Source of the DNA: Candidatus Marivariicella framensis
GTDB lineage: Bacteria > Bacteroidota > Bacteroidia > Flavobacteriales > Flavobacteriaceae
DNA: 64,000 bases
Direction: 5' to 3'
Assembly (NCBI GenBank): GCA_905182735.1
Contig: CAJJCT010000008.1
Coordinates: 1 to 64,000, forward strand
Shown here: positions 1 to 64,000 of the stretch, in pieces
Layout: every line of letters begins with the position of its first letter
How positions within the stretch are numbered: the stretch's first letter is position 1
Program-made: the position numbers and the translations under genes
The notes under the pieces: model-generated
Databases searched by the model: none
The model's input: only the letters and a program-made list of their open reading frames with translations
What the model was told of the DNA's origin: nothing

Positions 1-1
1 A

Positions 2-571
2 AAAGCTTCAGAGGCTGGTGTAGACGGACTTATTTTGGTAGCTGCAGGAGCTGGAGGTCATGCAGGAACTCTTCACCCAATTCCTTTGATAAATGAAATA
101 CGTACTTTCTTTAATAAAACCATTATACTGTCAGGGTGTTTAAGCTCTGGAAAAGATATAGCTAGTGCTTTACAAATGGGTGCAGACTTTGCTTACATGG
201 GAACTAGATTTATTAATGTTACTGAAAGTAATGCAAGTGAAGATTATCGACAAATGATTATTGATAGTTCTGCTGAAGATATAGTCTATACTGCAGCAGT
301 ATCTGGAGTTCATGGTAGTTTTTTAAGACCAAGTTTAGAGGCAATGGGCATTACTGAAGATCAATGGAAAAAATCTAAAAAAGTTGATTTTGGAAGTGAA
401 TTAGATGTAGCTAAAGCAGAAGCTCAAGCCTGGAAAACTATTTGGTCTGCAGGTCAGGGAGTTACAGCTATTAACGATGTCCAAACTACAGATTCTTTAG
501 TCACTCAACTTAAGGCTCAATTTGAATCTTCAATTAAAGAGCAAATAAAGTTACTTGAAATATTTAAGTAG
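2..571 (+). CDS. Nitronate monooxygenase / 2-nitropropane dioxygenase family, 5' truncated
   Basis: FMN-dependent TIM-barrel enzyme that oxidises alkyl nitronates; only the C-terminal 189 residues are in the window and the frame is open at the left edge. The visible part starts with the family segment AGVDGLILVAAGAGGHAG, followed by the FMN-phosphate region SGCLSSGKDIASALQMGADF and the MGTRF..T.ES motif. The gene reads toward a convergent M20 peptidase gene 5 bases away. The family is clear. The true substrate is not: many members are uncharacterised, and some act as enoyl reductases or dioxygenases. Confidence 0.9.
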   Translation, partial: KASEAGVDGLILVAAGAGGHAGTLHPIPLINEIRTFFNKTIILSGCLSSGKDIASALQMGADFAYMGTRFINVTESNASEDYRQMIIDSSAEDIVYTAAVSGVHGSFLRPSLEAMGITEDQWKKSKKVDFGSELDVAKAEAQAWKTIWSAGQGVTAINDVQTTDSLVTQLKAQFESSIKEQIKLLEIFK

Positions 572-576
572 AACTT

Positions 577-1875
577 TTATTTAGTGTTAACCAATCGGTA
601 AATAAATATAGCCGTTCTTGATATCAGCGCTTCCATTGTTTTAAGGTTTACAGTTTCCTGTGGAGTATGAGCCCCTTCACCCATTGTACCGAGCCCATCC
701 AAAGCATCAACATAATCTGCAACAAAAGAGACGTCTGCAGCACCTCTTTTTCCTGGATCATAAGGAAGTACTTCACCTTGTTTAAGTGATAAACTTACAT
801 CACTTAATTTTTTTAAAAGGTTTATATTTCCCTTTGTTGGCAACATTGCAGGATAACTATCGGTAAAAGATATTGTTGTTGATGTATGAGGCAGTGATTC
901 ACTGACAATTAATCTCATTTTATCTCTAGCACGCTCTTTTTGCTCTTCAGAAATAAAGCGTAAACCTCCATTTACTTTTGCAACTTGTGCAATTACATTA
1001 GTTTTCCCGAAAACAATACCTTCACTTTTTTTATCATCATAATTTACAAAAGTTCCACCCATTAAATTTCCTGGATTAAAAGTTAATAATTCTTCACCTC
1101 GAACTTTCTCGTAAAATTTACTTAAAACTCGACTTATTTCAAAAACAGCTCCTGCTCCAACGGATTCTCTAAAAATTCCTGATGAATGAGCTCTTTTACC
1201 TGTAGATGTAACACTCCACCCTGACGCACCTCTTCTTGCAATAGTTGCATTGTTATACCCTGTTGAGTTTTCAAAACCCAATGCAATATCACTATTTTTT
1301 GCAGATTCAATTAAATCTTTTCTTGATATACTTAATGGTTTCCCTGTACTCTCTTCATCTCCTGTCATAGCTATTGTTATAGTACAATTATTTAGTAATT
1401 TTAAATCATGTAAAGCTTTAAGAGCATAAAGCATAACTACGTTCCCACCTTTCATATCATTGCCTCCAGGAGCATATGCAATTGTGTCTTTTCTTTCAAA
1501 AGTTTGAAAAGGACTATTCTCTTCAAATACTGTATCTAAATGTCCGATAAGAAGAAGTTTTTTACCTTCATCCCCTTTTTTAAATGCAAACAGGTGACCG
1601 GCTCTATTCATTTCTTTAGGCATTTCAATCCATTCAGTAGAAAAATTTAAATCATCAAAAGCATCACTAAAAACATTTCCAACCATTTTAACACCTTTTG
1701 TATTTAAAGTTCCGCTATTAATGTTTACAACTTTTTCTAAAAAAAGAATTGCATCTTCTTGATTTACATTTACTTGCTTTAATATTTTTTTCTCTAATCC
1801 AGAAAGTTTTGTTTGACTAAAGCAAATAAATTGAGTTAAGAATAATGTAAAAAATAAAATATTTTTGAATAACAT
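577..1875 (-). CDS. Secreted M20 family metallopeptidase (glutamate carboxypeptidase-like)
   Basis: Zinc exopeptidase of the M20/CPG2 type, exported: the first about 20 residues are a signal peptide (hydrophobic core ending FCFSQ). Di-zinc ligands can be placed: H112 in GHLDTV, D140 in PGGNDMKGG (bridging Asp), the catalytic Glu pair at 174-175 in TGDEES, and the C-terminal His in GAHTPQE. The middle part (about 215-330) is the dimerisation lid domain. At 432 residues the length is usual. The gene lies 1 base after the upstream AI-2E permease gene on the same strand, so co-transcription is likely. Substrate unknown; glutamyl-type C-terminal amino acids are the family precedent. Confidence 0.9.
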   Translation of the reverse strand: MLFKNILFFTLFLTQFICFSQTKLSGLEKKILKQVNVNQEDAILFLEKVVNINSGTLNTKGVKMVGNVFSDAFDDLNFSTEWIEMPKEMNRAGHLFAFKKGDEGKKLLLIGHLDTVFEENSPFQTFERKDTIAYAPGGNDMKGGNVVMLYALKALHDLKLLNNCTITIAMTGDEESTGKPLSISRKDLIESAKNSDIALGFENSTGYNNATIARRGASGWSVTSTGKRAHSSGIFRESVGAGAVFEISRVLSKFYEKVRGEELLTFNPGNLMGGTFVNYDDKKSEGIVFGKTNVIAQVAKVNGGLRFISEEQKERARDKMRLIVSESLPHTSTTISFTDSYPAMLPTKGNINLLKKLSDVSLSLKQGEVLPYDPGKRGAADVSFVADYVDALDGLGTMGEGAHTPQETVNLKTMEALISRTAIFIYRLVNTK

Positions 1876-1876
1876 A

Positions 1877-2965
1877 TTATAAGTTTTTTGTTAATGATTT
1901 TACAATTTTATTTTCTTCAAAAAATGTTTGAAGCATAACTTTTATTGATGTGTATGCTGGGACAGCAACAATTAATCCTATTGTTCCAAAAAGAGTTCCA
2001 GTAGCTATAATTATTATAAAAATTTCTAATGGATGAGATTTTACAGATTTTGAAAATATGTATGGTTGACTAAAAAAATTATCAATTACTTGTCCAAAAG
2101 CAAAACCTAAAAGCACATAAGTTGTTTTTGGAAGAATAACTTCTGTAAAAGATGCATCAATAAAACTTGTCATAGTTAGAGCGCTAATTAAAAAGGCTCC
2201 AATTATAGGTCCTAAATAAGGAATTAGATTTAGTAAAGCACATAAGAAAGCGATTATAAAAGCATTTGAAACTCCAAATATTAGTAATACTGAAGTATAT
2301 ATTATTAATAAAATAATTATCTGAAAAACGAGTCCAATAAAATATCTAGAAAGTAGGTCTTTAATTTTCTCAAGAGCTATTTTGAATTTTGATTCTTGAT
2401 CGTCTCTTATGAAAATTAGAGCTGTTTTTTCTAAAATATTACTATCCTTAAGAAGAAAGAAACTGGCAAAAATTATTGAGAAAAGTCCAATTGTAAAATT
2501 ACTTAAAGTTCCAATAAATCCATTTAAAATATTCGGAATACTACTAAATCCAATATTAGAAAATATATTATTTGAAATTGTATTTTTATTTAAAATTGAA
2601 TTATTCCAGCCAATAAAATCATTTATTTGTGAGCTTAAAAAGATAAACTTATTTTCAAGTTCTTCAACATCTAACAAAGACAAACTATCTCCTTGTTTTA
2701 ATATTAAAGGAACAAATAATGAAAACACACCAATAATTAATGTAATAAAAAATAGAAGAGTAAATGATGCAGCCCATAGAGGGGGAAATTTTAATTTTTT
2801 TTCTAAAAACAAAACTATTGGCCTTCCTAGCAATGCTAAAACTGCTGCAATAGCTAGGTGAATAATTAATTCATTTAGAGTGTAAAGTAAATAAACTCCC
2901 AATAAAATAATTAAAACTTTATAAATAGCAATTAAAATTCCTTTAGCAATATTATTAGATTCCAT
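1877..2965 (-). CDS. AI-2E family transporter (PF01594-type permease)
   Basis: Integral membrane protein of 362 residues with about eight hydrophobic segments: two near the N-terminus, one around 70-90, one near 145-175 and a cluster from about 210 to 345. The last part carries the family signature with PYLGPIIGA and the closing GLIVAVPAYTSIKVML. Members export small molecules (TqsA/AI-2, UT permeases) or act as Na+/H+ antiporters, so the name does not prove quorum signalling. It sits just upstream of the M20 peptidase gene. A 28-base gap separates it from rsmE, so it may belong to the tsaD-rsmE transcription unit. Confidence 0.88.
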   Translation of the reverse strand: MESNNIAKGILIAIYKVLIILLGVYLLYTLNELIIHLAIAAVLALLGRPIVLFLEKKLKFPPLWAASFTLLFFITLIIGVFSLFVPLILKQGDSLSLLDVEELENKFIFLSSQINDFIGWNNSILNKNTISNNIFSNIGFSSIPNILNGFIGTLSNFTIGLFSIIFASFFLLKDSNILEKTALIFIRDDQESKFKIALEKIKDLLSRYFIGLVFQIIILLIIYTSVLLIFGVSNAFIIAFLCALLNLIPYLGPIIGAFLISALTMTSFIDASFTEVILPKTTYVLLGFAFGQVIDNFFSQPYIFSKSVKSHPLEIFIIIIATGTLFGTIGLIVAVPAYTSIKVMLQTFFEENKIVKSLTKNL

Positions 2966-2993
2966 GTATATAAAGATATAAAACTACTGTAAC

Positions 2994-3710
2994 TTATTTA
3001 TTTTGTAGATAAGAAAGTATTGAAACAGTTTGTGTTACATAAAGTGCGGCTGTTTCAGTTCTCAGTCTTTGCATACCTAAGCTAATAGGTGAGTAGTTTT
3101 TTAAGATGGCTGCTTTTATTTCATTTTTGCTAAAATCCCCTTCTGGTCCAATTAAAACTATTAGTGGTTTAAATTCTAAAGAAAGATTAGCAATATGATT
3201 TTTATTTAGGTCGTCACAGTGAGCAATAAGTTTTTGATGAACACTATTTTTTAATAAAAATTTTTTGTAGAAAATTAGATCTTCTATCTCCGGTAAATAA
3301 AATTGTTTAGATTGTTTCATTGCACTAATTGCAATTTTTTGAAAACGGTTTAAATTAATTTTTTTTCTTTCGCTATTTTCTGTTTTTATAAAATGAATTT
3401 TTGTGATACCAATTTCTGTTGCCTTTTCAATAAACCACTCCATTCTATCATTACTTTTAGTCGGTGCGATAGCTATTTCGAGTCCGTAACGGGTGTCATT
3501 AGTCTTGGTGGCTTCAATTTTTTTAACTTCTGTATTTTTATTTCCTACTTGAGTTAATTCCCCTTTCCATTTTAAACCTTTTCCATTTGTAACTGTAATA
3601 TTGTCACCAGGAACTTTTCTTAAAACTTTATAAATATGCTTGCTTTCTTCTGGTGAAAAAATAAAAGCGTCAGTTTCTAAATGAATTTTTGAATTGTAAA
3701 ATAAACTCAT
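2994..3710 (-). CDS. rsmE: 16S rRNA (uracil(1498)-N(3))-methyltransferase RsmE
   Basis: SPOUT-class enzyme that methylates N3 of U1498 in 16S rRNA with SAM. The chosen start gives MSLFYNSKIHL and 238 residues; the frame is open 14 codons further up but that part lies inside tsaD. An N-terminal PUA-like domain is followed by the trefoil knot: LIVLIGPEGDFSKNE and LGMQRLRTETAA, the SAM-binding knot motifs of this family. The start codon lies one base after the tsaD stop, so the two are almost certainly translationally coupled. Confidence 0.93.
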   Translation of the reverse strand: MSLFYNSKIHLETDAFIFSPEESKHIYKVLRKVPGDNITVTNGKGLKWKGELTQVGNKNTEVKKIEATKTNDTRYGLEIAIAPTKSNDRMEWFIEKATEIGITKIHFIKTENSERKKINLNRFQKIAISAMKQSKQFYLPEIEDLIFYKKFLLKNSVHQKLIAHCDDLNKNHIANLSLEFKPLIVLIGPEGDFSKNEIKAAILKNYSPISLGMQRLRTETAALYVTQTVSILSYLQNK

Positions 3711-3711
3711 T

Positions 3712-4734
3712 TTAAAATGACATTCTTGGATTAGCAACTGATGATAAATCACTAAATTTTTTATTTAAAAACTTATAGTAGCCTGCAACTCCTACCATTG
3801 CAGCATTGTCAGTTGTGAATTCAATAGAAGGAAGGTAAATACTCCATCCATTATTTTTTTCTTTTTTTCTTAAAAAATTTCGTATTTCGCTATTAGCAGA
3901 AACTCCTCCTCCAATTACTACAGAGCTTATATTAGTTTTCTGTACAGCCATTTCTATCTTTTGAGTTATAATTTTTATTAAAGTTAATTGGATACTACTA
4001 CAAAGATCGTTAAGATTTTCATCAATAAATTTAGAGTTTTTATTCTTCTCTTTTTCTATAAAGTTTATAAAGGCAGTTTTACACCCACTATAGCTAACAT
4101 TTAATTCTTTCACTTTAGGAACAGGAAATGTGAATTTTTCAGAATTCCCATTTTTTGATAATTGATCAATTAATGGTCCAGAGGGATAATCAAGACCCAT
4201 TTTTTTTCCACATTTATCAAAAGCTTCTCCTATAGCATCATCAATAGAAGTACCAATAATTTCCATATTAAAATGATTTTTAACAATCATGATTTGAGTA
4301 TGACCTCCAGAGACATTAACACCTATGAATGGAAAACTTGGAAGCTTTTGGTGTTTATTGTCAATGAAATGAGCTAAAATATGAGCTTGCATATGATTAA
4401 TTCCAATTAATGGAATATTTAAACCCATTGCCATGGATTTTGCAAAACTATTTCCAACAAGTAATGATCCTAATAGACCTGGACCTTGTGTGTAAGCTAT
4501 TGCGCTTAATTGATTTTGTTTTACTTCTGCTCGTTTTAGAGCTTGTTCAACAACAGGGATTATATTTGCTTGATGTGCTCTTGAAGCTAATTCAGGAACA
4601 ACTCCACCATATTGACTATGAATTTCTTGGTTGGTTATACAATTTGACAGAACTTTGTTGTGATTTAAAACTGCAGCAGCAGTGTCATCACATGAAGATT
4701 CAATTCCTAAAATGTAGCACGGTTTTTGTTTCAT
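3712..4734 (-). CDS. tsaD: tRNA N6-adenosine threonylcarbamoyltransferase TsaD
   Basis: Transfers the threonylcarbamoyl group to A37 of ANN-decoding tRNAs, with TsaB and TsaE (not in this window). The start at 4734 (MKQKPCYILGIESSCDDT) is chosen over a longer open frame because it matches the usual N-terminus. Metal ligands H114 and H118 are seen in NHMQAHILAHF, with the C-terminal Asp in TTDNAAMVG. ASKHA-fold glycine motifs (YTQGPGLLGSLLVG, NVSGGHTQ, VIGGGVSAN) are intact. Length 340, normal. It is divergent from the TamB-like gene with only about 31 bases between them. Confidence 0.97.
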   Translation of the reverse strand: MKQKPCYILGIESSCDDTAAAVLNHNKVLSNCITNQEIHSQYGGVVPELASRAHQANIIPVVEQALKRAEVKQNQLSAIAYTQGPGLLGSLLVGNSFAKSMAMGLNIPLIGINHMQAHILAHFIDNKHQKLPSFPFIGVNVSGGHTQIMIVKNHFNMEIIGTSIDDAIGEAFDKCGKKMGLDYPSGPLIDQLSKNGNSEKFTFPVPKVKELNVSYSGCKTAFINFIEKEKNKNSKFIDENLNDLCSSIQLTLIKIITQKIEMAVQKTNISSVVIGGGVSANSEIRNFLRKKEKNNGWSIYLPSIEFTTDNAAMVGVAGYYKFLNKKFSDLSSVANPRMSF

Positions 4735-4765
4735 AAATGAAATAGTAACTTCACAAAAATAAACG

Positions 4766-7700
4766 ATTAGCATCAAACGGAGATATAAAATATCAATTGG
4801 ACTTTTTACAGCAATAATTTTAATTTTATTGCCAGTGTTTTATATGCTTAAAACAGGTAGTATACAAGAAAAAGTAATTCAAAGTTTAACTAATAAAATA
4901 AGTGAAAAGTATAATGTTGACATTAGTATTGATTCATCTGAGTTGTCTTTTCAAGATGGAATTGTATTAAAGAATATTTTGTTTAATGATCATTTTAAAG
5001 ACACGTTGGTCTATGTCAAGAATTTGAAAACTAACCTAAAATCAATTGAAAAACTTATTGAAGGAGATGTTCGGTTTTCTAATCTGCATTTGGATGGAAT
5101 GATTCTTAAAATCAAAAAGTATTCGAAAGAGGAGGTTAACAGCCTGCAATTTTTTTTAAACATTCTAAATTCAAAAAAAGACACTTCTAAACTCTCACCC
5201 ATTATATCTGTTTCTTCTTTTAAAATTGATAACAGTGAGGTAAGATTTCCAAATGATATCAATTCGTATAAAATACTTAAACTAAAATTGAATAATCTGA
5301 TTGCTGGACCAGATTTTATTGAATCAGATACAATTGATGGTGAATTTGAAACATCAAATATTAATTCTTTTTCATTTAAATCTAATTCATTTAAATACTT
5401 AGGATGTTCTTTTTCTATAAATGATTTTTCTTTTGTTTCTAATCAAGTTGAGTTGAATGGGGATATTGAGTTTGGTAAATCTGCTGGAGATTTTTTTGAC
5501 GACTTTGAAACATCAGAAATTATTTCCAAAATTCAAATTTCAAATTTTAAACCAGCTAAAATTGGTATAAAAATAGACTCATTATTCAATGTGTCAGGTG
5601 AATTGGATTTGTTGGGTTCTTTAAATTCAATTAATATTAGGAATGCAAAACTTGATTTTGGCTTTTCAAAACTAAATGGTGATATAAATATTTTAAATTT
5701 CTTTTCCGAAAAAGAAAATATTTTTTCTGGACATATTACAATTGACACTTTAGGCTTAAGTGATTTGAATAATATCATAAAAACTTCAGTCCCTCAATTA
5801 GACAATTTAAAAAATCAAAAAATAAACAAGTTTGATTTAAGAGGTATTTACTCTAATAATACTTGGGATTTAAACACCATTATTAAAACTAGTTTTGGAG
5901 ATTTTAAATCTGAATTAATCAACAATAAATTTGACGGCAATTATAACTCAATTTTAATCGATATTAAAAATTTGAATTTATCAAAGCTATACAAGTCAAC
6001 CCCTTATGGTCTTGTTTCAGCAAATTTGAAACTAGATTTAAAAAATGGATTTGCAGACTGGAATCTAAATGAAGGTCATTTAACTAACAAAAATTTTAAT
6101 TTAATAAATTTTAAAGCAAATGGTATAGGAGATTTTAAGAAAGGAACTTTTTTATGGAGTGCAAGTGAAGATTTGGAAGTTTCATTAAGTGAAGTCGAAT
6201 ATGATTTTTCTACAGAAATTAACAAACTAAGTTCAGTTATAAATTTAAAGTCTTATGACTTATCCAACATTAACAGACAAATCGGAGGAGGTAAAGCTAT
6301 TTTAACTGGAGTTTTTAAAAGTAAAATTGAAGGACAATCAATTGACGATGCATCAATTATTTTGACAGTTCAAGATTTAAAATTAAATCATAATGGTGGA
6401 ATTTTAAATTCCAGCGATTTTTATCTAAATAGCTTTAATAATAATGGTTTACGTAATTTTTCAATAATTAACTCTTCTTGGCTATCAGGAGAAGCAGTTG
6501 GAAGGTTTGATCTTAGTAAAACAAAATTATTAATTAATAATGCTTTATCAGAAACTTTTCCGATTATTCCAAAATTAAAACTTTTTAAAGTTCAGGAAGT
6601 TGAATTTAATTTTACATTATCAAAGGACTTAGTGAATATATTAAATACTGATATTCAAAGCACAGAAGATTTTAATTTAATCGGATATCTTAGTAGTGAG
6701 GAATACAAGTCTTATTTGGATATAGAAGTTCCCTTTTTTCAATATCAAGATTTTTTTGCACAAGGATTAAAGGTTACTTTGAATAATAAATCATCTAATA
6801 GAGATAGTAGATTGGTTATTAATAAGACTATTTATAAAGACTCTAATCTTGGCAGATTTTCATTAGGGAGTAAAAGAAATGAAAATAAATTATCTATTAA
6901 TGCTAAGTTGAATTCATTGATTAGTGGCGGTGATGAATTTAATTTAAATTTCAATATTGAGAAGCTCAATAAAAGTAAAAACATATTTTATTTAACAGAA
7001 TCTTCAATTTTTTTTAACAATGAAAATTGGAAATTGAAAGAATCAGAAAATGATCCCATTATTTATGATTATGCATATAACTTGATTGAAGTTAGTGATT
7101 TCAAAATAAGTTCAGGAGTATCTGAGGTTAAAATTAAAGGATTTTATAAAGGAACAGATGACTTTGATGTGATTTTAGATGTTAAAAACACTAATCTGAA
7201 TCAATTGTTTAAACAAAATGAAAATTTTAAAACTAACGGCTTGTTTAATTCTAGTTGGGAAATAAAAAGAACTCCAAAAGATAATTCATTTAAAGGTTAT
7301 ATTAATTCACCTGAAGTAAGTATAAATAAAGTTTTGGTTGGCGAATTTAATTTGAATATGGCAGGAAATACTCTGTTAAATTCTTATTCAATAGATTGGG
7401 GTTTAATCAAAAATAATAATAAAACTTTTTCAGGAATTGGAAATTTAATTTTTAACAAAACATCATCCAAACTTGATTTAGATATTTTATTTTCAAAATT
7501 TGACATTTCATTTTCTTCGCCTCTGGGTAAGAATTCAATATCAAATATTCATGGGGTTTTAGATGGAGATTTAAATATTTGGGGTGATTTTAATAATCTT
7601 CAAAATACTGGTTTAATTAATTTAGATAAAGCAAGTTTTTCTGTTCCTTATTTGAATGTTGATTATACTTTATCTAATAATACTAAATTAAATTTTTATA

Positions 7701-9073
7701 ATAAAGTTTTAGAATTTTCGCCAACCAAAATCATTGATAATATTTCTGAAACAAAGGCTAACTTTCAAGCAAAATTCTCTCATTCAAACTTTACAGATTG
7801 GAATATGGATCTATCTGTCGACTCTGGAGGAATCCTATTGCTTAACAAAAAAGAAACTTCTGATGCTTTGTTTTATGGGAAGGGATTCTTGTCAGGAGAT
7901 ATATCAATGATAGGTCCTGTTAAAAACCTTAAGCTTAAAGTAAATGGTTTAACCGCACCAGGAACATCAATTAAAATACCCTGGAAGAATACCCAGGAAA
8001 TTTCTGATATTTCTTTTATAAAGTTTATTGATAAAAACACTAAAATAAAAACAAATAAATCAATTGATTCTGAGCCATTAATTAATGAAATTTCTGGTTT
8101 AGAAATGTTTTTCGAATTAGATATAAATAATGATGCGTCCGTAGAAATCGTTGTAGATCGATCTTCTGGAAGTTATTTAAGTGGAAGAGGATATGGAAAG
8201 TTGTTGATGGAAATTAATACAAAAGGCAAGTTTAATATGTGGGGTGATTTTACAACTACGGATGGAATTTATAATTTTAAAAATCTTGGTCTTTTAGATA
8301 AAAAATTCAATCTAGAACCTGGTGGAACAATTGTGTGGGATGGTAATCCTTTGGAAGCTCAAATGAACTTAAATGCACTTTATGAAGTTCCAGGAGGGGC
8401 AAACCCAGCTATTCTATTAGACAACCCAAACTTTAATAAAAAAATTCCAACGGAATTAGGGATCAATTTGCAGGGAAACTTATTAAAACCTGATAATCCA
8501 ATTTTTGAAATATTTTTTCCTAACACAAGTGGGACTGTAGTATCTGAAATTAACTATCGATTAGCAGATTCTCAAAGGAGACAACTTCAAGCAATTTCTC
8601 TTCTTTCTCAAGGTATATTTATTAATGAGGTTAGTTTTTCTGTTGAGGGAATTACTAATAATTTATTTGAAAAAGCATCTGACATGTTTACTTCCATCAT
8701 AGGAGATAAAGATGAGAAGCTTAAAGTGGGAATTAATTATCTTCAGGGCGATAGAAATTCAGATTTAGATATTTTTTCAGAAGATAGACTAGGGTTGACC
8801 TTATCTACCCAGGTAAGTGATAAAATACTTATAAATGGAAAAATCGGTGTTCCCATAGGAGGTGTAAATGAAACTTTAATTGTAGGTGATGTTCAAATTG
8901 ATTTTATTTTAAACGAAGATGGTTCGCTTAAAGCAAAGGTTTTTAATAAGGAAAATGAATTTCGTTATATAGGTGATAAATTAGGGTATACACAAGGCCT
9001 AGGTATTTCATATAATGTTGATTTTAATACTTTTAAGGAATTGATTAATAAAATAGTTAAAGAAGAACAATAG
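4766..9073 (+). CDS. TamB-like translocation/assembly module protein (DUF490), start codon unusual
   Basis: Very large (about 1,430 residues) inner-membrane-anchored periplasmic protein with long beta-helical AsmA/TamB architecture, thought to bridge inner and outer membranes for lipid or outer-membrane-protein trafficking. The C-terminal DUF490 block is clear (about residues 1,150-1,300 with LNALYEVPGG, NPIFEIFFPNTSG, SQRRQLQAISLLSQG). Asn/Ser/Lys-rich beta-strand repeats fill the middle. The frame has a TTG at 4829, but this falls inside a transmembrane helix. Reading back to the stop at 4760 gives SIKRRYKISIGLF before it, a basic flank plus helix. I therefore start at ATT 4766; no ATG, GTG or TTG occurs in that part. 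Divergent from tsaD. Confidence 0.88.
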   Translation: MSIKRRYKISIGLFTAIILILLPVFYMLKTGSIQEKVIQSLTNKISEKYNVDISIDSSELSFQDGIVLKNILFNDHFKDTLVYVKNLKTNLKSIEKLIEGDVRFSNLHLDGMILKIKKYSKEEVNSLQFFLNILNSKKDTSKLSPIISVSSFKIDNSEVRFPNDINSYKILKLKLNNLIAGPDFIESDTIDGEFETSNINSFSFKSNSFKYLGCSFSINDFSFVSNQVELNGDIEFGKSAGDFFDDFETSEIISKIQISNFKPAKIGIKIDSLFNVSGELDLLGSLNSINIRNAKLDFGFSKLNGDINILNFFSEKENIFSGHITIDTLGLSDLNNIIKTSVPQLDNLKNQKINKFDLRGIYSNNTWDLNTIIKTSFGDFKSELINNKFDGNYNSILIDIKNLNLSKLYKSTPYGLVSANLKLDLKNGFADWNLNEGHLTNKNFNLINFKANGIGDFKKGTFLWSASEDLEVSLSEVEYDFSTEINKLSSVINLKSYDLSNINRQIGGGKAILTGVFKSKIEGQSIDDASIILTVQDLKLNHNGGILNSSDFYLNSFNNNGLRNFSIINSSWLSGEAVGRFDLSKTKLLINNALSETFPIIPKLKLFKVQEVEFNFTLSKDLVNILNTDIQSTEDFNLIGYLSSEEYKSYLDIEVPFFQYQDFFAQGLKVTLNNKSSNRDSRLVINKTIYKDSNLGRFSLGSKRNENKLSINAKLNSLISGGDEFNLNFNIEKLNKSKNIFYLTESSIFFNNENWKLKESENDPIIYDYAYNLIEVSDFKISSGVSEVKIKGFYKGTDDFDVILDVKNTNLNQLFKQNENFKTNGLFNSSWEIKRTPKDNSFKGYINSPEVSINKVLVGEFNLNMAGNTLLNSYSIDWGLIKNNNKTFSGIGNLIFNKTSSKLDLDILFSKFDISFSSPLGKNSISNIHGVLDGDLNIWGDFNNLQNTGLINLDKASFSVPYLNVDYTLSNNTKLNFYNKVLEFSPTKIIDNISETKANFQAKFSHSNFTDWNMDLSVDSGGILLLNKKETSDALFYGKGFLSGDISMIGPVKNLKLKVNGLTAPGTSIKIPWKNTQEISDISFIKFIDKNTKIKTNKSIDSEPLINEISGLEMFFELDINNDASVEIVVDRSSGSYLSGRGYGKLLMEINTKGKFNMWGDFTTTDGIYNFKNLGLLDKKFNLEPGGTIVWDGNPLEAQMNLNALYEVPGGANPAILLDNPNFNKKIPTELGINLQGNLLKPDNPIFEIFFPNTSGTVVSEINYRLADSQRRQLQAISLLSQGIFINEVSFSVEGITNNLFEKASDMFTSIIGDKDEKLKVGINYLQGDRNSDLDIFSEDRLGLTLSTQVSDKILINGKIGVPIGGVNETLIVGDVQIDFILNEDGSLKAKVFNKENEFRYIGDKLGYTQGLGISYNVDFNTFKELINKIVKEEQ

Positions 9074-9144
9074 TTCAAAATTCAACATATAAGTTGGTTT
9101 TTGATTAATTTAAAACTAACTTTTTTTATGCCATTAAGAATAGT

Positions 9145-9152
9145 TAAATTTG
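9145..9152 (+). promoter_or_regulatory. Bacteroidota -7 promoter box before pfkA
   Basis: TAAATTTG is a perfect match to the Bacteroidota -7 consensus TAnnTTTG. About 19 bases upstream lies a run of T rather than a clean TTTG -33 element. If used, transcription would start near 9158, only a few bases before the ATG at 9163. That would leave almost no leader and favour the second ATG at 9169. Confidence 0.4.
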
Positions 9153-9162
9153 TCGATTATTT

Positions 9163-10152
9163 ATGCAAATGAAAAAAATTAAAAAAATTGGCGTTTTAAC
9201 TTCAGGAGGAGATGCTCCTGGAATGAATGCTGCGGTCAGAGCAGTAGTGAGATCAAGTGTATACAACAATATTGAGTGCTTTGGGATTTACAAGGGCTAC
9301 CAAGGAATGATTGAAGGATCAATTAAAAAATTAAATGCTAGAAGTGTAAATAATATAATTAATAAAGGAGGGACTGTGCTCAAAACAGCCAGGTGTCAAG
9401 AATTTTATAGTAAAGAAGGAAGACAAAAGGCATTTAATAAAATTAAAGAATATGAGATTGATGCACTTGTTGTAATTGGTGGTGATGGATCATTTACTGG
9501 TGCTATTCTTTTTACAAAAGAGCATAATATTCCAATTATAGGTATTCCAGGTACCATTGACAATGATATTTCAGGAACTAGCTTTACTATAGGATTTGAT
9601 ACGGCATTAAATACGGTAGTGGAATCAATTGATAAAATTAGAGATACTGCTATATCACATAATCGTTTATTTATAGTTGAAGTTATGGGTAGGGATGCTG
9701 GACACATTGCTTTAAATGCTGGAATTGGCGCTGGAGCAGAAGAAATTTTAATACCTGAAGAAAATATGGGGCTTGAAAGATTGTTAGAGTCGCTTAAAAA
9801 AAGTCAAAAGTCTGGAAAATCTTCAAGTATTGTAATGATTGCTGAAGGTGATAAAACTGGTAAAAATGTTTTTGAAATTGCATCATACGTAGAAAACAAT
9901 ATGCCTGAATACGAAGTGAGAGTTTCAGTTTTAGGTCACATACAAAGAGGTGGAGCACCTTCATGTTTTGATAGAGTTTTAGCATCGAGAATGGGAGTAC
10001 ATGCTGTTGATTCTCTTATAAGTGGAACTTATAATGTGATGGTTGGCATAAAAGATGATATTATGGTCATAAGTCCATTAGAAGAAGCGATAAAAGGACA
10101 AACTGAAATCAACAAGAATTTAATTCGTGTTTCAGAAATACTGTCTATATAA
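9163..10152 (+). CDS. pfkA: ATP-dependent 6-phosphofructokinase
   Basis: Phosphorylates fructose 6-phosphate in glycolysis. Motifs in order: TSGGDAPGMNAAVRA (N-terminal nucleotide site), VIGGDGSFTGA (GGDGS, the form typical of ATP- rather than PPi-dependent enzymes), IPGTIDNDISG with the catalytic Asp, MGRDAGHIAL, and LGHIQRGGAPSCFDR for the substrate. Length 329 residues, usual for the short bacterial type. Two start codons are possible, at 9163 and 9169 (MQMKKIKK). It is followed 30 bases later by gapA and then a sugar-kinase-like gene, a glycolytic run on one strand. Confidence 0.97.
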   Translation: MQMKKIKKIGVLTSGGDAPGMNAAVRAVVRSSVYNNIECFGIYKGYQGMIEGSIKKLNARSVNNIINKGGTVLKTARCQEFYSKEGRQKAFNKIKEYEIDALVVIGGDGSFTGAILFTKEHNIPIIGIPGTIDNDISGTSFTIGFDTALNTVVESIDKIRDTAISHNRLFIVEVMGRDAGHIALNAGIGAGAEEILIPEENMGLERLLESLKKSQKSGKSSSIVMIAEGDKTGKNVFEIASYVENNMPEYEVRVSVLGHIQRGGAPSCFDRVLASRMGVHAVDSLISGTYNVMVGIKDDIMVISPLEEAIKGQTEINKNLIRVSEILSI

Positions 10153-10161
10153 TTCATTTAA

Positions 10162-11181
<1,020 letters not shown>

Positions 11182-11183
11182 TT

Positions 11184-12047
11184 ATGATTTTAGTCGTAGA
11201 TAGTGGCTCTACTAAGACTGATTGGATTTCAATTGATGATATTGGATCAGTTTTATTTTCAACTCAGACCCTAGGTTTAAACCCTCAGGTTTTATCAAGT
11301 GCCATATTAAATGAAAGAATAATTAACAACTACGATCTTTATCAAAATAGAAATGAGGTGACTAAGCTTTTTTTTTATGGAGCAGGATGCGGTGTTAGCT
11401 CCTCTAAAAAAAGAATTGAGAAAATCTTTAGAGAAATTTTCTCTAACGCAGAATTAGACATTAAAGAAGACACCTATGCAGCTGTGTATTCTGCTTTCAA
11501 GCCAGGGGAGCCCTCTATAGTATGTATATTAGGTACAGGTTCAAATTGCACATATTATAATGGTAAAGACATTGAACAAAGAGTAGTTTCTTTAGGTTAC
11601 GTTTTAATGGATGAAGCAAGCGGTAATTTTTTTGGCAAACAATTGATAAGGAGTTATTACTTCAAAGAAATGACAGAAGAACACTCTAAAGCATTTGAAA
11701 ATGAGTTTAAGCTTGATCCAGATACTGTTAAAGAAAACATTTACAGGAAAGAAAATCCAAATACTTATCTTGCAACATTTGCCAAGTTTCTTATTGATAG
11801 AAAAAGTCATCCTATAATGAAAGGCATTATTCATAATGGGCTTAAAAGGTTTATAGAACATCAAATTTTACAGTTCAACAACAGTAGGGAAGTTCCAATT
11901 CATTTTGTGGGATCTATCGCGTTTTATCTTCAGGATGAAATAAAAGAAATACTAATTGAATATGAGCTAAGTATTGGAAGTATAATTAGAAGACCAATAG
12001 ATGGTCTTCTAAATCATCATAAATTACAAATAGATAATTTGATTTAA
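11184..12047 (+). CDS. BadF/BadG-type ATPase, probable N-acetylglucosamine kinase
   Basis: ASKHA-fold kinase of 287 residues. The phosphate-1 loop VVDSGSTKTDW opens the protein and the adenosine/phosphate-2 region ILGTGSNCTYYNG lies at about 113-125, followed by LGYVLMDEASGNFFG. Bacteroidota homologues are usually called N-acetylglucosamine kinases, which would fit recycling of wall sugar by the GH3 enzyme elsewhere in the window, but substrate specificity cannot be read here. It is tightly joined to gapA and convergent with ridA (2-base gap). Confidence 0.8.
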   Translation: MILVVDSGSTKTDWISIDDIGSVLFSTQTLGLNPQVLSSAILNERIINNYDLYQNRNEVTKLFFYGAGCGVSSSKKRIEKIFREIFSNAELDIKEDTYAAVYSAFKPGEPSIVCILGTGSNCTYYNGKDIEQRVVSLGYVLMDEASGNFFGKQLIRSYYFKEMTEEHSKAFENEFKLDPDTVKENIYRKENPNTYLATFAKFLIDRKSHPIMKGIIHNGLKRFIEHQILQFNNSREVPIHFVGSIAFYLQDEIKEILIEYELSIGSIIRRPIDGLLNHHKLQIDNLI

Positions 12048-12049
12048 CT

Positions 12050-12430
12050 TTAATCATGCGCAATCATACTTATTTCAACTCTTACATTTTTAGGTAGAGT
12101 CTTTACAGCTAATGTTTCTCTTGCTGGAGCTATTTCATTTTCAAAAAACTCTCCATAAACTTCATTTACGGACTGAAAATTATCCATATTGTTAAGAAAA
12201 ATTGTGCTCTTTACAACATTTTTAAAACTCATGTTAGCAGCATTTAAAACAGCTTTGAGATTTATCATTACCTGATTAACCTCTTTTTTAAGATCGTTTT
12301 TTATTAAATCCATTTTTGATGTTAATGGAATTTGGCCAGACAAGTATAAAATTCCATTTACTTTTACAGCTTGATTGTATGGTCCAATTGGTGCTGGAGC
12401 ATCAGAAGTTAGAATAATTTCTTTTTTCAT
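12050..12430 (-). CDS. RidA/YjgF family reactive imine deaminase
   Basis: Small trimeric enzyme (126 residues) that hydrolyses reactive enamines/imines made by PLP enzymes. Family features are visible: GPYNQAVKVNGILYLSGQIPL, the arginine of APARETLAVKTLP that binds the substrate carboxylate, and the closing VRVEISMIA. It starts 6 bases after the lptD stop and probably shares its transcript. Subfamily (RidA versus Rid1-7) is inferred only from overall resemblance. Confidence 0.93.
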   Translation of the reverse strand: MKKEIILTSDAPAPIGPYNQAVKVNGILYLSGQIPLTSKMDLIKNDLKKEVNQVMINLKAVLNAANMSFKNVVKSTIFLNNMDNFQSVNEVYGEFFENEIAPARETLAVKTLPKNVRVEISMIAHD

Positions 12431-12436
12431 AATTAT

Positions 12437-15067
12437 TTAATTTAATTTTCTGTCAGGTTCTCTGTTTTTTTCGTATTTAATATCACTTAATAATCCAGAT
12501 TTTATACCAATAAAAAAGTTCCAGGATGCTCTATTAGAAAAGGGAACCCAATCAAAACTCATTCTCCAGCTATTTAGATCTCTATCAAAACCTAAAGAGG
12601 TATATGTAAATCCTTTCCCTTTAAAATCATAACCAGAGGATGCTGATACTTGCCATTTTGGAGTTAAGGTAACGTTTGAGCTAAACATTAGTGAGTTATT
12701 TGATATTTCTCGTTCCTGCCTTCGATTACTATATGTAAAGGACCAGGCAACTTTAAAATCCCATGGTATCTTAGTTTTGTATAAAGGATATTTACTTTCT
12801 GATTGAGCCTCTTTAAATTGATTCATCCTTTTGCCATCTAATTTTACTGCTCTTCCAAATAAACCATCATTTCTTCCACCGCTAGAAGCTGTTTCCTTAT
12901 CCTTGGATTCTTCTTCTTCTCTATCGTTTTTTGAATCAGTTTCAAAATCTTTATTGGATATTGAATAGTTCATATTTATATTAGCACTAGTCATTCTTAA
13001 AAAAGATCCACCTGTTTTATAATTGAAGGTTCCGTATCTTCTTTTGTTTTCATCTAAAGCATATGGATCAAAAGTAGCTCCAAGGTTCATATTTAATTTA
13101 TTATTAAGAGCTTTAAATCCTGTTGACATTCTTACAGGAGACCACTTTAAGGAATCTGAAGACACATTGTAGCTTGTTGCAAAATTTAAATTATCAAGAA
13201 GTTTTATTTTTTTTGGATCTGTTTTTGTTGAGTCTTTGTCAGTTACCTTAGCTTCAAAAGAGTTATTAACTGTTATGCCAACATTACTGGAAAAAGAATT
13301 GCCTGGAGTACCAAACAAACCTCCTTCAAACCTTGAATAGGATGCAGTATTTCCGTCAGCATCTATTATGTATGTGTCATAATATTGGTCTTCAAAACTT
13401 GGATTATAGCTATATGAAATATTAGGCCTTATAGTATGTCTAATTGATTGAATTTTTTTATCCACACCGAAATTAAAAGTACCATAAATGGTAGTGCCAA
13501 TACTAGAGTTAAGGTTGTAGGTTCTAAAAGCATCAAATTTTCTTATTGTATCCTTAACTACTATTTCTGATTCTTCGTTATAATTGTTATATCTTATTGT
13601 TTGAGGAGTCCACACCTCTTGATATGAACTTCCAACAGAAATACTCAAGTGTTTTAATAATTTAAAATTTGTACTTAATGGAATATTATGTATCATTCCT
13701 GATCTAGCCTCTTTAAACATTTCGGATTTAAACAAATTATCTTCAGTAGTAATAATTCTATTTTCAGCCCTAGAAGTATATTGAAAATTTATGTTTTGTA
13801 AAATCCCTTTTTTACCTCCCTCTTTGGGTGCAAAAGGGAAAATCCTTTCCATATTTGTTTGAAGAGTAGGCAATGTTAAGTTTACATTTTTAGTTTGAGA
13901 ATTTTGCGACATAGCTGAAGTCATAGAAATATTAACTCTGGGAGAGCCAGGGAATGTTTTTGAATATGAAACTGAAGAACTTAAGTTGTTATTTAAGAAA
14001 TTAGGATTATTTAATTGATTAACGGATTGCTGATAATAATCACTACTTCCAAAGTTTACAGAAGCTGAAAATGTTGAGTAGGGAGAAGCTTTAGCATCTT
14101 TACTGTGAGACCACCTGAAGTTAAACACTGTAGATTTAGAATAGCCGGATAATCCTCTTTCACCACTAACTAAATTTTCATATCTAAAACTTAAATCTCC
14201 GTTATAGTTATACATCCTTTTATATTGGGTGTCTGCTCTAAAACCATAACTTCCATTTGTATAATAATCTCCAATTAGAGCAAGATTAAAATAATCAGAT
14301 AAATTAAAATAATATCCCCCATTCTGAATTGCATAACCTCGATTATTGTTTTCCCCAATTGAAGGGAAAATAAAGCCAGATGACTGGTTTTGAGTTGTAG
14401 GAAAGTATGCAAATGGAAGCATTACAGGAGTTGGGACATCAGCTATGTACATATTTGTAAACCCTGTCACTATCTTTCCTCCTGGAACAAGCTTACCTTT
14501 TCTTACTCTAAAATAATAATCAGCATCATCTAATTCACCTCCAGTAGTTACTTTTGCATCTTTAATATAGTAAACTGAATCATTTTGTTTTTTAGTGTAA
14601 TTTGAGTAGACATTCATTCCGCCCTGATCTGTTTTCGAATTCCATATTAGTGCTTTTTGTGTATCAAAATTATACCTAATTGAGTCAGGGTTTATTTCGT
14701 TAACACCCTGCTTAAAAAAAGGATATTGGACTAGTGTTCCACTTGTGTCTATAATTCTTCCTGCGTAGACTTCTTTTTCTTTATAGTCAAGAATTATTAT
14801 CCCAGAGCGAAGAGTTATGTCTCCATAATATAACTCAGCTTTATTATAGAGGTATAGTTTGTTTTCTTTTCTATTTATTCTAACATAATCCTCAGCATTA
14901 TATGTAATCATGTCAAGAAGAAGAGGGTTTTTAATATTAGTACTATCAAGAATTTGGGTATTTTGAACTTTAATATTATTTAGTTTTAATGAGTCAATTT
15001 GCCCATAGGAGGCTAAGCTCCATAAAAATATGAACAATGATGATGTATAACTAAACTTTGACTGCAA
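12437..15067 (-). CDS. lptD: LPS-assembly protein LptD (outer membrane)
   Basis: Outer-membrane beta-barrel that inserts lipopolysaccharide into the outer leaflet. The protein has 876 residues with a signal peptide (core LFIFLWSLASYG, then Q). Residues about 50-200 form the periplasmic OstA-like beta-jellyroll (LYYGDITLRSGIIILDYKEKEVYAG), and the remainder is a barrel with alternating aromatic strands, e.g. VPTPVMLPFAYFPTTQNQSSGFIFPSIGE, the conserved start of the barrel. It lacks the short length and Cys arrangement of enterobacterial LptD, as usual in Bacteroidota. Divergent from an amidase gene; downstream partner ridA. Confidence 0.9.
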   Translation of the reverse strand: MQSKFSYTSSLFIFLWSLASYGQIDSLKLNNIKVQNTQILDSTNIKNPLLLDMITYNAEDYVRINRKENKLYLYNKAELYYGDITLRSGIIILDYKEKEVYAGRIIDTSGTLVQYPFFKQGVNEINPDSIRYNFDTQKALIWNSKTDQGGMNVYSNYTKKQNDSVYYIKDAKVTTGGELDDADYYFRVRKGKLVPGGKIVTGFTNMYIADVPTPVMLPFAYFPTTQNQSSGFIFPSIGENNNRGYAIQNGGYYFNLSDYFNLALIGDYYTNGSYGFRADTQYKRMYNYNGDLSFRYENLVSGERGLSGYSKSTVFNFRWSHSKDAKASPYSTFSASVNFGSSDYYQQSVNQLNNPNFLNNNLSSSVSYSKTFPGSPRVNISMTSAMSQNSQTKNVNLTLPTLQTNMERIFPFAPKEGGKKGILQNINFQYTSRAENRIITTEDNLFKSEMFKEARSGMIHNIPLSTNFKLLKHLSISVGSSYQEVWTPQTIRYNNYNEESEIVVKDTIRKFDAFRTYNLNSSIGTTIYGTFNFGVDKKIQSIRHTIRPNISYSYNPSFEDQYYDTYIIDADGNTASYSRFEGGLFGTPGNSFSSNVGITVNNSFEAKVTDKDSTKTDPKKIKLLDNLNFATSYNVSSDSLKWSPVRMSTGFKALNNKLNMNLGATFDPYALDENKRRYGTFNYKTGGSFLRMTSANINMNYSISNKDFETDSKNDREEEESKDKETASSGGRNDGLFGRAVKLDGKRMNQFKEAQSESKYPLYKTKIPWDFKVAWSFTYSNRRQEREISNNSLMFSSNVTLTPKWQVSASSGYDFKGKGFTYTSLGFDRDLNSWRMSFDWVPFSNRASWNFFIGIKSGLLSDIKYEKNREPDRKLN

Positions 15068-15157
15068 GATGAAACCTCTTAAATTTGTATAGAATTTAAT
15101 AATAATTCAAAATTAAGGATATTTTTATAGTTCTCCTGATAATGTAACGTTAATGAA

Positions 15158-16240
15158 ATGAAAATCTTACACCTAAATTTATTAATATTTATAATAACTC
15201 CATGGATAATTCAATTCAACCACCCTATAAGCTCGTCTAAGAAATTTATTGTCGTGCTTGATGCTGGTCACGGTGGACGTGATACTGGCAATAATGGTAA
15301 TGGTTATTTAGAAAAAAAAATTGCATTGACAATTACTCTTGAAATTGGAAAATTACTATCCAAAGATAGGGAAATTAAGGTTATATATACTCGAAAAAAT
15401 GACAAGTATGTAGAGCTTAACAAACGTGCTCAAATTGCGAATGATGCTGATGCTGATTTATTTATTTCTGTTCATTGCGATGCGTTTGGATCTTCTAAAG
15501 CATTTGGAGCTGGAACTTTTGTTTTGGGATTGCATGAAAATGATCGAAACTTTAGAGTAGCTCAGAAAGAAAATTCAGTAATATTTATGGAGGATGATTA
15601 CGAAAAAAAATATGATGGCTTTGATCCTAACAATCCAGAATCTGTAATTAGCCTTTTGCTCATGCAAGAAGAGTATTTGGAGCAAAGTATTTTGGCAGCA
15701 ACTTCAATTCAAAATAGTTTTGTGAGCGTTCTTAAAAGAAAAGATAGAACAGTCAAACAAGCAGGTTTTTTAGTATTAAGAAACACCTATATGCCAAGTG
15801 TTTTAGTAGAAGCAGGTTTTTTGACAAATAAAAAAGAAGGAGCATATTTAAACTCATCAAAGGGCCAAAATTCAATTGCTAAAGCAGTTTCAAAGGCAAT
15901 AATTGAATATAAAAATAACATAAATAAATCTATAGAAAACTTTAATGTTTACAATGGTGATATTGACTTAAAAGTCACAAAAAAAATTTCATATAAAGTG
16001 CAAATTGCAGCAAGTAAAAATAAAATAGGAACTTTTCCTTATAATTTTAAAGGATTAAAACCAATACATAGAATTAATAATGGTATAATGTATAGATACT
16101 ATTATGGAGATTCTAAAAAATATAAGAATGCTAAAAGTGATTTAAGTAAAGCAATAAAAAAGGGTTTTAAAACTGCGTTTTTAGTTGCATTTTTGAATGG
16201 AAATAGTATATCAATAGAAGAAGCTAAAAAAAATGAATAA
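15158..16240 (+). CDS. N-acetylmuramoyl-L-alanine amidase with C-terminal SPOR-like domain
   Basis: Periplasmic Amidase_3 zinc enzyme that cuts the lactyl-amide bond of peptidoglycan at division. An N-terminal hydrophobic signal segment precedes VVLDAGHGGRDTG (first Zn His). The Glu of YLEKKIALT, the His of ISVHCDAFGS and the catalytic Glu of VLVEAGFLTN complete the site. After a linker, residues about 270-355 (KISYKVQIAASKN to FKTAFLVAFLNG) look like a SPOR domain, which binds denuded glycan at the septum. The gene is divergent from lptD and is followed by an MCE protein 43 bases later. Confidence 0.92.
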   Translation: MKILHLNLLIFIITPWIIQFNHPISSSKKFIVVLDAGHGGRDTGNNGNGYLEKKIALTITLEIGKLLSKDREIKVIYTRKNDKYVELNKRAQIANDADADLFISVHCDAFGSSKAFGAGTFVLGLHENDRNFRVAQKENSVIFMEDDYEKKYDGFDPNNPESVISLLLMQEEYLEQSILAATSIQNSFVSVLKRKDRTVKQAGFLVLRNTYMPSVLVEAGFLTNKKEGAYLNSSKGQNSIAKAVSKAIIEYKNNINKSIENFNVYNGDIDLKVTKKISYKVQIAASKNKIGTFPYNFKGLKPIHRINNGIMYRYYYGDSKKYKNAKSDLSKAIKKGFKTAFLVAFLNGNSISIEEAKKNE

Positions 16241-16283
16241 AATATTAAATCACGATTTAATTAAATTTAACTAGTTTTGTGTT

Positions 16284-17216
16284 ATGATTAAGTATTCCAA
16301 AGAAATAAAGTCTTTTTTTTTAGTTTTGATGGGACTTTTATTGTTTGTTTTTGGATATAGTTTTCTCAAGGGACAATCTTTGTTAAAAAGTCAAAAGATC
16401 TTATATACTATCTATCCAGAGATTGAAGGTTTAATTCCAGGAGCAAAAATAACTTTAAATGGTTTATCTATTGGTTCAGTAATAAAGGCTGATTTTCTAC
16501 CTGGAACAACAGATATATTAATTTCAATGAACATTCGCGGTGATATTAATTTTTCTAAATATAGTGAAGCAGTTTTATATGAAACTGGACTTATTGGTGG
16601 AAAAGCCATATCAATTGTGCCGAAATTTGATTCTGATAAGCCTGTAATTTCTGGCGACACATTAGTTTCTTTAATAAAACCTGGTTTTACCGAACTTGTT
16701 AACCGTCAAATTGCACCTTTACAAGAAAAAATAGAAAGCACTTTAACTAGTGTAGATTCCCTTTTCATTGGTGTTAGTAATGTTTTAAATGTGGACACTC
16801 AAAATAACCTAAAAAACACTTTAAAAAATCTTAGTATTTCTCTTGAAAATATTAATAATGCATCAGTTGTTCTGTCTAATCTTTTAGTCTCTAATCAAGA
16901 TAATTTCTCTACCACTATGGATAATTTATCTAATACTTCGAAGAACCTATCAATAATAACGGATTCTCTTACTGCAATTAATTTTTCACATACTGTTAAG
17001 CAATATGAAATCGTTGCTAATAATATTAATCAACTACTTCTGTCTTTAAAGGCAGGTGAGGGTTCAGCTGGTAAATTTTTGAAAAACGATAATGTTTATG
17101 ACAGATTAGATGATGCAGCCAGTGCGTTAGAGGACCTTTTAAATGATTTAAAACAAAATCCAAAACGATATGTTCAATTTTCAATTTTCGGAAAGAAAGA
17201 AAAATCTGAAAAATAA
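16284..17216 (+). CDS. MCE / MlaD family lipid-trafficking protein
   Basis: Membrane-anchored periplasmic protein of 310 residues: an N-terminal helix (FFLVLMGLLLFVFGYSFLKG), then one MCE domain at about 35-120 with the family run EGLIPGAKITLNGLSIGSV and ETGLIGGKAISIVP. A long Asn/Ser-rich coiled-coil-like tail with repeated NLS/NIN spacing follows. MCE proteins form hexameric rings that carry phospholipids between membranes. No mlaE permease or mlaF ATPase gene is adjacent, so partners must be encoded elsewhere. Its place beside lptD and the amidase suggests an envelope role. Confidence 0.9.
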   Translation: MIKYSKEIKSFFLVLMGLLLFVFGYSFLKGQSLLKSQKILYTIYPEIEGLIPGAKITLNGLSIGSVIKADFLPGTTDILISMNIRGDINFSKYSEAVLYETGLIGGKAISIVPKFDSDKPVISGDTLVSLIKPGFTELVNRQIAPLQEKIESTLTSVDSLFIGVSNVLNVDTQNNLKNTLKNLSISLENINNASVVLSNLLVSNQDNFSTTMDNLSNTSKNLSIITDSLTAINFSHTVKQYEIVANNINQLLLSLKAGEGSAGKFLKNDNVYDRLDDAASALEDLLNDLKQNPKRYVQFSIFGKKEKSEK

Positions 17217-17234
17217 TAATTGACTTCTTTAAAT

Positions 17235-18569
17235 ATGACATTTATACCTAACATTTTGTTTTTTATTGTTTTTTCAATTGGCTTGAGCCTTTTTGTAGTC
17301 AATATTAAAAAAGTAATCAGCAATATTAGATTAGGAAAAGATATTGATAGAAATGATCGTAAGAAAGAAAGGTGGATAAACATGACTCTCTTAGCTTTAG
17401 GACAATCTAAGATGGTTCATAGGCCTGTATCTGGTATTTTACACATTATAGTATATGTAGGATTTATTTTGATTAATATAGAACTGCTTGAAATCATAGT
17501 AGACGGTTTGTTAGGCACCCATCGAGTTTTTGCTCCTTATTTGGGTGGATTTTATAATTTTCTAATAGGAACATTTGAAATACTAGCCTTTCTAGTCTTT
17601 ATATCAGTTATTATTTTCTGGATGCGAAGAAATATAATTAAGTTAAAACGGTTTATGAATCCTGAAATGAAAGGTTGGCCAAAAAATGACGCAGATTTCA
17701 TTCTTTATTTTGAGATTGTTTTAATGTTTTTATTTTTATCAATGAATGCAACGGATGGATTATTGCAGGATTTAAATACTCCCCATTATTTGAAAGCGGG
17801 AGCTTATCCAATTTCAATATATTTACAGCCATTATATGATGGTTTTTCTCAGTCAGGTTTAATAGTTTTAGAACGCACTTTTTGGTGGTTACATATAATT
17901 GGAATTTTGATTTTTGCAAATTATTTATACTATTCAAAACATTTACATATTTTACTTGCATTCCCAAATACTTATTACGCTAACCTTGATTCAAAGGGAA
18001 AATTTAAAAATAATTCTAACGTCACAAAAGAAGTTAGGTTAATGATGGATCCAAACATTGACCCCTTTGCATCTGCCCCTTCTGAATCACCTCCAGAAAA
18101 GTTTGGTGTTTCTGATGTGATTGACATGAATTGGGTTCAGTTGCTTAATGCGTATACATGTACTGAATGTGGCAGATGTACTAGCGAGTGTCCCGCCAAT
18201 CAAACTGGAAAAAAATTATCACCAAGAAAAATAATGATGGATACACGAGATCGATTAGTAGAAGTTGGTGAGAATTACAGAAAAAATAAACAAAAGTTTA
18301 TTCCTGATGGAAAAGAATTACTTAATGATTATATTTCAACAGAAGAGCTTTGGGCCTGCACATCATGTAATGCTTGTGTTGAAGCTTGTCCTATTGGAAT
18401 TGATCCTTTATCTATTATTATGGATATGCGCCAATACTTAGTTATGGAAAAATCTTCAGCTCCTGGAGATTTAAATAATATGATGAGCAATATTGAGAAT
18501 AATGGAGCTCCGTGGCCCTTTAATAATCAAGATAGGTTATTGTGGGCAAATGAAGATCAAATTAATTAA
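17235..18569 (+). CDS. Membrane (Fe-S)-binding protein, heterodisulfide-reductase-related
   Basis: About 444 residues from the ATG at 17235 (a TTG five codons earlier is less likely). The N-terminal half has roughly five membrane helices resembling cytochrome b-like gamma subunits (FIPNILFFIVFSIGLSLF and later segments). The C-terminal half carries two 4Fe-4S motifs, CTECGRCTSECP and CTSCNACVEACP, each CxxCxxCxxxCP. Such proteins pass electrons from quinones or flavoproteins to CCG-domain partners, and a CCG protein gene lies two genes downstream. The physiological donor and acceptor are unknown. Confidence 0.88.
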   Translation: MTFIPNILFFIVFSIGLSLFVVNIKKVISNIRLGKDIDRNDRKKERWINMTLLALGQSKMVHRPVSGILHIIVYVGFILINIELLEIIVDGLLGTHRVFAPYLGGFYNFLIGTFEILAFLVFISVIIFWMRRNIIKLKRFMNPEMKGWPKNDADFILYFEIVLMFLFLSMNATDGLLQDLNTPHYLKAGAYPISIYLQPLYDGFSQSGLIVLERTFWWLHIIGILIFANYLYYSKHLHILLAFPNTYYANLDSKGKFKNNSNVTKEVRLMMDPNIDPFASAPSESPPEKFGVSDVIDMNWVQLLNAYTCTECGRCTSECPANQTGKKLSPRKIMMDTRDRLVEVGENYRKNKQKFIPDGKELLNDYISTEELWACTSCNACVEACPIGIDPLSIIMDMRQYLVMEKSSAPGDLNNMMSNIENNGAPWPFNNQDRLLWANEDQIN

Positions 18570-18578
18570 TAAATTATT

Positions 18579-19022
18579 ATGCAAAAAGAAGAAGTGGAAA
18601 ATTATTTACATAAAAAAGTAGAGGATGGAGAAATTGTTAGCCCTGTTTTGCCAGATGGAGTTAAAAACTATTTAATTGACATTGATGGAACTATTTGTGA
18701 TGATATACCAAATGAGGAGCCAGAAAGAATGGGAACAGCAGAGGTTTATCCAGACGCTTTACTAACTTTAAATAAGTGGTATGAAGAAGGTCATCTTATT
18801 TGTTTTTTCACTTCCCGAGTAGAATCCCATAGAGAAGTAACATCTGAATGGTTAAAGAAAAACGGATTTAAATATCACAGCCTTCTTATGGGTAAGCCTA
18901 GGGGGGGTAACTATCATTGGGTTGATAATCATCTTGTTAAGGCAACACGTTATAATGGAAAATTCACTGATTTGGTTGAAAAAGAAGTAACTATTGAAGT
19001 GTTTGATGATGATAATTCTTAA
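18579..19022 (+). CDS. HAD superfamily phosphatase-like protein
   Basis: Small (147 residues) cytosolic HAD-fold protein. Motif I is LIDIDGTICDD (DxDGT nucleophile region). Motif II is CFFTSR, and the C-terminal GKPRGGNYHWVDNH supplies the Lys and acidic metal-binding residues of motifs III and IV. Bacteroidota homologues are often labelled phosphoheptose isomerase, a label nothing here supports: there is no SIS fold. It lies between the two Fe-S protein genes with 9- and 10-base gaps and is very likely co-expressed with them. Substrate unknown. Confidence 0.8.
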   Translation: MQKEEVENYLHKKVEDGEIVSPVLPDGVKNYLIDIDGTICDDIPNEEPERMGTAEVYPDALLTLNKWYEEGHLICFFTSRVESHREVTSEWLKKNGFKYHSLLMGKPRGGNYHWVDNHLVKATRYNGKFTDLVEKEVTIEVFDDDNS

Positions 19023-19032
19023 AAATTAAGAT

Positions 19033-19812
19033 ATGCAAATACCTACTTTAGCTTCTATGGCTGCAGAGGGCAAAAAACCTGATGTTCTTTTTTGGGTTGG
19101 TTGTTCTGGAAGTTTTGATGAAAGAGCAAAAAAAATAACAAAGGCATTTATTAAAATATTAAATCATTCAGCTATTTCTTATGCTGTTCTTGGTCCTGAA
19201 GAAAGTTGTACTGGTGATCCAGCAAAACGATCAGGTAATGAATTTTTATTTCAAATGCAGGCTATTGCTAATATTGAGGTTATGAATGCTTATGAGGTTA
19301 CAAAAATAGTTACAACCTGTCCTCATTGTTTTAATACTCTTAAAAACGAATATCCGGAATTAGGTGGAGATTATCAGGTTCAACACCATACTCAGTTTCT
19401 TAAAAAATTACTTGATGATGGAAAGATAACACTTGAAGGAGGAAGTTTTAAAGGTAAGCGAATCACATTTCATGATCCCTGCTATTTGGGAAGAGCAAAC
19501 AAAGTTTATGAAGCTCCAAGAGATTTAATCAAGAAATTAGATGCTGAGTTAGTTGAAATGAAAAACTGTAAGTCTAAAGGCTTATGCTGTGGTGCGGGTG
19601 GCGCTCAAATGTTTAAAGAACCCGAAAAGGGGAATAAAGACATTAATATTGAAAGAACTGAACAGGCTATCGATTCAAAACCCGATATAATAGCAACGGG
19701 TTGCCCTTTTTGTAATACAATGATGACTGATGGTGTCAAAAACAAAGAAAAAGAAGATTCTTTACCGGTTAAAGACATTGCAGAATTAATAGCTGAAGCT
19801 GAAGATCTATAA
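19033..19812 (+). CDS. CCG-domain (Fe-S)-binding protein, HdrB-like
   Basis: Soluble 259-residue protein with two cysteine-rich CCG-type domains: WVGCSGSFDERAKK with TCPHCFNTLKNEYP in the first, and FHDPCYLGRANKVYE, CCGAGGAQMF and TGCPFCNTMM in the second. In HdrB, LutA and GlpC relatives these hold unusual 4Fe-4S clusters and take part in thiol/disulfide or lactate/glycerol-phosphate redox chemistry. The membrane Fe-S protein gene two positions upstream is its probable electron-transfer partner. A 2-base gap separates it from the next gene. Confidence 0.88.
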   Translation: MQIPTLASMAAEGKKPDVLFWVGCSGSFDERAKKITKAFIKILNHSAISYAVLGPEESCTGDPAKRSGNEFLFQMQAIANIEVMNAYEVTKIVTTCPHCFNTLKNEYPELGGDYQVQHHTQFLKKLLDDGKITLEGGSFKGKRITFHDPCYLGRANKVYEAPRDLIKKLDAELVEMKNCKSKGLCCGAGGAQMFKEPEKGNKDINIERTEQAIDSKPDIIATGCPFCNTMMTDGVKNKEKEDSLPVKDIAELIAEAEDL

Positions 19813-19814
19813 AA

Positions 19815-20300
19815 ATGAAAACACCTTTTAACAAACTTTCAGATAATGCTAGAGTATGGATTTATCCGGCAAGCAGAAAACTCAGTGATGCTGAAGTTGT
19901 AGAAATTAAAAAATTATGTGATGATTTTACTAATCAATGGACTGCTCATGATAGTTCACTTCTAGCTTCAGTAGATATTCCATACAACAGATTTATTGTT
20001 ATTGGATTAGAAACTGATTTTAATTCAGCTTCTGGCTGTTCTATTGATTCCTCCGTTCATTTTATTCAATCTTTGGAAAAACAGTATAATATTATTTTAC
20101 TTGACAAAATGAATGTAACCTTTAAGCAAGGTGAATATTTAACTTATAAAAGTTTAAATGATTTTAAAGATATGGTGAAAAAAGGTTCAATAAATGCTAA
20201 TACAGTTGTTTTTAATAACTTAGTTAATGATTTAGCTGGGTATAAATCTGAGTGGGAGATTCCTATGAAACACAGCTGGCATTCTCGTTTTATCAAGTAA
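19815..20300 (+). CDS. Conserved Bacteroidota protein (often mislabelled ABC transporter ATPase)
   Basis: A 161-residue soluble protein of unknown function. I recognise the family from Flavobacteriia: conserved stretches are ARVWIYPASRKLSD, FTNQWTAHDSSL, SASGCSIDSSVHFIQ and NNLVNDLAGY with a terminal SWHSRF. No Walker A, Walker B or ABC signature is present, so the common database name is not supported. It sits 2 bases after the CCG Fe-S gene and 3 bases before the GH3 gene in the same run. No function is proposed. Confidence 0.8.
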   Translation: MKTPFNKLSDNARVWIYPASRKLSDAEVVEIKKLCDDFTNQWTAHDSSLLASVDIPYNRFIVIGLETDFNSASGCSIDSSVHFIQSLEKQYNIILLDKMNVTFKQGEYLTYKSLNDFKDMVKKGSINANTVVFNNLVNDLAGYKSEWEIPMKHSWHSRFIK

Positions 20301-20303
20301 AAA

Positions 20304-23234
20304 ATGAAATATTTCTATAGTTTAATATTGATATTAGTTTGCATTTTAAAAACAAACTCTCAACAACCTGATCCACTTATAACATCTGATTATTTATTAC
20401 AAAAAAAATGGGTAGACAGTATTTATAATTCCATTTCGTTAAAAGAGAAAATAGGTCAACTTTTTATTCCTATGGTTTTTTCTAATGGAGACTCTGTGCA
20501 TTTAAAAAAAACATTAGACTTAGTAAAGAAATATAAAATTGGAGGTCTTATTTTTTCGAAAGGAAATAGTAAATCTCAAATTGAATGGAGTAATATCTTT
20601 CAGACAGAAGCAAAGATTCCACTATTAATATCTATGGATGCTGAATGGGGAGTGGCAATGAGACTGGATGATGTTTTACCATTTCCATGGAACATGACTC
20701 TTGGAGCAGTTAATGATAATGATTTAATATATGATATTGGAAAAAGAATTGGTGAACAATCTTTAAGGTTAGGAATAAATATGAATTTTGCTCCTGTTTT
20801 AGATGTAAATACAAATCCTAAAAATTCAATTATTGGAAATAGATCATTTGGTGAATCAGTAGAAATTGTTTCAAAAAAAAGTATTGCAATTATGAAAGGA
20901 ATGCATAGTGCAAATATTTTGACTTCTGGCAAGCATTTTCCTGGACATGGAGAAACATCAAAAGATTCTCATAAAACCCTACCAACTATAAAGTCTAATA
21001 AAAAACATATTTATGAAATAGAATTAGCACCTTTTAAAAAACTTATAGAAGAAGGAGTTTCATCGATCATGATAGGTCATTTAAACATCCCTAGTCTTCA
21101 GGATTCTGATCTGCCTTCATCATTATCTAAACACATAGTAACTAATTTATTAAAAAATGAATTAGGTTTTAATGGTTTAATTTTTACTGATGCACTTAAC
21201 ATGCAGGGGGTTTTAGGTTCAAAAATAATTGGTAATATAGATTTAGCAGCTTTTAATGCTGGAAATGATATTATTTTAATTTCTGAAAATATTCCTGAAG
21301 GAATAAGTGCAATTGAAAAGGCATATTTATCTGGTTTAATCTCTGAATTAAGATTAGAGCATTCGGTTAAAAAGATATTAAAGTCTAAATATAAATCTAA
21401 TTTAAATAAATATACTCCTGTTAAGTTGTTAGATAATCCTTTAAGTTCTGCTAATGACACACTTTTGGTTTCTAAAGTTTTTCAAAGAGCTATTACTGTT
21501 CTTGAAAATAAAAATCAAATACTGCCTCTTAAAATCAATAACAAATATGGTTATTTATCTTTAGGGAAAGGCTCTGGATTGCATTTCAATAATAAGTTAA
21601 AAGCATATGCTCATGTTGATGATGTAGTTGGTTATGACTACAAAAATATTATTAATCAAGCTAAAATAAATAAATGGGACGCTATTATAATCGGGTGGCA
21701 TCCTAATAAAGTCGATAATAATCCATTTCTAAACACGAAGTTTTCCTCAAAAGAAATACAATTAATAAGAAAAGTTAGTTCAAAAATACCTGTCATTGTT
21801 AATGTTTTTGCTAATCCGTATTCTGTTTATGAAATTGAAAAACTTAATAATATTAAAAGTATAATAATCAGTTATCAAAATAATGAAATTGCTCAAAAAG
21901 TAACCGTCGACTCAATGTTTGGAGTTAATGAAATTGATGGTAAAACACCTGTTAGAGCTGGTAAAAAATACCCATTAGGATCAGGTATAAAAATACTATC
22001 AAAACAGTTTTTAGGTTACTCAGAACCCTCGCTTGAGGGGTTTGATGCAAGTAAATTGAATGCTATAGATCAACTAGCAAAAACTGCTATAGACTCTTTT
22101 ATGACCCCTGGGATTCAAATGTTAATTGCGAGACATGGCAAGATTGTTTATCAAAAGAATTTTGGATATCACACATATGATAAATTAACGAAAGTAACGG
22201 ATTCTTCAATTTATGATGTTGCTTCACTAACTAAGATATTAGCTACATTACCTCTAGTTATGAGAGATGTTTCTATAGGTAAAATAAATTTAGATACTAA
22301 GATTGGTGAATTGCTGCCTAAATGGAAAGATTCAAATAAGCAAAATATTTCATTAAAAGAAATCCTTTCTCATAATGGAAGATTACAACCATGGATTCCT
22401 TTTTATAAAGAAACTTTAACCAATGATGGTAAACCAAAGAAAAGATTTTACAATACTGAGTATTCTAGATCTCATAAATTGAAAGTAACTGAGAACTTAT
22501 ATTTAAAAAATAGATTTGAAAAACAAATACTCAAAAAAATCAAGCAAAGTGAACTTATTGATACTTTAAAGCTTAAATCTTATAAAAGAAAGGATAATTA
22601 TTCTGACTTAACATATTATATTTTAAAACAATATCTAGAAGCAGCTCACAATACAAGATTAGATTTTCTTGTTGAAGACAAAATATACTCCCAATTAGGG
22701 TTATATTTCACTACTTATAATCCCAAAAATAAATATTCAAAAGACATCATTGTTCCATCTGAAGTAGATAGTTATTATAGGCATACAACTCTTCAAGGAG
22801 ATGTTCACGACATGGGAGCTGCTATGTTAGGGGGTGTTGGTGGGCATGCTGGAATTTTTTCAAATGCATATGAGGTGGCTATTATAATGCAAATGTATTT
22901 ACAGAAAGGTTTTTATAATAACAAAAAATTATTTTCAAAATCTACCTTTGATTTATTTAATAGTTGTTATTATTGCGAATATGGAAATCGACACGGAGTT
23001 GGTTTTGATAAACCTCAAATAGAAGGAGTTGGTTCAACTTGTGGATGCATATCTAAAGAAAGCTTTGGTCATTCTGGTTTTACTGGGACTTATGCTTGGG
23101 CAGATCCAGAAAAAGAAATAGTATTTGTATTTTTATCAAATAGAACGTTTCCAACTATGGAAAATAAATTGTTAGTTAGTCATAATATTCGAACTCGAAT
23201 TCAGGGTTTGTTGTATGATGCTTTGGAAAATTAA
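20304..23234 (+). CDS. Secreted GH3 beta-N-acetylglucosaminidase fused to a beta-lactamase-like serine hydrolase
   Basis: 976-residue exported protein (signal peptide to about residue 20). Residues 35-360 are a NagZ-like GH3 domain: KHFPGHGETSKDSH (210-223, including the D221/H223 acid-base dyad) and nucleophile D296 in FTDALNM. A linker of about 200 residues follows. Residues about 600-970 are a class C beta-lactamase/DD-peptidase-like domain with S641-L-T-K644 (SxxK), Y766-S-D in the YxN position and H923-S-G in the KTG position. Together they suggest paired cleavage of peptidoglycan sugars and peptides or esters in the periplasm. This fusion is known in Bacteroidota. Confidence 0.9.
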   Translation: MKYFYSLILILVCILKTNSQQPDPLITSDYLLQKKWVDSIYNSISLKEKIGQLFIPMVFSNGDSVHLKKTLDLVKKYKIGGLIFSKGNSKSQIEWSNIFQTEAKIPLLISMDAEWGVAMRLDDVLPFPWNMTLGAVNDNDLIYDIGKRIGEQSLRLGINMNFAPVLDVNTNPKNSIIGNRSFGESVEIVSKKSIAIMKGMHSANILTSGKHFPGHGETSKDSHKTLPTIKSNKKHIYEIELAPFKKLIEEGVSSIMIGHLNIPSLQDSDLPSSLSKHIVTNLLKNELGFNGLIFTDALNMQGVLGSKIIGNIDLAAFNAGNDIILISENIPEGISAIEKAYLSGLISELRLEHSVKKILKSKYKSNLNKYTPVKLLDNPLSSANDTLLVSKVFQRAITVLENKNQILPLKINNKYGYLSLGKGSGLHFNNKLKAYAHVDDVVGYDYKNIINQAKINKWDAIIIGWHPNKVDNNPFLNTKFSSKEIQLIRKVSSKIPVIVNVFANPYSVYEIEKLNNIKSIIISYQNNEIAQKVTVDSMFGVNEIDGKTPVRAGKKYPLGSGIKILSKQFLGYSEPSLEGFDASKLNAIDQLAKTAIDSFMTPGIQMLIARHGKIVYQKNFGYHTYDKLTKVTDSSIYDVASLTKILATLPLVMRDVSIGKINLDTKIGELLPKWKDSNKQNISLKEILSHNGRLQPWIPFYKETLTNDGKPKKRFYNTEYSRSHKLKVTENLYLKNRFEKQILKKIKQSELIDTLKLKSYKRKDNYSDLTYYILKQYLEAAHNTRLDFLVEDKIYSQLGLYFTTYNPKNKYSKDIIVPSEVDSYYRHTTLQGDVHDMGAAMLGGVGGHAGIFSNAYEVAIIMQMYLQKGFYNNKKLFSKSTFDLFNSCYYCEYGNRHGVGFDKPQIEGVGSTCGCISKESFGHSGFTGTYAWADPEKEIVFVFLSNRTFPTMENKLLVSHNIRTRIQGLLYDALEN

Positions 23235-23244
23235 ATAATTAAAT

Positions 23245-24375
23245 GTGAAAATTGCAATTGTTTGTTACCCAACTTATGGAGGGAGTGGAGTAGTAGCTAC
23301 TGAGTTAGGTCATGCCCTTTCTATATTAGGTCATGAGATACATTTTATAACCTATAAACAACCTGTAAGGTTAGATACATTAAATAAAAATATTTTTTTT
23401 CATGAAGTCTTTGTTCCAGAGTATGATTTATTTCACTATCAACCCTATGAACTAGCTTTATCCAGTAGGATAGTAGATGTCGTTAAAGCCTATAAAATAG
23501 ACGTATTACATGTTCATTATGCGATCCCTCATGCTTACGCTGCATACATGGCTAAAATGATGCTTAAAGATGAAGGTGTTTCTCTTCCTATCGTTACCAC
23601 TCTTCACGGCACAGATATAACCCTAGTAGGAAGTCATCCTTTTTATAAAACAGCAGTTACTTTTAGTATTAACAATTCTGATTTTGTGACATCAGTTTCT
23701 AAAAGTTTAAAAAATGATACAGAAAGCCTATTTGATATTAACAAACCGATTCAAGTTATTCCAAACTTCATTGATGTCAATAAACATGCTCATCTTGAAA
23801 GACCATGCCACAGAGAGTCAGTAGCAGATAATAAAGAAAAAATTATAATACATATCTCTAATTTTAGACCCTTAAAAAGGGTTAAAGATGTTGTTAAGAT
23901 TTTTGAGATTGTTCAAAAAGAAATTCCTTCTAAATTACTGATGGTAGGAGAAGGACCTGAAAGAATTAAAGCTCAGAGATATGTTAAAAAAAATAATTTA
24001 AGTGAAAAGGTTTTGTTTTTAGGTAAAAGCAATGAGGTTAATGAATTACTGTGTTATAGTGATATTTTTTTGTTACCATCTGAAAAAGAGAGTTTTGGAT
24101 TAGTTGCATTAGAGTCGATGCTTCATAAAGTTCCAGTTATATCAACTAATACTGGAGGTCTTTCTGAAGTAAATATAGATGGAATATCAGGATACTTATC
24201 TTCAATTGGAGATGTTAAGCAAATGGCGAATAACACAATTAAAGCGTTGTCTAACGACAAGTTGTATGAAAAGCTTCAAAAGGGGGCTTTTGAACAAGCT
24301 ATAAGTTTTGATATTTCTAATATCATTCCTAAATACGAAGAAGTTTACAAGAAAGCTTTAGAAAGCTCTATTTAG
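23245..24375 (+). CDS. bshA: N-acetyl-alpha-D-glucosaminyl L-malate synthase BshA
   Basis: GT4 glycosyltransferase for the first step of bacillithiol synthesis, joining UDP-GlcNAc and L-malate. N-terminal IVCYPTYGGSGVVATELGHALS, the TTLHGTDITLVGSHP loop and the C-terminal EKESFGLVALESML with SEVNIDGISGYL match the family; 376 residues. The start is GTG at 23245; the ATG two bases earlier is out of frame and runs straight into TGA. The 3' end overlaps the convergent acylase gene by 8 bases. No bshB or bshC gene is adjacent. Confidence 0.93.
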   Translation: MKIAIVCYPTYGGSGVVATELGHALSILGHEIHFITYKQPVRLDTLNKNIFFHEVFVPEYDLFHYQPYELALSSRIVDVVKAYKIDVLHVHYAIPHAYAAYMAKMMLKDEGVSLPIVTTLHGTDITLVGSHPFYKTAVTFSINNSDFVTSVSKSLKNDTESLFDINKPIQVIPNFIDVNKHAHLERPCHRESVADNKEKIIIHISNFRPLKRVKDVVKIFEIVQKEIPSKLLMVGEGPERIKAQRYVKKNNLSEKVLFLGKSNEVNELLCYSDIFLLPSEKESFGLVALESMLHKVPVISTNTGGLSEVNIDGISGYLSSIGDVKQMANNTIKALSNDKLYEKLQKGAFEQAISFDISNIIPKYEEVYKKALESSI

Positions 24376-26455
24376 GATTATAAATTTTGATTGCTTTTGA
24401 AAGGATTAGTTGTTTATCTAATGTCATTTTTTTTGTTTTGAAAGAAGCGTATTTATCCATCTGATCACTGTAATGTATACTTTTAGGATCATCTGAACTT
24501 CCATAAGATATGATTGATTCTATTTCAGGTCCTTCAGGTGTGAATTTAACTAATTCAATATAAGATTCGCCAGCTATAACTTGACTCATTCCTTCTTTAT
24601 ATGGGACAGATTTCATTGTTGTTAGAACATCTCTTAATCCATAAATAGGTATTTCTTTATCTCCTCTAACTAATTTTTGAAACTCTCCTAATTTAACTTT
24701 TTCTTTTCCAAAATATTTCATCATGTGTTCCTTTGTTTCCTTCAAAGCATTAATTAAAAAAGTTTTAGGAAAAATTTTAGGTTCGGATAACATATTATAA
24801 TACTTGCCGAGTTTAAAGTACAAAATTGCATATGCTCCTGCTCCAATTGAGTTAACATCTGCTTTTCTGTCCCATTGTTGAATATCAATTAAAATATCTC
24901 GAATTTCAGGGTATTTATCTGCTTTTATATCGAACAGAGCGTTTATATCCATCCATGAATAAGCCATTGGAGTTGGAAGAGTATTATCGTATTTAATTTT
25001 CTTAAAATCGTCATAATCGAATTTTAAATTTTGGTCAATTAAATATTTCAACCTTGTGGATCTATTATTATTAAAAGTTTCAAACCCCATGTCTTTTGAA
25101 AAATTATTTTTATTTGGATTTTCTTCAGTTGAGGTTGATAAGAATGGAGAATGGTTGGTGTTATAAAAATAACCTGACTTTGGTTGAAGAACTTGTGGTA
25201 ATTCTTCAATATCATAAGTTGTTGTCCATAATGTTTTTTTGGTATTTCCAGGCACAACATTTTTCCAATCGTAACCCTCCGCTCTTTTTGGAATTAGACC
25301 ATTAGAAATATAAAAAATAGTATCATTTTTATCTGCATATCCAATATTGTAACCAGGAAGTGCTTTCATTTTAAGTGTTGAATAAAACTCTGAAAAATTT
25401 TTAGACTTTCCCATTTTCCACCATTGTTCAAGCGCTCTTATTTCATTTAAAGACGAGGTTCTTATTGAATAATATCCAGATTTATTTTTTAAAGTTGGAC
25501 CATAAATACTTTTAAAATATTGCTTTTTAACTTTAAATGGAATTCCTAAAATTTTCACTCTTACTTCAGCTTTATATTTTTCCAAATCATAATATTTTCC
25601 ATCTACTAGATACTTGTGTTTCTTTTCAGGGTGCATTTCTAATGCAAAAACATCAGTTTTATCAGGCCTGTTAACAGTATGACACCAACCTAAGTCTTCA
25701 TTTACTCCAATTAAAACATTAGGGCTTCCAGCAAAAAGAGCTCCTAATATATTTGTTCCTTCATCGCTTTGCAAGTGAACTTCATACCATGAGACTGGTC
25801 CGTCAAGTGGTTGATGAGTATTGATTGCCAAATAGGTGTTTTTATCTTTAGTTTTACTACTATTAAATGCAAATGTGTTAGATCCTTTTTCTTGATTAGA
25901 ATAGAGGTCAATAGATTGATTAATAATTTTATAATTTAAATCATTTTTAACTATTTTTTCGGTCCAATAGTCGCCTTCAGAAGATATAAAGAGTTGTAAA
26001 TGCGCATATTTGAGCATTTTTTTTGGGGTTACAGGAAATAAGTCTGGATGAAGAACTTTGTTTGGATTTTGCTCTGCAAAACTATTAATCCCCTCAGAGT
26101 ACCCTTCTAAAACTTTTTTATATTCAGGACTAATTTTTTTTTCATAATCCCTTTCAACTATTTCATCAGAGCGTATGAACTGAGCTAAAAAATCAGCTCC
26201 TGAACCTTTAAGACCAATATGTTTAGAAAGAATTGCGTTTCCAGCGAGATATGATTGTTGAATAGTTTTAAAATCATCCTCCGAATGAGCCCAAGCTAAT
26301 CCATAAGCCAGTTCTGCATCGGTTTTAGTAAAAATATGAGGCACTCCGTATTTATCACGAGCTATGGTTATGTTTTGTGGGTTGATTTGACCTAAAATTG
26401 GTGATGAGGTTAATAAGAATATATATATTAAAAATATAAATCTATGAAGGTTCAT
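24368..26455 (-). CDS. Penicillin acylase family N-terminal nucleophile hydrolase
   Basis: Exported 695-residue proenzyme (signal peptide ending about SPILGQ). Members self-cleave to expose an N-terminal Ser; here this is S192 in EKGSNTFAF, preceded by Gly191 as usual. The alpha chain before it and the beta chain after it have family landmarks, NTHQPLDGPVSWYEVHLQ and a mid-chain GYNIGYADKNDTIFYISNG. Relatives cleave penicillin amides, acyl-homoserine lactones or aculeacin. The substrate here cannot be deduced. It is convergent with bshA and has a free-standing 5' end. Confidence 0.9.
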   Translation of the reverse strand: MNLHRFIFLIYIFLLTSSPILGQINPQNITIARDKYGVPHIFTKTDAELAYGLAWAHSEDDFKTIQQSYLAGNAILSKHIGLKGSGADFLAQFIRSDEIVERDYEKKISPEYKKVLEGYSEGINSFAEQNPNKVLHPDLFPVTPKKMLKYAHLQLFISSEGDYWTEKIVKNDLNYKIINQSIDLYSNQEKGSNTFAFNSSKTKDKNTYLAINTHQPLDGPVSWYEVHLQSDEGTNILGALFAGSPNVLIGVNEDLGWCHTVNRPDKTDVFALEMHPEKKHKYLVDGKYYDLEKYKAEVRVKILGIPFKVKKQYFKSIYGPTLKNKSGYYSIRTSSLNEIRALEQWWKMGKSKNFSEFYSTLKMKALPGYNIGYADKNDTIFYISNGLIPKRAEGYDWKNVVPGNTKKTLWTTTYDIEELPQVLQPKSGYFYNTNHSPFLSTSTEENPNKNNFSKDMGFETFNNNRSTRLKYLIDQNLKFDYDDFKKIKYDNTLPTPMAYSWMDINALFDIKADKYPEIRDILIDIQQWDRKADVNSIGAGAYAILYFKLGKYYNMLSEPKIFPKTFLINALKETKEHMMKYFGKEKVKLGEFQKLVRGDKEIPIYGLRDVLTTMKSVPYKEGMSQVIAGESYIELVKFTPEGPEIESIISYGSSDDPKSIHYSDQMDKYASFKTKKMTLDKQLILSKAIKIYNPK

Positions 26456-26758
26456 TCTTGTTTATTTTAAAGACAAATATATATTCATTTATGCAAAATA
26501 AATCTTATTGTTTAGCATCATTTTATTAATTTTAGGCATAATTAAAAAAACTGAGTGATAGAGACGTGATAAAAGTTAGAAGAGACGATGCTGTATGTGG
26601 ACTTTTTTATATAGTAAATGCAGTTTTATTTAGTTTTTTTTCAATAAAGTGGATGTGTTTAGGTTTTGAATTATTACAAATTATTAGTCCATTCACTAAA
26701 TTTTGTCCAGTATCTTTTATTTTAAATATAATGATGCCAGACACACAATCTATTCAAA
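26456..26758. other. Gene-free stretch upstream of the SOUL gene
   Basis: About 300 AT-rich bases between the acylase start and the SOUL gene. It must hold the leftward acylase promoter and the rightward SOUL promoter, but I cannot place either. A 67-codon open frame beginning with GTG at 26566 is not convincing (see rejected items). A 14-base word, ATGCAAAATAAATC, occurs at its left side and again over the SOUL start codon. Confidence 0.5.
26491..26504 (+). repeat. Direct repeat copy 1 (14 bases)
   Basis: ATGCAAAATAAATC is identical to bases 26759-26772, 268 bases downstream. Both copies are preceded by TATTCA two or three bases earlier. Copy 2 contains the SOUL gene start, while copy 1 opens a frame that stops after 12 codons. 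It may be the footprint of a short duplication or insertion. Confidence 0.45.
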
Positions 26759-27346
26759 ATGCAAAATAAATCAAATAATCATAAATATTTTAAAAATAGA
26801 ATTGAATGCCTTTTTTTTATTATGTTTCTTTATCCACTTTTTATGATGTCCCAATATGAAACACAAAAATTTGATATAGTATCAAATTTTGATGGAATTG
26901 AGATTAGATACTATCCACCTTCTATGATGATAAAATATGATGGTGATGTAAATAAAAGTAGTGGCTTTGCCCCCCTGTTTAAGTATATTTCTGGTTCAAA
27001 CGACTTGAATCAAAAGATGTCGATGACAACCCCAGTTCATATGCAGAAAACTAACACTAAATCTTCGATGGAATTTGTTCTTCCATCCAAGATTACTCTC
27101 GAAACTGCTCCCAACCCATTAAATTTAGATTTAAAATTATATCAAAGTATCGGCCAATATTATGCAGTTATTAAGTATGGAGGTTATACTAACTCTGAGA
27201 AAGAAAACAAATTTTCAAAAGAACTTATTTTAAAACTCAATCTTAATAGCATACAAATAAATGGAGACACAAAGATTTTAGTCTACAATAGCCCATATAG
27301 ATTCATAAACAGGAATAATGAGATTATAGTCCCAATAATTTATTAA
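26759..27346 (+). CDS. SOUL / heme-binding family protein, exported
   Basis: 195 residues. After a hydrophobic leader (FFIMFLYPLFMMSQ), the domain shows SOUL landmarks: YETQKFDIVSNFDGIEIRYYP, SGFAPLFKYISGSN, KMSMTTPVHMQ, GQYYAVIKYGGYTN and a terminal YNSPYRFINRNNEIIVPI. Eukaryotic members bind heme or tetrapyrroles; bacterial roles are unknown. Export to the periplasm is inferred from the leader. The start at 26759 is uncertain because an upstream copy of the same sequence exists. It is followed 18 bases later by a lipoprotein gene that could be co-transcribed. Confidence 0.85.
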   Translation: MQNKSNNHKYFKNRIECLFFIMFLYPLFMMSQYETQKFDIVSNFDGIEIRYYPPSMMIKYDGDVNKSSGFAPLFKYISGSNDLNQKMSMTTPVHMQKTNTKSSMEFVLPSKITLETAPNPLNLDLKLYQSIGQYYAVIKYGGYTNSEKENKFSKELILKLNLNSIQINGDTKILVYNSPYRFINRNNEIIVPIIY

Positions 27347-27364
27347 TACTATAAATAAATAATC

Positions 27365-28912
27365 ATGAAGAAACTTTTAATAATCACTTTTTTAATTATT
27401 TATTCTTGTTCATCATCTGATGACGGATATGTTACACCTTCAGTTGTAGTTCAACCTCCAGTAGATACGACAGAACCAGTTACAGTTCAATACACATTAA
27501 CTGTAACTTCAGGCTTGGGTGGTTCAGTATCATCAACTGGGGGTACATATGATGAAGGCACATCTGTCACAATTACTGCGTCTGCAAATTTTGGTTTTAA
27601 TTTCGTGAATTGGACAGGCAATAGTTCTACTGATGCTTCAATATCAATCATTGTAAATTCAGATATTACTATATCTGCAAATTTTCAAGAAATAAGTTCT
27701 GTTGAAAGCTCCCCAAGCTTCGATTTAATATATCCCTTAATAGTAAAAGAAATTCCAGAATCAGAATTTGAATTAATTTTTAACACCTCTTCGTTAAAAA
27801 TGAATACTAGAGTTGCTAAAATAATGGCTATAGTATTTCCAGTTGGAAATTTAATAAGTGAGGGTGGTTTTATTGGTCCTGGAGGCTTTAATTCTTACGA
27901 AGTTGTTCTAAACAATGATCAATTATCTTCAATAGAAACTAGTATGTCAAATTGGATTTCTACACATACTAGTTTCAACGAGACTCAACTTCAAGAAATT
28001 GTTGATGAAAACATGAATTATATTAATAATGGTGCTGATGTTTCTTCTCAGTTTGCAATTACATCTGATGTGAGACTAGTTTTAATTGCTGCTCCAAGTG
28101 AAATGAGCATTCCAAATTTAAAAAAATTATTTATTCATGAAACTTATCATGCATTTCAGCAGGATTTGGAAGATGAAAGTTGTAGAAATTTGATGGATCA
28201 AAACGAGAATTCAAACTCTAGATGGATCATAGAAGGTGGCGCGGAGTATTTTTCACACAATGTTGCGGCAGAGATAGGTATAATTGAATCAGCAAAATCT
28301 ATTTTTATGGAAGAAGCCTTAGCTGCTTATAACCAGTCGGTTTTTGAAAACGAGCCTAATCCAAATTCATTGTTAGGTGGAGCAATTGCTTCTAGAGGAG
28401 CTGCTGCTATTAATTTAATGATAGATCAAGGTTTTTTAACAGAAGCTGAAGTAATGAATGGGCTTTTGTTTACCTCTTGCGCAAGAGAAAATGAATATTC
28501 TGACCAGAATTCTAACATTGATTTCATCAAAAATAATTGGTTTAAAATTCAAGATATCTCTGGTGTTTGGTCCTTCAACATTGATACTTCTGAGTCATAT
28601 TCTCTCTCAGTAACCGCTAATAATTCATCCGATTATAGCTTAAGTGGAACCGACAGGAATGGAAATGTTTCTGGAAATGATCCAGGTTTAGTTTTTAATA
28701 TTGGTGATAATATCAATTTTGTTGTAGATGCAACTGGTCACCCATTTTATTTAAAAACAATAGCTGGAACTGGCTCAGGAAATTTAATAGATGGAGTAGT
28801 GGGTAATGGGGTTGATGATGGGACTGTTTCTTGGACGCCAACTGAAGCAGGTGTATACTACTATCAATGTTCTTTGCATGGAGGTATGGTAGGCACTATA
28901 ACTATTGAGTAG
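27365..28912 (+). CDS. Modular surface lipoprotein: InlB-like repeat, HExxH protease-like domain, cupredoxin domain
   Basis: 515 residues. The lipobox IIYSC puts the lipidated Cys at residue 15. Residues about 46-110 form one divergent InlB-B/Listeria-Bacteroides repeat (TVTSGLGGSVSSTGG, TITASANFGFNFVNWTG). The middle domain has H258-E-T-Y-H262 within LFIHETYHAFQQD, a zinc-peptidase-like site, with IIEGGAEYFSHN downstream as a possible third ligand region. Residues about 400-515 look like a blue-copper fold with ligands H459 (GHPF), C502, H505 and M508 in QCSLHGGMVG. Protein-level function unknown; each domain call is by motif. Confidence 0.8.
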   Translation: MKKLLIITFLIIYSCSSSDDGYVTPSVVVQPPVDTTEPVTVQYTLTVTSGLGGSVSSTGGTYDEGTSVTITASANFGFNFVNWTGNSSTDASISIIVNSDITISANFQEISSVESSPSFDLIYPLIVKEIPESEFELIFNTSSLKMNTRVAKIMAIVFPVGNLISEGGFIGPGGFNSYEVVLNNDQLSSIETSMSNWISTHTSFNETQLQEIVDENMNYINNGADVSSQFAITSDVRLVLIAAPSEMSIPNLKKLFIHETYHAFQQDLEDESCRNLMDQNENSNSRWIIEGGAEYFSHNVAAEIGIIESAKSIFMEEALAAYNQSVFENEPNPNSLLGGAIASRGAAAINLMIDQGFLTEAEVMNGLLFTSCARENEYSDQNSNIDFIKNNWFKIQDISGVWSFNIDTSESYSLSVTANNSSDYSLSGTDRNGNVSGNDPGLVFNIGDNINFVVDATGHPFYLKTIAGTGSGNLIDGVVGNGVDDGTVSWTPTEAGVYYYQCSLHGGMVGTITIE

Positions 28913-28928
28913 ATTTTTTTAATTGGTG

Positions 28929-29105
28929 TTAATTTCTTATTGGTCTTATTTGAAGGTCGCCATTACAGTTAGGGCAAATATGTTTTAGTTTTTTTTCAAC
29001 ACAGTCTTTGCAAAAAGTACATTCATAAGAGCATATGAAAACTTCTTTACTTACATTTAGAAAGTGCTTATTGCAATTTTCACAATTAGTTTTCATTTCT
29101 AACAT
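28929..29105 (-). CDS. DUF1272-type eight-cysteine zinc protein
   Basis: A 58-residue gene on the minus strand in what otherwise looks like a spacer. It begins MLEMKTNCENCNK and has cysteines at 8, 11, 25, 29, 32, 35, 44 and 47, ending CPNCNGDLQIRPIRN. The spacing (CxxC, CxxxCxxCxxC, CxxC) and the closing PNC.G.L..RPIR fit DUF1272, a widespread small zinc-ribbon family of unknown function. It is convergent with the lipoprotein gene (16-base gap) and divergent from the M24 peptidase gene. Cytosolic, no leader. Confidence 0.88.
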   Translation of the reverse strand: MLEMKTNCENCNKHFLNVSKEVFICSYECTFCKDCVEKKLKHICPNCNGDLQIRPIRN

Positions 29106-29185
29106 ATAAGAAAAATAATTTTTTTACTCATGATTTAGTCAAATAATAATTATTAAATTAAGCCATTAAATAATGAATAGATAAA

Positions 29186-29863
29186 ATGAATGATACTAAA
29201 TTACAACTAATTGGGGCAGAAAAAAAAGCAGCTCAATTGTTTAATCAAATTGATAACAGGGGCTTAATTTGTCCTGGCAAGTCAGAAAACGATCTTAATG
29301 CTGAGATCTTTAATCTAGCTTTCGAGCTTTATGGAATAAAAAAGTATTGGCACAAGAGAATTGTTAGGGCTGGAAAAAACACTCTTAAGCCATATAATGA
29401 AAATCCAGATAATTTAATAATACAAGAGGATGATATTTTGTTTATTGATTTTGGACCGATATTTGACGAGTGGGAGGCTGATTATGGAAGAACTTATGTT
29501 TTAGGAGACGATAAGCTAAAGCTGAAGCTTGTTAAAGATATTTCACTAGCTTGGAATGAGTGTAAGAATTTTTTTATTTCAAGAAAACATATAACAGGGG
29601 CTGAGCTTTACGATTACGCAGTTAAAAGTGCAAACAATTATGGTTGGAAATTTGGAGGTGAAATTGCCGGACATTTAATTGGTCACTTTCCACATGAAAA
29701 ATTGGATAAAGAAGATAAAACTAACTATGTCCACCCTGATAATAATATCGATATGTTAGCTCTAGATATAAATGGAAATAAAAGAGATTGGATACTTGAA
29801 ATTCATTTTGTTGATAACGAAAAGGAGATAGGTGGGTTTTTTGAACAGCTTTTAACTTGTTAA
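29186..29863 (+). CDS. M24 family metallopeptidase (Xaa-Pro peptidase-like)
   Basis: 225-residue pita-bread-fold enzyme. Metal ligands can be placed: Asp in FIDFGPIFDEWEADYGRT (first and second Asp), His in AGHLIGHFPHE, Glu in ILEIHFVD and the final Glu in GGFFEQLL. Only the catalytic domain is present, without the N-terminal creatinase domain. The next gene, a FAD oxidoreductase, starts 11 bases later and both probably share a transcript. Relatives include aminopeptidases and non-peptidase hydrolases, so the substrate is open. Confidence 0.88.
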   Translation: MNDTKLQLIGAEKKAAQLFNQIDNRGLICPGKSENDLNAEIFNLAFELYGIKKYWHKRIVRAGKNTLKPYNENPDNLIIQEDDILFIDFGPIFDEWEADYGRTYVLGDDKLKLKLVKDISLAWNECKNFFISRKHITGAELYDYAVKSANNYGWKFGGEIAGHLIGHFPHEKLDKEDKTNYVHPDNNIDMLALDINGNKRDWILEIHFVDNEKEIGGFFEQLLTC

Positions 29864-29874
29864 ATTTATTTTAA

Positions 29875-31473
29875 ATGATTCAATCGTATAAAAGAAAATA
29901 TAAAACAGAAGATCATTACGATGTAATAATGATTGGTTCTGGAATTGGATGCTTATCTGCTGCAGCTATTTTATCAAAAGAAGGCAAAAAAGTTCTTGTT
30001 CTTGAAAGGCATTACACTGCTGGTGGATTTACGCATGTTTTTAAAAGAAGAGGTTATGAGTGGGATGTTGGTATTCATTATATAGGTGAGGTTCAAAGAA
30101 AGAATAGTGCTATAAGACTGTTATTCGATTACATTACTGATTCGAAGCTTAAATGGGCTGATATGGGTAGTGTTTACGACAGGGTGATTATTGGTAACAA
30201 AAAGTATGATTTTGTAAAAGGTGTTAAGAATTTTAAAAATAAATTGGTAGAATATTTTCCTGACCAAGAGACTTCTATTAAAAACTACATAGATCTTATT
30301 TTTTCTTCAAATAAAGCTACAGGTAAATTCTACTTAAGCAAAGTTTTGCCAAGTTTTATCGATAAGATTTTAGGTCGTTTCATGAGGAGAGAATATTTAA
30401 AATATTCAAATCAGACAACTTATGATGTTTTATCAAAAATTATTAAAAATGATCAATTAATAAAAGTTCTTACTGCGCAGTATGGAGATTATGGTCTTCC
30501 TCCTAAACAGAGTAGTTTTGCAATGCATGCATCGGTAGTTAAGCATTATTTTGATGGAGGTAGTTTCCCTGTTGGCGGATCTTCAAGGATTTTAGAAACA
30601 ATAGATCCTGTGATAGAGAGATCGTCTGGAACAATTTTAGTTAGTGCAGAAGTGAAGCAGATTGTTGTGAAAAAAAATAAAGCTGTTGGTGTTCTAATGT
30701 CGGATGGTAAAGAATTCTATGCAAATAAAATAGTCAGTGGTACTGGAGTTTTTAATACTTATGAAAAATTGATCCCATCAGAGATGTGTAAAAAATATAA
30801 TTTAACTCCAAGGTTAAATGAAATTAAGCCGTCGGTTTCACATGGTTGTCTTTATATTGGGTTAAATGGATCACCAGAAGATTTAAATCTCCCTAAAAAT
30901 AATTTGTGGATATATCCAGATAAAGGAAGTCATGATCAGTGTGTTGAAGACTATTTGAATGATATCGATGCTCCATTTCCATTGGTTTATATTTCTTTTC
31001 CATCATCTAAGGACCCTACATGGAATAAAAGATATCCTGGTAAAAGTACTATTGATGTTATTACTCTTTTGCCTTACGAAACTTTTTCTCAATGGGAAGG
31101 TACAAAATGGATGAAAAGGGGGAGTGATTATGATCAGCTCAAAGAAAAGATTTCTAAAAGACTTTTAGAATGCTTATTTGATAAGATTCCAGATCTAAGA
31201 GATAAAATAGATCATTATGAATTGTCAAGCCCATTAACCACAAAGAATTTTGTTAATTATAAAAAAGGTGAATTGTACGGAATTGATCATAATCCAGAGC
31301 GTTTCAATCAAGTTTTTCTAAAGCCTAAAACAGAAATTAAAAACTTTTTTCTTACCGGACAAGATATCGTTACTGCTGGAGTAGGAGGGGCTTTGTTTTC
31401 CGGATTATTAACAGCTAGTGCAGTTTCTGGAAAAAACTTATTAAATAGAATTAAAAAGAGTTCCAATTCTTAA
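29875..31473 (+). CDS. FAD-dependent oxidoreductase, RetSat/CrtI-like (retinol saturase or carotenoid family)
   Basis: 532 residues. The N-terminal dinucleotide motif IGSGIGCLSAAAILSKEGKKV is followed by VLERHYTAGG and DVGIHYIGEV, the arrangement seen in all-trans-retinol 13,14-reductase and phytoene desaturase relatives. Other landmarks are GGSFPVGGSSRI (flavin/substrate) and the C-terminal FLTGQDIVTAGVGGALFSG FAD-ribityl motif. It probably reduces or desaturates a polyene lipid, but neither carotenoid genes nor rhodopsin are nearby to fix the substrate. It follows the M24 gene closely. Confidence 0.85.
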   Translation: MIQSYKRKYKTEDHYDVIMIGSGIGCLSAAAILSKEGKKVLVLERHYTAGGFTHVFKRRGYEWDVGIHYIGEVQRKNSAIRLLFDYITDSKLKWADMGSVYDRVIIGNKKYDFVKGVKNFKNKLVEYFPDQETSIKNYIDLIFSSNKATGKFYLSKVLPSFIDKILGRFMRREYLKYSNQTTYDVLSKIIKNDQLIKVLTAQYGDYGLPPKQSSFAMHASVVKHYFDGGSFPVGGSSRILETIDPVIERSSGTILVSAEVKQIVVKKNKAVGVLMSDGKEFYANKIVSGTGVFNTYEKLIPSEMCKKYNLTPRLNEIKPSVSHGCLYIGLNGSPEDLNLPKNNLWIYPDKGSHDQCVEDYLNDIDAPFPLVYISFPSSKDPTWNKRYPGKSTIDVITLLPYETFSQWEGTKWMKRGSDYDQLKEKISKRLLECLFDKIPDLRDKIDHYELSSPLTTKNFVNYKKGELYGIDHNPERFNQVFLKPKTEIKNFFLTGQDIVTAGVGGALFSGLLTASAVSGKNLLNRIKKSSNS

Positions 31474-31511
31474 AGTATTGTACTTTAATAGATTCATTAT
31501 GAATAATTTTT

Positions 31512-31538
31512 AAAAAAACCCTCCTGAAAGGAGGGTTT
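31512..31538 (-). terminator. Rho-independent terminator of hsp20
   Basis: A 10-base-pair stem, AAACCCTCCT with AGGAGGGTTT and a 3-base loop (31516-31538). On the minus strand it is followed by seven T, so it best serves the leftward hsp20 gene that stops at 31578. On the plus strand only three T follow the stem, so termination of the oxidoreductase gene from the other side is weaker. Confidence 0.85.
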
Positions 31539-31577
31539 GGAACTAATTAAAATTATATCAATATTGTAAAAAAATTA

Positions 31578-31997
31578 TTATTTGATTTTAATAAATTTCT
31601 TAGGTTGTAATTGGTCTTCTTTATTTTTAGGTAATTTAATTTTTAAAACACCATTAAGGTAAGAAGCATTTATTTTTGACAATTCTACACTTTTAGGGAT
31701 TGAAAAACTTCTTTTGAATGAGTTGTAATCAAATTCCTTCCTTGTGAAATCATCATTTTTATTTTCATTGTTTTTAACAACCTCAATTGACATTACTTTG
31801 TTTTCGTAGCTTATTTGAAAATCATCTTTATTGACCCCTGGAGCTGCAATTTGTAATGTAAAGCTCTTATCATCTTCTTTTACGTTAACAGCTGGTGTTG
31901 AGTTTGAATAATCTGGAATAGGTATGTCCCAGTTTGTTTTAAAAAAATCATCCATTATTGATGGAAATCTAGTATTTTGTTTTCTAATTAAATTCAT
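31578..31997 (-). CDS. Hsp20 / alpha-crystallin family small heat-shock protein
   Basis: ATP-independent holdase chaperone of 139 residues that keeps unfolding proteins soluble. The alpha-crystallin domain spans about 35-135 and contains the expected strands: PAVNVKEDDKSFTLQIAAPG, DDFQISYENKVMSIE, FKRSFSIPKSV and the signature ASYLNGVLKIKLPK. The short N-terminal arm begins MNLIRKQNTRFPS, as in other Bacteroidota. A strong terminator lies downstream, and inverted repeats lie about 70-120 bases upstream. It is a monocistronic unit. Confidence 0.95.
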   Translation of the reverse strand: MNLIRKQNTRFPSIMDDFFKTNWDIPIPDYSNSTPAVNVKEDDKSFTLQIAAPGVNKDDFQISYENKVMSIEVVKNNENKNDDFTRKEFDYNSFKRSFSIPKSVELSKINASYLNGVLKIKLPKNKEDQLQPKKFIKIK

Positions 31998-32066
31998 AAT
32001 ATTTATATTTTAGTTAAACATTTTTTACAAATTATTAAATACAAAATCAATGCCCATACAGAATAT

Positions 32067-32079
32067 TGACAGATTGTCA
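32067..32079 (-). promoter_or_regulatory. Inverted repeat TGACA-N3-TGTCA upstream of hsp20
   Basis: A perfect 5-base palindromic pair around a 3-base spacer, about 70 bases before the hsp20 start. It is the sort of site a dimeric regulator binds. It does not match CIRCE (TTAGCACTC). A regulatory role is inferred from position and symmetry only. Confidence 0.4.
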
Positions 32080-32092
32080 GCATTAATATGAA

Positions 32093-32119
32093 ATAAACAT
32101 GACTTTATGTCATGTTTAT
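32093..32119 (-). promoter_or_regulatory. 11-bp perfect inverted repeat with 5-base loop upstream of hsp20
   Basis: ATAAACATGAC and GTCATGTTTAT are exact complements around TTTAT. The core ATGAC-N5-GTCAT resembles the neighbouring TGACA/TGTCA site. No T-run follows on the minus strand, so a terminator for zip is less likely than an operator or RNA hairpin. Another TGTCA lies at about 32129. Confidence 0.45.
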
Positions 32120-32362
32120 AGTGTAATTGTCAGATTATATAGCTGTTATTTCTTATTTTACCTAATTAGATTTTTCCTTCAGTTGCTAAACAAGAACCTG
32201 AGTTAAAACCATAATCGTGAGTGAGCCAAGATAATATCAATTAAAATCATTTGATATTTTAAAATTATTTGCTTCTCCAGTAAAACACAAACTACAAGTT
32301 CAAATAGTATTAATCCACTGATTTAGAATAATAACCATTCTTTCCTAAAGTAAGATTTGAAA

Positions 32363-33028
32363 TTAAATAATTGCAGCAATTAATATAGCTGCGACAATAC
32401 TGAAAATTTTTTGAAGATTAAATTTATGTCCTTCACTACTTTCAAATAAAATTGTTGTCCCAATGTGCAAAAGCATCCCAACTACAACAGCAGTCAATGG
32501 ATATAGTAAATCTTCAAAAAGAGGTAGCTTATAAGAAATAATTGCTCCTAAAGGTGTGGCGATAGAAAAAGCACCCAAACACAATAATTTATACTTAACT
32601 GAGCCGTTAACCTTTTTAAAAATAAAATAAACAACCATTGCCACGGGAATTTTATGAATAAATAAACCCCAGCTTAATGTTTCAAATTTATTTATTGGTA
32701 TACCCTCTAAAAAGGCATGAAAACATATGCTTCCTAGAATTATAAATGATTGATTCTGATTTGTTGTTGAGTGTGAGTGACCATGTTCAGCACCCTTCGA
32801 GAAAAACTCTAAAATAATTTGTAATAAAATCCCAATCATTATCCAAGGCCCAGGCGTAAATGGTGTTTGAAGATATAGAACAGGTAGAATATCAGTAACA
32901 ATTAAGCTTATAAGTAGTGCGCCACTAAAAGCTAAAATCAGTTTTAAATCTTTGGACTTAAAATTAAAGGCAATATAAAAACCGATTAAACATCCAATTA
33001 AAGGCAATAAAATATTAATTATTTTCAT
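32363..33028 (-). CDS. ZIP family metal cation transporter
   Basis: Inner-membrane importer of Zn2+ or related divalent metals, 221 residues with about seven to eight helices. Metal-path signatures are present: the His-rich loop AEHGHSHST at about 90-98, HAFLEGIP in the fourth helix and HKIPVAM in the fifth. A third His-containing run, LHIGTTILFESSEGHK, lies in the penultimate helix. The gene is divergent from the RlmL-like methyltransferase gene and leftward toward the hsp20 spacer. No adjacent Zur-like site was recognised. Confidence 0.9.
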   Translation of the reverse strand: MKIINILLPLIGCLIGFYIAFNFKSKDLKLILAFSGALLISLIVTDILPVLYLQTPFTPGPWIMIGILLQIILEFFSKGAEHGHSHSTTNQNQSFIILGSICFHAFLEGIPINKFETLSWGLFIHKIPVAMVVYFIFKKVNGSVKYKLLCLGAFSIATPLGAIISYKLPLFEDLLYPLTAVVVGMLLHIGTTILFESSEGHKFNLQKIFSIVAAILIAAII

Positions 33029-33085
33029 TTATAATAAAAATATAATTTCAGCAAAATTAAAGTATTTTTGATCTGTAAATGATTT

Positions 33086-34249
33086 ATGGATAATAATTTT
33101 AAGATAGTTGCCAAGACCTTTTATGGAATGGAAGAAGTTCTTGCTAAAGAACTTCTTGATCTTGGTGCTCAAAATATAGAAATTGGTAATAGAATAGTAT
33201 CTTTTATCGGTGATAAAGGGTTTATCTATAAAGCAAACCTATGTTTACATACGGCTCTTAAAATTCTAAAGCCAATTTATGAGTTTAAAGCTAATTCCAA
33301 TGAAGACTTATACAGCGAGCTGTATAAATATCAATGGAGTGACTACATGAACGAATCAAGTACTTTTGTTTTTGATTCGGTCCTTTCAGGAAATATTTTT
33401 ACACATTCACTATTCGTTTCTCAAAAAGCCAAGGACGCTTTAGTTGACAAATTTAGAGATGAAAATAAGACTCGTCCAAATGTTGATCTGAAACATCCTG
33501 ATTTTCGCTTTCACCTTCATATTAACAATAATGTTTGTAGTTTGTTATTAGATTCTTCAGGTGAATCTTTACACAAAAGAGGTTATAGAACATCAACTAA
33601 CATCGCTCCAATAAATGAAGTTTTAGCTGCTGGAATAATTAAGTTATCAGGATGGGATAAATCAATTGATTTTATAGATCCAATGTGCGGTAGTGGCACT
33701 TTTTTAATAGAAGCAGCTATGATGGCATCTAATGTTCCAGCTAATATAAATAGAGATGAATTCGCTTTTGAAAAATGGCCAGATTGGGATCTTGATTTAT
33801 TTGAGTTGATTCAAAATTCACAATTAAAGAAAGTCAAGGAGCCTAGCATTCGTGTTTATGGATATGATAAGTCTCCATCGGCTATTCTAAAAGCTAAACA
33901 AAATATAAATCAGGCTAGTTTAAGTGATTTTATTTCAGTTGATCAAAATAGTTTTTTTGATACAAGCAAGGCTTCTAATGAAAAATTACATTTAGTTACA
34001 AATCCTCCCTACGGAGAAAGGTTAAAAGGCGATATAAAAGAATTATACAAAAACATAGGAGATACCTTAAAGACTAAATACTCAAATACTGACGCATGGT
34101 TTATCTCTTCTAACTTGGATGCAATGAAGTATGTTGGATTAAGACCGAGCAGAAAAATAAAATTATTTAATGGTAAGTTAGAATCTCGACTATTATATTT
34201 TCCTATTTATCCGGGAACAAAAAAAATTCACAAGCTGAATAAACCTTAA
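33086..34249 (+). CDS. THUMP-domain 23S rRNA guanine-N2 methyltransferase (RlmL-like)
   Basis: 387-residue class I SAM methyltransferase acting on 23S rRNA (E. coli RlmL modifies G2445). An N-terminal ferredoxin-like plus THUMP region (about 1-155, FYGMEEVLAKELLDLGAQNIE) precedes the catalytic domain. SAM motif I is DPMCGSGTFLIEAAMMA and the base-flipping motif is TNPPYGERL. Unlike the E. coli enzyme, there is no fused RlmK half. The gene is convergent with DUF6048 (4-base gap) and divergent from zip. Confidence 0.92.
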   Translation: MDNNFKIVAKTFYGMEEVLAKELLDLGAQNIEIGNRIVSFIGDKGFIYKANLCLHTALKILKPIYEFKANSNEDLYSELYKYQWSDYMNESSTFVFDSVLSGNIFTHSLFVSQKAKDALVDKFRDENKTRPNVDLKHPDFRFHLHINNNVCSLLLDSSGESLHKRGYRTSTNIAPINEVLAAGIIKLSGWDKSIDFIDPMCGSGTFLIEAAMMASNVPANINRDEFAFEKWPDWDLDLFELIQNSQLKKVKEPSIRVYGYDKSPSAILKAKQNINQASLSDFISVDQNSFFDTSKASNEKLHLVTNPPYGERLKGDIKELYKNIGDTLKTKYSNTDAWFISSNLDAMKYVGLRPSRKIKLFNGKLESRLLYFPIYPGTKKIHKLNKP

Positions 34250-34253
34250 AGTA

Positions 34254-34979
34254 TTATCTAGATTTCCCCCATTTAAAGGGAATTGAATAGGTGAGGGTGT
34301 AATTAAAGGATGAGCCGAAAATATTTTCATCTGTAACTCTATTAAATCCAGGAATGAATAAAACACCAAAATTTTCCGAAGAAGTGCTGCCCAATAATCT
34401 GTTAAGTCTTAGACTAAACCCCATATAAGTGTTTTTTAAAACTTGAACTTTCATTCCAACTAAGAATTCAATCCATTGAGCATTTAAATCACTTAATTTC
34501 CCAGTAGAGTATTCATTTTGAACAAGTTCCTCCTCAAAAATTTGTTCAGTTCTATATAGTAAGTAATTATTAATATTATGATTATATAGGCTGTTTGCAA
34601 ATCTAAAACCTAAATAAACCTGATTATTCATTCCAGTCCAGTTTTTATACATATTGAAATCAAACCCAAATTTAATATAACTTCCAGATGTTGTAAAGTT
34701 TATAAGTTCAGATTGTTGAGTTCTTTCTAGAGTCCCAATTTCGGAACTCAGATAAAGGTTTTCTTTTACTCTAAGGTCTCCAACAATTTCAAAACCTTTA
34801 AAAGTTTTATCAAATTGAGATATGGCAGGTTGAAAAAGATCAACACCAAAACGAAGTGTTAATGGAGCTTTTGTTTTATCATTAACTAAACTGTCTTTTT
34901 TAGATTGGGCAGATAGTAATTGTAAATTAATAATAAAAATAAAACTAATGATACAATGCCAGGTGCATGCTGTTTTCAT
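34254..34979 (-). CDS. DUF6048 family exported protein
   Basis: 241-residue protein with a signal peptide (CIISFIFIINLQLLSAQ) and a predicted outer-membrane beta-strand pattern: alternating aromatic and polar residues, e.g. GSYIKFGFDFNMYKN and YLGFRFANSLYNH. The family occurs in Flavobacteriia next to DUF6452 and rlmD, as here. Its start overlaps the end of the DUF6452 gene by 35 bases in another frame, an unusually long overlap for this window. Function unknown; I infer a small outer-membrane or periplasmic barrel. Confidence 0.8.
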   Translation of the reverse strand: MKTACTWHCIISFIFIINLQLLSAQSKKDSLVNDKTKAPLTLRFGVDLFQPAISQFDKTFKGFEIVGDLRVKENLYLSSEIGTLERTQQSELINFTTSGSYIKFGFDFNMYKNWTGMNNQVYLGFRFANSLYNHNINNYLLYRTEQIFEEELVQNEYSTGKLSDLNAQWIEFLVGMKVQVLKNTYMGFSLRLNRLLGSTSSENFGVLFIPGFNRVTDENIFGSSFNYTLTYSIPFKWGKSR

Positions 34980-35451
34980 TTAATATTGAATCTTTTATGA
35001 TTTTATATGATTTAATCCAGGAATTTTCAGTGCCAATTCCTTCAATTGGATTTTCGTTAAATATAAATTGACCTTTAAAACCGCATGCTCTATCCATATA
35101 AATATCGAAACGATCATGATTTATTTTTAATGTATCTATATTTTCATCTTCACCACCCCAATTATAAAAAAACTTTAGTTGAGTGAAGTCTTGAGAGTCT
35201 TTAAGTGGTATTGAAATTGAATCATTTCCTAATAAATATCTTCTTATGTAATCTCGATAATCATCATCTAATTTATTTATCACTAAAAAAGGAACATTTT
35301 TTGGCTCATTTATATTATTAGCATCAAAAAATCTAATTATTAAGTTTGGAGTTCCCGCTGTTCCTTCAATACAGATATCATCTCTTTCACATTTACTTAA
35401 TGATGTAAAAGATAAAATTATTAGAATAGAAATTATTATTTTTCTCTTCAT
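34945..35451 (-). CDS. DUF6452 family putative lipoprotein
   Basis: 168 residues. The leader IISILIILSFTSLSKC gives a lipobox-like LSKC (Lys before the Cys is unusual), then ERDDICIEGTAGTPNLIIRFFDANN, the conserved opening of DUF6452. The remainder is beta-rich. Its ATG overlaps the rlmD stop by 4 bases, and its 3' end overlaps the DUF6048 gene by 35 bases, so the three form one translationally coupled unit. Function unknown. Confidence 0.82.
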   Translation of the reverse strand: MKRKIIISILIILSFTSLSKCERDDICIEGTAGTPNLIIRFFDANNINEPKNVPFLVINKLDDDYRDYIRRYLLGNDSISIPLKDSQDFTQLKFFYNWGGEDENIDTLKINHDRFDIYMDRACGFKGQFIFNENPIEGIGTENSWIKSYKIIKDSILNENSMHLALYH

Positions 35452-36857
35452 TGCTTTTCTAAAAGTACAACATTTTCTACATGATGAGTCTGTGGAAACA
35501 TATCAACAGCTCTAGATCTACTTATTTTATAATTACCTTTTAATATGAATAAATCTCTTGCTTGAGTGGCACTGTTGCAACTTACATAAACTATCTTTTT
35601 TGGAGATAATTTTAATATCTGTTCAACAACCTTTTTGTGCATTCCATCTCTTGGAGGATCAGTTATAACGACATCTGCTTTTCCATACTTATTAATAAAG
35701 GCATCATTAAAAACTGTTTTCATATCTCCTAAAACAAACTCTACATTTCTAATTTTATTAGCTTTTGCATTATGCTTTGCAGCCTCAATAGCTTCAGCCA
35801 CAGACTCAACTCCAATCACTTTATGGCATTTTTTTGAAATAAACTGTGCAATTGTTCCTGTTCCAGTATAAAGGTCATAAACAATTTCAGATCCTTGAAG
35901 ACTTGCATAATCAAGAGTTATTTTATATAACTCATATGCTTGTTTGCTGTTAGTTTGATAAAAAGATTTGGGTGTGATCTTGAATTTTAAATCTTCTATT
36001 GATTCAGTAATGTAACTTTTTCCAGAGTAGCAAATTATCTCTTGATCATAAAGCGTGTCATTATCCTTTGAATTGACACAATAGTTAAGAGAAGAAATAG
36101 CTGGGAATTCTGATGTTAAATATTCAAGTAAACTAGCTATTTTTTTTACCTCATTTTCAAAAAATTGAATTAAAACCATTAAACCTCCATTACTGCTTGT
36201 TCTTATCATTAAAGTTCTGAGTAGACCTGTTTTATTATAATAATCATAAAATGAAAGATTATTTTTAAAAGAATACTTTCTTATTGAATTTCTAATCTCA
36301 TTAGAAGGATCTTCTTGTAAATAACATTTTTCAATATCAATTATTTTATCCCACATACCTGGTTTATGAAATCCAAGTCCATTTTTATTAAGATCATTTT
36401 CCTTATCATTTATTTCATCAATAGTTAGCCATCTTCTATTAGAAAATGAAAATTCCATTTTATTTCTATAAAAGTACTGTTCGGATGAACCGAGTATGGT
36501 TTCAGGTTCTATTAAATCAATCTTACCTATTCTTTTGATATTTTCAAGCACTTCTTTTTGCTTAAAAATTAATTGAGCAGCATAATTCATATTCTGCCAT
36601 TTACAGCCCCCGCATATTCCGAAATGATCACATTCTGGATCAATTCTATTTGGTGAAGGAGATATTAATTTTTCAATCCTTCCCTCAAGAAAACCTTTTC
36701 TTTTTTTAAAAACATTAACATTCACTATGTCTCCAGGAACACCTTTGTCAATAAAAATTGTTTTACCATCAGCTGTTTTTCCTACAGATTTTCCTTTACT
36801 GGCAGTATCTATAATTTTTATATCCTCATAAATAATATTTTTATTTTTACTTCTCAT
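35448..36857 (-). CDS. rlmD: 23S rRNA (uracil(1939)-C(5))-methyltransferase RlmD
   Basis: Methylates C5 of U1939 in 23S rRNA with SAM. A TRAM RNA-binding domain occupies about 10-65. The 4Fe-4S ligands are C76, C82, C85 and C178 (CDHFGICGGCKW, EKCYL). Catalytic motifs YDLYTGTGTIAQF, VITDPPRDGM and YVSCNSATQARDL (nucleophile Cys) follow. At 469 residues it is typical of the TrmA/RlmD class. It leads the operon with DUF6452 and DUF6048 and is divergent from the ornithine aminotransferase gene. Confidence 0.95.
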   Translation of the reverse strand: MRSKNKNIIYEDIKIIDTASKGKSVGKTADGKTIFIDKGVPGDIVNVNVFKKRKGFLEGRIEKLISPSPNRIDPECDHFGICGGCKWQNMNYAAQLIFKQKEVLENIKRIGKIDLIEPETILGSSEQYFYRNKMEFSFSNRRWLTIDEINDKENDLNKNGLGFHKPGMWDKIIDIEKCYLQEDPSNEIRNSIRKYSFKNNLSFYDYYNKTGLLRTLMIRTSSNGGLMVLIQFFENEVKKIASLLEYLTSEFPAISSLNYCVNSKDNDTLYDQEIICYSGKSYITESIEDLKFKITPKSFYQTNSKQAYELYKITLDYASLQGSEIVYDLYTGTGTIAQFISKKCHKVIGVESVAEAIEAAKHNAKANKIRNVEFVLGDMKTVFNDAFINKYGKADVVITDPPRDGMHKKVVEQILKLSPKKIVYVSCNSATQARDLFILKGNYKISRSRAVDMFPQTHHVENVVLLEKQ

Positions 36858-37001
36858 TTTACAAAACTACTATTGTTTATAATTTATAGTCATAAACGTT
36901 AATTATTATTTTAACAAACTCTAGTTTTAAATTTAAATATTCTTAATATAATTTATATATTTACAACAATAGACAGTAATAATGTTTTAAATAAAACAAC
37001 C

Positions 37002-38306
37002 ATGGTAGGTCCTACAAAAAAAAACTCAGTTATTGACACTACTCTTTCAAGCTATCATTTGGAATTAGAAAAAGAATTTGGAGCCCATGACTATAAACCT
37101 CTTCCAGTTGTTTTAACTAAGGGACAAGGAGTCTTTCTTTGGGATGTTGAAGGTAAAAAATATTATGACTTTTTATCTGCTTACTCAGCAGTTAACCAGG
37201 GCCACTGTCATCCAGAAATAATTGAAGCTTTAATAAGTCAAGCAAAAGAGCTTACTTTGACTTCGAGAGCCTTTCATAATGACAAACTAGGGGAATACAT
37301 GGAGTTTTCAACTAAATATTTTGGCTTTGAAAGATTGCTGCCTATGAATACTGGTGCTGAAGGAGTTGAAACAGCAATAAAAATTACTCGAAAATGGGGT
37401 CATACAATTAAAGGTATACCTGAAAATCAAGCTCAAATAATTGTTTGTGAAAATAATTTTCATGGAAGAACTACTACAGTTATTTCTTTTTCATCTGATC
37501 CTGGATCTAAAGATTATTTTGGACCCCATACCCCGGGATTTCTTCATGTTCCATATAATGATTTAAAATCTCTTGAATCTACATTAGATAACAATCCTAA
37601 TGTGGTTGGTTTCTTAGTTGAACCAATCCAAGGAGAGGCAGGAGTTTATGTTCCTGATGAAGATTATTTGTCTGAAGCAAAGAAACTATGTCAAAAAAAT
37701 AATGTTTTATTTATTGCTGATGAAATTCAAACAGGTATTGGAAGAACGGGATCTTTATTAGCAGTTTGTGGAAATTGCACTTGTGAAAATAATTGTGAAA
37801 GACAAAAATCAACATACACAAGACCTGATTTATTAATTTTAGGAAAAGCTCTGAGCGGTGGAACTTATCCAGTTTCTGCTGTATTGTGTGATAGTAAAAT
37901 AATGGACGTAATACAACCTGGTCAGCATGGGAGTACATTTGGGGGTAATCCTCTTGGTTCTGTAGTAGCAAAAAAGGCTTTAGAAGTTGTTAAAAACGAA
38001 AAATTAACTCAAAGAGCAAGAGATCTTGGTAATTATTTTCGTGATGAGATAAATAACTATATAAAACAGAGCTCTATTGTTAAATTAGTTAGGGGTAAAG
38101 GTTTGCTTAATGCAATTGTAATTAATGATGAACCCGATAGTAAAACAGCATGGAACATATGTCTCAAGTTGAAAAATAATGGACTTCTTGCAAAACCCAC
38201 TCATGGAAATATTATAAGGTTTGCACCTCCATTAGTAATAACAAAAACTCAGTTAAATGAATGTATTACTATTATAAAAAAAACATTGCGAGAGTTTGAA
38301 TCTTAA
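37002..38306 (+). CDS. rocD: Ornithine--oxo-acid aminotransferase with a four-cysteine insertion
   Basis: PLP fold-type I enzyme that converts ornithine and 2-oxoglutarate to glutamate semialdehyde and glutamate. Family marks are FLSAYSAVNQGHCHP, NTGAEGVETAIK, NNFHGRTT, VEPIQGEAGV, FIADEIQTGIGRTG and the PLP lysine K282 in LGKALSGG. Just before it, C256, C259, C261 and C265 (VCGNCTCENNCER) form an insertion absent from the usual eukaryotic enzyme. Similar insertions occur in Bacteroidota homologues as I recall. It is followed by a cysteine desulfurase gene 26 bases later. Confidence 0.93.
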   Translation: MVGPTKKNSVIDTTLSSYHLELEKEFGAHDYKPLPVVLTKGQGVFLWDVEGKKYYDFLSAYSAVNQGHCHPEIIEALISQAKELTLTSRAFHNDKLGEYMEFSTKYFGFERLLPMNTGAEGVETAIKITRKWGHTIKGIPENQAQIIVCENNFHGRTTTVISFSSDPGSKDYFGPHTPGFLHVPYNDLKSLESTLDNNPNVVGFLVEPIQGEAGVYVPDEDYLSEAKKLCQKNNVLFIADEIQTGIGRTGSLLAVCGNCTCENNCERQKSTYTRPDLLILGKALSGGTYPVSAVLCDSKIMDVIQPGQHGSTFGGNPLGSVVAKKALEVVKNEKLTQRARDLGNYFRDEINNYIKQSSIVKLVRGKGLLNAIVINDEPDSKTAWNICLKLKNNGLLAKPTHGNIIRFAPPLVITKTQLNECITIIKKTLREFES

Positions 38307-38332
38307 TTAACTTAGCAAAAAATTGTTTTTAG

Positions 38333-39469
38333 ATGGAAGTGTATTTTGATAATGCCGCTACTACTCGTATTAGGCATGAAGTTGTAGACGAAATCAAAAA
38401 CTGTTTATTAGAAACATACGGTAACCCATCTTCTACTCATTCTTTTGGTAGGTCTGCTAAATCTAAATTAGAAAATGCAAGAAAAGTAATTGCTTCATAT
38501 TTAAATGCCTCACCTCAAGAAATAATTTTCACTTCTGGCGGAACTGAGTCTGATAACATGTTAATTAGATGTTCAGTCAAAGATATGGGTGTAACCACAA
38601 TTATATCTTCAAGGATAGAACATCATGCTGTTTTACATACGCTTGATGATCTTGAGTCTTCTGGTATTAATATTAAGTATGTTAAAACAAACAACAAGGG
38701 TCAAGTTGATTTTCAAGATCTTGAAAGACTTCTAAAGGAGGATAATTCTAAAAAGCTTGTAACCTTAATGTATGTTAATAATGAGATAGGTACTATTCTA
38801 GATCTAGAAAGAGTTGGTTTACTCTGTAAAGAGTTAAATGCATTATTTCATACTGATGCTGTTCAAGGTGTCGCTCACTTTAATATTGATGTTAAAAAAT
38901 ATAATATTGATTTTTTATCTGCTGCAGCCCATAAATTTCATGGACCAAAAGGAGTAGGGTTTTCATACGTTAAAAAGAACACTGGAATTAATCCATTTAT
39001 TCGTGGTGGAGCACAAGAAAGAGGACTAAGAGCAGGCACAGAAGCTCTTCCAAATATTATTGGAATGGAAAAAGCAATTTCTTTGAGTTACGATAATCTG
39101 AATGAAGAAAAAGTATACATACAGTCTATAAAAGATTATTTTATTAAATCTATCAAAAAAATTTTTCCGAACGTTCAATTCAATGGATGTAGTTCTGATT
39201 CTGAAGAGAGTACTTATACACTGATAAATATAGCGATACCCGTAATTAAGAAAAAGGCTTCTTTATTAGATTTTCAACTAGACTTAAAGGGAATTGCATG
39301 TTCTAAGGGTAGTGCATGCCAGTCAGGAAGTAATCAAGGGTCTCATGTTTTGAAAGAAGTCCAGGGAGAAAAAAATAATGATTGGCCTTCATTAAGGTTT
39401 TCTTTTTCTTCTTACAATTCAAAAAAAGAAGTTGATTACTTGATGGGCGTTTTAAAAGAATTTAGCTAA
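38333..39469 (+). CDS. Cysteine desulfurase (NifS/IscS family)
   Basis: PLP enzyme that abstracts sulfur from cysteine for Fe-S clusters or thio-tRNA. Landmarks: YFDNAATTRI, FTSGGTESDNM, SRIEHHAVLHT, PLP lysine K201 in AAHKFHGPKG, GGAQERGLRAGTE, and the catalytic loop CSKGSACQSG, in which C329 is the likely persulfide Cys (C323 nearby is additional). Length 378 residues. No iscU or sufBCD neighbour is present, so it may be a housekeeping NifS-like enzyme. Confidence 0.93.
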   Translation: MEVYFDNAATTRIRHEVVDEIKNCLLETYGNPSSTHSFGRSAKSKLENARKVIASYLNASPQEIIFTSGGTESDNMLIRCSVKDMGVTTIISSRIEHHAVLHTLDDLESSGINIKYVKTNNKGQVDFQDLERLLKEDNSKKLVTLMYVNNEIGTILDLERVGLLCKELNALFHTDAVQGVAHFNIDVKKYNIDFLSAAAHKFHGPKGVGFSYVKKNTGINPFIRGGAQERGLRAGTEALPNIIGMEKAISLSYDNLNEEKVYIQSIKDYFIKSIKKIFPNVQFNGCSSDSEESTYTLINIAIPVIKKKASLLDFQLDLKGIACSKGSACQSGSNQGSHVLKEVQGEKNNDWPSLRFSFSSYNSKKEVDYLMGVLKEFS

Positions 39470-39479
39470 TTAGGTAAAT

Positions 39480-41144
39480 TCAGTATTTTTTAAAAAAAAC
39501 TGATTCATATTGTGATTCATTTCCGTTTAAATCCTCAACTTTTATTTTTAGAATATGTTTTCCATTTGGAAAATAAAGGTCAGAAAAGTTATAAGTAATT
39601 ATACTATTTTTCGGCTCGTGTTCAAATAAGACCCAGCTCCCATTAATTGACCCTTCGACAGACTTTATTCCTGATAAGTCGTCTTTAACCTTTAATTTTA
39701 AAAACTTCAAACTACTTACCCACTCATTTTTTTTAAAGTTTAAAGGTTTAATGATTGGTGGAATTGTATCAATAGATAATGAATATTTACCTAGCTCAGA
39801 TACTTTTACTGTCCAAAGACTATCTACTTTTCTTGTTTTTAAAAAAAGGGGTTTCCCATGTTTATTTATTTTTGAAATAAAGCCTTTTTTTAAAGTAACG
39901 CTATCATTATTAGTGATTAGAAAATTAATCTCAAAACTTTTATTTAAGGGATGAATATTTTCTCCAAGATATAAGGTGTCATTATTGCTTTTGATATTGA
40001 GATTAATTGGATTATAAAAAGAATTTTTAAGAAACTTGACACTAATTCCATCTAGATCAATATTGTATTCATAATCTGGATTGATTGTATTTTTATTAGA
40101 AATATTTTTAAGAGAATCTTTAATGATTCCTTCGAATTTTAATTTAATATCAGTCCTATTGCCTTTAAAATCTATAATTTTTATACTACCAGTAGAGCTC
40201 TCATTATCTAAAATAGTAAACACTCCATATGAATTTGAATTACTGATAAAGCTGTATTTTGATTTTGGATGAGTAAAAAGTTTTTGAATTTTATTTTTTT
40301 CTAAGTTCCATTTCTCAAGATCTATCAATAGTTTTAAATGTCTTTTATCATTAAAACTTAGCTCATCCATTTTATAATTGAATGTTGGATTATTATTTAA
40401 ATTAAAATCTAAAGAATAAACCCCATTTTTACTATATGATTGATCTTGTCGGTCAAAATAACTTAATCCAATTCCAAGACTACCAGTATAATTTATTGTT
40501 GAAGCTACATATGACCCATCATTAATTTTTTTTATTTCAATTTTTTTTAAAAAATCATATTTTCCATCTTTATAAACTTTATATAGGTATAAACCATTAA
40601 CTTTTGGTTTAATAGTATCAATTATATTAAGCCCAAACTTAATAGGATTTAACGGGTTATTTGTTTCAGAGCTTCTTATTTCGAAATGTAAGTGTGGCCC
40701 TGAGCTACCTCCTGTGTTTCCACTGAAGCCAATTAGTTCTCTTGCATTAAAACTTATCACACCCGCTTCAGGAAAGTCTTGAATTTCATAAGATTTTTTT
40801 TTGTACTGAATCATTTTGACATAAGTCTCAATTTTTTTAGAAAACTTTTTTAAATGAGCATAAACTGAAGTAGTACCGTCGGTATGTTTTATATATAAAC
40901 TTTTGCCATAACCGCCCTTGTTAACTCTTACCCTTACAAGGTCTCCATTTTTTATAGATCTGACCTTTAGCCCTTGTTTACCCTTTGTTTTTATATCAAT
41001 TCCTGTATGAAAATGAGTGTTTCTTAATTCGCCAAAGGTTCCAGATAAATTCAAGGGAATTTCAAGGGGAGATATAGTACTTTGACTATAACTAATAGAT
41101 GATGATATTAAAAGTATAAATTTAACTAAATGCTTTATCTTCAT
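39480..41144 (-). CDS. Exported M23 family peptidoglycan endopeptidase
   Basis: 554 residues with a signal peptide (FILLISSSISYSQ). The LytM/M23 domain is at about 25-160: zinc ligands H46 and D50 in HFHTGID, catalytic H151 and ligand H153 in GPHLHFEIR, plus the AHLKKFS region. The rest, about 170-554, is a long beta-rich region of unknown role ending GISVKF to YESVFFKKY, probably Ig-like. It likely cuts peptide cross-links in the wall. It is convergent with the cysteine desulfurase gene and divergent from the ZapB-like gene. Confidence 0.9.
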   Translation of the reverse strand: MKIKHLVKFILLISSSISYSQSTISPLEIPLNLSGTFGELRNTHFHTGIDIKTKGKQGLKVRSIKNGDLVRVRVNKGGYGKSLYIKHTDGTTSVYAHLKKFSKKIETYVKMIQYKKKSYEIQDFPEAGVISFNARELIGFSGNTGGSSGPHLHFEIRSSETNNPLNPIKFGLNIIDTIKPKVNGLYLYKVYKDGKYDFLKKIEIKKINDGSYVASTINYTGSLGIGLSYFDRQDQSYSKNGVYSLDFNLNNNPTFNYKMDELSFNDKRHLKLLIDLEKWNLEKNKIQKLFTHPKSKYSFISNSNSYGVFTILDNESSTGSIKIIDFKGNRTDIKLKFEGIIKDSLKNISNKNTINPDYEYNIDLDGISVKFLKNSFYNPINLNIKSNNDTLYLGENIHPLNKSFEINFLITNNDSVTLKKGFISKINKHGKPLFLKTRKVDSLWTVKVSELGKYSLSIDTIPPIIKPLNFKKNEWVSSLKFLKLKVKDDLSGIKSVEGSINGSWVLFEHEPKNSIITYNFSDLYFPNGKHILKIKVEDLNGNESQYESVFFKKY

Positions 41145-41221
41145 TTTAATATTAAATTATTACCGAAAATTAAATCAATTATTATGATAATTTTTAAATT
41201 TGTGGATAAGTAAATGATTTT

Positions 41222-41524
41222 ATGAATAATTATACTAAAACCATATCACTTTTAGAAGAAAAAGTCATCAAACTCCTTAATAGGCTTAAAGAAAATCATT
41301 TAAATTTTAACCAGCTAATAAAAAAAACAAAGTTTCTAGAATCTAACGAGGAGATACTGAAATTTAAATTAGCTGATTTAGAAAAACAAAATAAGTCACT
41401 GATAATTGCAAATAACATATTAGGAAGTAACGATGGGAAAGCAATCACAAAACGTAAAATTAATAAATTGATAAACGAAGTTGAAGGTTGCATATTTCAG
41501 CTATCAGAAATTAAAGATGAGTAA
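41222..41524 (+). CDS. Small coiled-coil protein upstream of zapA (ZapB-like by position)
   Basis: 100 residues, almost wholly predicted coiled coil: heptad-like Leu/Ile spacing in MNNYTKTISLLEEKVIKLL and a second run ADLEKQNKSL, with the tail VEGCIFQLSEIKDE. This protein commonly precedes zapA in Flavobacteriia and is annotated hypothetical. By analogy a FtsZ-ring coiled-coil partner is possible, but there is no sequence proof of a ZapB relationship. The gene ends 5 bases before zapA. Confidence 0.8.
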   Translation: MNNYTKTISLLEEKVIKLLNRLKENHLNFNQLIKKTKFLESNEEILKFKLADLEKQNKSLIIANNILGSNDGKAITKRKINKLINEVEGCIFQLSEIKDE

Positions 41525-41529
41525 TATTT

Positions 41530-41826
41530 ATGAGTGATTTGATTAAAATAAAAATTACAATAGCTGACAGGGTATATCCTCTTTCAATAGTTCCAGAACA
41601 AGAAGAAGTTTTGCGTAATGCAGCAAAAAAAATTGAAACAATGACTAAACAGCTTGAACAAAGCTATGCTGTTAGAGATAAACAAGATGTATTAGCTATG
41701 TGTGCTCTACAATATGCAACTAAGCTAGAAAACAATAGTAACCATAATAATCAAGGTCTATCTAAAGAGAATGAAAAAGTGCTCGAGCTTATAGATATTA
41801 TTGACGTACATTTGAAGACATACTAA
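41530..41826 (+). CDS. zapA: Cell division protein ZapA
   Basis: 98-residue regulator that bundles FtsZ filaments at the division septum. The N-terminal head (LIKIKITIADRVYPLSIVPEQEEVLRNAAKKIE) and the DVLAMCALQYATKLE helix match ZapA. The C-terminal coiled coil is shorter than in E. coli. It is co-transcribed with the coiled-coil protein gene before it, and a 6S RNA follows, an arrangement also seen around zapA in proteobacteria. Confidence 0.92.
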   Translation: MSDLIKIKITIADRVYPLSIVPEQEEVLRNAAKKIETMTKQLEQSYAVRDKQDVLAMCALQYATKLENNSNHNNQGLSKENEKVLELIDIIDVHLKTY

Positions 41827-41840
41827 GGTTTTAAAATATT

Positions 41841-42011
41841 GTTTTACCTGTATTAGTAATTATTTGACAAACTCAACGTTTAATTTTTTATAAAAAGTGA
41901 GTCGTGATTGTAAAAGCAAGCTGTTACGTAAATAGATCCTTGATCAGTCGGTTAGCTTTAAACATGTTTTTTTGGAGTTTGCTCAAAAACAGGCTAATAC
42001 AGGTTTTTTTT
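41841..42011 (+). ncRNA. ssrS: 6S RNA (6S-Flavo type)
   Basis: About 170 bases after zapA with a long-range closing stem: ACCTGTATTAG (41846-41856) pairs perfectly with CTAATACAGGT (41994-42004). A second stem follows: TTTGA and CAAACTC (41863-41874) pair with GAGTTTG and TCAAA (41975-41987) around one bulged C. Between them is an AT-rich open bubble, and a smaller inner stem AAGCT/AGCTT (41918-41922 with 41954-41958). Eight T follow the closing stem as a terminator. The shape and zapA linkage match 6S RNA, which binds sigma-A-type RNA polymerase. Exact 5' end estimated. Confidence 0.85.
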
Positions 42012-42019
42012 AAACTTGA

Positions 42020-42763
42020 CTAAGAAATCAAAAAATATAAAAGCCCGGCTAAAGCCCCACCAACAAATGGCCCTAATATCGGTATCCAGCTATATGACCA
42101 GTCAGGATTTTTGTTTTTACGAGGTAAGAGAGAGTAAATTAATCTGGGTCCAAAATCCCTTGCTGGATTAATAGCAAACCCAGTATTTCCGCCTAAACTC
42201 ATTCCAATCACCATAACTACAATACCAATAGGTAGAGCGTCGATTGACCCTAATCCAAAATTTTGAATAACAACACCTTCAATATTTATATTTGGTGTAA
42301 CAATACAAAGGGCACAAAACACTAAAACAAAAGTTCCAAGAACCTCAGCAAACAAATTGTTTTTGAAATTTCTAATAGCTGGTCCAGTACAAAATGTACC
42401 TCTAACAATATCTTCTTCTATTGATTCTCTATAGTGGTCAATATAAGCAACATAACTTAGCCATGACCCCAACATCGCTCCAATTAATTGAGCTAATATA
42501 TATGAAGGAACCATATTCCAAGAAAATTTTCCGGCAACAGCAAGACCTAATGTTACGGCTGGATTTAAGTGAGCCCCACTTATACTCCCTGCAATAAAAA
42601 CACCAACAAATACAGCAAAACCCCATGCGATAGTGATTAATAGCCAAGGGTTTTGACCTTCTCCAATGGTTTTCTTTAAATTAACATTAGCTACCACTCC
42701 TTGTCCTAAAATAAGTAGAAATGTTGTGCCAATAAGTTCAGCAATAAATGGAGTCACATTCAT
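42020..42763 (-). CDS. glpF: Glycerol facilitator / aquaglyceroporin
   Basis: MIP channel of 247 residues with about six helices and two re-entrant NPA loops: GAHLNPAVTLG (N67) and AINPARDFGPR. The Asp after the second NPA (NPARD) is the mark of glycerol-conducting members, as in GlpF. The start overlaps the glpD stop by 4 bases, so translation is coupled. It is the last gene of the glpK-glpD-glpF operon, followed by the end of the opposing 6S RNA. Confidence 0.93.
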   Translation of the reverse strand: MNVTPFIAELIGTTFLLILGQGVVANVNLKKTIGEGQNPWLLITIAWGFAVFVGVFIAGSISGAHLNPAVTLGLAVAGKFSWNMVPSYILAQLIGAMLGSWLSYVAYIDHYRESIEEDIVRGTFCTGPAIRNFKNNLFAEVLGTFVLVFCALCIVTPNINIEGVVIQNFGLGSIDALPIGIVVMVIGMSLGGNTGFAINPARDFGPRLIYSLLPRKNKNPDWSYSWIPILGPFVGGALAGLLYFLIS

Positions 42764-44316
42764 ATTTTATATTTTTTTGTTAAAGTTAAAAAAGATAATT
42801 TTTGATCTCTTTTCCAGTTTTGATTTTTATTTAAAGCTTTTGCCATTATCTCTAGTACATCATCAATTAATTTTTCAGTTTCAAATACATCTAAAAATAA
42901 ACATCGAGTTCTTCTAGCTAAAACATCTTCAAGCGTTAAAGCCATTTCTTTTTGAATTGCCCATAAAATTTGATGTTTAGTAATATTAAGTTTTTTTGAT
43001 AAAGATTTATTTCCAGAAGGGTCGCTAGTTATTTTTATTATTTCTTTAATGTCAGCTCCATAAACATGAAGTGGGTCATCAAAATCAGGATTTTTATTAT
43101 ATCCATGAATTGGAAGATTCTCAGTAATAGTTTTTGAAGAAGCTAATCCACCAACTAGCATAGCTGAGCTTATTGCATCTTCACCAATTTTCCTATATGT
43201 TGTCCATTTACCACCAAGGATACTAATTAGACCACTTGTGCTTATTTTAATTTTATGATGTCTAGAAATTTCTTTGGTTGATTCATTTTTATCATCACTA
43301 ACAGCAAGCGGTCTTAACCCTACAAAAACACTTTTAATATCTTTTTTTAATGGTTTTGACGCCATATATTCTCCAGCATTTGAAATAATAAAATCAATTT
43401 CATCACTCAATGCTCTCGGTTCAGGTTTTGCTTCATTTACCTTAGTATCTGTAGTGCCTAAAATGACATAGTTCTGCCAAGGTACAGCAAAAAGAACTCT
43501 ACCATCAGATGTGTGAGGGACCATTATTGCATGTTGACTATTTAAAAATTTCTTATCTATAACTACATGAACTCCTTGGCTAGGTTGAATCATCCTAAGA
43601 GATTTCGAATCATCCATTAACATTATTGAATCAGAAAAAACACCAGTTGCATTAACAACTACCTTAGATTTTATTTGATACTTAGCTTTACTAAATGAAT
43701 CTTTAACTTCAACCCCCGAAACAGTGTTGTCACTGCTTTTAATTATATTAATTACTTCAATATAATTTAATACAACTCCACCATGATTTTCAGCAGTTTG
43801 AGCAAGACTTATTGCCATTCTTGAGTCATCAAATTGTCCATCATAATAAATCACCCCTCCTTTTAACCCATTTTTTTTAACGTTCGGAATTAAATTTTCA
43901 ATTTCATTTTTATCAAGAAAAGTAGATGGTCCAATTCCAAGATTACCAGCCATCATATCATATATTTTTAAACCAATTCCATAAAAAGGACTAGTCCACC
44001 AATTATAGGATGGTATAACAAAACTTAAATCTTTTACTAAATGTGGAGCATTTTTTTTCAATATTCCTCTTTCTTTTAGAGACTCAATCACTAAAGATAT
44101 ATCACCATTTTGAAGGTATCTAACTCCACCATGAATTAATTTTGTGCTTCTAGAAGAAGTTCCCTTAGCAAAATCATACTTTTCCAATAAAAGTGTTTTA
44201 TAGCCTCTAGATGCTGACTCTATTGCCGAACCAAGACCAGAAGCACCACCACCAATTATAATAACATCCCATAATTCAACAGATTTAATTTTTGAAAGAT
44301 TATTTGATCGATTCAT
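42760..44316 (-). CDS. glpD: Aerobic glycerol-3-phosphate dehydrogenase
   Basis: FAD enzyme that oxidises glycerol 3-phosphate to dihydroxyacetone phosphate and feeds quinone. The N-terminal Rossmann motif IIGGGASGLGSAIESASRG is followed by KGTSSRSTKLIHGGVRYLQ, the substrate/FAD region; further motifs are NATGVFSDS and SILGGKWTTYRKIGED. The length of 518 residues fits GlpD. It lies between glpK (adjacent, no gap) and glpF, giving uptake, phosphorylation and oxidation of glycerol in one operon. Confidence 0.95.
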   Translation of the reverse strand: MNRSNNLSKIKSVELWDVIIIGGGASGLGSAIESASRGYKTLLLEKYDFAKGTSSRSTKLIHGGVRYLQNGDISLVIESLKERGILKKNAPHLVKDLSFVIPSYNWWTSPFYGIGLKIYDMMAGNLGIGPSTFLDKNEIENLIPNVKKNGLKGGVIYYDGQFDDSRMAISLAQTAENHGGVVLNYIEVINIIKSSDNTVSGVEVKDSFSKAKYQIKSKVVVNATGVFSDSIMLMDDSKSLRMIQPSQGVHVVIDKKFLNSQHAIMVPHTSDGRVLFAVPWQNYVILGTTDTKVNEAKPEPRALSDEIDFIISNAGEYMASKPLKKDIKSVFVGLRPLAVSDDKNESTKEISRHHKIKISTSGLISILGGKWTTYRKIGEDAISSAMLVGGLASSKTITENLPIHGYNKNPDFDDPLHVYGADIKEIIKITSDPSGNKSLSKKLNITKHQILWAIQKEMALTLEDVLARRTRCLFLDVFETEKLIDDVLEIMAKALNKNQNWKRDQKLSFLTLTKKYKI

Positions 44317-45807
44317 TTAATTAATAATCTGATTTATTCTTTTATTCCACAAAATATTTATTTCTTCAATTGATGAGTCTTTTTGAGGTTTAAATAATTT
44401 ATCCTTTTCCCATATATTCTTAATAGCTTCAATATTTTTAAAATAACCTGTAGCTAATCCCGCTAAAAAAGCAGCACCTAGTGCAGTAGTCTCTGTTATT
44501 TTTGGTCTTATAACATTACTTTCGAGGATATTAGCTTGAATTTGCATCAATAAGTTGTTATTACTTGCCCCTCCATCAACCTTTAAAGTATTAAATTTTG
44601 TATTTGAATCTTTCTCCATTGCAACAACAACCTCTTTACATCTAAGTGAAATAGCTTCTAAAGCAGCTCTTGCAATATGACCTTTTGTTGTGTCTCTAGT
44701 TATACCCATTATGTTTCCTGTAGCATGAGGATCCCAATATGGAGCAGCAAGTCCAGAAAGAGAAGGAATAAATGTAACTCCACCACTGTCTTTTTCGCTA
44801 CTTGCCAAAGCTTCAATCTCTGATGCTGTTTTAATAATTCCAAGCTTATCTCTAAGCCATTGAACCAATGCTCCAGCCACAAAAACACTACCTTCAATAG
44901 CATAAGTGGTTTTTCCATTTATTTGATAGCCAATAGTAGTCAGCATTTTGTTTTTTGATTTTACAGGATTTTCTCCTGTATTCATAATGCAAAAACACCC
45001 AGTTCCATAAGTGTTTTTAACATCACCTGGGTTAAAACAAAGCTGACCAAATAGAGCAGCTTGTTGATCTCCAGCTATTCCAGCTACTCTAATTTTCTGA
45101 TTAAAAATTTCAGCTTCTCCTATTATTTCTGAAGATTGACAAAGGTTTGGAAGGATATTTAAAGGAACATCAAGTAGCTTTAATAGTTCATCATCCCACT
45201 TTAATTCATGTATGTTATAAAGTAGAGTTCTACTAGCATTTGAAGGATCAGTTACATGATGTTTTCCGTTTGTTAATTTCCAAATTAACCAAGTGTCAAT
45301 AGTCCCAAATGCCAATTCATTATTGTTCGCAGAATCTCTTGCGTTAGGAACATTGTCTAAAATCCATTTAATCTTAGTGCCAGAAAAATAAGCATCTAGA
45401 ATTAACCCTGTTTTTTCTTGAAATAATTCTTTTACTGATAAGTGTGCACTATTATCTTTGATTAGAGCATCACAGATAGAAGCTGTTCTTCTGTCTTGCC
45501 ATACAATAGCATTATAAACTGGTTTTCCAGTATTTTTATTCCATATGACAGTAGTTTCCCTCTGATTTGTAATCCCAATTGAATCAATATCTTTTGGACT
45601 TATTTTTGCTAGTTTAATTACCTCTTCAATTGATTTTAGTTGAGTTTTCCATATTTCTTCTGGATCATGCTCTACCCAACCTTTATTTGGAAAAAATTGT
45701 TCAAATTCATATTGAGATATTGCAATTTGATTACCCTTTTTATCAAATAGTATAGATCTAGAACTAGTCGTCCCAGCGTCTAATGCTAAAATGTATTTTT
45801 TATTCAT
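44317..45807 (-). CDS. glpK: Glycerol kinase
   Basis: Phosphorylates glycerol with ATP. FGGY-family marks: LALDAGTTSSRSILFD (phosphate loop), GITNQRETTVIW, WQDRR, IAGDQQAALFGQ, GTGCF, and the C-terminal LKVDGGASNNNLLMQ. At 496 residues it is full length. First gene of the leftward glpKDF operon; its promoter must be in the spacer of about 105 bases shared with the divergent DMT transporter gene. No GlpR-like regulator is adjacent. Confidence 0.97.
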   Translation of the reverse strand: MNKKYILALDAGTTSSRSILFDKKGNQIAISQYEFEQFFPNKGWVEHDPEEIWKTQLKSIEEVIKLAKISPKDIDSIGITNQRETTVIWNKNTGKPVYNAIVWQDRRTASICDALIKDNSAHLSVKELFQEKTGLILDAYFSGTKIKWILDNVPNARDSANNNELAFGTIDTWLIWKLTNGKHHVTDPSNASRTLLYNIHELKWDDELLKLLDVPLNILPNLCQSSEIIGEAEIFNQKIRVAGIAGDQQAALFGQLCFNPGDVKNTYGTGCFCIMNTGENPVKSKNKMLTTIGYQINGKTTYAIEGSVFVAGALVQWLRDKLGIIKTASEIEALASSEKDSGGVTFIPSLSGLAAPYWDPHATGNIMGITRDTTKGHIARAALEAISLRCKEVVVAMEKDSNTKFNTLKVDGGASNNNLLMQIQANILESNVIRPKITETTALGAAFLAGLATGYFKNIEAIKNIWEKDKLFKPQKDSSIEEINILWNKRINQIIN

Positions 45808-45915
45808 TTTATATAATTCTTTTTACAAATTACATTATTAATCATTAAATTTTAAAAACAGAAAAAAAAGTTTTCATAATAATAAAAAGGATAGATATTT
45901 GTAAAAATTTTCCGA

Positions 45916-46764
45916 TTGAAAAAATTATACAGTTCCGTTAAATACATGTTAATTAGTGTATTTGCTTTTTCAATTATGAATGCGTTGTTAAAACACCTGA
46001 CAAACTACGGAACTTTTCAATTGGTTTTTTTTAGATCAATTACTACGTTGGCTATCACTTCAAGTTTACTAATTTATTATAAGATTCCATTTTTTGGTAA
46101 AAACAAAATAATTTTAATGAAAAGGGGAGTGGTTGGTGCTTTAGCTATGCTTTGTTTTTTTTTCTCTGTTAGCTATATGTCGGTTGGTTCTGCCGTATCA
46201 ATAAGGTACATCTCACCAATTTTTGCTGCAATATTAACTGTCTTTTTTTTTAATAAAAAAATATCTAAAATTGAATGGTTTTTTTACCTTATATCATTTA
46301 TAGGTATTCTTTTTATTAGAGGTTTTAATAATAAAATGAATTTATTTGGTTTTTCCATGGCTTTGCTTGCTGCTTTTTTTTCAGCATTTGTTTACTTAAT
46401 TATTGAATTAATTGGAAAGAAGGAGCACCCTTTAGTTATAGTTAATTATTTTATGATGACTTCTTTTACATTAAGTTTTATTGGTATTTATTTTTACTGG
46501 ACTCCAGTAATAAATGAAGATCTATTACTTTTATTTCTTATGGGTGTTGTTGGTTTTTTTGGTCAATATTATATGACAAAAGCTTTTCAAAATGGATTTG
46601 CTTACAAGATTGCCCCAATTAAATATGTAGAAGTAGTATTTACTATTTTATTTGGAGTTTTTGTTTTAGAGGAAAGATATACTTTATTAACCCTTTTAGG
46701 GATTTTTATGGTTATCAGTGGATTGGTTTTTAATCTCATTTATAAATCTATAAATAAGAATTAG
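45916..46764 (+). CDS. DMT superfamily (EamA) transporter
   Basis: Membrane protein of 282 residues with about ten helices in two EamA repeats, e.g. FSIMNALLKHLTNYGTFQLVFFR and SVGSAVSIRYISPIFAAIL in the first and NGFAYKIAPIKYVEVVF in the second. It starts with TTG (LKKLYSSVKYMLISV); an internal ATG at 45946 would cut into the first helix. The substrate is unknown; relatives export amino acids or metabolites. Its stop codon interlocks with the convergent metallopeptidase gene (4 shared bases). Confidence 0.88.
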   Translation: MKKLYSSVKYMLISVFAFSIMNALLKHLTNYGTFQLVFFRSITTLAITSSLLIYYKIPFFGKNKIILMKRGVVGALAMLCFFFSVSYMSVGSAVSIRYISPIFAAILTVFFFNKKISKIEWFFYLISFIGILFIRGFNNKMNLFGFSMALLAAFFSAFVYLIIELIGKKEHPLVIVNYFMMTSFTLSFIGIYFYWTPVINEDLLLLFLMGVVGFFGQYYMTKAFQNGFAYKIAPIKYVEVVFTILFGVFVLEERYTLLTLLGIFMVISGLVFNLIYKSINKN

Positions 46765-47348
46765 TCACCTGGACATTCGATATATGATATTCCAGGAAAA
46801 TCTCTTCTTAAAAATCGATTTTTAGCTTTAATGAAATCATTAATTTTTGTATCTCCTCTTGGGATCGAAGGATACATTATATCCGTTCTGTTTTGACTGT
46901 GTTCGTATTTGTAAACATCATGTCCAAACTCATGATACATTAGCCATAGTTGTTGTATTTCTGTGTAATCTTCCCAGAAATTAAGTATAACCCCAATTAT
47001 AACAGCTTCTCTATTGCAATAACCTGCAAATGTTGAATAACCTGCATGATCTGGAGACACCCCTGAAGCAAATTCTTCTGGCGTTTGTATGTCAAATTTT
47101 AAATTTACAATTGTATTGATTTCTCCATAATCCGGACCACCCCTTGAGCATTTAACATCTTCCACGAACAAATTCCAATAACTCATTAGGTCAGAACTAT
47201 CTACGTTAGTATAATCAACACAGCTAGATATCTGAGCTTCTAATATCTCTTCTTCTTCCGCTAGTATTTCCAAGTTATCCTCAGAACTACATTTTATTAA
47301 GAATAAAACGATAATTAAAAAAAAAATTTTGAAATTTGAACTTAACAT
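46761..47348 (-). CDS. Lipoprotein with HExxH zinc-metallopeptidase motif
   Basis: 195 residues. The leader FFLIIVLFLIKC gives lipidated C20 followed by SSEDN and a Glu-rich linker. The catalytic motif is H139-E-F-G-H143 with a third His at 150 (HEFGHDVYKYEH), and a Met-turn-like DIMYPS follows at 156-161. This resembles metzincins but with one extra residue before the third His, a spacing also seen in other small Bacteroidota lipoproteins. A surface-anchored protease is inferred; substrate unknown. Divergent from the Ser/Asn-tailed protein gene. Confidence 0.75.
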   Translation of the reverse strand: MLSSNFKIFFLIIVLFLIKCSSEDNLEILAEEEEILEAQISSCVDYTNVDSSDLMSYWNLFVEDVKCSRGGPDYGEINTIVNLKFDIQTPEEFASGVSPDHAGYSTFAGYCNREAVIIGVILNFWEDYTEIQQLWLMYHEFGHDVYKYEHSQNRTDIMYPSIPRGDTKINDFIKAKNRFLRRDFPGISYIECPGD

Positions 47349-47390
47349 TCATTGATGATTTAGATGATTGCAAAATTAATATTTATTAAG

Positions 47391-47418
47391 TTAACATTTA
47401 ACATTTAACATTTAATAT
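47391..47418 (+). repeat. Four tandem 7-bp repeats (TTAACAT) between divergent secreted-protein genes
   Basis: Three perfect TTAACAT units (47391-47411) and a fourth TTAATAT with one change. They lie in the short promoter region between the lipoprotein gene (start 47348) and the rightward gene (start 47460). Changes in copy number would shift promoter spacing by 7 bases. Effect on expression is unproven. Confidence 0.6.
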
Positions 47419-47459
47419 TAAATTAAAATTAGTTAACTTAGTTGCGTAATACAATTCAC

Positions 47460-48311
47460 ATGAAACTAGTTAAATTAATTTTATTCTTTTTTATCAGTAT
47501 TAGTTTTTTCAGCTATTCCCAAGCTGATCTTGAAAATAAAATTAAAGAAGAATTTAAATTAAATTATGATTTAAGAATCATGGAAGATCCAATTAGTGTT
47601 CGTAATCTTTTTTTAAAGAATCAAGATTTGGTTTCCGACTACATCACTTTTGTTACAAATTCCAATAGATCCTGGTATTTTAATTATTTCAACTTAAATT
47701 CAATGAGAAGATATGGATGGAATTCATACTTGGAGCTTTATGATAATAGATTTTTAACTTGGAATAAATGGAGAGATGATCTGATTCTTTCTTTTGGTGA
47801 TTACGAGTGGTTTAAACCTAAATTTAAATATTTTTTTGGATCGGATTACTTTACTGATTTAACTCAATATTCAATTAAATTAGCTAATGAGAATTTATAC
47901 GTATTAAGGCAACTTGAATTGTTAGGAAGTAATGCTATTGAACTTGCTGATATACCTAGTTCAACGGGCAATAAAAACTCAAAACCTGTAAGAGACGATA
48001 TTTTAACTGTTCTTGTTAAAAATGGAAAGAAATTTAAAGTTGTTCCTACCCCACGTAGAAGTAATTCTTGGATAACTCGTAATTCTAGAAACGATACAAG
48101 ATCATATACTAACAATGGAGGTATTAGAGATACTCGTGTTTATAAAGGACCAGATAACTCAAATAACGGATACTCAAGTCAAGGAAATAGTTCAACAAAT
48201 TCAGCTCCAACTATAACAAGGTCTATAGTTGCTTCAGGAGGAAGTACTAGCTCGAATGCTACAAGTTCAAGTGGAGGATCAACAGTTGTCTCAACTGCAA
48301 AAAAACAATAA
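47460..48311 (+). CDS. Exported protein of unknown function with Ser/Asn/Gly-rich tail
   Basis: 283 residues from the ATG at 47460 (a TTG 6 codons earlier is less likely). Signal peptide LVKLILFFFISISFFSYSQ. Residues about 25-170 are Phe/Tyr/Asn-rich and ordered-looking (RSWYFNYFNLNSMRRYGW, SFGDYEWFKPKFKYFF). The segment VRDDILTVLVKNGKKFKVVP precedes a low-complexity tail of about 80 residues rich in Ser, Asn, Thr and Gly. I do not recognise the family. Cell-surface or periplasmic placement is inferred. It is followed by a spacer holding tRNA-Met. Confidence 0.65.
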   Translation: MKLVKLILFFFISISFFSYSQADLENKIKEEFKLNYDLRIMEDPISVRNLFLKNQDLVSDYITFVTNSNRSWYFNYFNLNSMRRYGWNSYLELYDNRFLTWNKWRDDLILSFGDYEWFKPKFKYFFGSDYFTDLTQYSIKLANENLYVLRQLELLGSNAIELADIPSSTGNKNSKPVRDDILTVLVKNGKKFKVVPTPRRSNSWITRNSRNDTRSYTNNGGIRDTRVYKGPDNSNNGYSSQGNSSTNSAPTITRSIVASGGSTSSNATSSSGGSTVVSTAKKQ

Positions 48312-48421
48312 CACTTTATAGCTTTACTAGAGATTGATTTTAACTTATAATCAATTGCTTTTTATGTTCAAGAACTAATGTTAATTTAGCTGTACACCTA
48401 CTTTTAAAATAGTTTAATTTG

Positions 48422-48495
48422 TAGCGAGAGGGGGGCACGATCCCCCGACCTCCGGGTTATGAATCCGACGCTCTAACCAGCTGAGCTACCTCGCC
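48422..48495 (-). tRNA. tRNA-Met (anticodon CAT)
   Basis: Cloverleaf read on the minus strand: acceptor GGCGAGG, D-arm GCTC...GAGC, anticodon loop TTCATAA with CAT, variable AGGTC, and a T-arm with GGGGG/CCCCC. The A31-C39 mismatch in the anticodon stem is usual for elongator tRNA-Met in this phylum. The T-loop reads ATCGTGC rather than TTCNANN. No CCA is encoded. The gene ends at the discriminator A (48422) and lies between two rightward protein genes. Confidence 0.93.
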
Positions 48496-48608
48496 ATTGG
48501 GGGGCAAATATAGTTAAAGCTTTATTTAAACACAATGATTAGTAAATTTTAAGTTATTAAAGGATAAACAATTTCTTTTTTTATATATTGATCAAAATTT
48601 TTAATAAT

Positions 48609-49001
48609 ATGAGTAAGAAAATTCCATTCATCCTAGAAATTGATTTTCAAGCTTCTCCACAACTCCTTTTTCAATATTTGTCAACACCATCCGGTTTGTC
48701 AGAGTGGTTTGCTGATGATGTTAATTCAAGAGGTGAGGACTTTACTTTCTTCTGGGATGACGGAGAAGAAAAAGCAAAATTAATTCAAAAGAAAAATAAC
48801 GAAAGAGTTAGGTTTCAATGGTTAAATGATGATGAAGATGCAGATCAGATTTATTTTGAATTTAAAATTCAAGTTGATGAAATTACAAAAGATGTTTCTT
48901 TAATTATTTCAGATTTTTCAGATGAAGATGAACTTGAAGAATCTAAAATGCTGTGGGAGAACCTAGTAGCTTCATTAAAACAAGTTTTAGGCTCTAGTTA
49001 A
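48609..49001 (+). CDS. START-like / AHSA1-fold (SRPBCC) protein
   Basis: About 130 residues from the ATG at 48609 (MSKKIPFILEIDF); an earlier ATG at 48588 is less likely. The helix-grip fold is suggested by PQLLFQYLSTPSGLSEWFADDVN at about 15-37 and the C-terminal helix EESKMLWENLVASLKQVLGS. The chain is very acidic (WDDGEEKA, NDDEDADQ). Members bind hydrophobic ligands or interact with chaperones; function here is unknown. It is common in Flavobacteriia beside the class IV aminotransferase-like gene, which starts 7 bases later. Confidence 0.85.
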   Translation: MSKKIPFILEIDFQASPQLLFQYLSTPSGLSEWFADDVNSRGEDFTFFWDDGEEKAKLIQKKNNERVRFQWLNDDEDADQIYFEFKIQVDEITKDVSLIISDFSDEDELEESKMLWENLVASLKQVLGSS

Positions 49002-49008
49002 AGTATAG

Positions 49009-49842
49009 ATGATTAACATTAACGGAGCGATTTACTCTAATTACAATACTATTCCTTCAAGTTTTATTAAATCATTTCTTGTAAATCCTGTTTTTGATTT
49101 TAAACTAAGATGGGAAGGCAATAAAATTCTGTTTTGGGAAGAACATTATTTCATGATGATGGCTCAATTAAGGCGATTAAGATTGGTAATACCAATGGAT
49201 TTCACACTTGACTTTTTTATTAAAGAAATTAAAAAACTTATTAATATTGAAAATGAAAAATATTTAATAATTCATTTAAAATTTGCAAATGAATTTAAGC
49301 CAAATTTTAATAATTTTCAGCCCAATTTAATTACAGCAATCTTTACTTCGAAATCTAAATCATTAATTCATGATGATTTTTCATCCATAAATGAAATGTC
49401 ATTATTCAAAGATTATAATTTAACTGACCAGGAATTTGGTTCTATTTCTTATCTACAGAAAGACATAAAGAGGATTGCTTCTATTGAATCATTTGAAAAT
49501 AATTGTGATGATAATATTATTTTAAATAATAAAAAAAATGTGATTGGATCAGTATTGGGTAATGTCTTTTTACTTCACGAAGGGAGAATTATATGTCCGC
49601 CATCTAGTATTGGGAGAGAATCAATTGTATTGTCTGATTTATTTATTGAATACTTGAAAAATAACAATATTAGTTTTTCTTATGAGTCTTTTGGTGTTTT
49701 TGAACTTCAGGTGTCTGATGAGCTATCAGTTTTGTCAATTGATAACGGAATAAGTCCAGTGTGTAAATACAGAAAAAAAACTTATCAGACCAAACGTTTG
49801 CCTGAGGTTTTCAAATCATTTATTAAAACAAGCTTAGGTTAA
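49009..49842 (+). CDS. Aminotransferase class IV-like protein, catalytic lysine not found
   Basis: 277 residues with the class IV fold order: N-terminal NGAIYS..., the substrate domain HYFMMMAQLRRLRLVIPMDF, and the C-terminal half IILNNKKNVIGSVLGNVFLLHEGRIICPP, as in D-amino acid, branched-chain and aminodeoxychorismate enzymes. The PLP lysine normally lies about 24 residues before this ILN block. Here that place reads GSISYLQ (144-150) with no lysine at the expected site; the nearest Lys are 151 and 154. It is co-directional with the START-like gene, and its stop interlocks with yqgE. Confidence 0.75.
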   Translation: MININGAIYSNYNTIPSSFIKSFLVNPVFDFKLRWEGNKILFWEEHYFMMMAQLRRLRLVIPMDFTLDFFIKEIKKLINIENEKYLIIHLKFANEFKPNFNNFQPNLITAIFTSKSKSLIHDDFSSINEMSLFKDYNLTDQEFGSISYLQKDIKRIASIESFENNCDDNIILNNKKNVIGSVLGNVFLLHEGRIICPPSSIGRESIVLSDLFIEYLKNNNISFSYESFGVFELQVSDELSVLSIDNGISPVCKYRKKTYQTKRLPEVFKSFIKTSLG

Positions 49843-50384
49843 TTATGATTTGGATTTTCAGGGCTATTTGACCATATAAGATATTCTCCCCCTATTGAGT
49901 TTAAGTAATTTTTCCAAATACCTTCAGTTTCATTTGATAAAACTAAGTCTTGGTCTATGTTTTTAAATATCTCCCAGTTTTTATCTTTCATTTCATTTTT
50001 TAACTGGTTTGGATTCCAACCAGAATAACCTAAGAAGAACTTGATATCCTCTTTAGATATTTTATCATCATTTATTAATTTGACGATTTCATCAAAATCT
50101 CCTCCCCAATTTAGGTTTTTACATATAGATATACTTCCTGACACTTTGACTTTAGAATTGTATATGAAAAATAAACTATCGGTTTCAACAGGTCCTCCAT
50201 AGTATAAAGGAAATGGTTTTTTTAATTGATTAGCAACTTCATTTAAAGAGTAGTCTAATTTTTTATTAATCACAAATCCCATAAGAGTCTCATTAGTATT
50301 ATCAACTAGAACTACTACCGTCCTATGAAAAGATAAATCTCCAACGATGCTAGGTGCAGCAACCAAAATGTACCCTTTTTTCAT
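49839..50384 (-). CDS. YqgE/AlgH family protein (DUF179)
   Basis: 181-residue cytosolic protein of poorly known function. Landmarks: ILVAAPSIVGDLSFHRTVVVLV, MGFVINKKLDYSLNEV, PLYYGGPVETDSLFFIY, FLGYSGWNPNQLKNEM and the closing Trp-containing segment EYLIWSNSPENP. The stop codon is interlocked with the convergent class IV gene. Upstream (50385-50465) lies the terminator of the HU gene, so the two are separate transcripts. Confidence 0.93.
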   Translation of the reverse strand: MKKGYILVAAPSIVGDLSFHRTVVVLVDNTNETLMGFVINKKLDYSLNEVANQLKKPFPLYYGGPVETDSLFFIYNSKVKVSGSISICKNLNWGGDFDEIVKLINDDKISKEDIKFFLGYSGWNPNQLKNEMKDKNWEIFKNIDQDLVLSNETEGIWKNYLNSIGGEYLIWSNSPENPNHN

Positions 50385-50415
50385 TTTAATTCACTTAGAT
50401 CTTAAAATTAGTCAT

Positions 50416-50449
50416 AAAAAAAGGCTCCATTTTATTGGAGCCTTTTTTT
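50416..50449 (-). terminator. Rho-independent terminator of the HU gene
   Basis: Stem AAGGCTCCA / TGGAGCCTT (50421-50444) with a 6-base loop, preceded by seven A and followed by seven T on the plus strand. On the minus strand it therefore ends in a T-run 17 bases after the HU stop. It is symmetrical enough to work in both directions, but the gene that needs it is the leftward HU gene. Confidence 0.9.
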
Positions 50450-50465
50450 AAAACTAGTTTGCTTT

Positions 50466-50738
50466 TTAATTTACAGATCCAGATAATTCTGCTCCTGCTT
50501 TAAATTTTACTACATTTTTTGCAGCAATTTTAATCGTTGCACCTGTTTGAGGGTTACGACCATCTCGGGCAGCACGTCTTGTTACTGACCATGATCCAAA
50601 TCCTACCAATGAAACTCGATTTCCACCCTTAAGGGCTCCGCTTACATTTCCTAGGAAAGATTCTAATGCTTTTTTAGCAGCAGCTTTAGAGACCCCTGCA
50701 TCAGAAGCCATCGCATCTATTAATTGTGTTTTGTTCAT
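50466..50738 (-). CDS. HU family DNA-binding protein
   Basis: 90-residue nucleoid protein that bends DNA as a dimer. The pattern MNKTQLIDAMASDAGVSKAAA, helix 2 KALESFLGNVSGAL, the beta-saddle RVSLVGFGSWSVTRRAARDG and the arm RNPQTGATIKIAAKNVVKFKAG are complete, including the Pro that intercalates. It forms a single-gene unit with its own terminator and an AT-rich promoter region of about 125 bases shared with no other gene on the right (fmt reads the same way). Confidence 0.97.
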   Translation of the reverse strand: MNKTQLIDAMASDAGVSKAAAKKALESFLGNVSGALKGGNRVSLVGFGSWSVTRRAARDGRNPQTGATIKIAAKNVVKFKAGAELSGSVN

Positions 50739-50863
50739 AATAATTTAAGATTAAATGTTTTATATTATACAAATTATAACCTTTAACTAGAATGCAAAAG
50801 AAAAGTATAGGAAAAAGCTCCATTTTGTTAATAAGTGCAAGTTATTGTTGATAATAGCAGTGC

Positions 50864-51808
50864 TTAGGAGACTAAAACACCAGTATTAAAGGTAAAACCA
50901 TTTAATAATTGAATGCTTGATAGCCTCTTTTTATTTGAAAGCTGAAGGTTTTTAATAATAAGAAACCCTTCTTTATGAGAAATTTTTATTTGTTTATTAG
51001 TAACGACAAGTTCATTATTGTTGTAATTATGCGGTGTGTATTCACAATCACTTTCAAAAATTTTAAAAGTATTAACATTCTCTTGATCTATCATTTTAGT
51101 CCAAGCACCTGGGTAACTATTTAAACCGTTAACGAATGAAACAATTTGACTTAAAGAATCACTCCAATTAATTTTTGTATTTTCTTTTGTAAGTTTTGGA
51201 GCAACCTTTAGAAGCTTGTCATTGTTTTGTTTGTAGGGAGATGACTTATCATTAAATATATTTTGAATTGTATTAATAACCAGCGGTTTCCCAATTTTCA
51301 ATAAATTATTATGAAGTGAATCAAAAGTTTCATTATTATTAATTATATACTCACTTTTCGATAAAACTTTACCTGTGTCAATTTTCTCATCAATTAAAAA
51401 TGTTGTGACACCAGTAATTTTTTCTTGATTAATTATAACCCAATTTATAGGCGCAGCTCCTCTATAATTAGGCAGTAATGATGCATGAAGATTAAAAGTT
51501 CCTTTTTTTGGAATGCTCCAAACGATTTTCGGAATCATCCGGAATGCAACGACTACAAATAAATCAGAATTATATAGTTTGAGTTCTGAAATAAATGATT
51601 CTTCTTTAAGGTTTTCGGGCTGATACAGCTTTATATTATTTTTAATGCAATAATTTTTAACTGGAGAAAAATTAATTTTCCTGCCTCTTCCTGATTTTCG
51701 ATCTGGAGAAGTAACTACCGCATCAATTATATATTTTTTTTGATGTATTTCATCTAATACACCAACAGCAAAATCTGGAGTTCCAAAAAAAATAATTTGG
51801 GGTTTCAT
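50864..51808 (-). CDS. fmt: Methionyl-tRNA formyltransferase
   Basis: Formylates initiator Met-tRNA with 10-formyl-tetrahydrofolate. Catalytic residues are visible: N106, H108 (NLHASLLPNYRG) and D144 (LIDEKIDTG). The N-terminal FFGTPDFAVGVLDEI and the C-terminal OB-like tRNA-binding domain (about 205-314, containing NGLNSYPGAWTK) are intact. Length 314. It lies downstream of recQ in the same leftward direction with a 40-base gap. Confidence 0.96.
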   Translation of the reverse strand: MKPQIIFFGTPDFAVGVLDEIHQKKYIIDAVVTSPDRKSGRGRKINFSPVKNYCIKNNIKLYQPENLKEESFISELKLYNSDLFVVVAFRMIPKIVWSIPKKGTFNLHASLLPNYRGAAPINWVIINQEKITGVTTFLIDEKIDTGKVLSKSEYIINNNETFDSLHNNLLKIGKPLVINTIQNIFNDKSSPYKQNNDKLLKVAPKLTKENTKINWSDSLSQIVSFVNGLNSYPGAWTKMIDQENVNTFKIFESDCEYTPHNYNNNELVVTNKQIKISHKEGFLIIKNLQLSNKKRLSSIQLLNGFTFNTGVLVS

Positions 51809-51848
51809 TCTTTTAAAATTTATACTATGAAATTAAATCTATTTTTAA

Positions 51849-53546
51849 TTATTTACAGCAAAAAGAACTACAATTCATACAGTTATTAGCTTTATTTTCT
51901 CCAAAATATTTAAGTAGCTGTCGTGTTTTACAATTTTTATCATCATAAATAAGTTTTATAATTTTTTTAAATTTTATTTTTTTAATACTGTTTATTTCTT
52001 CTAGTTGTTTAATTAAGGGGTTTATGCTATAATTATCCTCTCTAGGTTTTAACCAGTGTAATTGAATATCAGAACTTGTTATATCTAAATCTAATAAATT
52101 TATTTTATTATAAAACTTAAGATATTCATAGATTTCTTTTCGACTTAGGTTGGTGAATTGAATTAGCTTTTCTATTGATATTTCAATTTTTTTATCCATT
52201 ATGCTTGGGTAAAACCTTATAAGTGATTCTATGACTTTAGATTGTGGGTTTGAAAGCTTAATGCTATCCTTAATAGTGTTAATACTGGCTTGAACATGAA
52301 TTTTTATTTTATTATTTCTTGTATAATTTAAAACTATTAATCCGTTATTTTCTAAAAATCGAAAAATGCTATGAGTTGTTCGCTTGTTCAGCTCATATTT
52401 TCTACAAAAAAAAATAAAATCAAAATCAAAACAATTGCCTTGTCCCTCACCAAAAGGAATTTGGAGGTGATTACATAGTTTTTTATATGTTTCAATTAAA
52501 TTAGTTTTGTTTGGAAGACTATTTAAATTTTGGTTAATAAATGAACTTTTATCTTCAGGTGTAACTAATGAGATAGCTTTTGACTTTTCTCCATCTCGCC
52601 CTGCTCTTCCTGACTCTTGGTAATAATTCTCAATACTTCTGGGTATGTCATAATGTATAACTTTTCTAACATTTGATTTGTCTATGCCCATACCAAAAGC
52701 TGTGGTTGCAACAATTATTTTAATATCTTCAGAATGCCATTTTAATAATTTTTCTTTTTTCTCTTCTATAGGAATTCCTCCATGAAAATAGTCTACTGAA
52801 AAACCTTTGTGAGATAGTTTTTTTGAAACATATTCAGTAGATCTTCTTGTGTCACAATATATGATTGAGCTCTCGTTGTTAATTACCTTTAATAAACCAT
52901 TAATTTTATTATCTACATGACTTACTTCGTAAAATATATTTTTTCTCTCATAAGAAGATTCGATTTTATTAATATTAATCAACTCTAAATTTTCAATTAT
53001 ATCATTTTTGACTCTGAGGTTTGCAGAACCAGTATATGCTGTGACTACTGCATTTGGAAAAAGCTTTATTAGGTCTTTAATGTTTCTATATGAAGGTCTA
53101 AATTCATGACCCCATTCAGAGATGCAATGAGCTTCATCTATTGCTATATGATTAACTTTCGCTCTACTTATTTTATTTAAAAATTCAGAATTTATTAATC
53201 TTTCCGGTGAGCAGTAAACAAGATTGTAATTTCCATAAATACAATTATCTAATTGTTGATCCATTGTTAAATTTTTTGAATCAGATTTAAAATAAAAAGA
53301 AGAAATACCTAATTTATTTAAAGCTCTAACTTGATCTTCCATTAGCGCAATCAAAGGTGAAATAACTATTGTAGTTCCACCAATTATTAAAGATGGAAGC
53401 TGATAACATAATGACTTTCCTCCACCAGTAGGGAGAGTGACTAGAGCATTGTCCCCAGATATAATTGAATTAATTATTGCTTCTTGCTGATCTTTAAACT
53501 TCTTATATCCCCAATATTCTAGCAATACATCTTTAATTTTCTTCAT
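51849..53546 (-). CDS. recQ: ATP-dependent DNA helicase RecQ, short form with C-terminal zinc motif
   Basis: 3'-5' DNA helicase for repair and replication-fork restart, 565 residues. Motifs: TLPTGGGKSLCYQLP (Walker A), VISPLIALMEDQV, AIDEAHCISEWGHEFRPSY, TAFGMGIDKSNVR and YYQESGRAGRDG. A winged-helix-like region follows. There is no HRDC domain. The zinc-ligand set CKTRQLLKYFGE ... CMNCSSFC, which in E. coli RecQ precedes the winged helix, is here at the very C-terminus (C539, C556, C559, C563/C564). It overlaps the upstream ATPase gene by 4 bases. Confidence 0.93.
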   Translation of the reverse strand: MKKIKDVLLEYWGYKKFKDQQEAIINSIISGDNALVTLPTGGGKSLCYQLPSLIIGGTTIVISPLIALMEDQVRALNKLGISSFYFKSDSKNLTMDQQLDNCIYGNYNLVYCSPERLINSEFLNKISRAKVNHIAIDEAHCISEWGHEFRPSYRNIKDLIKLFPNAVVTAYTGSANLRVKNDIIENLELININKIESSYERKNIFYEVSHVDNKINGLLKVINNESSIIYCDTRRSTEYVSKKLSHKGFSVDYFHGGIPIEEKKEKLLKWHSEDIKIIVATTAFGMGIDKSNVRKVIHYDIPRSIENYYQESGRAGRDGEKSKAISLVTPEDKSSFINQNLNSLPNKTNLIETYKKLCNHLQIPFGEGQGNCFDFDFIFFCRKYELNKRTTHSIFRFLENNGLIVLNYTRNNKIKIHVQASINTIKDSIKLSNPQSKVIESLIRFYPSIMDKKIEISIEKLIQFTNLSRKEIYEYLKFYNKINLLDLDITSSDIQLHWLKPREDNYSINPLIKQLEEINSIKKIKFKKIIKLIYDDKNCKTRQLLKYFGENKANNCMNCSSFCCK

Positions 53547-54082
53547 AAACAGGAACTAAGTAAATAATCAACTCTATTTTTAATGCTAGTTTTTGAAACA
53601 TCATTTAATTTATAATTATAATGATAATATGTAGATCTAATGGACTTATCAATTGCTCTTGAAATCTTAAAACTTTCTAACCTTTCATCATCATTTAAAA
53701 ATATATCACTCCAAAGAGGTAAAATAAAAACTTTTTGATATTTAAAAACATCATATTCATTTGGAAGAACAAATGATTTATTTATAAACTTTTGATAAGC
53801 AAAAGTGTCGAAGATGCTGCGATCAAAAAAAATCAAATTATCCTTTGATTTTTTATTTTTTTTTGATTCGTTAAATTGGTTTATTCTCCCTTCAAGAATT
53901 TTTTCACTAAACAAATTGGGTTTTTCTAAAAAAAAATCTTTTATACCATTATTATGCCCCCAGTTAATTAAAGTCCTTGAAAATTCATCGAAACAAGTGT
54001 AGCCTTTAGCTTTTAAAAGATTTATAATTGACGTCTTGCCTGTTCCTGGTGCACCTGTAACAACAATTTTACTTAAATTCAA
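53543..54082 (-). CDS. NadR-like P-loop ATPase/kinase (AAA_28)
   Basis: 179-residue nucleotide-binding protein. Walker A is GAPGTGKTSII at about 10-20, and a Walker-B-like LIFFDRSIFDTFAYQ lies near 85-100, the pattern of AAA_28 proteins related to the ribosylnicotinamide kinase part of NadR. A C-terminal region with conserved basic residues (RAIDKSIRSTYYHYNYKL) could be the lid. Substrate unknown. Its 3' end overlaps recQ by 4 bases, so coupling is likely. Divergent from the DUF493 gene. Confidence 0.85.
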   Translation of the reverse strand: MNLSKIVVTGAPGTGKTSIINLLKAKGYTCFDEFSRTLINWGHNNGIKDFFLEKPNLFSEKILEGRINQFNESKKNKKSKDNLIFFDRSIFDTFAYQKFINKSFVLPNEYDVFKYQKVFILPLWSDIFLNDDERLESFKISRAIDKSIRSTYYHYNYKLNDVSKTSIKNRVDYLLSSCL

Positions 54083-54137
54083 AGGATTATTTTTAAACTA
54101 TATTTACACAAAGTTAAACTACTCAATACATCAATTT

Positions 54138-54416
54138 ATGAGTGATGAAGAATTTTATCCACGATTTTTAAAAAATTTAAAAATCTCTCAAAAATGGCCA
54201 GGAAATTATATGTTTAAGTTTATTGTAAAGCAGAAAGAAAATAATATAGAAGACGTTAAAGATCTCTTTAAAGGCATGAAACCTACTTTTTTAACAAAAA
54301 AATCATCCAAAAATAATTTTATAAGCCTTAGTGTTAGTTTAGAAATGCAAAATCCTGAATCTGTAATTAAAGTATATAAAAAAGTTTCTAAATTTAAAGG
54401 TGTCATTGCTCTCTAG
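54138..54416 (+). CDS. DUF493 (YbeD-like) family protein
   Basis: 92 residues from the ATG at 54138; the frame is open further up but that stretch overlaps the divergent ATPase gene. The ferredoxin-like ACT-type fold is indicated by the sequence from WPGNYMFKFIVKQ to the paired strand FISLSVSLEMQNPESVIKVYKKV. E. coli YbeD is a homologue of unknown function, often linked to lipoate genes; no lipoate gene is present here. Followed by a DUF4290 gene after 60 bases. Confidence 0.88.
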   Translation: MSDEEFYPRFLKNLKISQKWPGNYMFKFIVKQKENNIEDVKDLFKGMKPTFLTKKSSKNNFISLSVSLEMQNPESVIKVYKKVSKFKGVIAL

Positions 54417-54475
54417 TAAATCAATGAATTTTTATTAATTTGCACACTTAATCTTACCAAATAAATTTTTCAAAT

Positions 54476-55126
54476 ATGGAAGTGTTAAAGTACAACACGC
54501 AACGCAAGCCTCTAATTATTCCCGAATATGGTCGTCACATTCACTTAATGATTGATCAAATTCATGAAATAGAAAGTCGTGAAGAGCGAAATAAGATGGC
54601 TAAATCAATTATAGGAGTAATGGGAAATTTAAATCCTCACCTTCGTGATGTTCCAGATTTTCAGCACAAACTTTGGGATCAATTATTTATAATGTCTGAT
54701 TTTAAATTAGATGTTGATTCCCCATTTGAAAAACCACAAGAAGAAGTTCTTAAGGCTAGACCAGAAAGAATTACTTATCCAGTTAGTATTCAGAAATATA
54801 GGTTTTATGGTAATAATATAAGTCAGATGATAAAAGTTGCCAGAAGTTGGGAAGAAGGAGAAATGAAAGATGCATTAGTTTTTACAATTGCTAATCATAT
54901 GAAAAAATGTTTTCTCAATTGGAATAAAGATACTGTTGAGGACGCTTTAATCTTCGGTCACTTAAAAGAATTATCAGATAGTGAATTAAAAGTTAAAGAA
55001 GAGTTGCTACCATTAACCGAATCTTCAGAATTTTTAAAAGCAAGATCTAAGAATGGTAATGGTCCTAAATCAAATAACTCTATAATTAAAAAAAATAATT
55101 ATAGAAATAAAAGAACTCGATATTAA
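54476..55126 (+). CDS. DUF4290 family protein
   Basis: 216-residue cytosolic protein found across Bacteroidota directly upstream of murA, as here (12-base gap). Conserved start: NTQRKPLIIPEYGRHIHLMI, then IMGNLNPHLRDVPDFQHKLWDQ in close form (VMGNLNPHLRD) and IANHMKKCFLNWNKDTV. The C-terminus is Lys/Asn/Arg-rich. Function unknown. Because it is almost always paired with murA, a role in early peptidoglycan synthesis or its control is plausible but unproven. Confidence 0.88.
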   Translation: MEVLKYNTQRKPLIIPEYGRHIHLMIDQIHEIESREERNKMAKSIIGVMGNLNPHLRDVPDFQHKLWDQLFIMSDFKLDVDSPFEKPQEEVLKARPERITYPVSIQKYRFYGNNISQMIKVARSWEEGEMKDALVFTIANHMKKCFLNWNKDTVEDALIFGHLKELSDSELKVKEELLPLTESSEFLKARSKNGNGPKSNNSIIKKNNYRNKRTRY

Positions 55127-55138
55127 GTACTGAACATA

Positions 55139-56446
55139 ATGGGAAGTTTTAAAATAGAAGGAGGAAACAAATTATCTGGTTTTATTGTACCTCAGGGAGC
55201 CAAAAATGAAGCGCTTCAAGTTTTGTGTGCACTATTATTAACTAAGGAGAAAGTAGTTATAAGTAATCTTCCTGATATAATTGATGTTAATAAATTAATA
55301 TCTCTTTTAAAAAACCTTGGAGTTTCAATTAACAAATTAAACAACGGTAAATATGAATTTCAAGCTTCTAATATTGATATTAGTTACTTGGAGTCTGATC
55401 AATTTAAAATTGACGGGAAAGGCTTAAGAGGATCAATTATGCTTGTGGGACCTTTGTTGGGTCGATTTGGAGTTGGAAGTATTCCCAGGCCAGGTGGAGA
55501 TAAGATTGGAAGGAGAAGACTTGATACTCATTTTGAAGGATTTATTAAGTTAGGCGCTAAATTTAATTATAACAAAGAAAATTATTTTTATACTGTATCA
55601 GCTAAGAAACTTAGAGGAGCTGAAATGCTATTAGATGAACCTTCAGTGACTGGAACAGCAAATATATTAATGGCTTCGGTCTTAGCTGATGGCAAGACAG
55701 TTATATACAATGCTGCATGTGAGCCTTACCTTCAGCAATTGTGCAAAATGCTAGTAAGTATGGGTGCTAATATCTCGGGTATTGGTTCTAATCGACTCAC
55801 AATTCATGGTGTAGACAAGTTAAATGGAGTCTCTCATACTTTACTCCCTGATATGATAGAAATTGGAAGTTGGATTGGTCTTGCCGCTATGACTAAAAGC
55901 GAATTGACTATAAAAAATGTCAATTGGGATTACTTAGGACAAATTCCAGTAGTATTCAAAAAATTAGGAATTCAATTAGAGAAAGTAAATGATGATATTT
56001 ATATTCCCGCTCACAAAAAAGGATATGAGATTCAAAGTTATATTGATGGATCTATATTAACTGTCTCAGATGGACCTTGGCCAGGATTTACTCCAGATTT
56101 ATTAAGTATAATTTTAGTCGTTGCTACCCAGGCAAGGGGAAGTTTGTTAATTCATCAAAAAATGTTTGAAAGTAGATTGTTTTTTGTAGATAAACTTATC
56201 GATATGGGAGCAAAAATAATATTATGTGATCCTCATCGCGCAACTGTTATTGGTCATGATTTCAAGTCTCATCTAAAATCAACTGTAATGACATCACCTG
56301 ATATTAGAGCAGGAATTTCTCTTTTAATTGCAGCACTTTCCGCCAAAGGTACAAGTACAATTCATAATATCGAACAAATTGATCGTGGATATGAAAATAT
56401 TGACTCAAGGTTAAAGGCTATTGGAGCTAAAATAACTCGAATTTAA
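55139..56446 (+). CDS. murA: UDP-N-acetylglucosamine 1-carboxyvinyltransferase MurA, Cys-to-Asp type
   Basis: First committed step of peptidoglycan synthesis: transfers enolpyruvate from PEP to UDP-GlcNAc. Key features: K22-N23 in QGAKNEAL, the active loop PRPGGDKIGRRRLD with D121 where E. coli has Cys115, SVTGTANILMA, and DGPWPGFTPD. At 435 residues it is full length. An Asp at this site is known to make MurA insensitive to fosfomycin while keeping activity. The stop codon interlocks with the convergent SDR gene. Confidence 0.96.
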   Translation: MGSFKIEGGNKLSGFIVPQGAKNEALQVLCALLLTKEKVVISNLPDIIDVNKLISLLKNLGVSINKLNNGKYEFQASNIDISYLESDQFKIDGKGLRGSIMLVGPLLGRFGVGSIPRPGGDKIGRRRLDTHFEGFIKLGAKFNYNKENYFYTVSAKKLRGAEMLLDEPSVTGTANILMASVLADGKTVIYNAACEPYLQQLCKMLVSMGANISGIGSNRLTIHGVDKLNGVSHTLLPDMIEIGSWIGLAAMTKSELTIKNVNWDYLGQIPVVFKKLGIQLEKVNDDIYIPAHKKGYEIQSYIDGSILTVSDGPWPGFTPDLLSIILVVATQARGSLLIHQKMFESRLFFVDKLIDMGAKIILCDPHRATVIGHDFKSHLKSTVMTSPDIRAGISLLIAALSAKGTSTIHNIEQIDRGYENIDSRLKAIGAKITRI

Positions 56447-57135
56447 ACTTTAAGAGTTCCAATTCCTCCATCGACACTGATTATTTGACCTGTAATCCAT
56501 GAAGAGTTTTTTAGTAAAAATATTGCAGTATTAGCCAATTCCTTTGGTGAGCCAATTTTTTTAAGAGGATGTCTATCTATAGCTCTTTCCATTTTGGCTT
56601 CATTATTTAAAAACTTATCAGCTAAAGGCGTATTTGTTATAGATGGTGCTATAGCATTAACTGATATTTTTGGAGCTAGCTCCGCAGCTAAAGATCTAGT
56701 TAACCCCTCTAATGCTCCTTTTGAAGCAGCAATAGATGAATGAAAAGGCATTCCGGTTTGAACTGCTACGCTACTGAACAAAACAATACTAGAGTGCTCT
56801 GATTGATTTAAATTTTTCAAAACTGCTTGTATATTTCTAATTGCTCCCATAACATTAATGTTGAAATCTGAAATGAAAGTTTCAGGCTTAAGGCCTCTAA
56901 AGGGTCTTAGATTTATAGTGCCTGGGCAATATACAAGACCATCTAATGATTCAGGAAGTATTGAAGAGTCTATAGTTTCTTCAGTTATATCAATTTTGAT
57001 GAATTGATGTTTAAAGTTACTTAAAGATTCATTTGTTCTGTTAGCAACATAAACATTATGTTCCTCATGTAATTGTTTTACAATCTCTAACCCAATTCCT
57101 GAGCTACCTCCAACAATAAGTATATTTTTTTTCAT
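56443..57135 (-). CDS. Short-chain dehydrogenase/reductase-like protein lacking the catalytic Tyr
   Basis: 230 residues with a Rossmann fold: GGSSGIGLEIVKQL (TGxxxGIG), NVYVANR, LVYCPGTIN (NAG-like) and a C-terminal WITGQIISVDGG. The active-site YxxxK reads I135-A-A-S-K139, so Lys139 is present but the Tyr is Ile. A subfamily with this change exists, with the AAxKGAxEGL pattern, often beside SRPBCC and photolyase genes. The paired SRPBCC gene overlaps it by 4 bases. Whether it is catalytic is unclear. Confidence 0.85.
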   Translation of the reverse strand: MKKNILIVGGSSGIGLEIVKQLHEEHNVYVANRTNESLSNFKHQFIKIDITEETIDSSILPESLDGLVYCPGTINLRPFRGLKPETFISDFNINVMGAIRNIQAVLKNLNQSEHSSIVLFSSVAVQTGMPFHSSIAASKGALEGLTRSLAAELAPKISVNAIAPSITNTPLADKFLNNEAKMERAIDRHPLKKIGSPKELANTAIFLLKNSSWITGQIISVDGGIGTLKV

Positions 57136-57641
57136 ATAATATTTTTTAATAATTCGTTTCTAGTATAAGAGTCTGTTTTTCCAAATTCACCAAAAATTTC
57201 AATTAATTTATTAAACCTATAATCAAATATTTCATCAAGTTTTGGTTTTACTATTATAGGATGAAATAATTGACCTAAAAGGCCAAAAGGCAACTTATAA
57301 TCAATGACATCTTCCATTTCCACACCACCTTCAATTTCTTTTATGAAATGCTTGTGATGCCATAATGAATAGGGGCCAAACCTTTGTTCATCAACAAAAT
57401 ATACTCCATGTTTGACATGAGTTATTTCAGTAATCCATTTTGTTGGTATTCCTAGGATAGGAGTGACTATGTATTGTATGATTTGACCTGCAAATATTTT
57501 TTTTTCTGACCCACCAAGGATTTTGAAGCCCATATAATCTGGGGTTATGATTTTTAGATTTTTTGGATCTGACAGAAATTCCCATGCTTTATCAATAGAT
57601 ATAGGTAGCTTTTGAGACGCGGTTTTTGTGTAAACTTTCAT
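57132..57641 (-). CDS. SRPBCC family (polyketide cyclase-like) protein
   Basis: About 169 residues from the ATG at 57641 (a TTG five codons upstream is possible). Helix-grip features: PISIDKAWEFLSDPKNL at the start, ITPDYMGFKILGG, the central YFVDEQRFGPYSLWHHKHF and a C-terminal helix DEIFDYRFNKLIEIFG. Such proteins are often mislabelled cell division inhibitors. It is translationally coupled with the SDR (4-base overlap), so both probably act on one lipophilic substrate or together in stress response; I infer this from position only. Confidence 0.85.
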   Translation of the reverse strand: MKVYTKTASQKLPISIDKAWEFLSDPKNLKIITPDYMGFKILGGSEKKIFAGQIIQYIVTPILGIPTKWITEITHVKHGVYFVDEQRFGPYSLWHHKHFIKEIEGGVEMEDVIDYKLPFGLLGQLFHPIIVKPKLDEIFDYRFNKLIEIFGEFGKTDSYTRNELLKNII

Positions 57642-57966
57642 GAAAAATTTTAACAAATATACTAGATGTCGTTATCAATTTTCAATAATTTTTCTATTTT
57701 TAAAATTAAGATTAAAGAGTTTATTATTGATATAGTACGGTTATTATGTATTAGTATAGAGTTTTCTATAGTCAAAAAAAGCATTGATATTTTTTGGTAG
57801 ATAATAAAGCGTAATGATTACCAATCAAATTAATTAAATATGAAAGCCAAACAACAAAACTGAAACTATAATTAGCTGTCATTATATAAAAATATTAATT
57901 AATCCTTAATTGGGGTAAACATAGAAATATAGTTATTAAATTTACATATAAATAAAAATTAAAGAC
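57642..57966. other. Spacer before the DUF2911 gene
   Basis: About 325 AT-rich bases between the divergent SRPBCC and DUF2911 genes. They hold both promoters, but I see no clear -33/-7 pair; the nearest candidate is TAAATTTA, about 30 bases before the DUF2911 start. No open frame over 20 codons with a good start, no hairpin with T-run and no repeat was recognised. Confidence 0.4.
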
Positions 57967-58803
57967 ATGAAAAAAAATCTATTATTGTTATTATTTGTTC
58001 CATTTTACAATTTGGCTCAAGTAGTCTCTCCTCAACCGAGTCCTTCTGCTACAATTAATCAAACTGTTGGTCTTACTGATATTAAAATTGAATATTCAAG
58101 ACCTGCAATGCGCGGTAGAGAAGTTATGGGTAATTTAGTTCCATATGGAGAATTATGGAGAACTGGTGCAAATGCAAACACAAAAATTAGTTTTTCAGAT
58201 CCAGTAACAATTGCTGGTATTGAAATACCTGAAGGAACATATGCTTTATTTACTCGTCCTGGAAAAGAAATGTGGGAAGTATTTTTTTATAAGAAAAGTG
58301 ATAATTGGGGACTTGTGAAGGATTGGGATGCAACTCAAATTGCTGTAGTATCTGAGTCAAAAGCAACTAAAACAAATGAAATTATAGGATCTTTTACTAT
58401 TCAACTGGAAAATTTAACAAATAATAATGCAGAGCTTACTATTTCATGGGAAAATACAAAGGTTACGACTTTAATAGAGGTTCCTACTGTTAAAAAAACA
58501 ATGGCGTCTATAGATAAAGCATTGTCAAATAATCCTAAGGCTTCAGATTATTACAGTTCTGCAGTATATTTTTTAAATAGCGAATTAGACCTTAAACAAG
58601 CTAAAAATTGGATGGAAACTGCAATTGATAAAGGAAATAATAAATACTTTCATTTAAGACAGTATTCATTAATTTTAGCAGGTTTAGGTGAGAATGAGGC
58701 TGCTATTGAAGCTGCTAAAAAATCATATGAACTAGCTGAAATAGCTGGGAATAATGATTATTTAAAAATGAATAAAGAATCTATTGAGCAATGGTCAAAA
58801 TAG
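57967..58803 (+). CDS. DUF2911 domain exported protein
   Basis: 278 residues; signal peptide LLLLLFVPFYNLAQ. DUF2911 at about 20-185: SPSATINQTVGLTDIKIEYSRPAMRGR, VPYGELWRTGANANT and EIPEGTYALFTRPG are its marks. Residues about 190-275 resemble TPR-like helices (YYSSAVYFLNSELDLKQAKNW, AIEAAKKSYELAEIAGN). The family is common in marine Bacteroidota and has no assigned function. It is a monocistronic unit ending in a strong terminator that overlaps the next gene. Confidence 0.9.
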   Translation: MKKNLLLLLFVPFYNLAQVVSPQPSPSATINQTVGLTDIKIEYSRPAMRGREVMGNLVPYGELWRTGANANTKISFSDPVTIAGIEIPEGTYALFTRPGKEMWEVFFYKKSDNWGLVKDWDATQIAVVSESKATKTNEIIGSFTIQLENLTNNNAELTISWENTKVTTLIEVPTVKKTMASIDKALSNNPKASDYYSSAVYFLNSELDLKQAKNWMETAIDKGNNKYFHLRQYSLILAGLGENEAAIEAAKKSYELAEIAGNNDYLKMNKESIEQWSK

Positions 58804-58820
58804 ATGAAACTTATATTCTT

Positions 58821-58849
58821 AAACCTCGCTATTTAGCGAGGTTTTTTTT
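58821..58849 (+). terminator. Terminator of DUF2911 gene, overlapping the end of the symporter gene
   Basis: A 10-base-pair stem, AAACCTCGCT with AGCGAGGTTT and a 4-base loop, followed by T. It lies 18 bases after the DUF2911 stop. The stop codon of the leftward symporter gene (58829-58831) lies inside the hairpin, so the same bases encode the symporter C-terminus. Confidence 0.88.
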
Positions 58850-60508
58850 ACTTATATTTTGAATTTCTTGTAATAGATATGCAATTGTTATAGTTAAAAC
58901 TGCTCCTATTACATTTAGCCACAGGTAACCAAATTCCTCAAATAAGTAACAATAGATTATTAAGAACTCTGAAATTATAGCAGCAAAAAACACTGGATTA
59001 CTATCTATCTTTTTAAAGAATATTGCAATTAAAAAAATGCCTAAAATTGTTCCGTAAAAAATTGATCCTATAATGTTTACTAGTTGAATTAAGTTCTCAA
59101 AAAGATTACCATTATATGCGAAAACTATAGCTATTATCCCCCAAATTAAGGTGAATAATTTTGCCATATTAACATAGTGATTTTCTGACAGGTTAGGCGT
59201 GTGTCTTTTGTATAAGTCAATTAAGGTTGTAGCTGAAAGAGCATTCAGTTCAGAAGCTGTTGAACTCATAGCTGCTGCAAATATAACAGCTAACAGTAGT
59301 CCTATTATTCCATTTGGTAAATGATTGATAATGAACGTTATAAAAACATAATCTTTATCATTAATTGAAGCATCTTTATTGTTTTTAAGAATTAAATTAT
59401 TTACTTTTTCTTTTTGTTTTTTGTTATCTAATTCAAGTTTTAAGTAATCTTTTTTTAACTGATCATTTTCAAAAAACATTGGATTTAGTAAAAGCTCATG
59501 CTTTTTATCTTGGGTAAGTTCATATTCCTTTTCAACTTGAAAATAATCGTTTGAAAAATTTGATTTTTTTATTTCTATTATATTTTTTGAATTAAAATGA
59601 ATAGGAGGAGTTTCATACTGATAAAACACAAACACTATTACGCCCAGTAAAAGAATAAAAAATTGAAATGGAACTTTAAGAAACCCATTCATAATCAACC
59701 CCATCTGACTCTCCTTTAAAGACTTTCCAGAAAGATATCGCTGAACTTGACTTTGATCTGTTCCAAAATATGAAAGTGCAAGGAAAAGACCTCCTGTGAT
59801 TCCACTCCAGAATGTATATCTACTATTAAGGTCTAGGCTAAAATCTAAAATATTTAATTTCTCATTATAACTAGCCAATTTAAGAGCCTTAGAAAAATCA
59901 ATATTTTCAGGCATTTTAATAAGTGCTATCCAAAATGCAGATATTAAACCAATGATAATTATAATCATTTGTTGCTTTTGAGTCACATTTACAGCATTAG
60001 TACCTCCAATTAAAGTGTAAAAGATTACTATAAAGCCAATTAATACTACCAAAATCTTTAAATCCCACCCAAGTGCTACACTTAAAATTATAGCAGGAGC
60101 ATATATGGTAATACCAGCCGCTAAGCCTCGTTGAATTAAAAACAAAATAGCAGTTAAAGTTCTAGTTTTTAAGTCAAACCTGCTTTCTAAAAACTCGTAA
60201 GCTGTATAAACATTTAATTTTTGATATACAGGTAAAAAAAACAGGCATATAATTAGCATTGCAAATGGAAGTCCAAAATAAAATTGAACAAAGCCCATTC
60301 CTTCATTATAAGCTTGTCCAGGTGTAGACAAAAAGGTAATTGCACTTGCTTGAGTAGCCATTACTGAAAGACCTACAGTCCACCACCTAGCTTTATTATC
60401 ACCTTTTATATATGATTTAATAGATGAATGATCTTGATTTTTCCAAACACCATAAAAAGCTATAAAAAGTAGAGTTCCAATTAAAAGAAACCAATCAATA
60501 GTTAGCAT
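58829..60508 (-). CDS. Sodium:solute symporter (SSS family)
   Basis: 559 residues with about 13 helices. Family features: the unwound helix region VMATQASAITFLSTPGQAYNEG near the N-terminus, FVQFYFGLPFA, FYTLIGGTNAVNVTQKQQ, SYFGTDQSQVQRYLSGKS and the late FAAAMSSTASELNALSATT. A hydrophilic loop of about 90 residues (about 295-385) is inserted between helices, as in other Bacteroidota members. The ATG shares one base with the stop of a 31-codon ORF upstream (TAATG), so translation is coupled. The solute is unknown; the upstream PIG-L deacetylase gene hints at amino sugars. Confidence 0.9.
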   Translation of the reverse strand: MLTIDWFLLIGTLLFIAFYGVWKNQDHSSIKSYIKGDNKARWWTVGLSVMATQASAITFLSTPGQAYNEGMGFVQFYFGLPFAMLIICLFFLPVYQKLNVYTAYEFLESRFDLKTRTLTAILFLIQRGLAAGITIYAPAIILSVALGWDLKILVVLIGFIVIFYTLIGGTNAVNVTQKQQMIIIIIGLISAFWIALIKMPENIDFSKALKLASYNEKLNILDFSLDLNSRYTFWSGITGGLFLALSYFGTDQSQVQRYLSGKSLKESQMGLIMNGFLKVPFQFFILLLGVIVFVFYQYETPPIHFNSKNIIEIKKSNFSNDYFQVEKEYELTQDKKHELLLNPMFFENDQLKKDYLKLELDNKKQKEKVNNLILKNNKDASINDKDYVFITFIINHLPNGIIGLLLAVIFAAAMSSTASELNALSATTLIDLYKRHTPNLSENHYVNMAKLFTLIWGIIAIVFAYNGNLFENLIQLVNIIGSIFYGTILGIFLIAIFFKKIDSNPVFFAAIISEFLIIYCYLFEEFGYLWLNVIGAVLTITIAYLLQEIQNISKKNLAK

Positions 60509-60603
60509 TAGCTATAATTTTTCATTATTCCATAAAATATAAACCAGTAAAAAATATTTACTCCAATTAGCAAGGCATACGTTTGATTTTTCATCTTATT
60601 CAT
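60508..60603 (-). CDS. 31-residue predicted single-span membrane peptide
   Basis: A micro-ORF starting MNKMKNQTYALLIGV and ending FYGIMKNYS. Residues about 8-27 are a hydrophobic helix with aromatic residues (Y9, F18, Y19, W20, F21, F23). Basic residues flank the N-terminal side, so one membrane span is predicted. It overlaps the PIG-L gene end by 8 bases (ATGAATAA) and the symporter start by 1 base (TAATG), the packing of a translated gene. A similar small gene occurs at this place in some flavobacteria as I recall. Role unknown; a small symporter subunit is one option. Confidence 0.7.
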   Translation of the reverse strand: MNKMKNQTYALLIGVNIFYWFIFYGIMKNYS

Positions 60604-63067
60604 GTCCATAGTTTATTAGGTTAACAAATAGTCTGTAAGCTCCTGGAACTCCTGCAGGTAATTCTCTGAAAAAACTAAGACCAGTATAAATTATTTTACC
60701 CTTACCGTATGATGCAACTAGTAAGCTTCCTCTTTTTTTTGATTCATTAATATCATTCATTTCTAAAAGAGGTTCGAAATTTTCATCCCAATAGTTTGGA
60801 AAATATAAACCTCGTTCCTGCACCCAATATTTGAAATCATTATTTTCAATTTTATTAGGGTAATTAAATATTGAATGAGATTTATTTAAAAAATGAATTT
60901 TTGAATTTTCATCTGTAACCCTATCTCTTGAAATTTTTAATTTATAGGGAGTAATATTATTTGTTTTTAATCCTCTACTGGTATTATATTGAATAACTAA
61001 AGTTCCTCCATTTTTTACATAATCCCATAAAATCTCGTTTTTAAAACTTAATTCGTCAATAACATTAAATGCTCTAATACCTATTACTATTGTTTTAAAA
61101 CTTAAAAGATTCTCTAAAATTATTTTAGAGGGATCAATATCAACTACCTCTATTCCAATATTTTCTAATGTTTCAGGTATTTTATCTCCTACACCCATTA
61201 AATACCCAATTTTATTAATATTATTTTTCAAATCAATTCCAAAAACTTTAGCAAAACTTGGCTTTACAATGAATTGTTTTGGAATATGGGGATAATCAAT
61301 AGTTATTAGCTGATTAGAGTATTCATTGTTGCTTGAATTAATAATTGGCTTTATAATACCTGAGTTGTTTTTATTGCTAGAATAAACTTTGAATAAATAA
61401 TTTTTTTGTTGATTCTTTTTTGAAATATCAAACAAAAATTGATTCGGCTTGGTTATCCAACCTTCTGGTAATTCTATACTTAGAGTGCCCTTAACATTAT
61501 TTTCATGTGCAGTTATTGAAACAGGTATTTGTCTTGGTTTTGAATCAGGAAATATATAAACAGGTTGATCAAGTTTAACAGTGACTTTTGGCACAATAGT
61601 GTAGGGCGTTATCACCTCACCTTGAACAGGATCTGTAATCCTGTTATTTGCATCAACAATCATATTTAATTCTGTACCATTTATTTCTAGCTTTATTTCA
61701 GCTTTTATGGCTATTGGGGTTTCAGGCAAACCCTTTAGCTCTTGATTGTCTACTTGATACATTCCTAGCGTGCCTTCTTTAGTTAGCCAGTAAGGTGATG
61801 AAATTTGATCACCTGTAGTTATATCTAATTTTTTTTCAAACAAATTATTATTAATTATTGTAGAATTAATTATAAAATCAGTATTTTTTAATTTCAGATT
61901 TTTAATTAAAATACTTGTATTTGATGGGTTAATAATTTTCAGATTAAATATTTCTTTGCTTTTTGGAGTTCCTAATATATTTTCACTATTTAATTGAATA
62001 TTTAATCCCAAACAAAGAGATATTATATTTTTTACTTCATTTAACTTTAAGCTTTTCCAATATCCAATTTCTAAACTTTCAATATTTTTATAAATATTAA
62101 TTAAGTCAGAGATGTTTTTTTCAGGAACTTTAAAGTTAAAGTCATTAAGAAGTCTATCAATTAGGCTTTCAATTTTATCTCCACCTTTTAATCTGTTCCA
62201 ACTAATATCAATTCCTTCAAAAGGATTATTTGATGAAACAGACTTTCCTTTTATTAGCTCCATATAACCCCATTGAGGACCTCCAGGTTTTGGTGATCTT
62301 CCAAATCCTTGAGATTTGTGTTGACTTCTACTTTTAGCAGCTATTTGATCATAGGTCAATCCAATCAGAGGATTAAATTCACTTTGATCAAATTTTAAAA
62401 AATTATCTTTTTCAACTTTCATAAAATTTTCCTTACTTCCATAAAAAAACCAGGAAGTGTTAAAAAATAATTTTTCTGGATTCCAAACTGAAAGTGATTC
62501 TAATTGTTCTGGAAAATAATTAACATTTGATGACAGATCAAAAGCTTGGTAGCTTAAAATTGCTGATGACGTATGATGTCCATGAGTTGTGCCAGGAGTT
62601 CTATGATCAAATCGATTTATAATTATATCAGGTTGTATTGTTCTTATATGTTTAACAATTTGACTTAATAATTCATTTTTATCCCAAATATTTAATGTTT
62701 CATCTGGATGCTTGGAGAAGCCAAAGTCATTAGCAGTTGTAAATAACTGATTAGCACCATCAATTTTTCTCGCAGCCAAAAGTTCTTGAGTTCTAATTAA
62801 ACCTAACGCATCTGTTAATTCAGTCCCTATCCTGTTTTGACCTCCGTCACCTCTTGTTAGCGAAAGATAAGTTGTTTCAATATGATATTTATTTGAAAAA
62901 TAAGAAATAAGACTTGTGTTTTCATCGTCTGGATGAGCTCCTATATGTAGTAAACTTCCCAAAACATTTAATTTTTGAATCTTTGAATATATATCTGAAC
63001 TATTCTGTGATCTTGCCTGAAAGGCGAATAGTAGAAAAAATAATACTAGCGTAAAAAAGTATTTCAT
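60596..63067 (-). CDS. Exported PIG-L family deacetylase, large form
   Basis: 823 residues with a signal peptide (FFTLVLFFLLFAFQARSQ). The catalytic domain (about 35-300) has H45-P-D-D-E49 in IGAHPDDE and H162/H164/H165 in TTHGHHTSS, the metal-binding set of N-acetyl-sugar deacetylases (MshB/BshB class). A long beta-rich middle part (about 350-600) and a C-terminal region with GMQ-type GATase-like features (GYLMGVGDKIPETLENIGIEV in part, VIQYNTSRG) follow. It likely de-N-acetylates a periplasmic sugar. Between maf and the 31-residue ORF, in one leftward operon. Confidence 0.9.
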   Translation of the reverse strand: MKYFFTLVLFFLLFAFQARSQNSSDIYSKIQKLNVLGSLLHIGAHPDDENTSLISYFSNKYHIETTYLSLTRGDGGQNRIGTELTDALGLIRTQELLAARKIDGANQLFTTANDFGFSKHPDETLNIWDKNELLSQIVKHIRTIQPDIIINRFDHRTPGTTHGHHTSSAILSYQAFDLSSNVNYFPEQLESLSVWNPEKLFFNTSWFFYGSKENFMKVEKDNFLKFDQSEFNPLIGLTYDQIAAKSRSQHKSQGFGRSPKPGGPQWGYMELIKGKSVSSNNPFEGIDISWNRLKGGDKIESLIDRLLNDFNFKVPEKNISDLINIYKNIESLEIGYWKSLKLNEVKNIISLCLGLNIQLNSENILGTPKSKEIFNLKIINPSNTSILIKNLKLKNTDFIINSTIINNNLFEKKLDITTGDQISSPYWLTKEGTLGMYQVDNQELKGLPETPIAIKAEIKLEINGTELNMIVDANNRITDPVQGEVITPYTIVPKVTVKLDQPVYIFPDSKPRQIPVSITAHENNVKGTLSIELPEGWITKPNQFLFDISKKNQQKNYLFKVYSSNKNNSGIIKPIINSSNNEYSNQLITIDYPHIPKQFIVKPSFAKVFGIDLKNNINKIGYLMGVGDKIPETLENIGIEVVDIDPSKIILENLLSFKTIVIGIRAFNVIDELSFKNEILWDYVKNGGTLVIQYNTSRGLKTNNITPYKLKISRDRVTDENSKIHFLNKSHSIFNYPNKIENNDFKYWVQERGLYFPNYWDENFEPLLEMNDINESKKRGSLLVASYGKGKIIYTGLSFFRELPAGVPGAYRLFVNLINYGHE

Positions 63068-63090
63068 TTGTTGAAGTTAATATTTAAAAA

Positions 63091-63675
63091 TTAGCGATCT
63101 ATAAGTTTCTTTATTTCATTTAAAACTTCAGTTACCGGAAGGCCAACGACATTTGTATAACTGCCGTTTATCTTTGAAATCCCCAATAAACCAATTGATT
63201 CTTGTATTGCATATGAACCTGCTTTGTCAAGGGGGGCGGCGTTTAATAAGTAATCATCAATTATGGAGTTATTTAGTTTTTCAAATGTAACTTCAGTTGT
63301 TACATCAATACAATAATAATTGTTAAATGTTAAAAACCCTACTGCTGTAATAACTTTATGAGTTTTTCCGGACAATGACTTTAGCATTTGTTTTGCATCA
63401 TCTAAAGATTTTGGTTTACCAAGACATTTATTTTCATGCCACACAATTGTATCAGCCGAAATTACTATTTGATTTTTATTTATTATTTTTTTAAATGGAT
63501 TAGATTTTAAACCAGCAATATATCTCGGTATATCCGCTTCTTTTAGGTTTGACGGATAGGTTTCTTCTACATCAAAAGTTTTAATTTTAAATGGAAACTT
63601 AAATAAATTAAAAAAATCTTTTCTTCTGGGAGAATTAGATGCTAATATGATTTCTTTCTTAAAGTTTTCAATCAT
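63091..63675 (-). CDS. maf: Maf family nucleotide pyrophosphatase
   Basis: 194-residue house-cleaning enzyme that hydrolyses dTTP/UTP or modified nucleotides. Features: LASNSPRRKDFF (phosphate loop with S-PRR), ISADTIVWHENKCLGKP, MLKSLSGKTHKVITAVG and AGSYAIQESIGLLGISKINGSYTNVVGLP. All Lys/Arg/Asp residues expected at the active site are present. It starts 4 bases after the kdsC-like stop codon and 23 bases before the PIG-L start, so it probably shares their transcript. Confidence 0.95.
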   Translation of the reverse strand: MIENFKKEIILASNSPRRKDFFNLFKFPFKIKTFDVEETYPSNLKEADIPRYIAGLKSNPFKKIINKNQIVISADTIVWHENKCLGKPKSLDDAKQMLKSLSGKTHKVITAVGFLTFNNYYCIDVTTEVTFEKLNNSIIDDYLLNAAPLDKAGSYAIQESIGLLGISKINGSYTNVVGLPVTEVLNEIKKLIDR

Positions 63676-63679
63676 AGAA

Positions 63680-64000
63680 TTAGTTCGTATACTTCCATTT
63701 TTTCTGAACTCGAAGAACTTGTTCTATAATTTCTCTAACACAGCCATTACCTCCATTTTTGTGAGAAATATAATCTGCTTTTATTTTAACATCAGTAACT
63801 GCGTCTTGAGGACACGAACTTATTCCAACTTTTTCCATAACGGGTATATCAGGTATATCATCTCCCATATAAAGAATATTATTTGCAGATAATTTGTATT
63901 TATTTAATAAGTGATTGTAAGAATCAATTTTATTATGAGAATCCAAGTAAATATCGTTTATACCGAGTTTTTCTATTCTTTTTCTGATGGATTCATCTTT
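63680..64000 (-). CDS. kdsC: KdsC-like HAD phosphatase (KDO 8-phosphate phosphatase), 5' truncated
   Basis: Only the last 106 residues are present; the frame is open at the right edge of the window. The part in view has GINDIYLDSHNKIDSYNHLL, the motif IV region ILYMGDDIPDIPVMEKVG (DD metal ligands) and PQDAVTDVKIKADYISHKNGGNGCVREIIEQVL, the typical KdsC end. KdsC makes KDO for LPS, fitting the envelope content of the window. Followed at once by maf. The N-terminal DxD nucleophile lies outside. Confidence 0.88.
   Translation of the reverse strand, partial: KDESIRKRIEKLGINDIYLDSHNKIDSYNHLLNKYKLSANNILYMGDDIPDIPVMEKVGISSCPQDAVTDVKIKADYISHKNGGNGCVREIIEQVLRVQKKWKYTN

Follow-up and report, generated by a model that had tools for sequence, protein, structure and literature searches.

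The window analysed here, a 64,000-nucleotide stretch of the genome of Candidatus Marivariicella framensis (Flavobacteriaceae), contains a lipoprotein gene that joins three modules that normally occur apart. The locus raises the question of what a protein that combines a surface repeat, a possible zinc peptidase and a blue-copper domain may do for the cell. The complete reading frame occupies positions 27365–28912 of the plus strand, starts with ATG and encodes 515 residues. The coordinates, the length and all of the residue numbers given in the initial annotation (H258-E-T-Y-H262, H459, C502, H505 and M508) are right. The chain contains three distinct modules, as had been described: an InlB repeat (residues 43–110), a domain with the HETYH motif (residues ~124–404) and a cupredoxin (residues ~409–515). 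An assembly chimera is unlikely, because the contig extends over 95 kb with the reading frame in its interior, and two other genera share the plan.

As judged from the sequence, the N-terminus of the protein is formed by a lipoprotein signal peptide (MKKLLIITFLIIYSC, positions 27365–27409, plus strand), in which a hydrophobic signal precedes the presumed lipidated cysteine C15 (27407–27409). The cysteine is directly followed by the residues SSSDDG (27410–27427, plus strand). The consensus of the Bacteroidota lipoprotein export signal is SDDFE in F. johnsoniae and SDDDD in B. fragilis (PMC5080379); the sequence after C15 is alike, but offset by two residues. The lipid anchor together with this export-like signal makes the placement of the 515-residue lipoprotein on the outer surface probable, in agreement with the initial annotation. 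Sorting domains of the type IX secretion system (TIGR04183 and TIGR04131) were absent among the NCBIfam matches up to an E-value of 1, and the protein was rejected as a cargo of that system on this ground. Residues 43–110 (27491–27694, plus strand) form a divergent InlB B-repeat, which matches PF18998 with an E-value of 6.8e-15 and a score of 55.3 bits, well above the cutoff of 23.6. The InlB N-terminal part is also present on other lipoproteins of the same genome (L002 and L003), and it is probably a spacer or stalk.

The middle of the chain (residues ~124–404, 27734–28576, plus strand) is a gluzincin-type zinc-peptidase domain of an unnamed family, as indicated by its alignment, structure model and fold matches. 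Both motifs exceed the chance level: when the 515-residue protein is shuffled, HExxH turns up in 0.4% of cases and the copper-ligand pattern H-x(30,60)-C-x2-H-x2-M in 0.025%. Conservation is a stronger test, for which relatives were needed. Searches with the single sequence of the middle domain gave no match in 199 genomes of the family Flavobacteriaceae, in genome_contigs or in viral_contigs, and sequence searches of the PDB gave nothing useful. An alignment built from three proteins reached through shared flanking modules (L003, L014 and L030) recovered L089, a stand-alone lipoprotein-like protein of 330 residues with 34% identity over the domain. The two-row alignment of the window protein and L089 opened the family: its profile found 24 loci in genome_contigs, all from metagenome-assembled genomes, most of which can be recognised as marine from their title or lineage. 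They belong to SAR324, Marinoscillum and other Bacteroidota, SAR202 and other Chloroflexota, and Acidimicrobiales and Micrococcales of the Actinomycetota. Most of the reading frames start, as judged by eye, with a lipoprotein-like signal running into a cysteine. Samples of the wider class and order contained two weak matches besides the window, the viral searches found no relative of the domain, and no orthologue turned up in six further genomes from the genus, each of them incomplete (68–90%).

The family alignment consists of 23 rows, the window protein and 22 others. H258, E259 and H262 of the HETYH motif (28136–28150, plus strand) are invariant in all 23 rows, which rules out a chance HExxH, and the two histidines are predicted zinc ligands, with E259 as the catalytic glutamate. 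E290 (28232–28234, plus strand), located 27 residues after H262 within W-I-I-E-G-G-A, is also present in 23 of 23 rows; overlooked in the earlier reading, it is the probable third zinc ligand. The other invariant residues are G223, R237, Y261, A263, F264, Q265, D267, C273, A293, F369, C372 and W392. C273 (28181–28183, plus strand) probably pairs with C372 (28478–28480) in a putative disulfide. No model of Pfam or NCBIfam reaches its cutoff on the middle domain of the window protein, and across the family there are only scattered weak matches to known zinc peptidases. Peptidase_M61 (PF05299) scores 14.5 bits in one scan and 16.5 bits in another, both below the gathering cutoff of 22, and membership in M61 was rejected. 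By these comparisons, the predicted peptidase domain belongs to a family that is absent from Pfam and NCBIfam and is newly found here. The unnamed family of predicted lipoprotein-like zinc peptidases is mostly marine and is spread over several phyla; among its members are SAR324 and Chloroflexota of the SAR202 type, from which few surface proteases have been described.

The middle domain and the cupredoxin were modelled separately. The AlphaFold2 model of the middle domain, calculated with the family alignment, has a pLDDT of 86.7 and a pTM of 0.87. The best PDB matches in Foldseek are the M61 aminopeptidase 7xyo (probability 0.97) and leukotriene A4 hydrolase (0.92), none with an E-value below 0.001. 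The top match in VIA-align is 4fgm (Z 11.5, rmsd 4.1, 211 aligned residues), and all of the 50 matches listed are M1, M61 or collagenase (M9) gluzincins or their close homologues. Therefore, the HExxH segment appears to sit in the catalytic fold of a peptidase and not to be buried in a non-peptidase fold, with E290 in the probable position of the third ligand. The possible zinc peptidase of the initial annotation is thus borne out at the level of the model, with predicted activity. The HExxH motif, the downstream glutamate and the catalytic fold are common to the window domain and to the M61 glycyl aminopeptidases, M1 aminopeptidases and M9 collagenases of clan MA(E). In contrast to these enzymes, the window chain is without their accessory domains, and its family has an invariant set of its own, which comprises YHAFQQD, the pair C273/C372 and FHxC.

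The C-terminal module (residues ~409–515, 28589–28909, plus strand) is a cupredoxin according to its AlphaFold2 model, which has a pLDDT of 91.4, and to the comparisons by Foldseek and VIA. Foldseek matched the model to rusticyanin, the purple cupredoxin of Nitrosopumilus, amicyanin and plastocyanin, all with a probability of 1.00, and VIA to the cupredoxin domain of a nitrite reductase (Z 11.2). The beta-sandwich carries the complete type-1 set of histidine, cysteine, histidine and methionine. H459 (28739–28741, plus strand) is conserved in 53 of 54 copies of the module, and C502 (28868–28870), H505 (28877–28879) and M508 (28886–28888, all on the plus strand) in 52 copies each. The blue-copper domain that had been noticed is real, and, judging from its computed ligands and fold, it would bind one copper ion. 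The window module scores 15.4 bits against Copper-bind (PF00127), below the cutoff of 21.2, which is passed by its relatives L011 (25.7) and L038 (22.4). A sequence match to amicyanin was also seen, and the C-x2-H-x2-M loop is amicyanin-type. The fold and the four ligands are the same as in amicyanin and rusticyanin; unlike these free soluble carriers, the window cupredoxin is a tethered module of a kind that is also found in phage tail proteins. In 25 of the 28 bacterial rows, only 0–4 residues follow the module before the frame ends. Its bacterial partners on surface lipoproteins include DUF285 repeats, Lipoprotein_15 repeats, CHRD and Ig-like domains, and in L015, L062 and L065 it follows a lipoprotein signal alone. 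Elsewhere in the same genome there is what remains of another protein with a cupredoxin tail, the module of which is interrupted by an in-frame TAA (L032, ~1–790; C29:1-790).

The copper module is also carried by phages, which is an addition beyond the earlier reading. A search of viral contigs with the module found 23 loci, and seven of the eight viral proteins scanned match PHROG families, which include baseplate wedge subunits, tail fibres and a baseplate wedge–tail fibre connector. Forty phage records match the module, mostly from Synechococcus and Prochlorococcus phages. In the viral structure library, the matches are tail fibres and other proteins of cyanophages, and the best of them has a TM-score of 0.89 and 49% identity. 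The modules of cyanophage tail-fibre and baseplate proteins (phrog_677, phrog_9158 and the proximal tail fibre of P-SSM2) have the same ligands as the window module, identities of ~35–53% and TM-scores of up to 0.89. They differ in that they belong to virion proteins, are often N-terminal or internal, and have other partner domains. All three of the phage proteins checked for a subtilase domain contain one (E-values 3e-21 to 6e-28) together with the module, which forms the extreme C-terminus of two of these proteins. The genes encoding subtilase and cupredoxin in L140 (1833–3839, Synechococcus phage S-H9-1), L141 (1776–3836) and L142 (1467–6965) adjoin structural genes, and two of these genes bear the annotation 'hypothetical'. 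A limited literature search, which is no proof of absence, found no paper linking cupredoxins with metallopeptidases or phage tail fibres. One blue-copper module is common to bacterial surface enzymes and phage tails, and the testable question arises why both cells and virions in the sea should expose domains that bind copper.

The plan of the window protein recurs in two other genera of Flavobacteriaceae, which the earlier reading had not noted. L014 (568 residues) and L030 (483 residues) contain a signal, an InlB repeat, a domain with HExxHxxQ...WLxEGxA and the same cupredoxin. Their peptidase domain belongs to subfamily B, a distant sister of subfamily A, to which the window domain belongs (hhalign probability 93.6%, 99 columns). 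Since the two subfamilies are used within the same plan, flavobacteria probably put the three modules together on at least two occasions. The combination had been called unusual. This holds for subfamily A, where the copper module is absent from all 24 relatives; L014, L030 and the cyanophage proteins with subtilase and cupredoxin show, however, that it is not unique. Subfamily B also occurs as a second domain behind the subfamily-A domain in Chloroflexota. These tandem proteins, from Chloroflexota/Dehalococcoidia genomes (L119, 798 residues; L121, 807 residues), have the subfamily-B motif HEYIHIYQ...PIW[LF]EEG; L117 (806 residues) combines a subfamily-A domain with a second HExxH domain similar to theirs. 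In the genome of the window itself, L003 has an InlB stalk and a B-type peptidase without a cupredoxin. The lipoprotein L002 of the same genome (C11, 1486–2934) has two InlB repeats and an unfamiliar C-terminal domain with EVFEHLLHTIQ, which may be related, in degenerate form, to the HExxHxxQ domains.

Based on these observations, we favour, with somewhat better than even confidence, the reading that the protein is a stalked zinc peptidase of the cell surface, with an accessory module that binds copper. Its lipid anchor and the export-like SSSDDG would put it on the outer surface, and the InlB repeat would hold the remainder off the membrane, as suggested by its use on other lipoproteins of the genome. 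H258, H262 and E290 would bind zinc and E259 would act as the general base, as indicated by their invariance and the model. The presence of the same presumed zinc site in the rows from Bacteroidota, SAR324, Chloroflexota and Actinomycetota supports the peptidase reading. The enzyme would probably digest proteins or peptides on the surface of the cell and so feed a small marine heterotroph. The cupredoxin would serve as an accessory surface module, for binding, as a copper-stabilised scaffold or for copper capture, rather than engage in redox chemistry with the peptidase. A precedent is FP0506 of Flavobacterium psychrophilum, which is predicted to be a gluzincin lipoprotein of the surface and enables the degradation of elastin (PMC6414381). 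Like the window protein, it is a flavobacterial lipoprotein, predicted to be surface-exposed, of the gluzincin clan and outside known families. FP0506 is 296 residues long, with HExxH at 144–148, ExxA at 167–170 and its best HHpred kin in PF04228 and M48 (PMC6414381). Compared by description, it differs from the window protein in the shorter spacing between HExxH and ExxA and in its kin, which are M61 and M1 for the window domain.

The divergence of the window copy makes its catalytic activity uncertain. Among the other 22 rows, 31 columns reach a conservation of 95% or more; the window protein agrees with 27 of these, including the entire zinc site, and departs from the rest by C203S, C233T, D365N and H370T. 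C203 and C233 are probably a disulfide that was lost as a pair. Residue 370 (28472–28474, plus strand) is threonine in the window and histidine, within FHxC, in all of the 22 other rows. His370 could be a catalytic residue and is a possible candidate for the tyrosine or histidine that stabilises the transition state. Because His370, D365 and one cysteine pair are lost, the window copy may be weak, altered or inactive. With these losses and an end branch that is longer than any other in the tree (1.76), it may be a divergent enzyme or a pseudo-enzyme. A pseudo-peptidase would have kept the zinc site and lost cleavage; together with the cupredoxin, it would form a head on the stalk that has a binding or structural role. 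We regard this as possible but doubtful, since Glu259, the three presumed zinc ligands and HExYHAFQQDL around them are intact, whereas a decayed pseudoenzyme would usually have lost some of these residues.

The role of copper admits further readings. The cupredoxin might sense, deliver or store copper and thereby alter the activity of the peptidase or guard it against oxidation. The fusion of the module to three types of protease (gluzincins of subfamilies A and B and cyanophage subtilases) and the linker of only ~6 residues between the strand ends of the two models speak for such a copper-regulated or copper-assisted protease. However, the module is also attached to many non-protease proteins, and its promiscuity would explain the recurrence with proteases without copper regulation; all 24 subfamily-A relatives, moreover, do without it. 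We consider this explanation quite unlikely. A broader speculation, to which we give little credence, is that the cupredoxin is a copper-dependent functional partner of marine proteases that are displayed on exposed surfaces, fused independently to the two gluzincin subfamilies and the cyanophage subtilases, and that its copper loading controls targeting, stability or activity. The complete type-1 ligand set and the cupredoxin fold would also suit an oxidative copper enzyme or an electron carrier, both of which the initial annotation had suggested. Multicopper oxidases need type-2/3 copper ligands. The window chain has a single cupredoxin with one type-1 copper site, no set of type-2/3 ligands and no HXH clusters, which rules out a laccase or oxidase and makes an oxidative enzyme unlikely. 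The electron-carrier reading loses weight because the module is also carried by tail proteins of virions, for which neither a redox partner nor an electron-transfer chain is evident. The neighbouring genes also contain no redox chain apart from a gene of the SOUL heme-binding family (26759–27346, plus strand; PF04832, E-value 9e-33) and an FAD oxidoreductase gene two genes downstream of the lipoprotein. Taken together, an oxidative or electron-carrying function is very improbable, and the surface zinc peptidase with an accessory copper module remains the reading that we prefer.

The SOUL gene ends 18 bp before the lipoprotein gene, so that co-transcription of the two is possible; no SOUL gene is located beside the relatives of the family in the flanking stretches examined. 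These stretches show no conserved neighbourhood either, except for a penicillin-amidase-family gene near three SAR202-type loci. Downstream of the lipoprotein gene, the minus strand of the window contains a small cysteine-rich reading frame (~28930–29100; MKTNCENCNKHFLNVSKEVFICSYECTFCKDCVEKKLKHICPNCNGDLQIRPIRN), which resembles DUF1272-type proteins and is too short to figure in the list of open reading frames. Another fusion is encoded at positions 20304–23234 of the window, where a protein of 976 residues combines an N-terminal domain of glycoside hydrolase family 3 with a beta-lactamase-family domain.

Follow-up and report, generated by a model that had tools for sequence, protein, structure and literature searches.

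Bacterial SSS/SLC5 transporters are usually depicted as machines of a single chain. Small membrane proteins, such as those of the DUF4212/TIGR03647 family, YjcH (DUF485), and YhdT (DUF997), are encoded beside SSS symporters; these are two-helix proteins and longer than the Bacteroidota peptide considered here. Among the closest described systems is CbrX of the Pseudomonas CbrXA transceptor, which the excerpted text of a 2026 bioRxiv preprint (PMC13022988) presents as a short membrane peptide that is encoded upstream of, overlaps with, and is translationally coupled to an SSS/SLC5 gene with 13 TM. According to the same excerpts, CbrX is a two-helix hairpin of ~58 aa with both ends inside, its partner is an SSS-STAC-histidine kinase, and it is dispensable for growth on histidine, while the cryo-EM structure of CbrA places it on TM3 and TM8, beneath the helical periplasmic TM6/7 loop. 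A second precedent is MAP17 (PDZK1IP1), the single-TM auxiliary subunit of human SGLT2/SGLT1, likewise of SLC5/SSS; in the excerpts of two papers (PMC10803289, PMC9616851) its helix contact lies in the extracellular half, at TM13, and it is suggested to aid folding, stability, and localisation. One-helix proteins bound to a large membrane protein also include AcrZ, MgtS, and MgtU, which are 28–49 aa in length (PMC10710835, in excerpt), as well as KdpF and CydX (PMC10903887, in excerpt).

The current study concerns a window of 64,000 nucleotides (contig CAJJCT010000008.1, positions 1 to 64,000) from a draft genome of Candidatus Marivariicella framensis (1.9 Mb, 86% complete), a member of the Flavobacteriaceae. 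On its minus strand, three genes overlap in series: a PIG-L (LmbE-like) protein of 823 aa (60596..63067), a small ORF (60508..60609), and a sodium:solute symporter (SSF, PF00474) of 559 aa (58829..60508). Read directly, the small ORF has an outer ATG (60609), which would yield a 33 aa one-helix membrane peptide, MDMNKMKNQTYALLIGVNIFYWFIFYGIMKNYS, and an inner ATG at 60603, which would yield 31 aa; both frames end with the TAA at 60510–60508. The PIG-L gene is overlapped at its 3' end by 14 nt (60596..60609), or by 8 nt from the inner start, and the peptide stop and symporter start have one common base in a TAATG (60506..60510). An earlier note had described the 31-residue version with its 8 nt overlap and TAATG junction, and both are confirmed by direct reading. 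The ORF and the TAATG are present in all seven genus members; the outer Met is kept in four, and a Met occupies the inner place in three (the window, L156, and L159). Across the surrounding 10 kb, as many as 64 ORFs reach 25 aa or more, so the size of this ORF is by itself no evidence; it is conservation that carries it beyond chance, and the comparative sequence data indicate that it is almost certainly a real conserved protein. It has no Pfam match, and the best it attains in NCBIfam is a mere E 0.014, for a transporter that belongs to a different family.

The symporter, which is the proposed partner of the peptide, exceeds the cut-offs for both PF00474 and TIGR00813, and its AF2 model (pLDDT 94.1) finds SiaT, SGLT2, SMCT1, and NIS as best fold matches. 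Judging from the AF2 helices, it has 13 TM segments (TM0–TM12) with the N-terminus out, and the last helix is TM12 (530–558). TM13 is absent, and the idea of an extra TM13-like helix, taken from SGLT2–MAP17, was abandoned because the symporter ends at TM12. Residues 299–396 (59321–59614, minus strand) form a large, confidently predicted helical insertion between TM7 and TM8, periplasmic by the topology used. In the PIG-L protein, PF02585 at residues 40–168 is the sole Pfam region above cut-off, the C-terminal ~650 of 823 residues are without Pfam assignment, and no NCBIfam equivalog cut-off is reached; its N-terminus resembles a Sec signal by eye. Further upstream, on the same strand as the symporter, is a Maf family nucleotide pyrophosphatase (63091..63675). 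A DUF2911 gene (57967–58803, plus strand) is convergent to the symporter, as it also is in 52 of the 80 loci of named relatives within the fetched flanks. The terminator-like hairpin between these two genes (58821..58844) is a consensus match only, with 1 found versus 1.7 expected by shuffling.

The earlier note had proposed a search of flavobacteria for short ORFs between PIG-L and SSS genes. Such ORFs were found and are conserved. Among the 30 best orthologous loci of the family, 29 have an ATG-started ORF of 28–51 aa immediately 5' of the symporter with a common pattern (Y, hydrophobic helix, N, Y, FY, M), and the thirtieth (L016, genome G249) has the ORF with a non-ATG start. Profile A1, built from 28 of these ORFs, was searched against 299 genomes of the family to which the window belongs, taken to be Flavobacteriaceae from its named relatives; an orthologue of the symporter was called at best E ≤1.5e-76 and the peptide at E ≤0.01. 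The peptide was matched in 258 of the 265 genomes encoding a symporter orthologue and in none of the 34 genomes without one. Among the seven exceptions, three carry a diverged ORF at the expected position (G033, G218, and G259), one is cut by a contig end (G298), and three truly lack the peptide (G064 and G280, from one genus, and G166), their PIG-L stop adjoining the symporter start. For the 96 genomes among the listed matches for both peptide and symporter, the peptide match lies 2–24 nt before the symporter in 94; in the other two, the pair is either split over contigs or 376 nt apart. The ORF is also found at all 80 loci of named relatives, which partly come from the same genomes as the main family set.

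The distribution of the peptide is confirmed to be far wider in Bacteroidota than the earlier note proposed, as it also sits before the symporter in further families and in other classes. A phylum sample of 296 genomes contained the symporter in 114 (E ≤1e-70), and 17 of the 20 non-family places with profile matches have a symporter immediately downstream. Three weak phylum matches (L124–L126, E 0.0078 to 0.014) were discarded as chance because no symporter adjoins them. A hydrophobicity criterion applied to 69 symporter loci from outside the family identifies a small TM ORF ahead of the symporter in ~60 of them, typically of the pattern PP..SW..WY.LVL.......LFY.FT..F. An iterated profile, built on the searched symporter loci themselves, recovers the peptide at 250 of 270 unique symporter loci (179/184 in the family and 71/86 outside it). 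Of 9277 decoys (antisense, upstream, and inner ORFs), a single one matched at E<0.01, which turned out to be a displaced real copy in G087, and 44 matched at E<1. In the genome of the window, five of the eight other SSS genes were checked and none has such an ORF. A peptide–symporter fusion would have argued for partnership, but a scan of 50 symporters whose frame continues upstream for 15 residues or more gave no match (best E 2.8).

Several additional arrangements were encountered outside the family. In family f37 (L214, L217, L219, L220, and L226), a strongly diverged small TM ORF that is rejected by the profile occupies the same place, e.g. ...LIRVFAAQGIIMLILWLLHAIYN, and is perhaps a replaced or far-diverged subunit. 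Weak peptide-like matches in G334 (C61:71347, E 0.05) and G395 (C5:123645, E 0.02) lie ~15 kb from the peptide-less symporters of genus g281 and may be relocated copies or chance. Nine non-family loci (L177, L179, L181, L183, L186, L194, L200, L201, and L208) have a second small ORF immediately upstream of the one-helix peptide, Gly-rich and with two hydrophobic stretches, at about -380 to -108 nt relative to the symporter match (the L208 frame is open from -544). These second ORFs are only partially alike (L177 finds L186 at 2e-9, and L183, L179, and L200 at 8e-4 to 0.009) and possibly encode another subunit.

The earlier note had named a dN/dS near 1 or frequent frameshifts as grounds for rejecting the peptide. 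Instead, the pooled pN/pS over 11 independent close pairs, including the odd pair L096–L018, is 0.21 (0.128 for the symporter), with 100.8 synonymous differences per 216.7 sites and 89.2 non-synonymous differences per 914.3 (Fisher p ~3e-32, sites taken as independent), which leaves the peptide unrefuted. Of the 250 peptides, 240 start with ATG, 222 are 31–45 aa long, and 247 are 26–54 aa long. They have one hydrophobic stretch, and the pattern of the helix is kept over classes. The N-flank is more basic than the C-flank (+1.67 vs +0.40), and in 169 of 179 family peptides position 29 is followed by just three or four further residues, both of which fit an N-in, C-out orientation. This is probably the topology of the peptide.

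Existing family collections offer little resemblance to the peptide. Members of profile A1 gave scattered weak matches (best E 0.014 in NCBIfam and 0.032 in Pfam), while no more than 4 of 69 members of profile A3 fell on any one family (best E 0.0014, Pfam DUF2976; 0.0028, NCBIfam TIGR03745). The known SSS small-subunit families in Pfam/NCBIfam yielded no match above curated cut-off, with cut-offs read for the first member alone, and DUF4212/TIGR03647, DUF485, and DUF997 are absent from the 13 weakly matching NCBIfam families and from the 25 of 37 Pfam families listed. Profile A3 found nothing significant among PDB sequences, there was no sequence match to MAP17 among five PDB chains up to E 10, and none of the papers listed from the open-access PMC literature describes the Bacteroidota peptide in the text examined.

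One of the key features linking the peptide with the symporter is the correlated evolution of peptide residue 29 with EL3, a periplasmic loop (residues 199–232, helix 205–214; 59813..59914, minus strand) placed between TM5 and TM6 by our reading of the AF2 helices. Mean-field DCA was performed on 250 paired peptide–symporter rows, which contain two genomes twice (L156/L010 and L157/L011), and its strongest inter-protein pairs (peptide–symporter) are 29–220 (z 22.6), 32–204, and 29–209. With the 180 family rows only, 29–220 reaches z 25.5 and exceeds all intra-symporter pairs at a separation of at least 6. EL3, TM2, and TM7 together hold 5 of the top 10 DCA pairs (expected 1.6, p 0.013) and 11 of the top 30 (expected 4.8, p 0.005); among the top 30 pairs of the family rows, however, EL4 likewise accounts for 8 (expected 5.1). 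Agreement in depth for the top 10 pairs has p 0.22 with all rows and 0.012 with family rows only. Since kinship among sequences inflates DCA scores, Pagel-type correlated-evolution models were applied to 318 columns using a tree built without symporter columns 195–232. For residue 29, position 220 ranks first (LR 34.5, p 6e-7) and 209 second (26.3), and 9 of the top 20 columns lie in EL3 199–230, which contributes 25 of the 318 tested columns (p 2.5e-6). Control residues 28 and 22 each place 2 of 20 there, with no EL3 enrichment. Position 204 is high in DCA, yet ranks 305 of 318 in the tree test. Residue 22 pairs with 272, 273, 277, and 279 of TM7 (residues 264–298; 59615..59719, minus strand), and the tree-aware test returns 279, 273, and 277 as well as 418. 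TM2 (residues 80–98; 60215..60271, minus strand) shows weaker inter-protein pairs (89, 92, and 97). By branch-corrected co-change, 29–220 reaches only p 5e-4 and ranks 8 of 14487. The top pairs of plain co-change, Y21–L469/I461, were rejected, as their columns dominate intra-symporter pairs too, and all plain co-change signals, these included, shrink after branch-rate correction.

Natural losses of the peptide provide a second view of EL3. Because an intact symporter is retained in these lineages, the peptide is evidently not essential everywhere. An Asp at symporter position 213 was first noticed by eye in EL3 of the peptide-less symporters. Among 319 symporters with repeats collapsed, an acid at 213 is found in 19 of 29 peptide-less proteins versus 0 of 290 peptide bearers, with no acid in the remaining 10 peptide-less proteins. 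This count scores L339, a displaced copy, as peptide present and leaves out L297 (contig end), L096 (the odd close pair with L018), and eight rows with a diverged or borderline TM ORF (L212, L214, L217, L219, L220, L226, L489, and L503); no acid at 213 is known from any of the ten (G/A among those listed). In the first data set of 250 bearers, 235 have Gly213 and none an acid, while the symporter of the window has Ser. The peptide-less g64, G166, G452, and f24 have Asp/Glu at 213, G562 has Ala, and G420, g281, and f37 have Gly. Position 213 is the sole column of 545 in which g64, G166, G452, and f24, four groups chosen after the acid was noticed, share a residue class rare in bearers; they amount to three events, since g64 and g166 share one clade. 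In the tree-aware test of peptide loss, 213 ranks first of 329 columns (LR 27.7, p 1.4e-5) and 214 second, and acid versus rest at 213 gives LR 33.4 (p 1e-6). By parsimony, the peptide was lost seven times and apparently regained once. The acid was gained at only three points, twice on the very branch where the peptide was lost and once within a clade of peptide loss; it disappeared twice, in one case on the branch of the peptide regain.

The same association is found among relatives of three loss genomes, where acidic residues occur in 0 of 59 bearers versus 16 of 24 peptide-less symporters, or 0 of 42 versus 12 of 17 once the earlier genomes are removed. Within a single genus, G645 and G646 have the peptide and Ala213, whereas G166, G644, and G647 lack the peptide and have Asp; also without the peptide are G643 and G649–G653, which have Glu213. 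In family f24, six bearers have Gly213 and seven peptide-less members are acidic, the peptide-less non-acidic members being G684 (Gly) and G687 (Arg). In lineages that have lost the peptide, the acid at 213 thus has the look of a compensation for a standing contact.

Based upon these features, we consider it likely that the peptide is a putative one-helix subunit of the symporter positioned at EL3/TM2/TM7, which would stabilise the transporter or set the balance among its conformations, and whose contact an acid at 213 would often replace after loss. It would be a single-pass inner-membrane subunit of the next-encoded symporter, having its N-terminus inside and its C-terminus in the periplasm, and coupled translation would deliver it just ahead of its partner. 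The peptide helix would pack on TM7 and TM2, and its C-terminal end, from residue 29 onward, would reach EL3, between TM5 and TM6, to exert the stabilising or balancing effect. Where the peptide has been lost, an acid at 213 would often substitute for the EL3 contact, perhaps by replacing the C-terminal carboxylate of the peptide. The parts of this reading differ in strength. The peptide is very probably a functional partner of the symporter and its predicted physical docking at EL3/TM7/TM2 is probable, while a standing structural or stabilising role is only somewhat favored over conditional regulation. The wider generalisation, that one-helix SSS subunits form a class spanning the phylum and cap EL3 with their free C-terminus, through a carboxylate contact made in trans and rebuilt in cis by Asp/Glu213 in lineages without the peptide, is offered tentatively, and we lean slightly against it.

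It is conceivable that the peptide is a real symporter-linked protein and that the EL3/TM7 contact is a phylogenetic artefact, in which case it would dock elsewhere or bind without stability. The acid was gained only three times, mutual information with APC ranks other pairs at the top and omits 29–220 from its top inter-protein list, and DCA on the 70 non-family rows (Meff 47) does not replicate 29–220. With residue 29 being mostly Thr in so few rows, this last set is uninformative for that residue. Given that the tree-aware tests employed a tree free of EL3, that control residues 28 and 22 were negative, and that the site coincides with that of CbrX, which was read only after the contact analysis, we regard an artefact as unlikely. 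Alternatively, the peptide could be a regulator rather than a structural subunit, binding conditionally to inhibit the symporter or control its turnover, much as MgtS, MgtR, and MgtU act on other transporters. Small proteins with such roles exist (PMC10710835, in excerpt) and loss of the peptide is tolerated. However, at 250 of 270 loci the peptide is tied to the gene of the symporter, mostly within 4 nt, a spacing that hardly allows it to be expressed under its own control, and the acid at 213 resembles compensation for a contact that is always present; we consider a regulator rather unlikely.

The earlier note had left two roles side by side, a small accessory subunit of the transporter or a coupling peptide. 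The former is supported, because the peptide tracks the symporter rather than PIG-L and its residue 29 coevolves with EL3, whereas a mere coupling or spacer ORF of irrelevant amino-acid sequence is disfavored by amino acid conservation and coevolution. The periplasmic amino-sugar module that the note also suggested stays a conjecture, as the PIG-L protein reaches no NCBIfam equivalog cut-off and the matches of the symporter do not assign it a substrate; the note is therefore supported in part. In most loci, stop and start do overlap or are separated by no more than a few bases (219 of 250 peptide stops lie at -3 to +4 relative to the symporter start, and 23 of 250 loci have TAATG-type geometry). 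Nevertheless, the peptide is also retained at gaps of about 40–120 nt, its losses leave PIG-L and the symporter directly adjacent, and the low pN/pS, the helix pattern kept over classes, and the correlated evolution with EL3 all argue that its sequence matters, making a pure spacer highly improbable. As for the PIG-L protein or another neighbour being the true partner, PIG-L is adjacent in 207 of 270 loci and is nearly always missing along with the symporter; only 2 of the 34 symporter-less family genomes hold PIG-L, as fragments at contig ends, so PIG-L cannot separate the partners inside the family. However, 50 of the 62 loci where no neighbouring PIG-L was detected still have the peptide, PIG-L persists in many of the lineages that have lost the peptide, and it looks periplasmic by eye. 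It is an upstream neighbour and not a constant partner, and we give this last reading barely any credence.

A subunit of the symporter therefore remains our preferred reading, under which an unnamed protein of 30–50 aa would accompany one orthologous symporter across Bacteroidota, and heterologous studies of such symporters may consequently miss a part. The loss lineages pose the mechanistic question of whether symporter G213D/E makes the peptide unnecessary; if it does replace the peptide, both the docking site and the job of the peptide become directly testable. The comparison with other small subunits is instructive as well. Like AcrZ, MgtS, MgtU, KdpF, and CydX, the peptide would be a one-helix companion of a large membrane protein, but their partners are different and no sequence relation to them was found in Pfam/NCBIfam. 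Like MAP17, it is a single helix beside an SSS transporter, although the symporter here is without TM13, the helix to which MAP17 binds. The parallels to CbrX are the closest. As with CbrX, the Bacteroidota peptide is encoded immediately upstream of an SSS gene, which it overlaps or abuts (250 of 270 loci), and, after renumbering the 13 helices counted from 1, the TM3/TM8/TM6–7 loop site of CbrX corresponds to TM2/TM7/EL3, to which coevolution points here, and the two appear to use the same site. Unlike CbrX, the peptide has one helix, probably exposes its C-terminus outside, and has a stand-alone symporter as its partner; because CbrX is a two-helix hairpin, the peptide is not a CbrX member by helix number. 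If the wider generalisation is correct, this peptide class and CbrX would together mark a single accessory site conserved among bacterial SLC5-type transporters.
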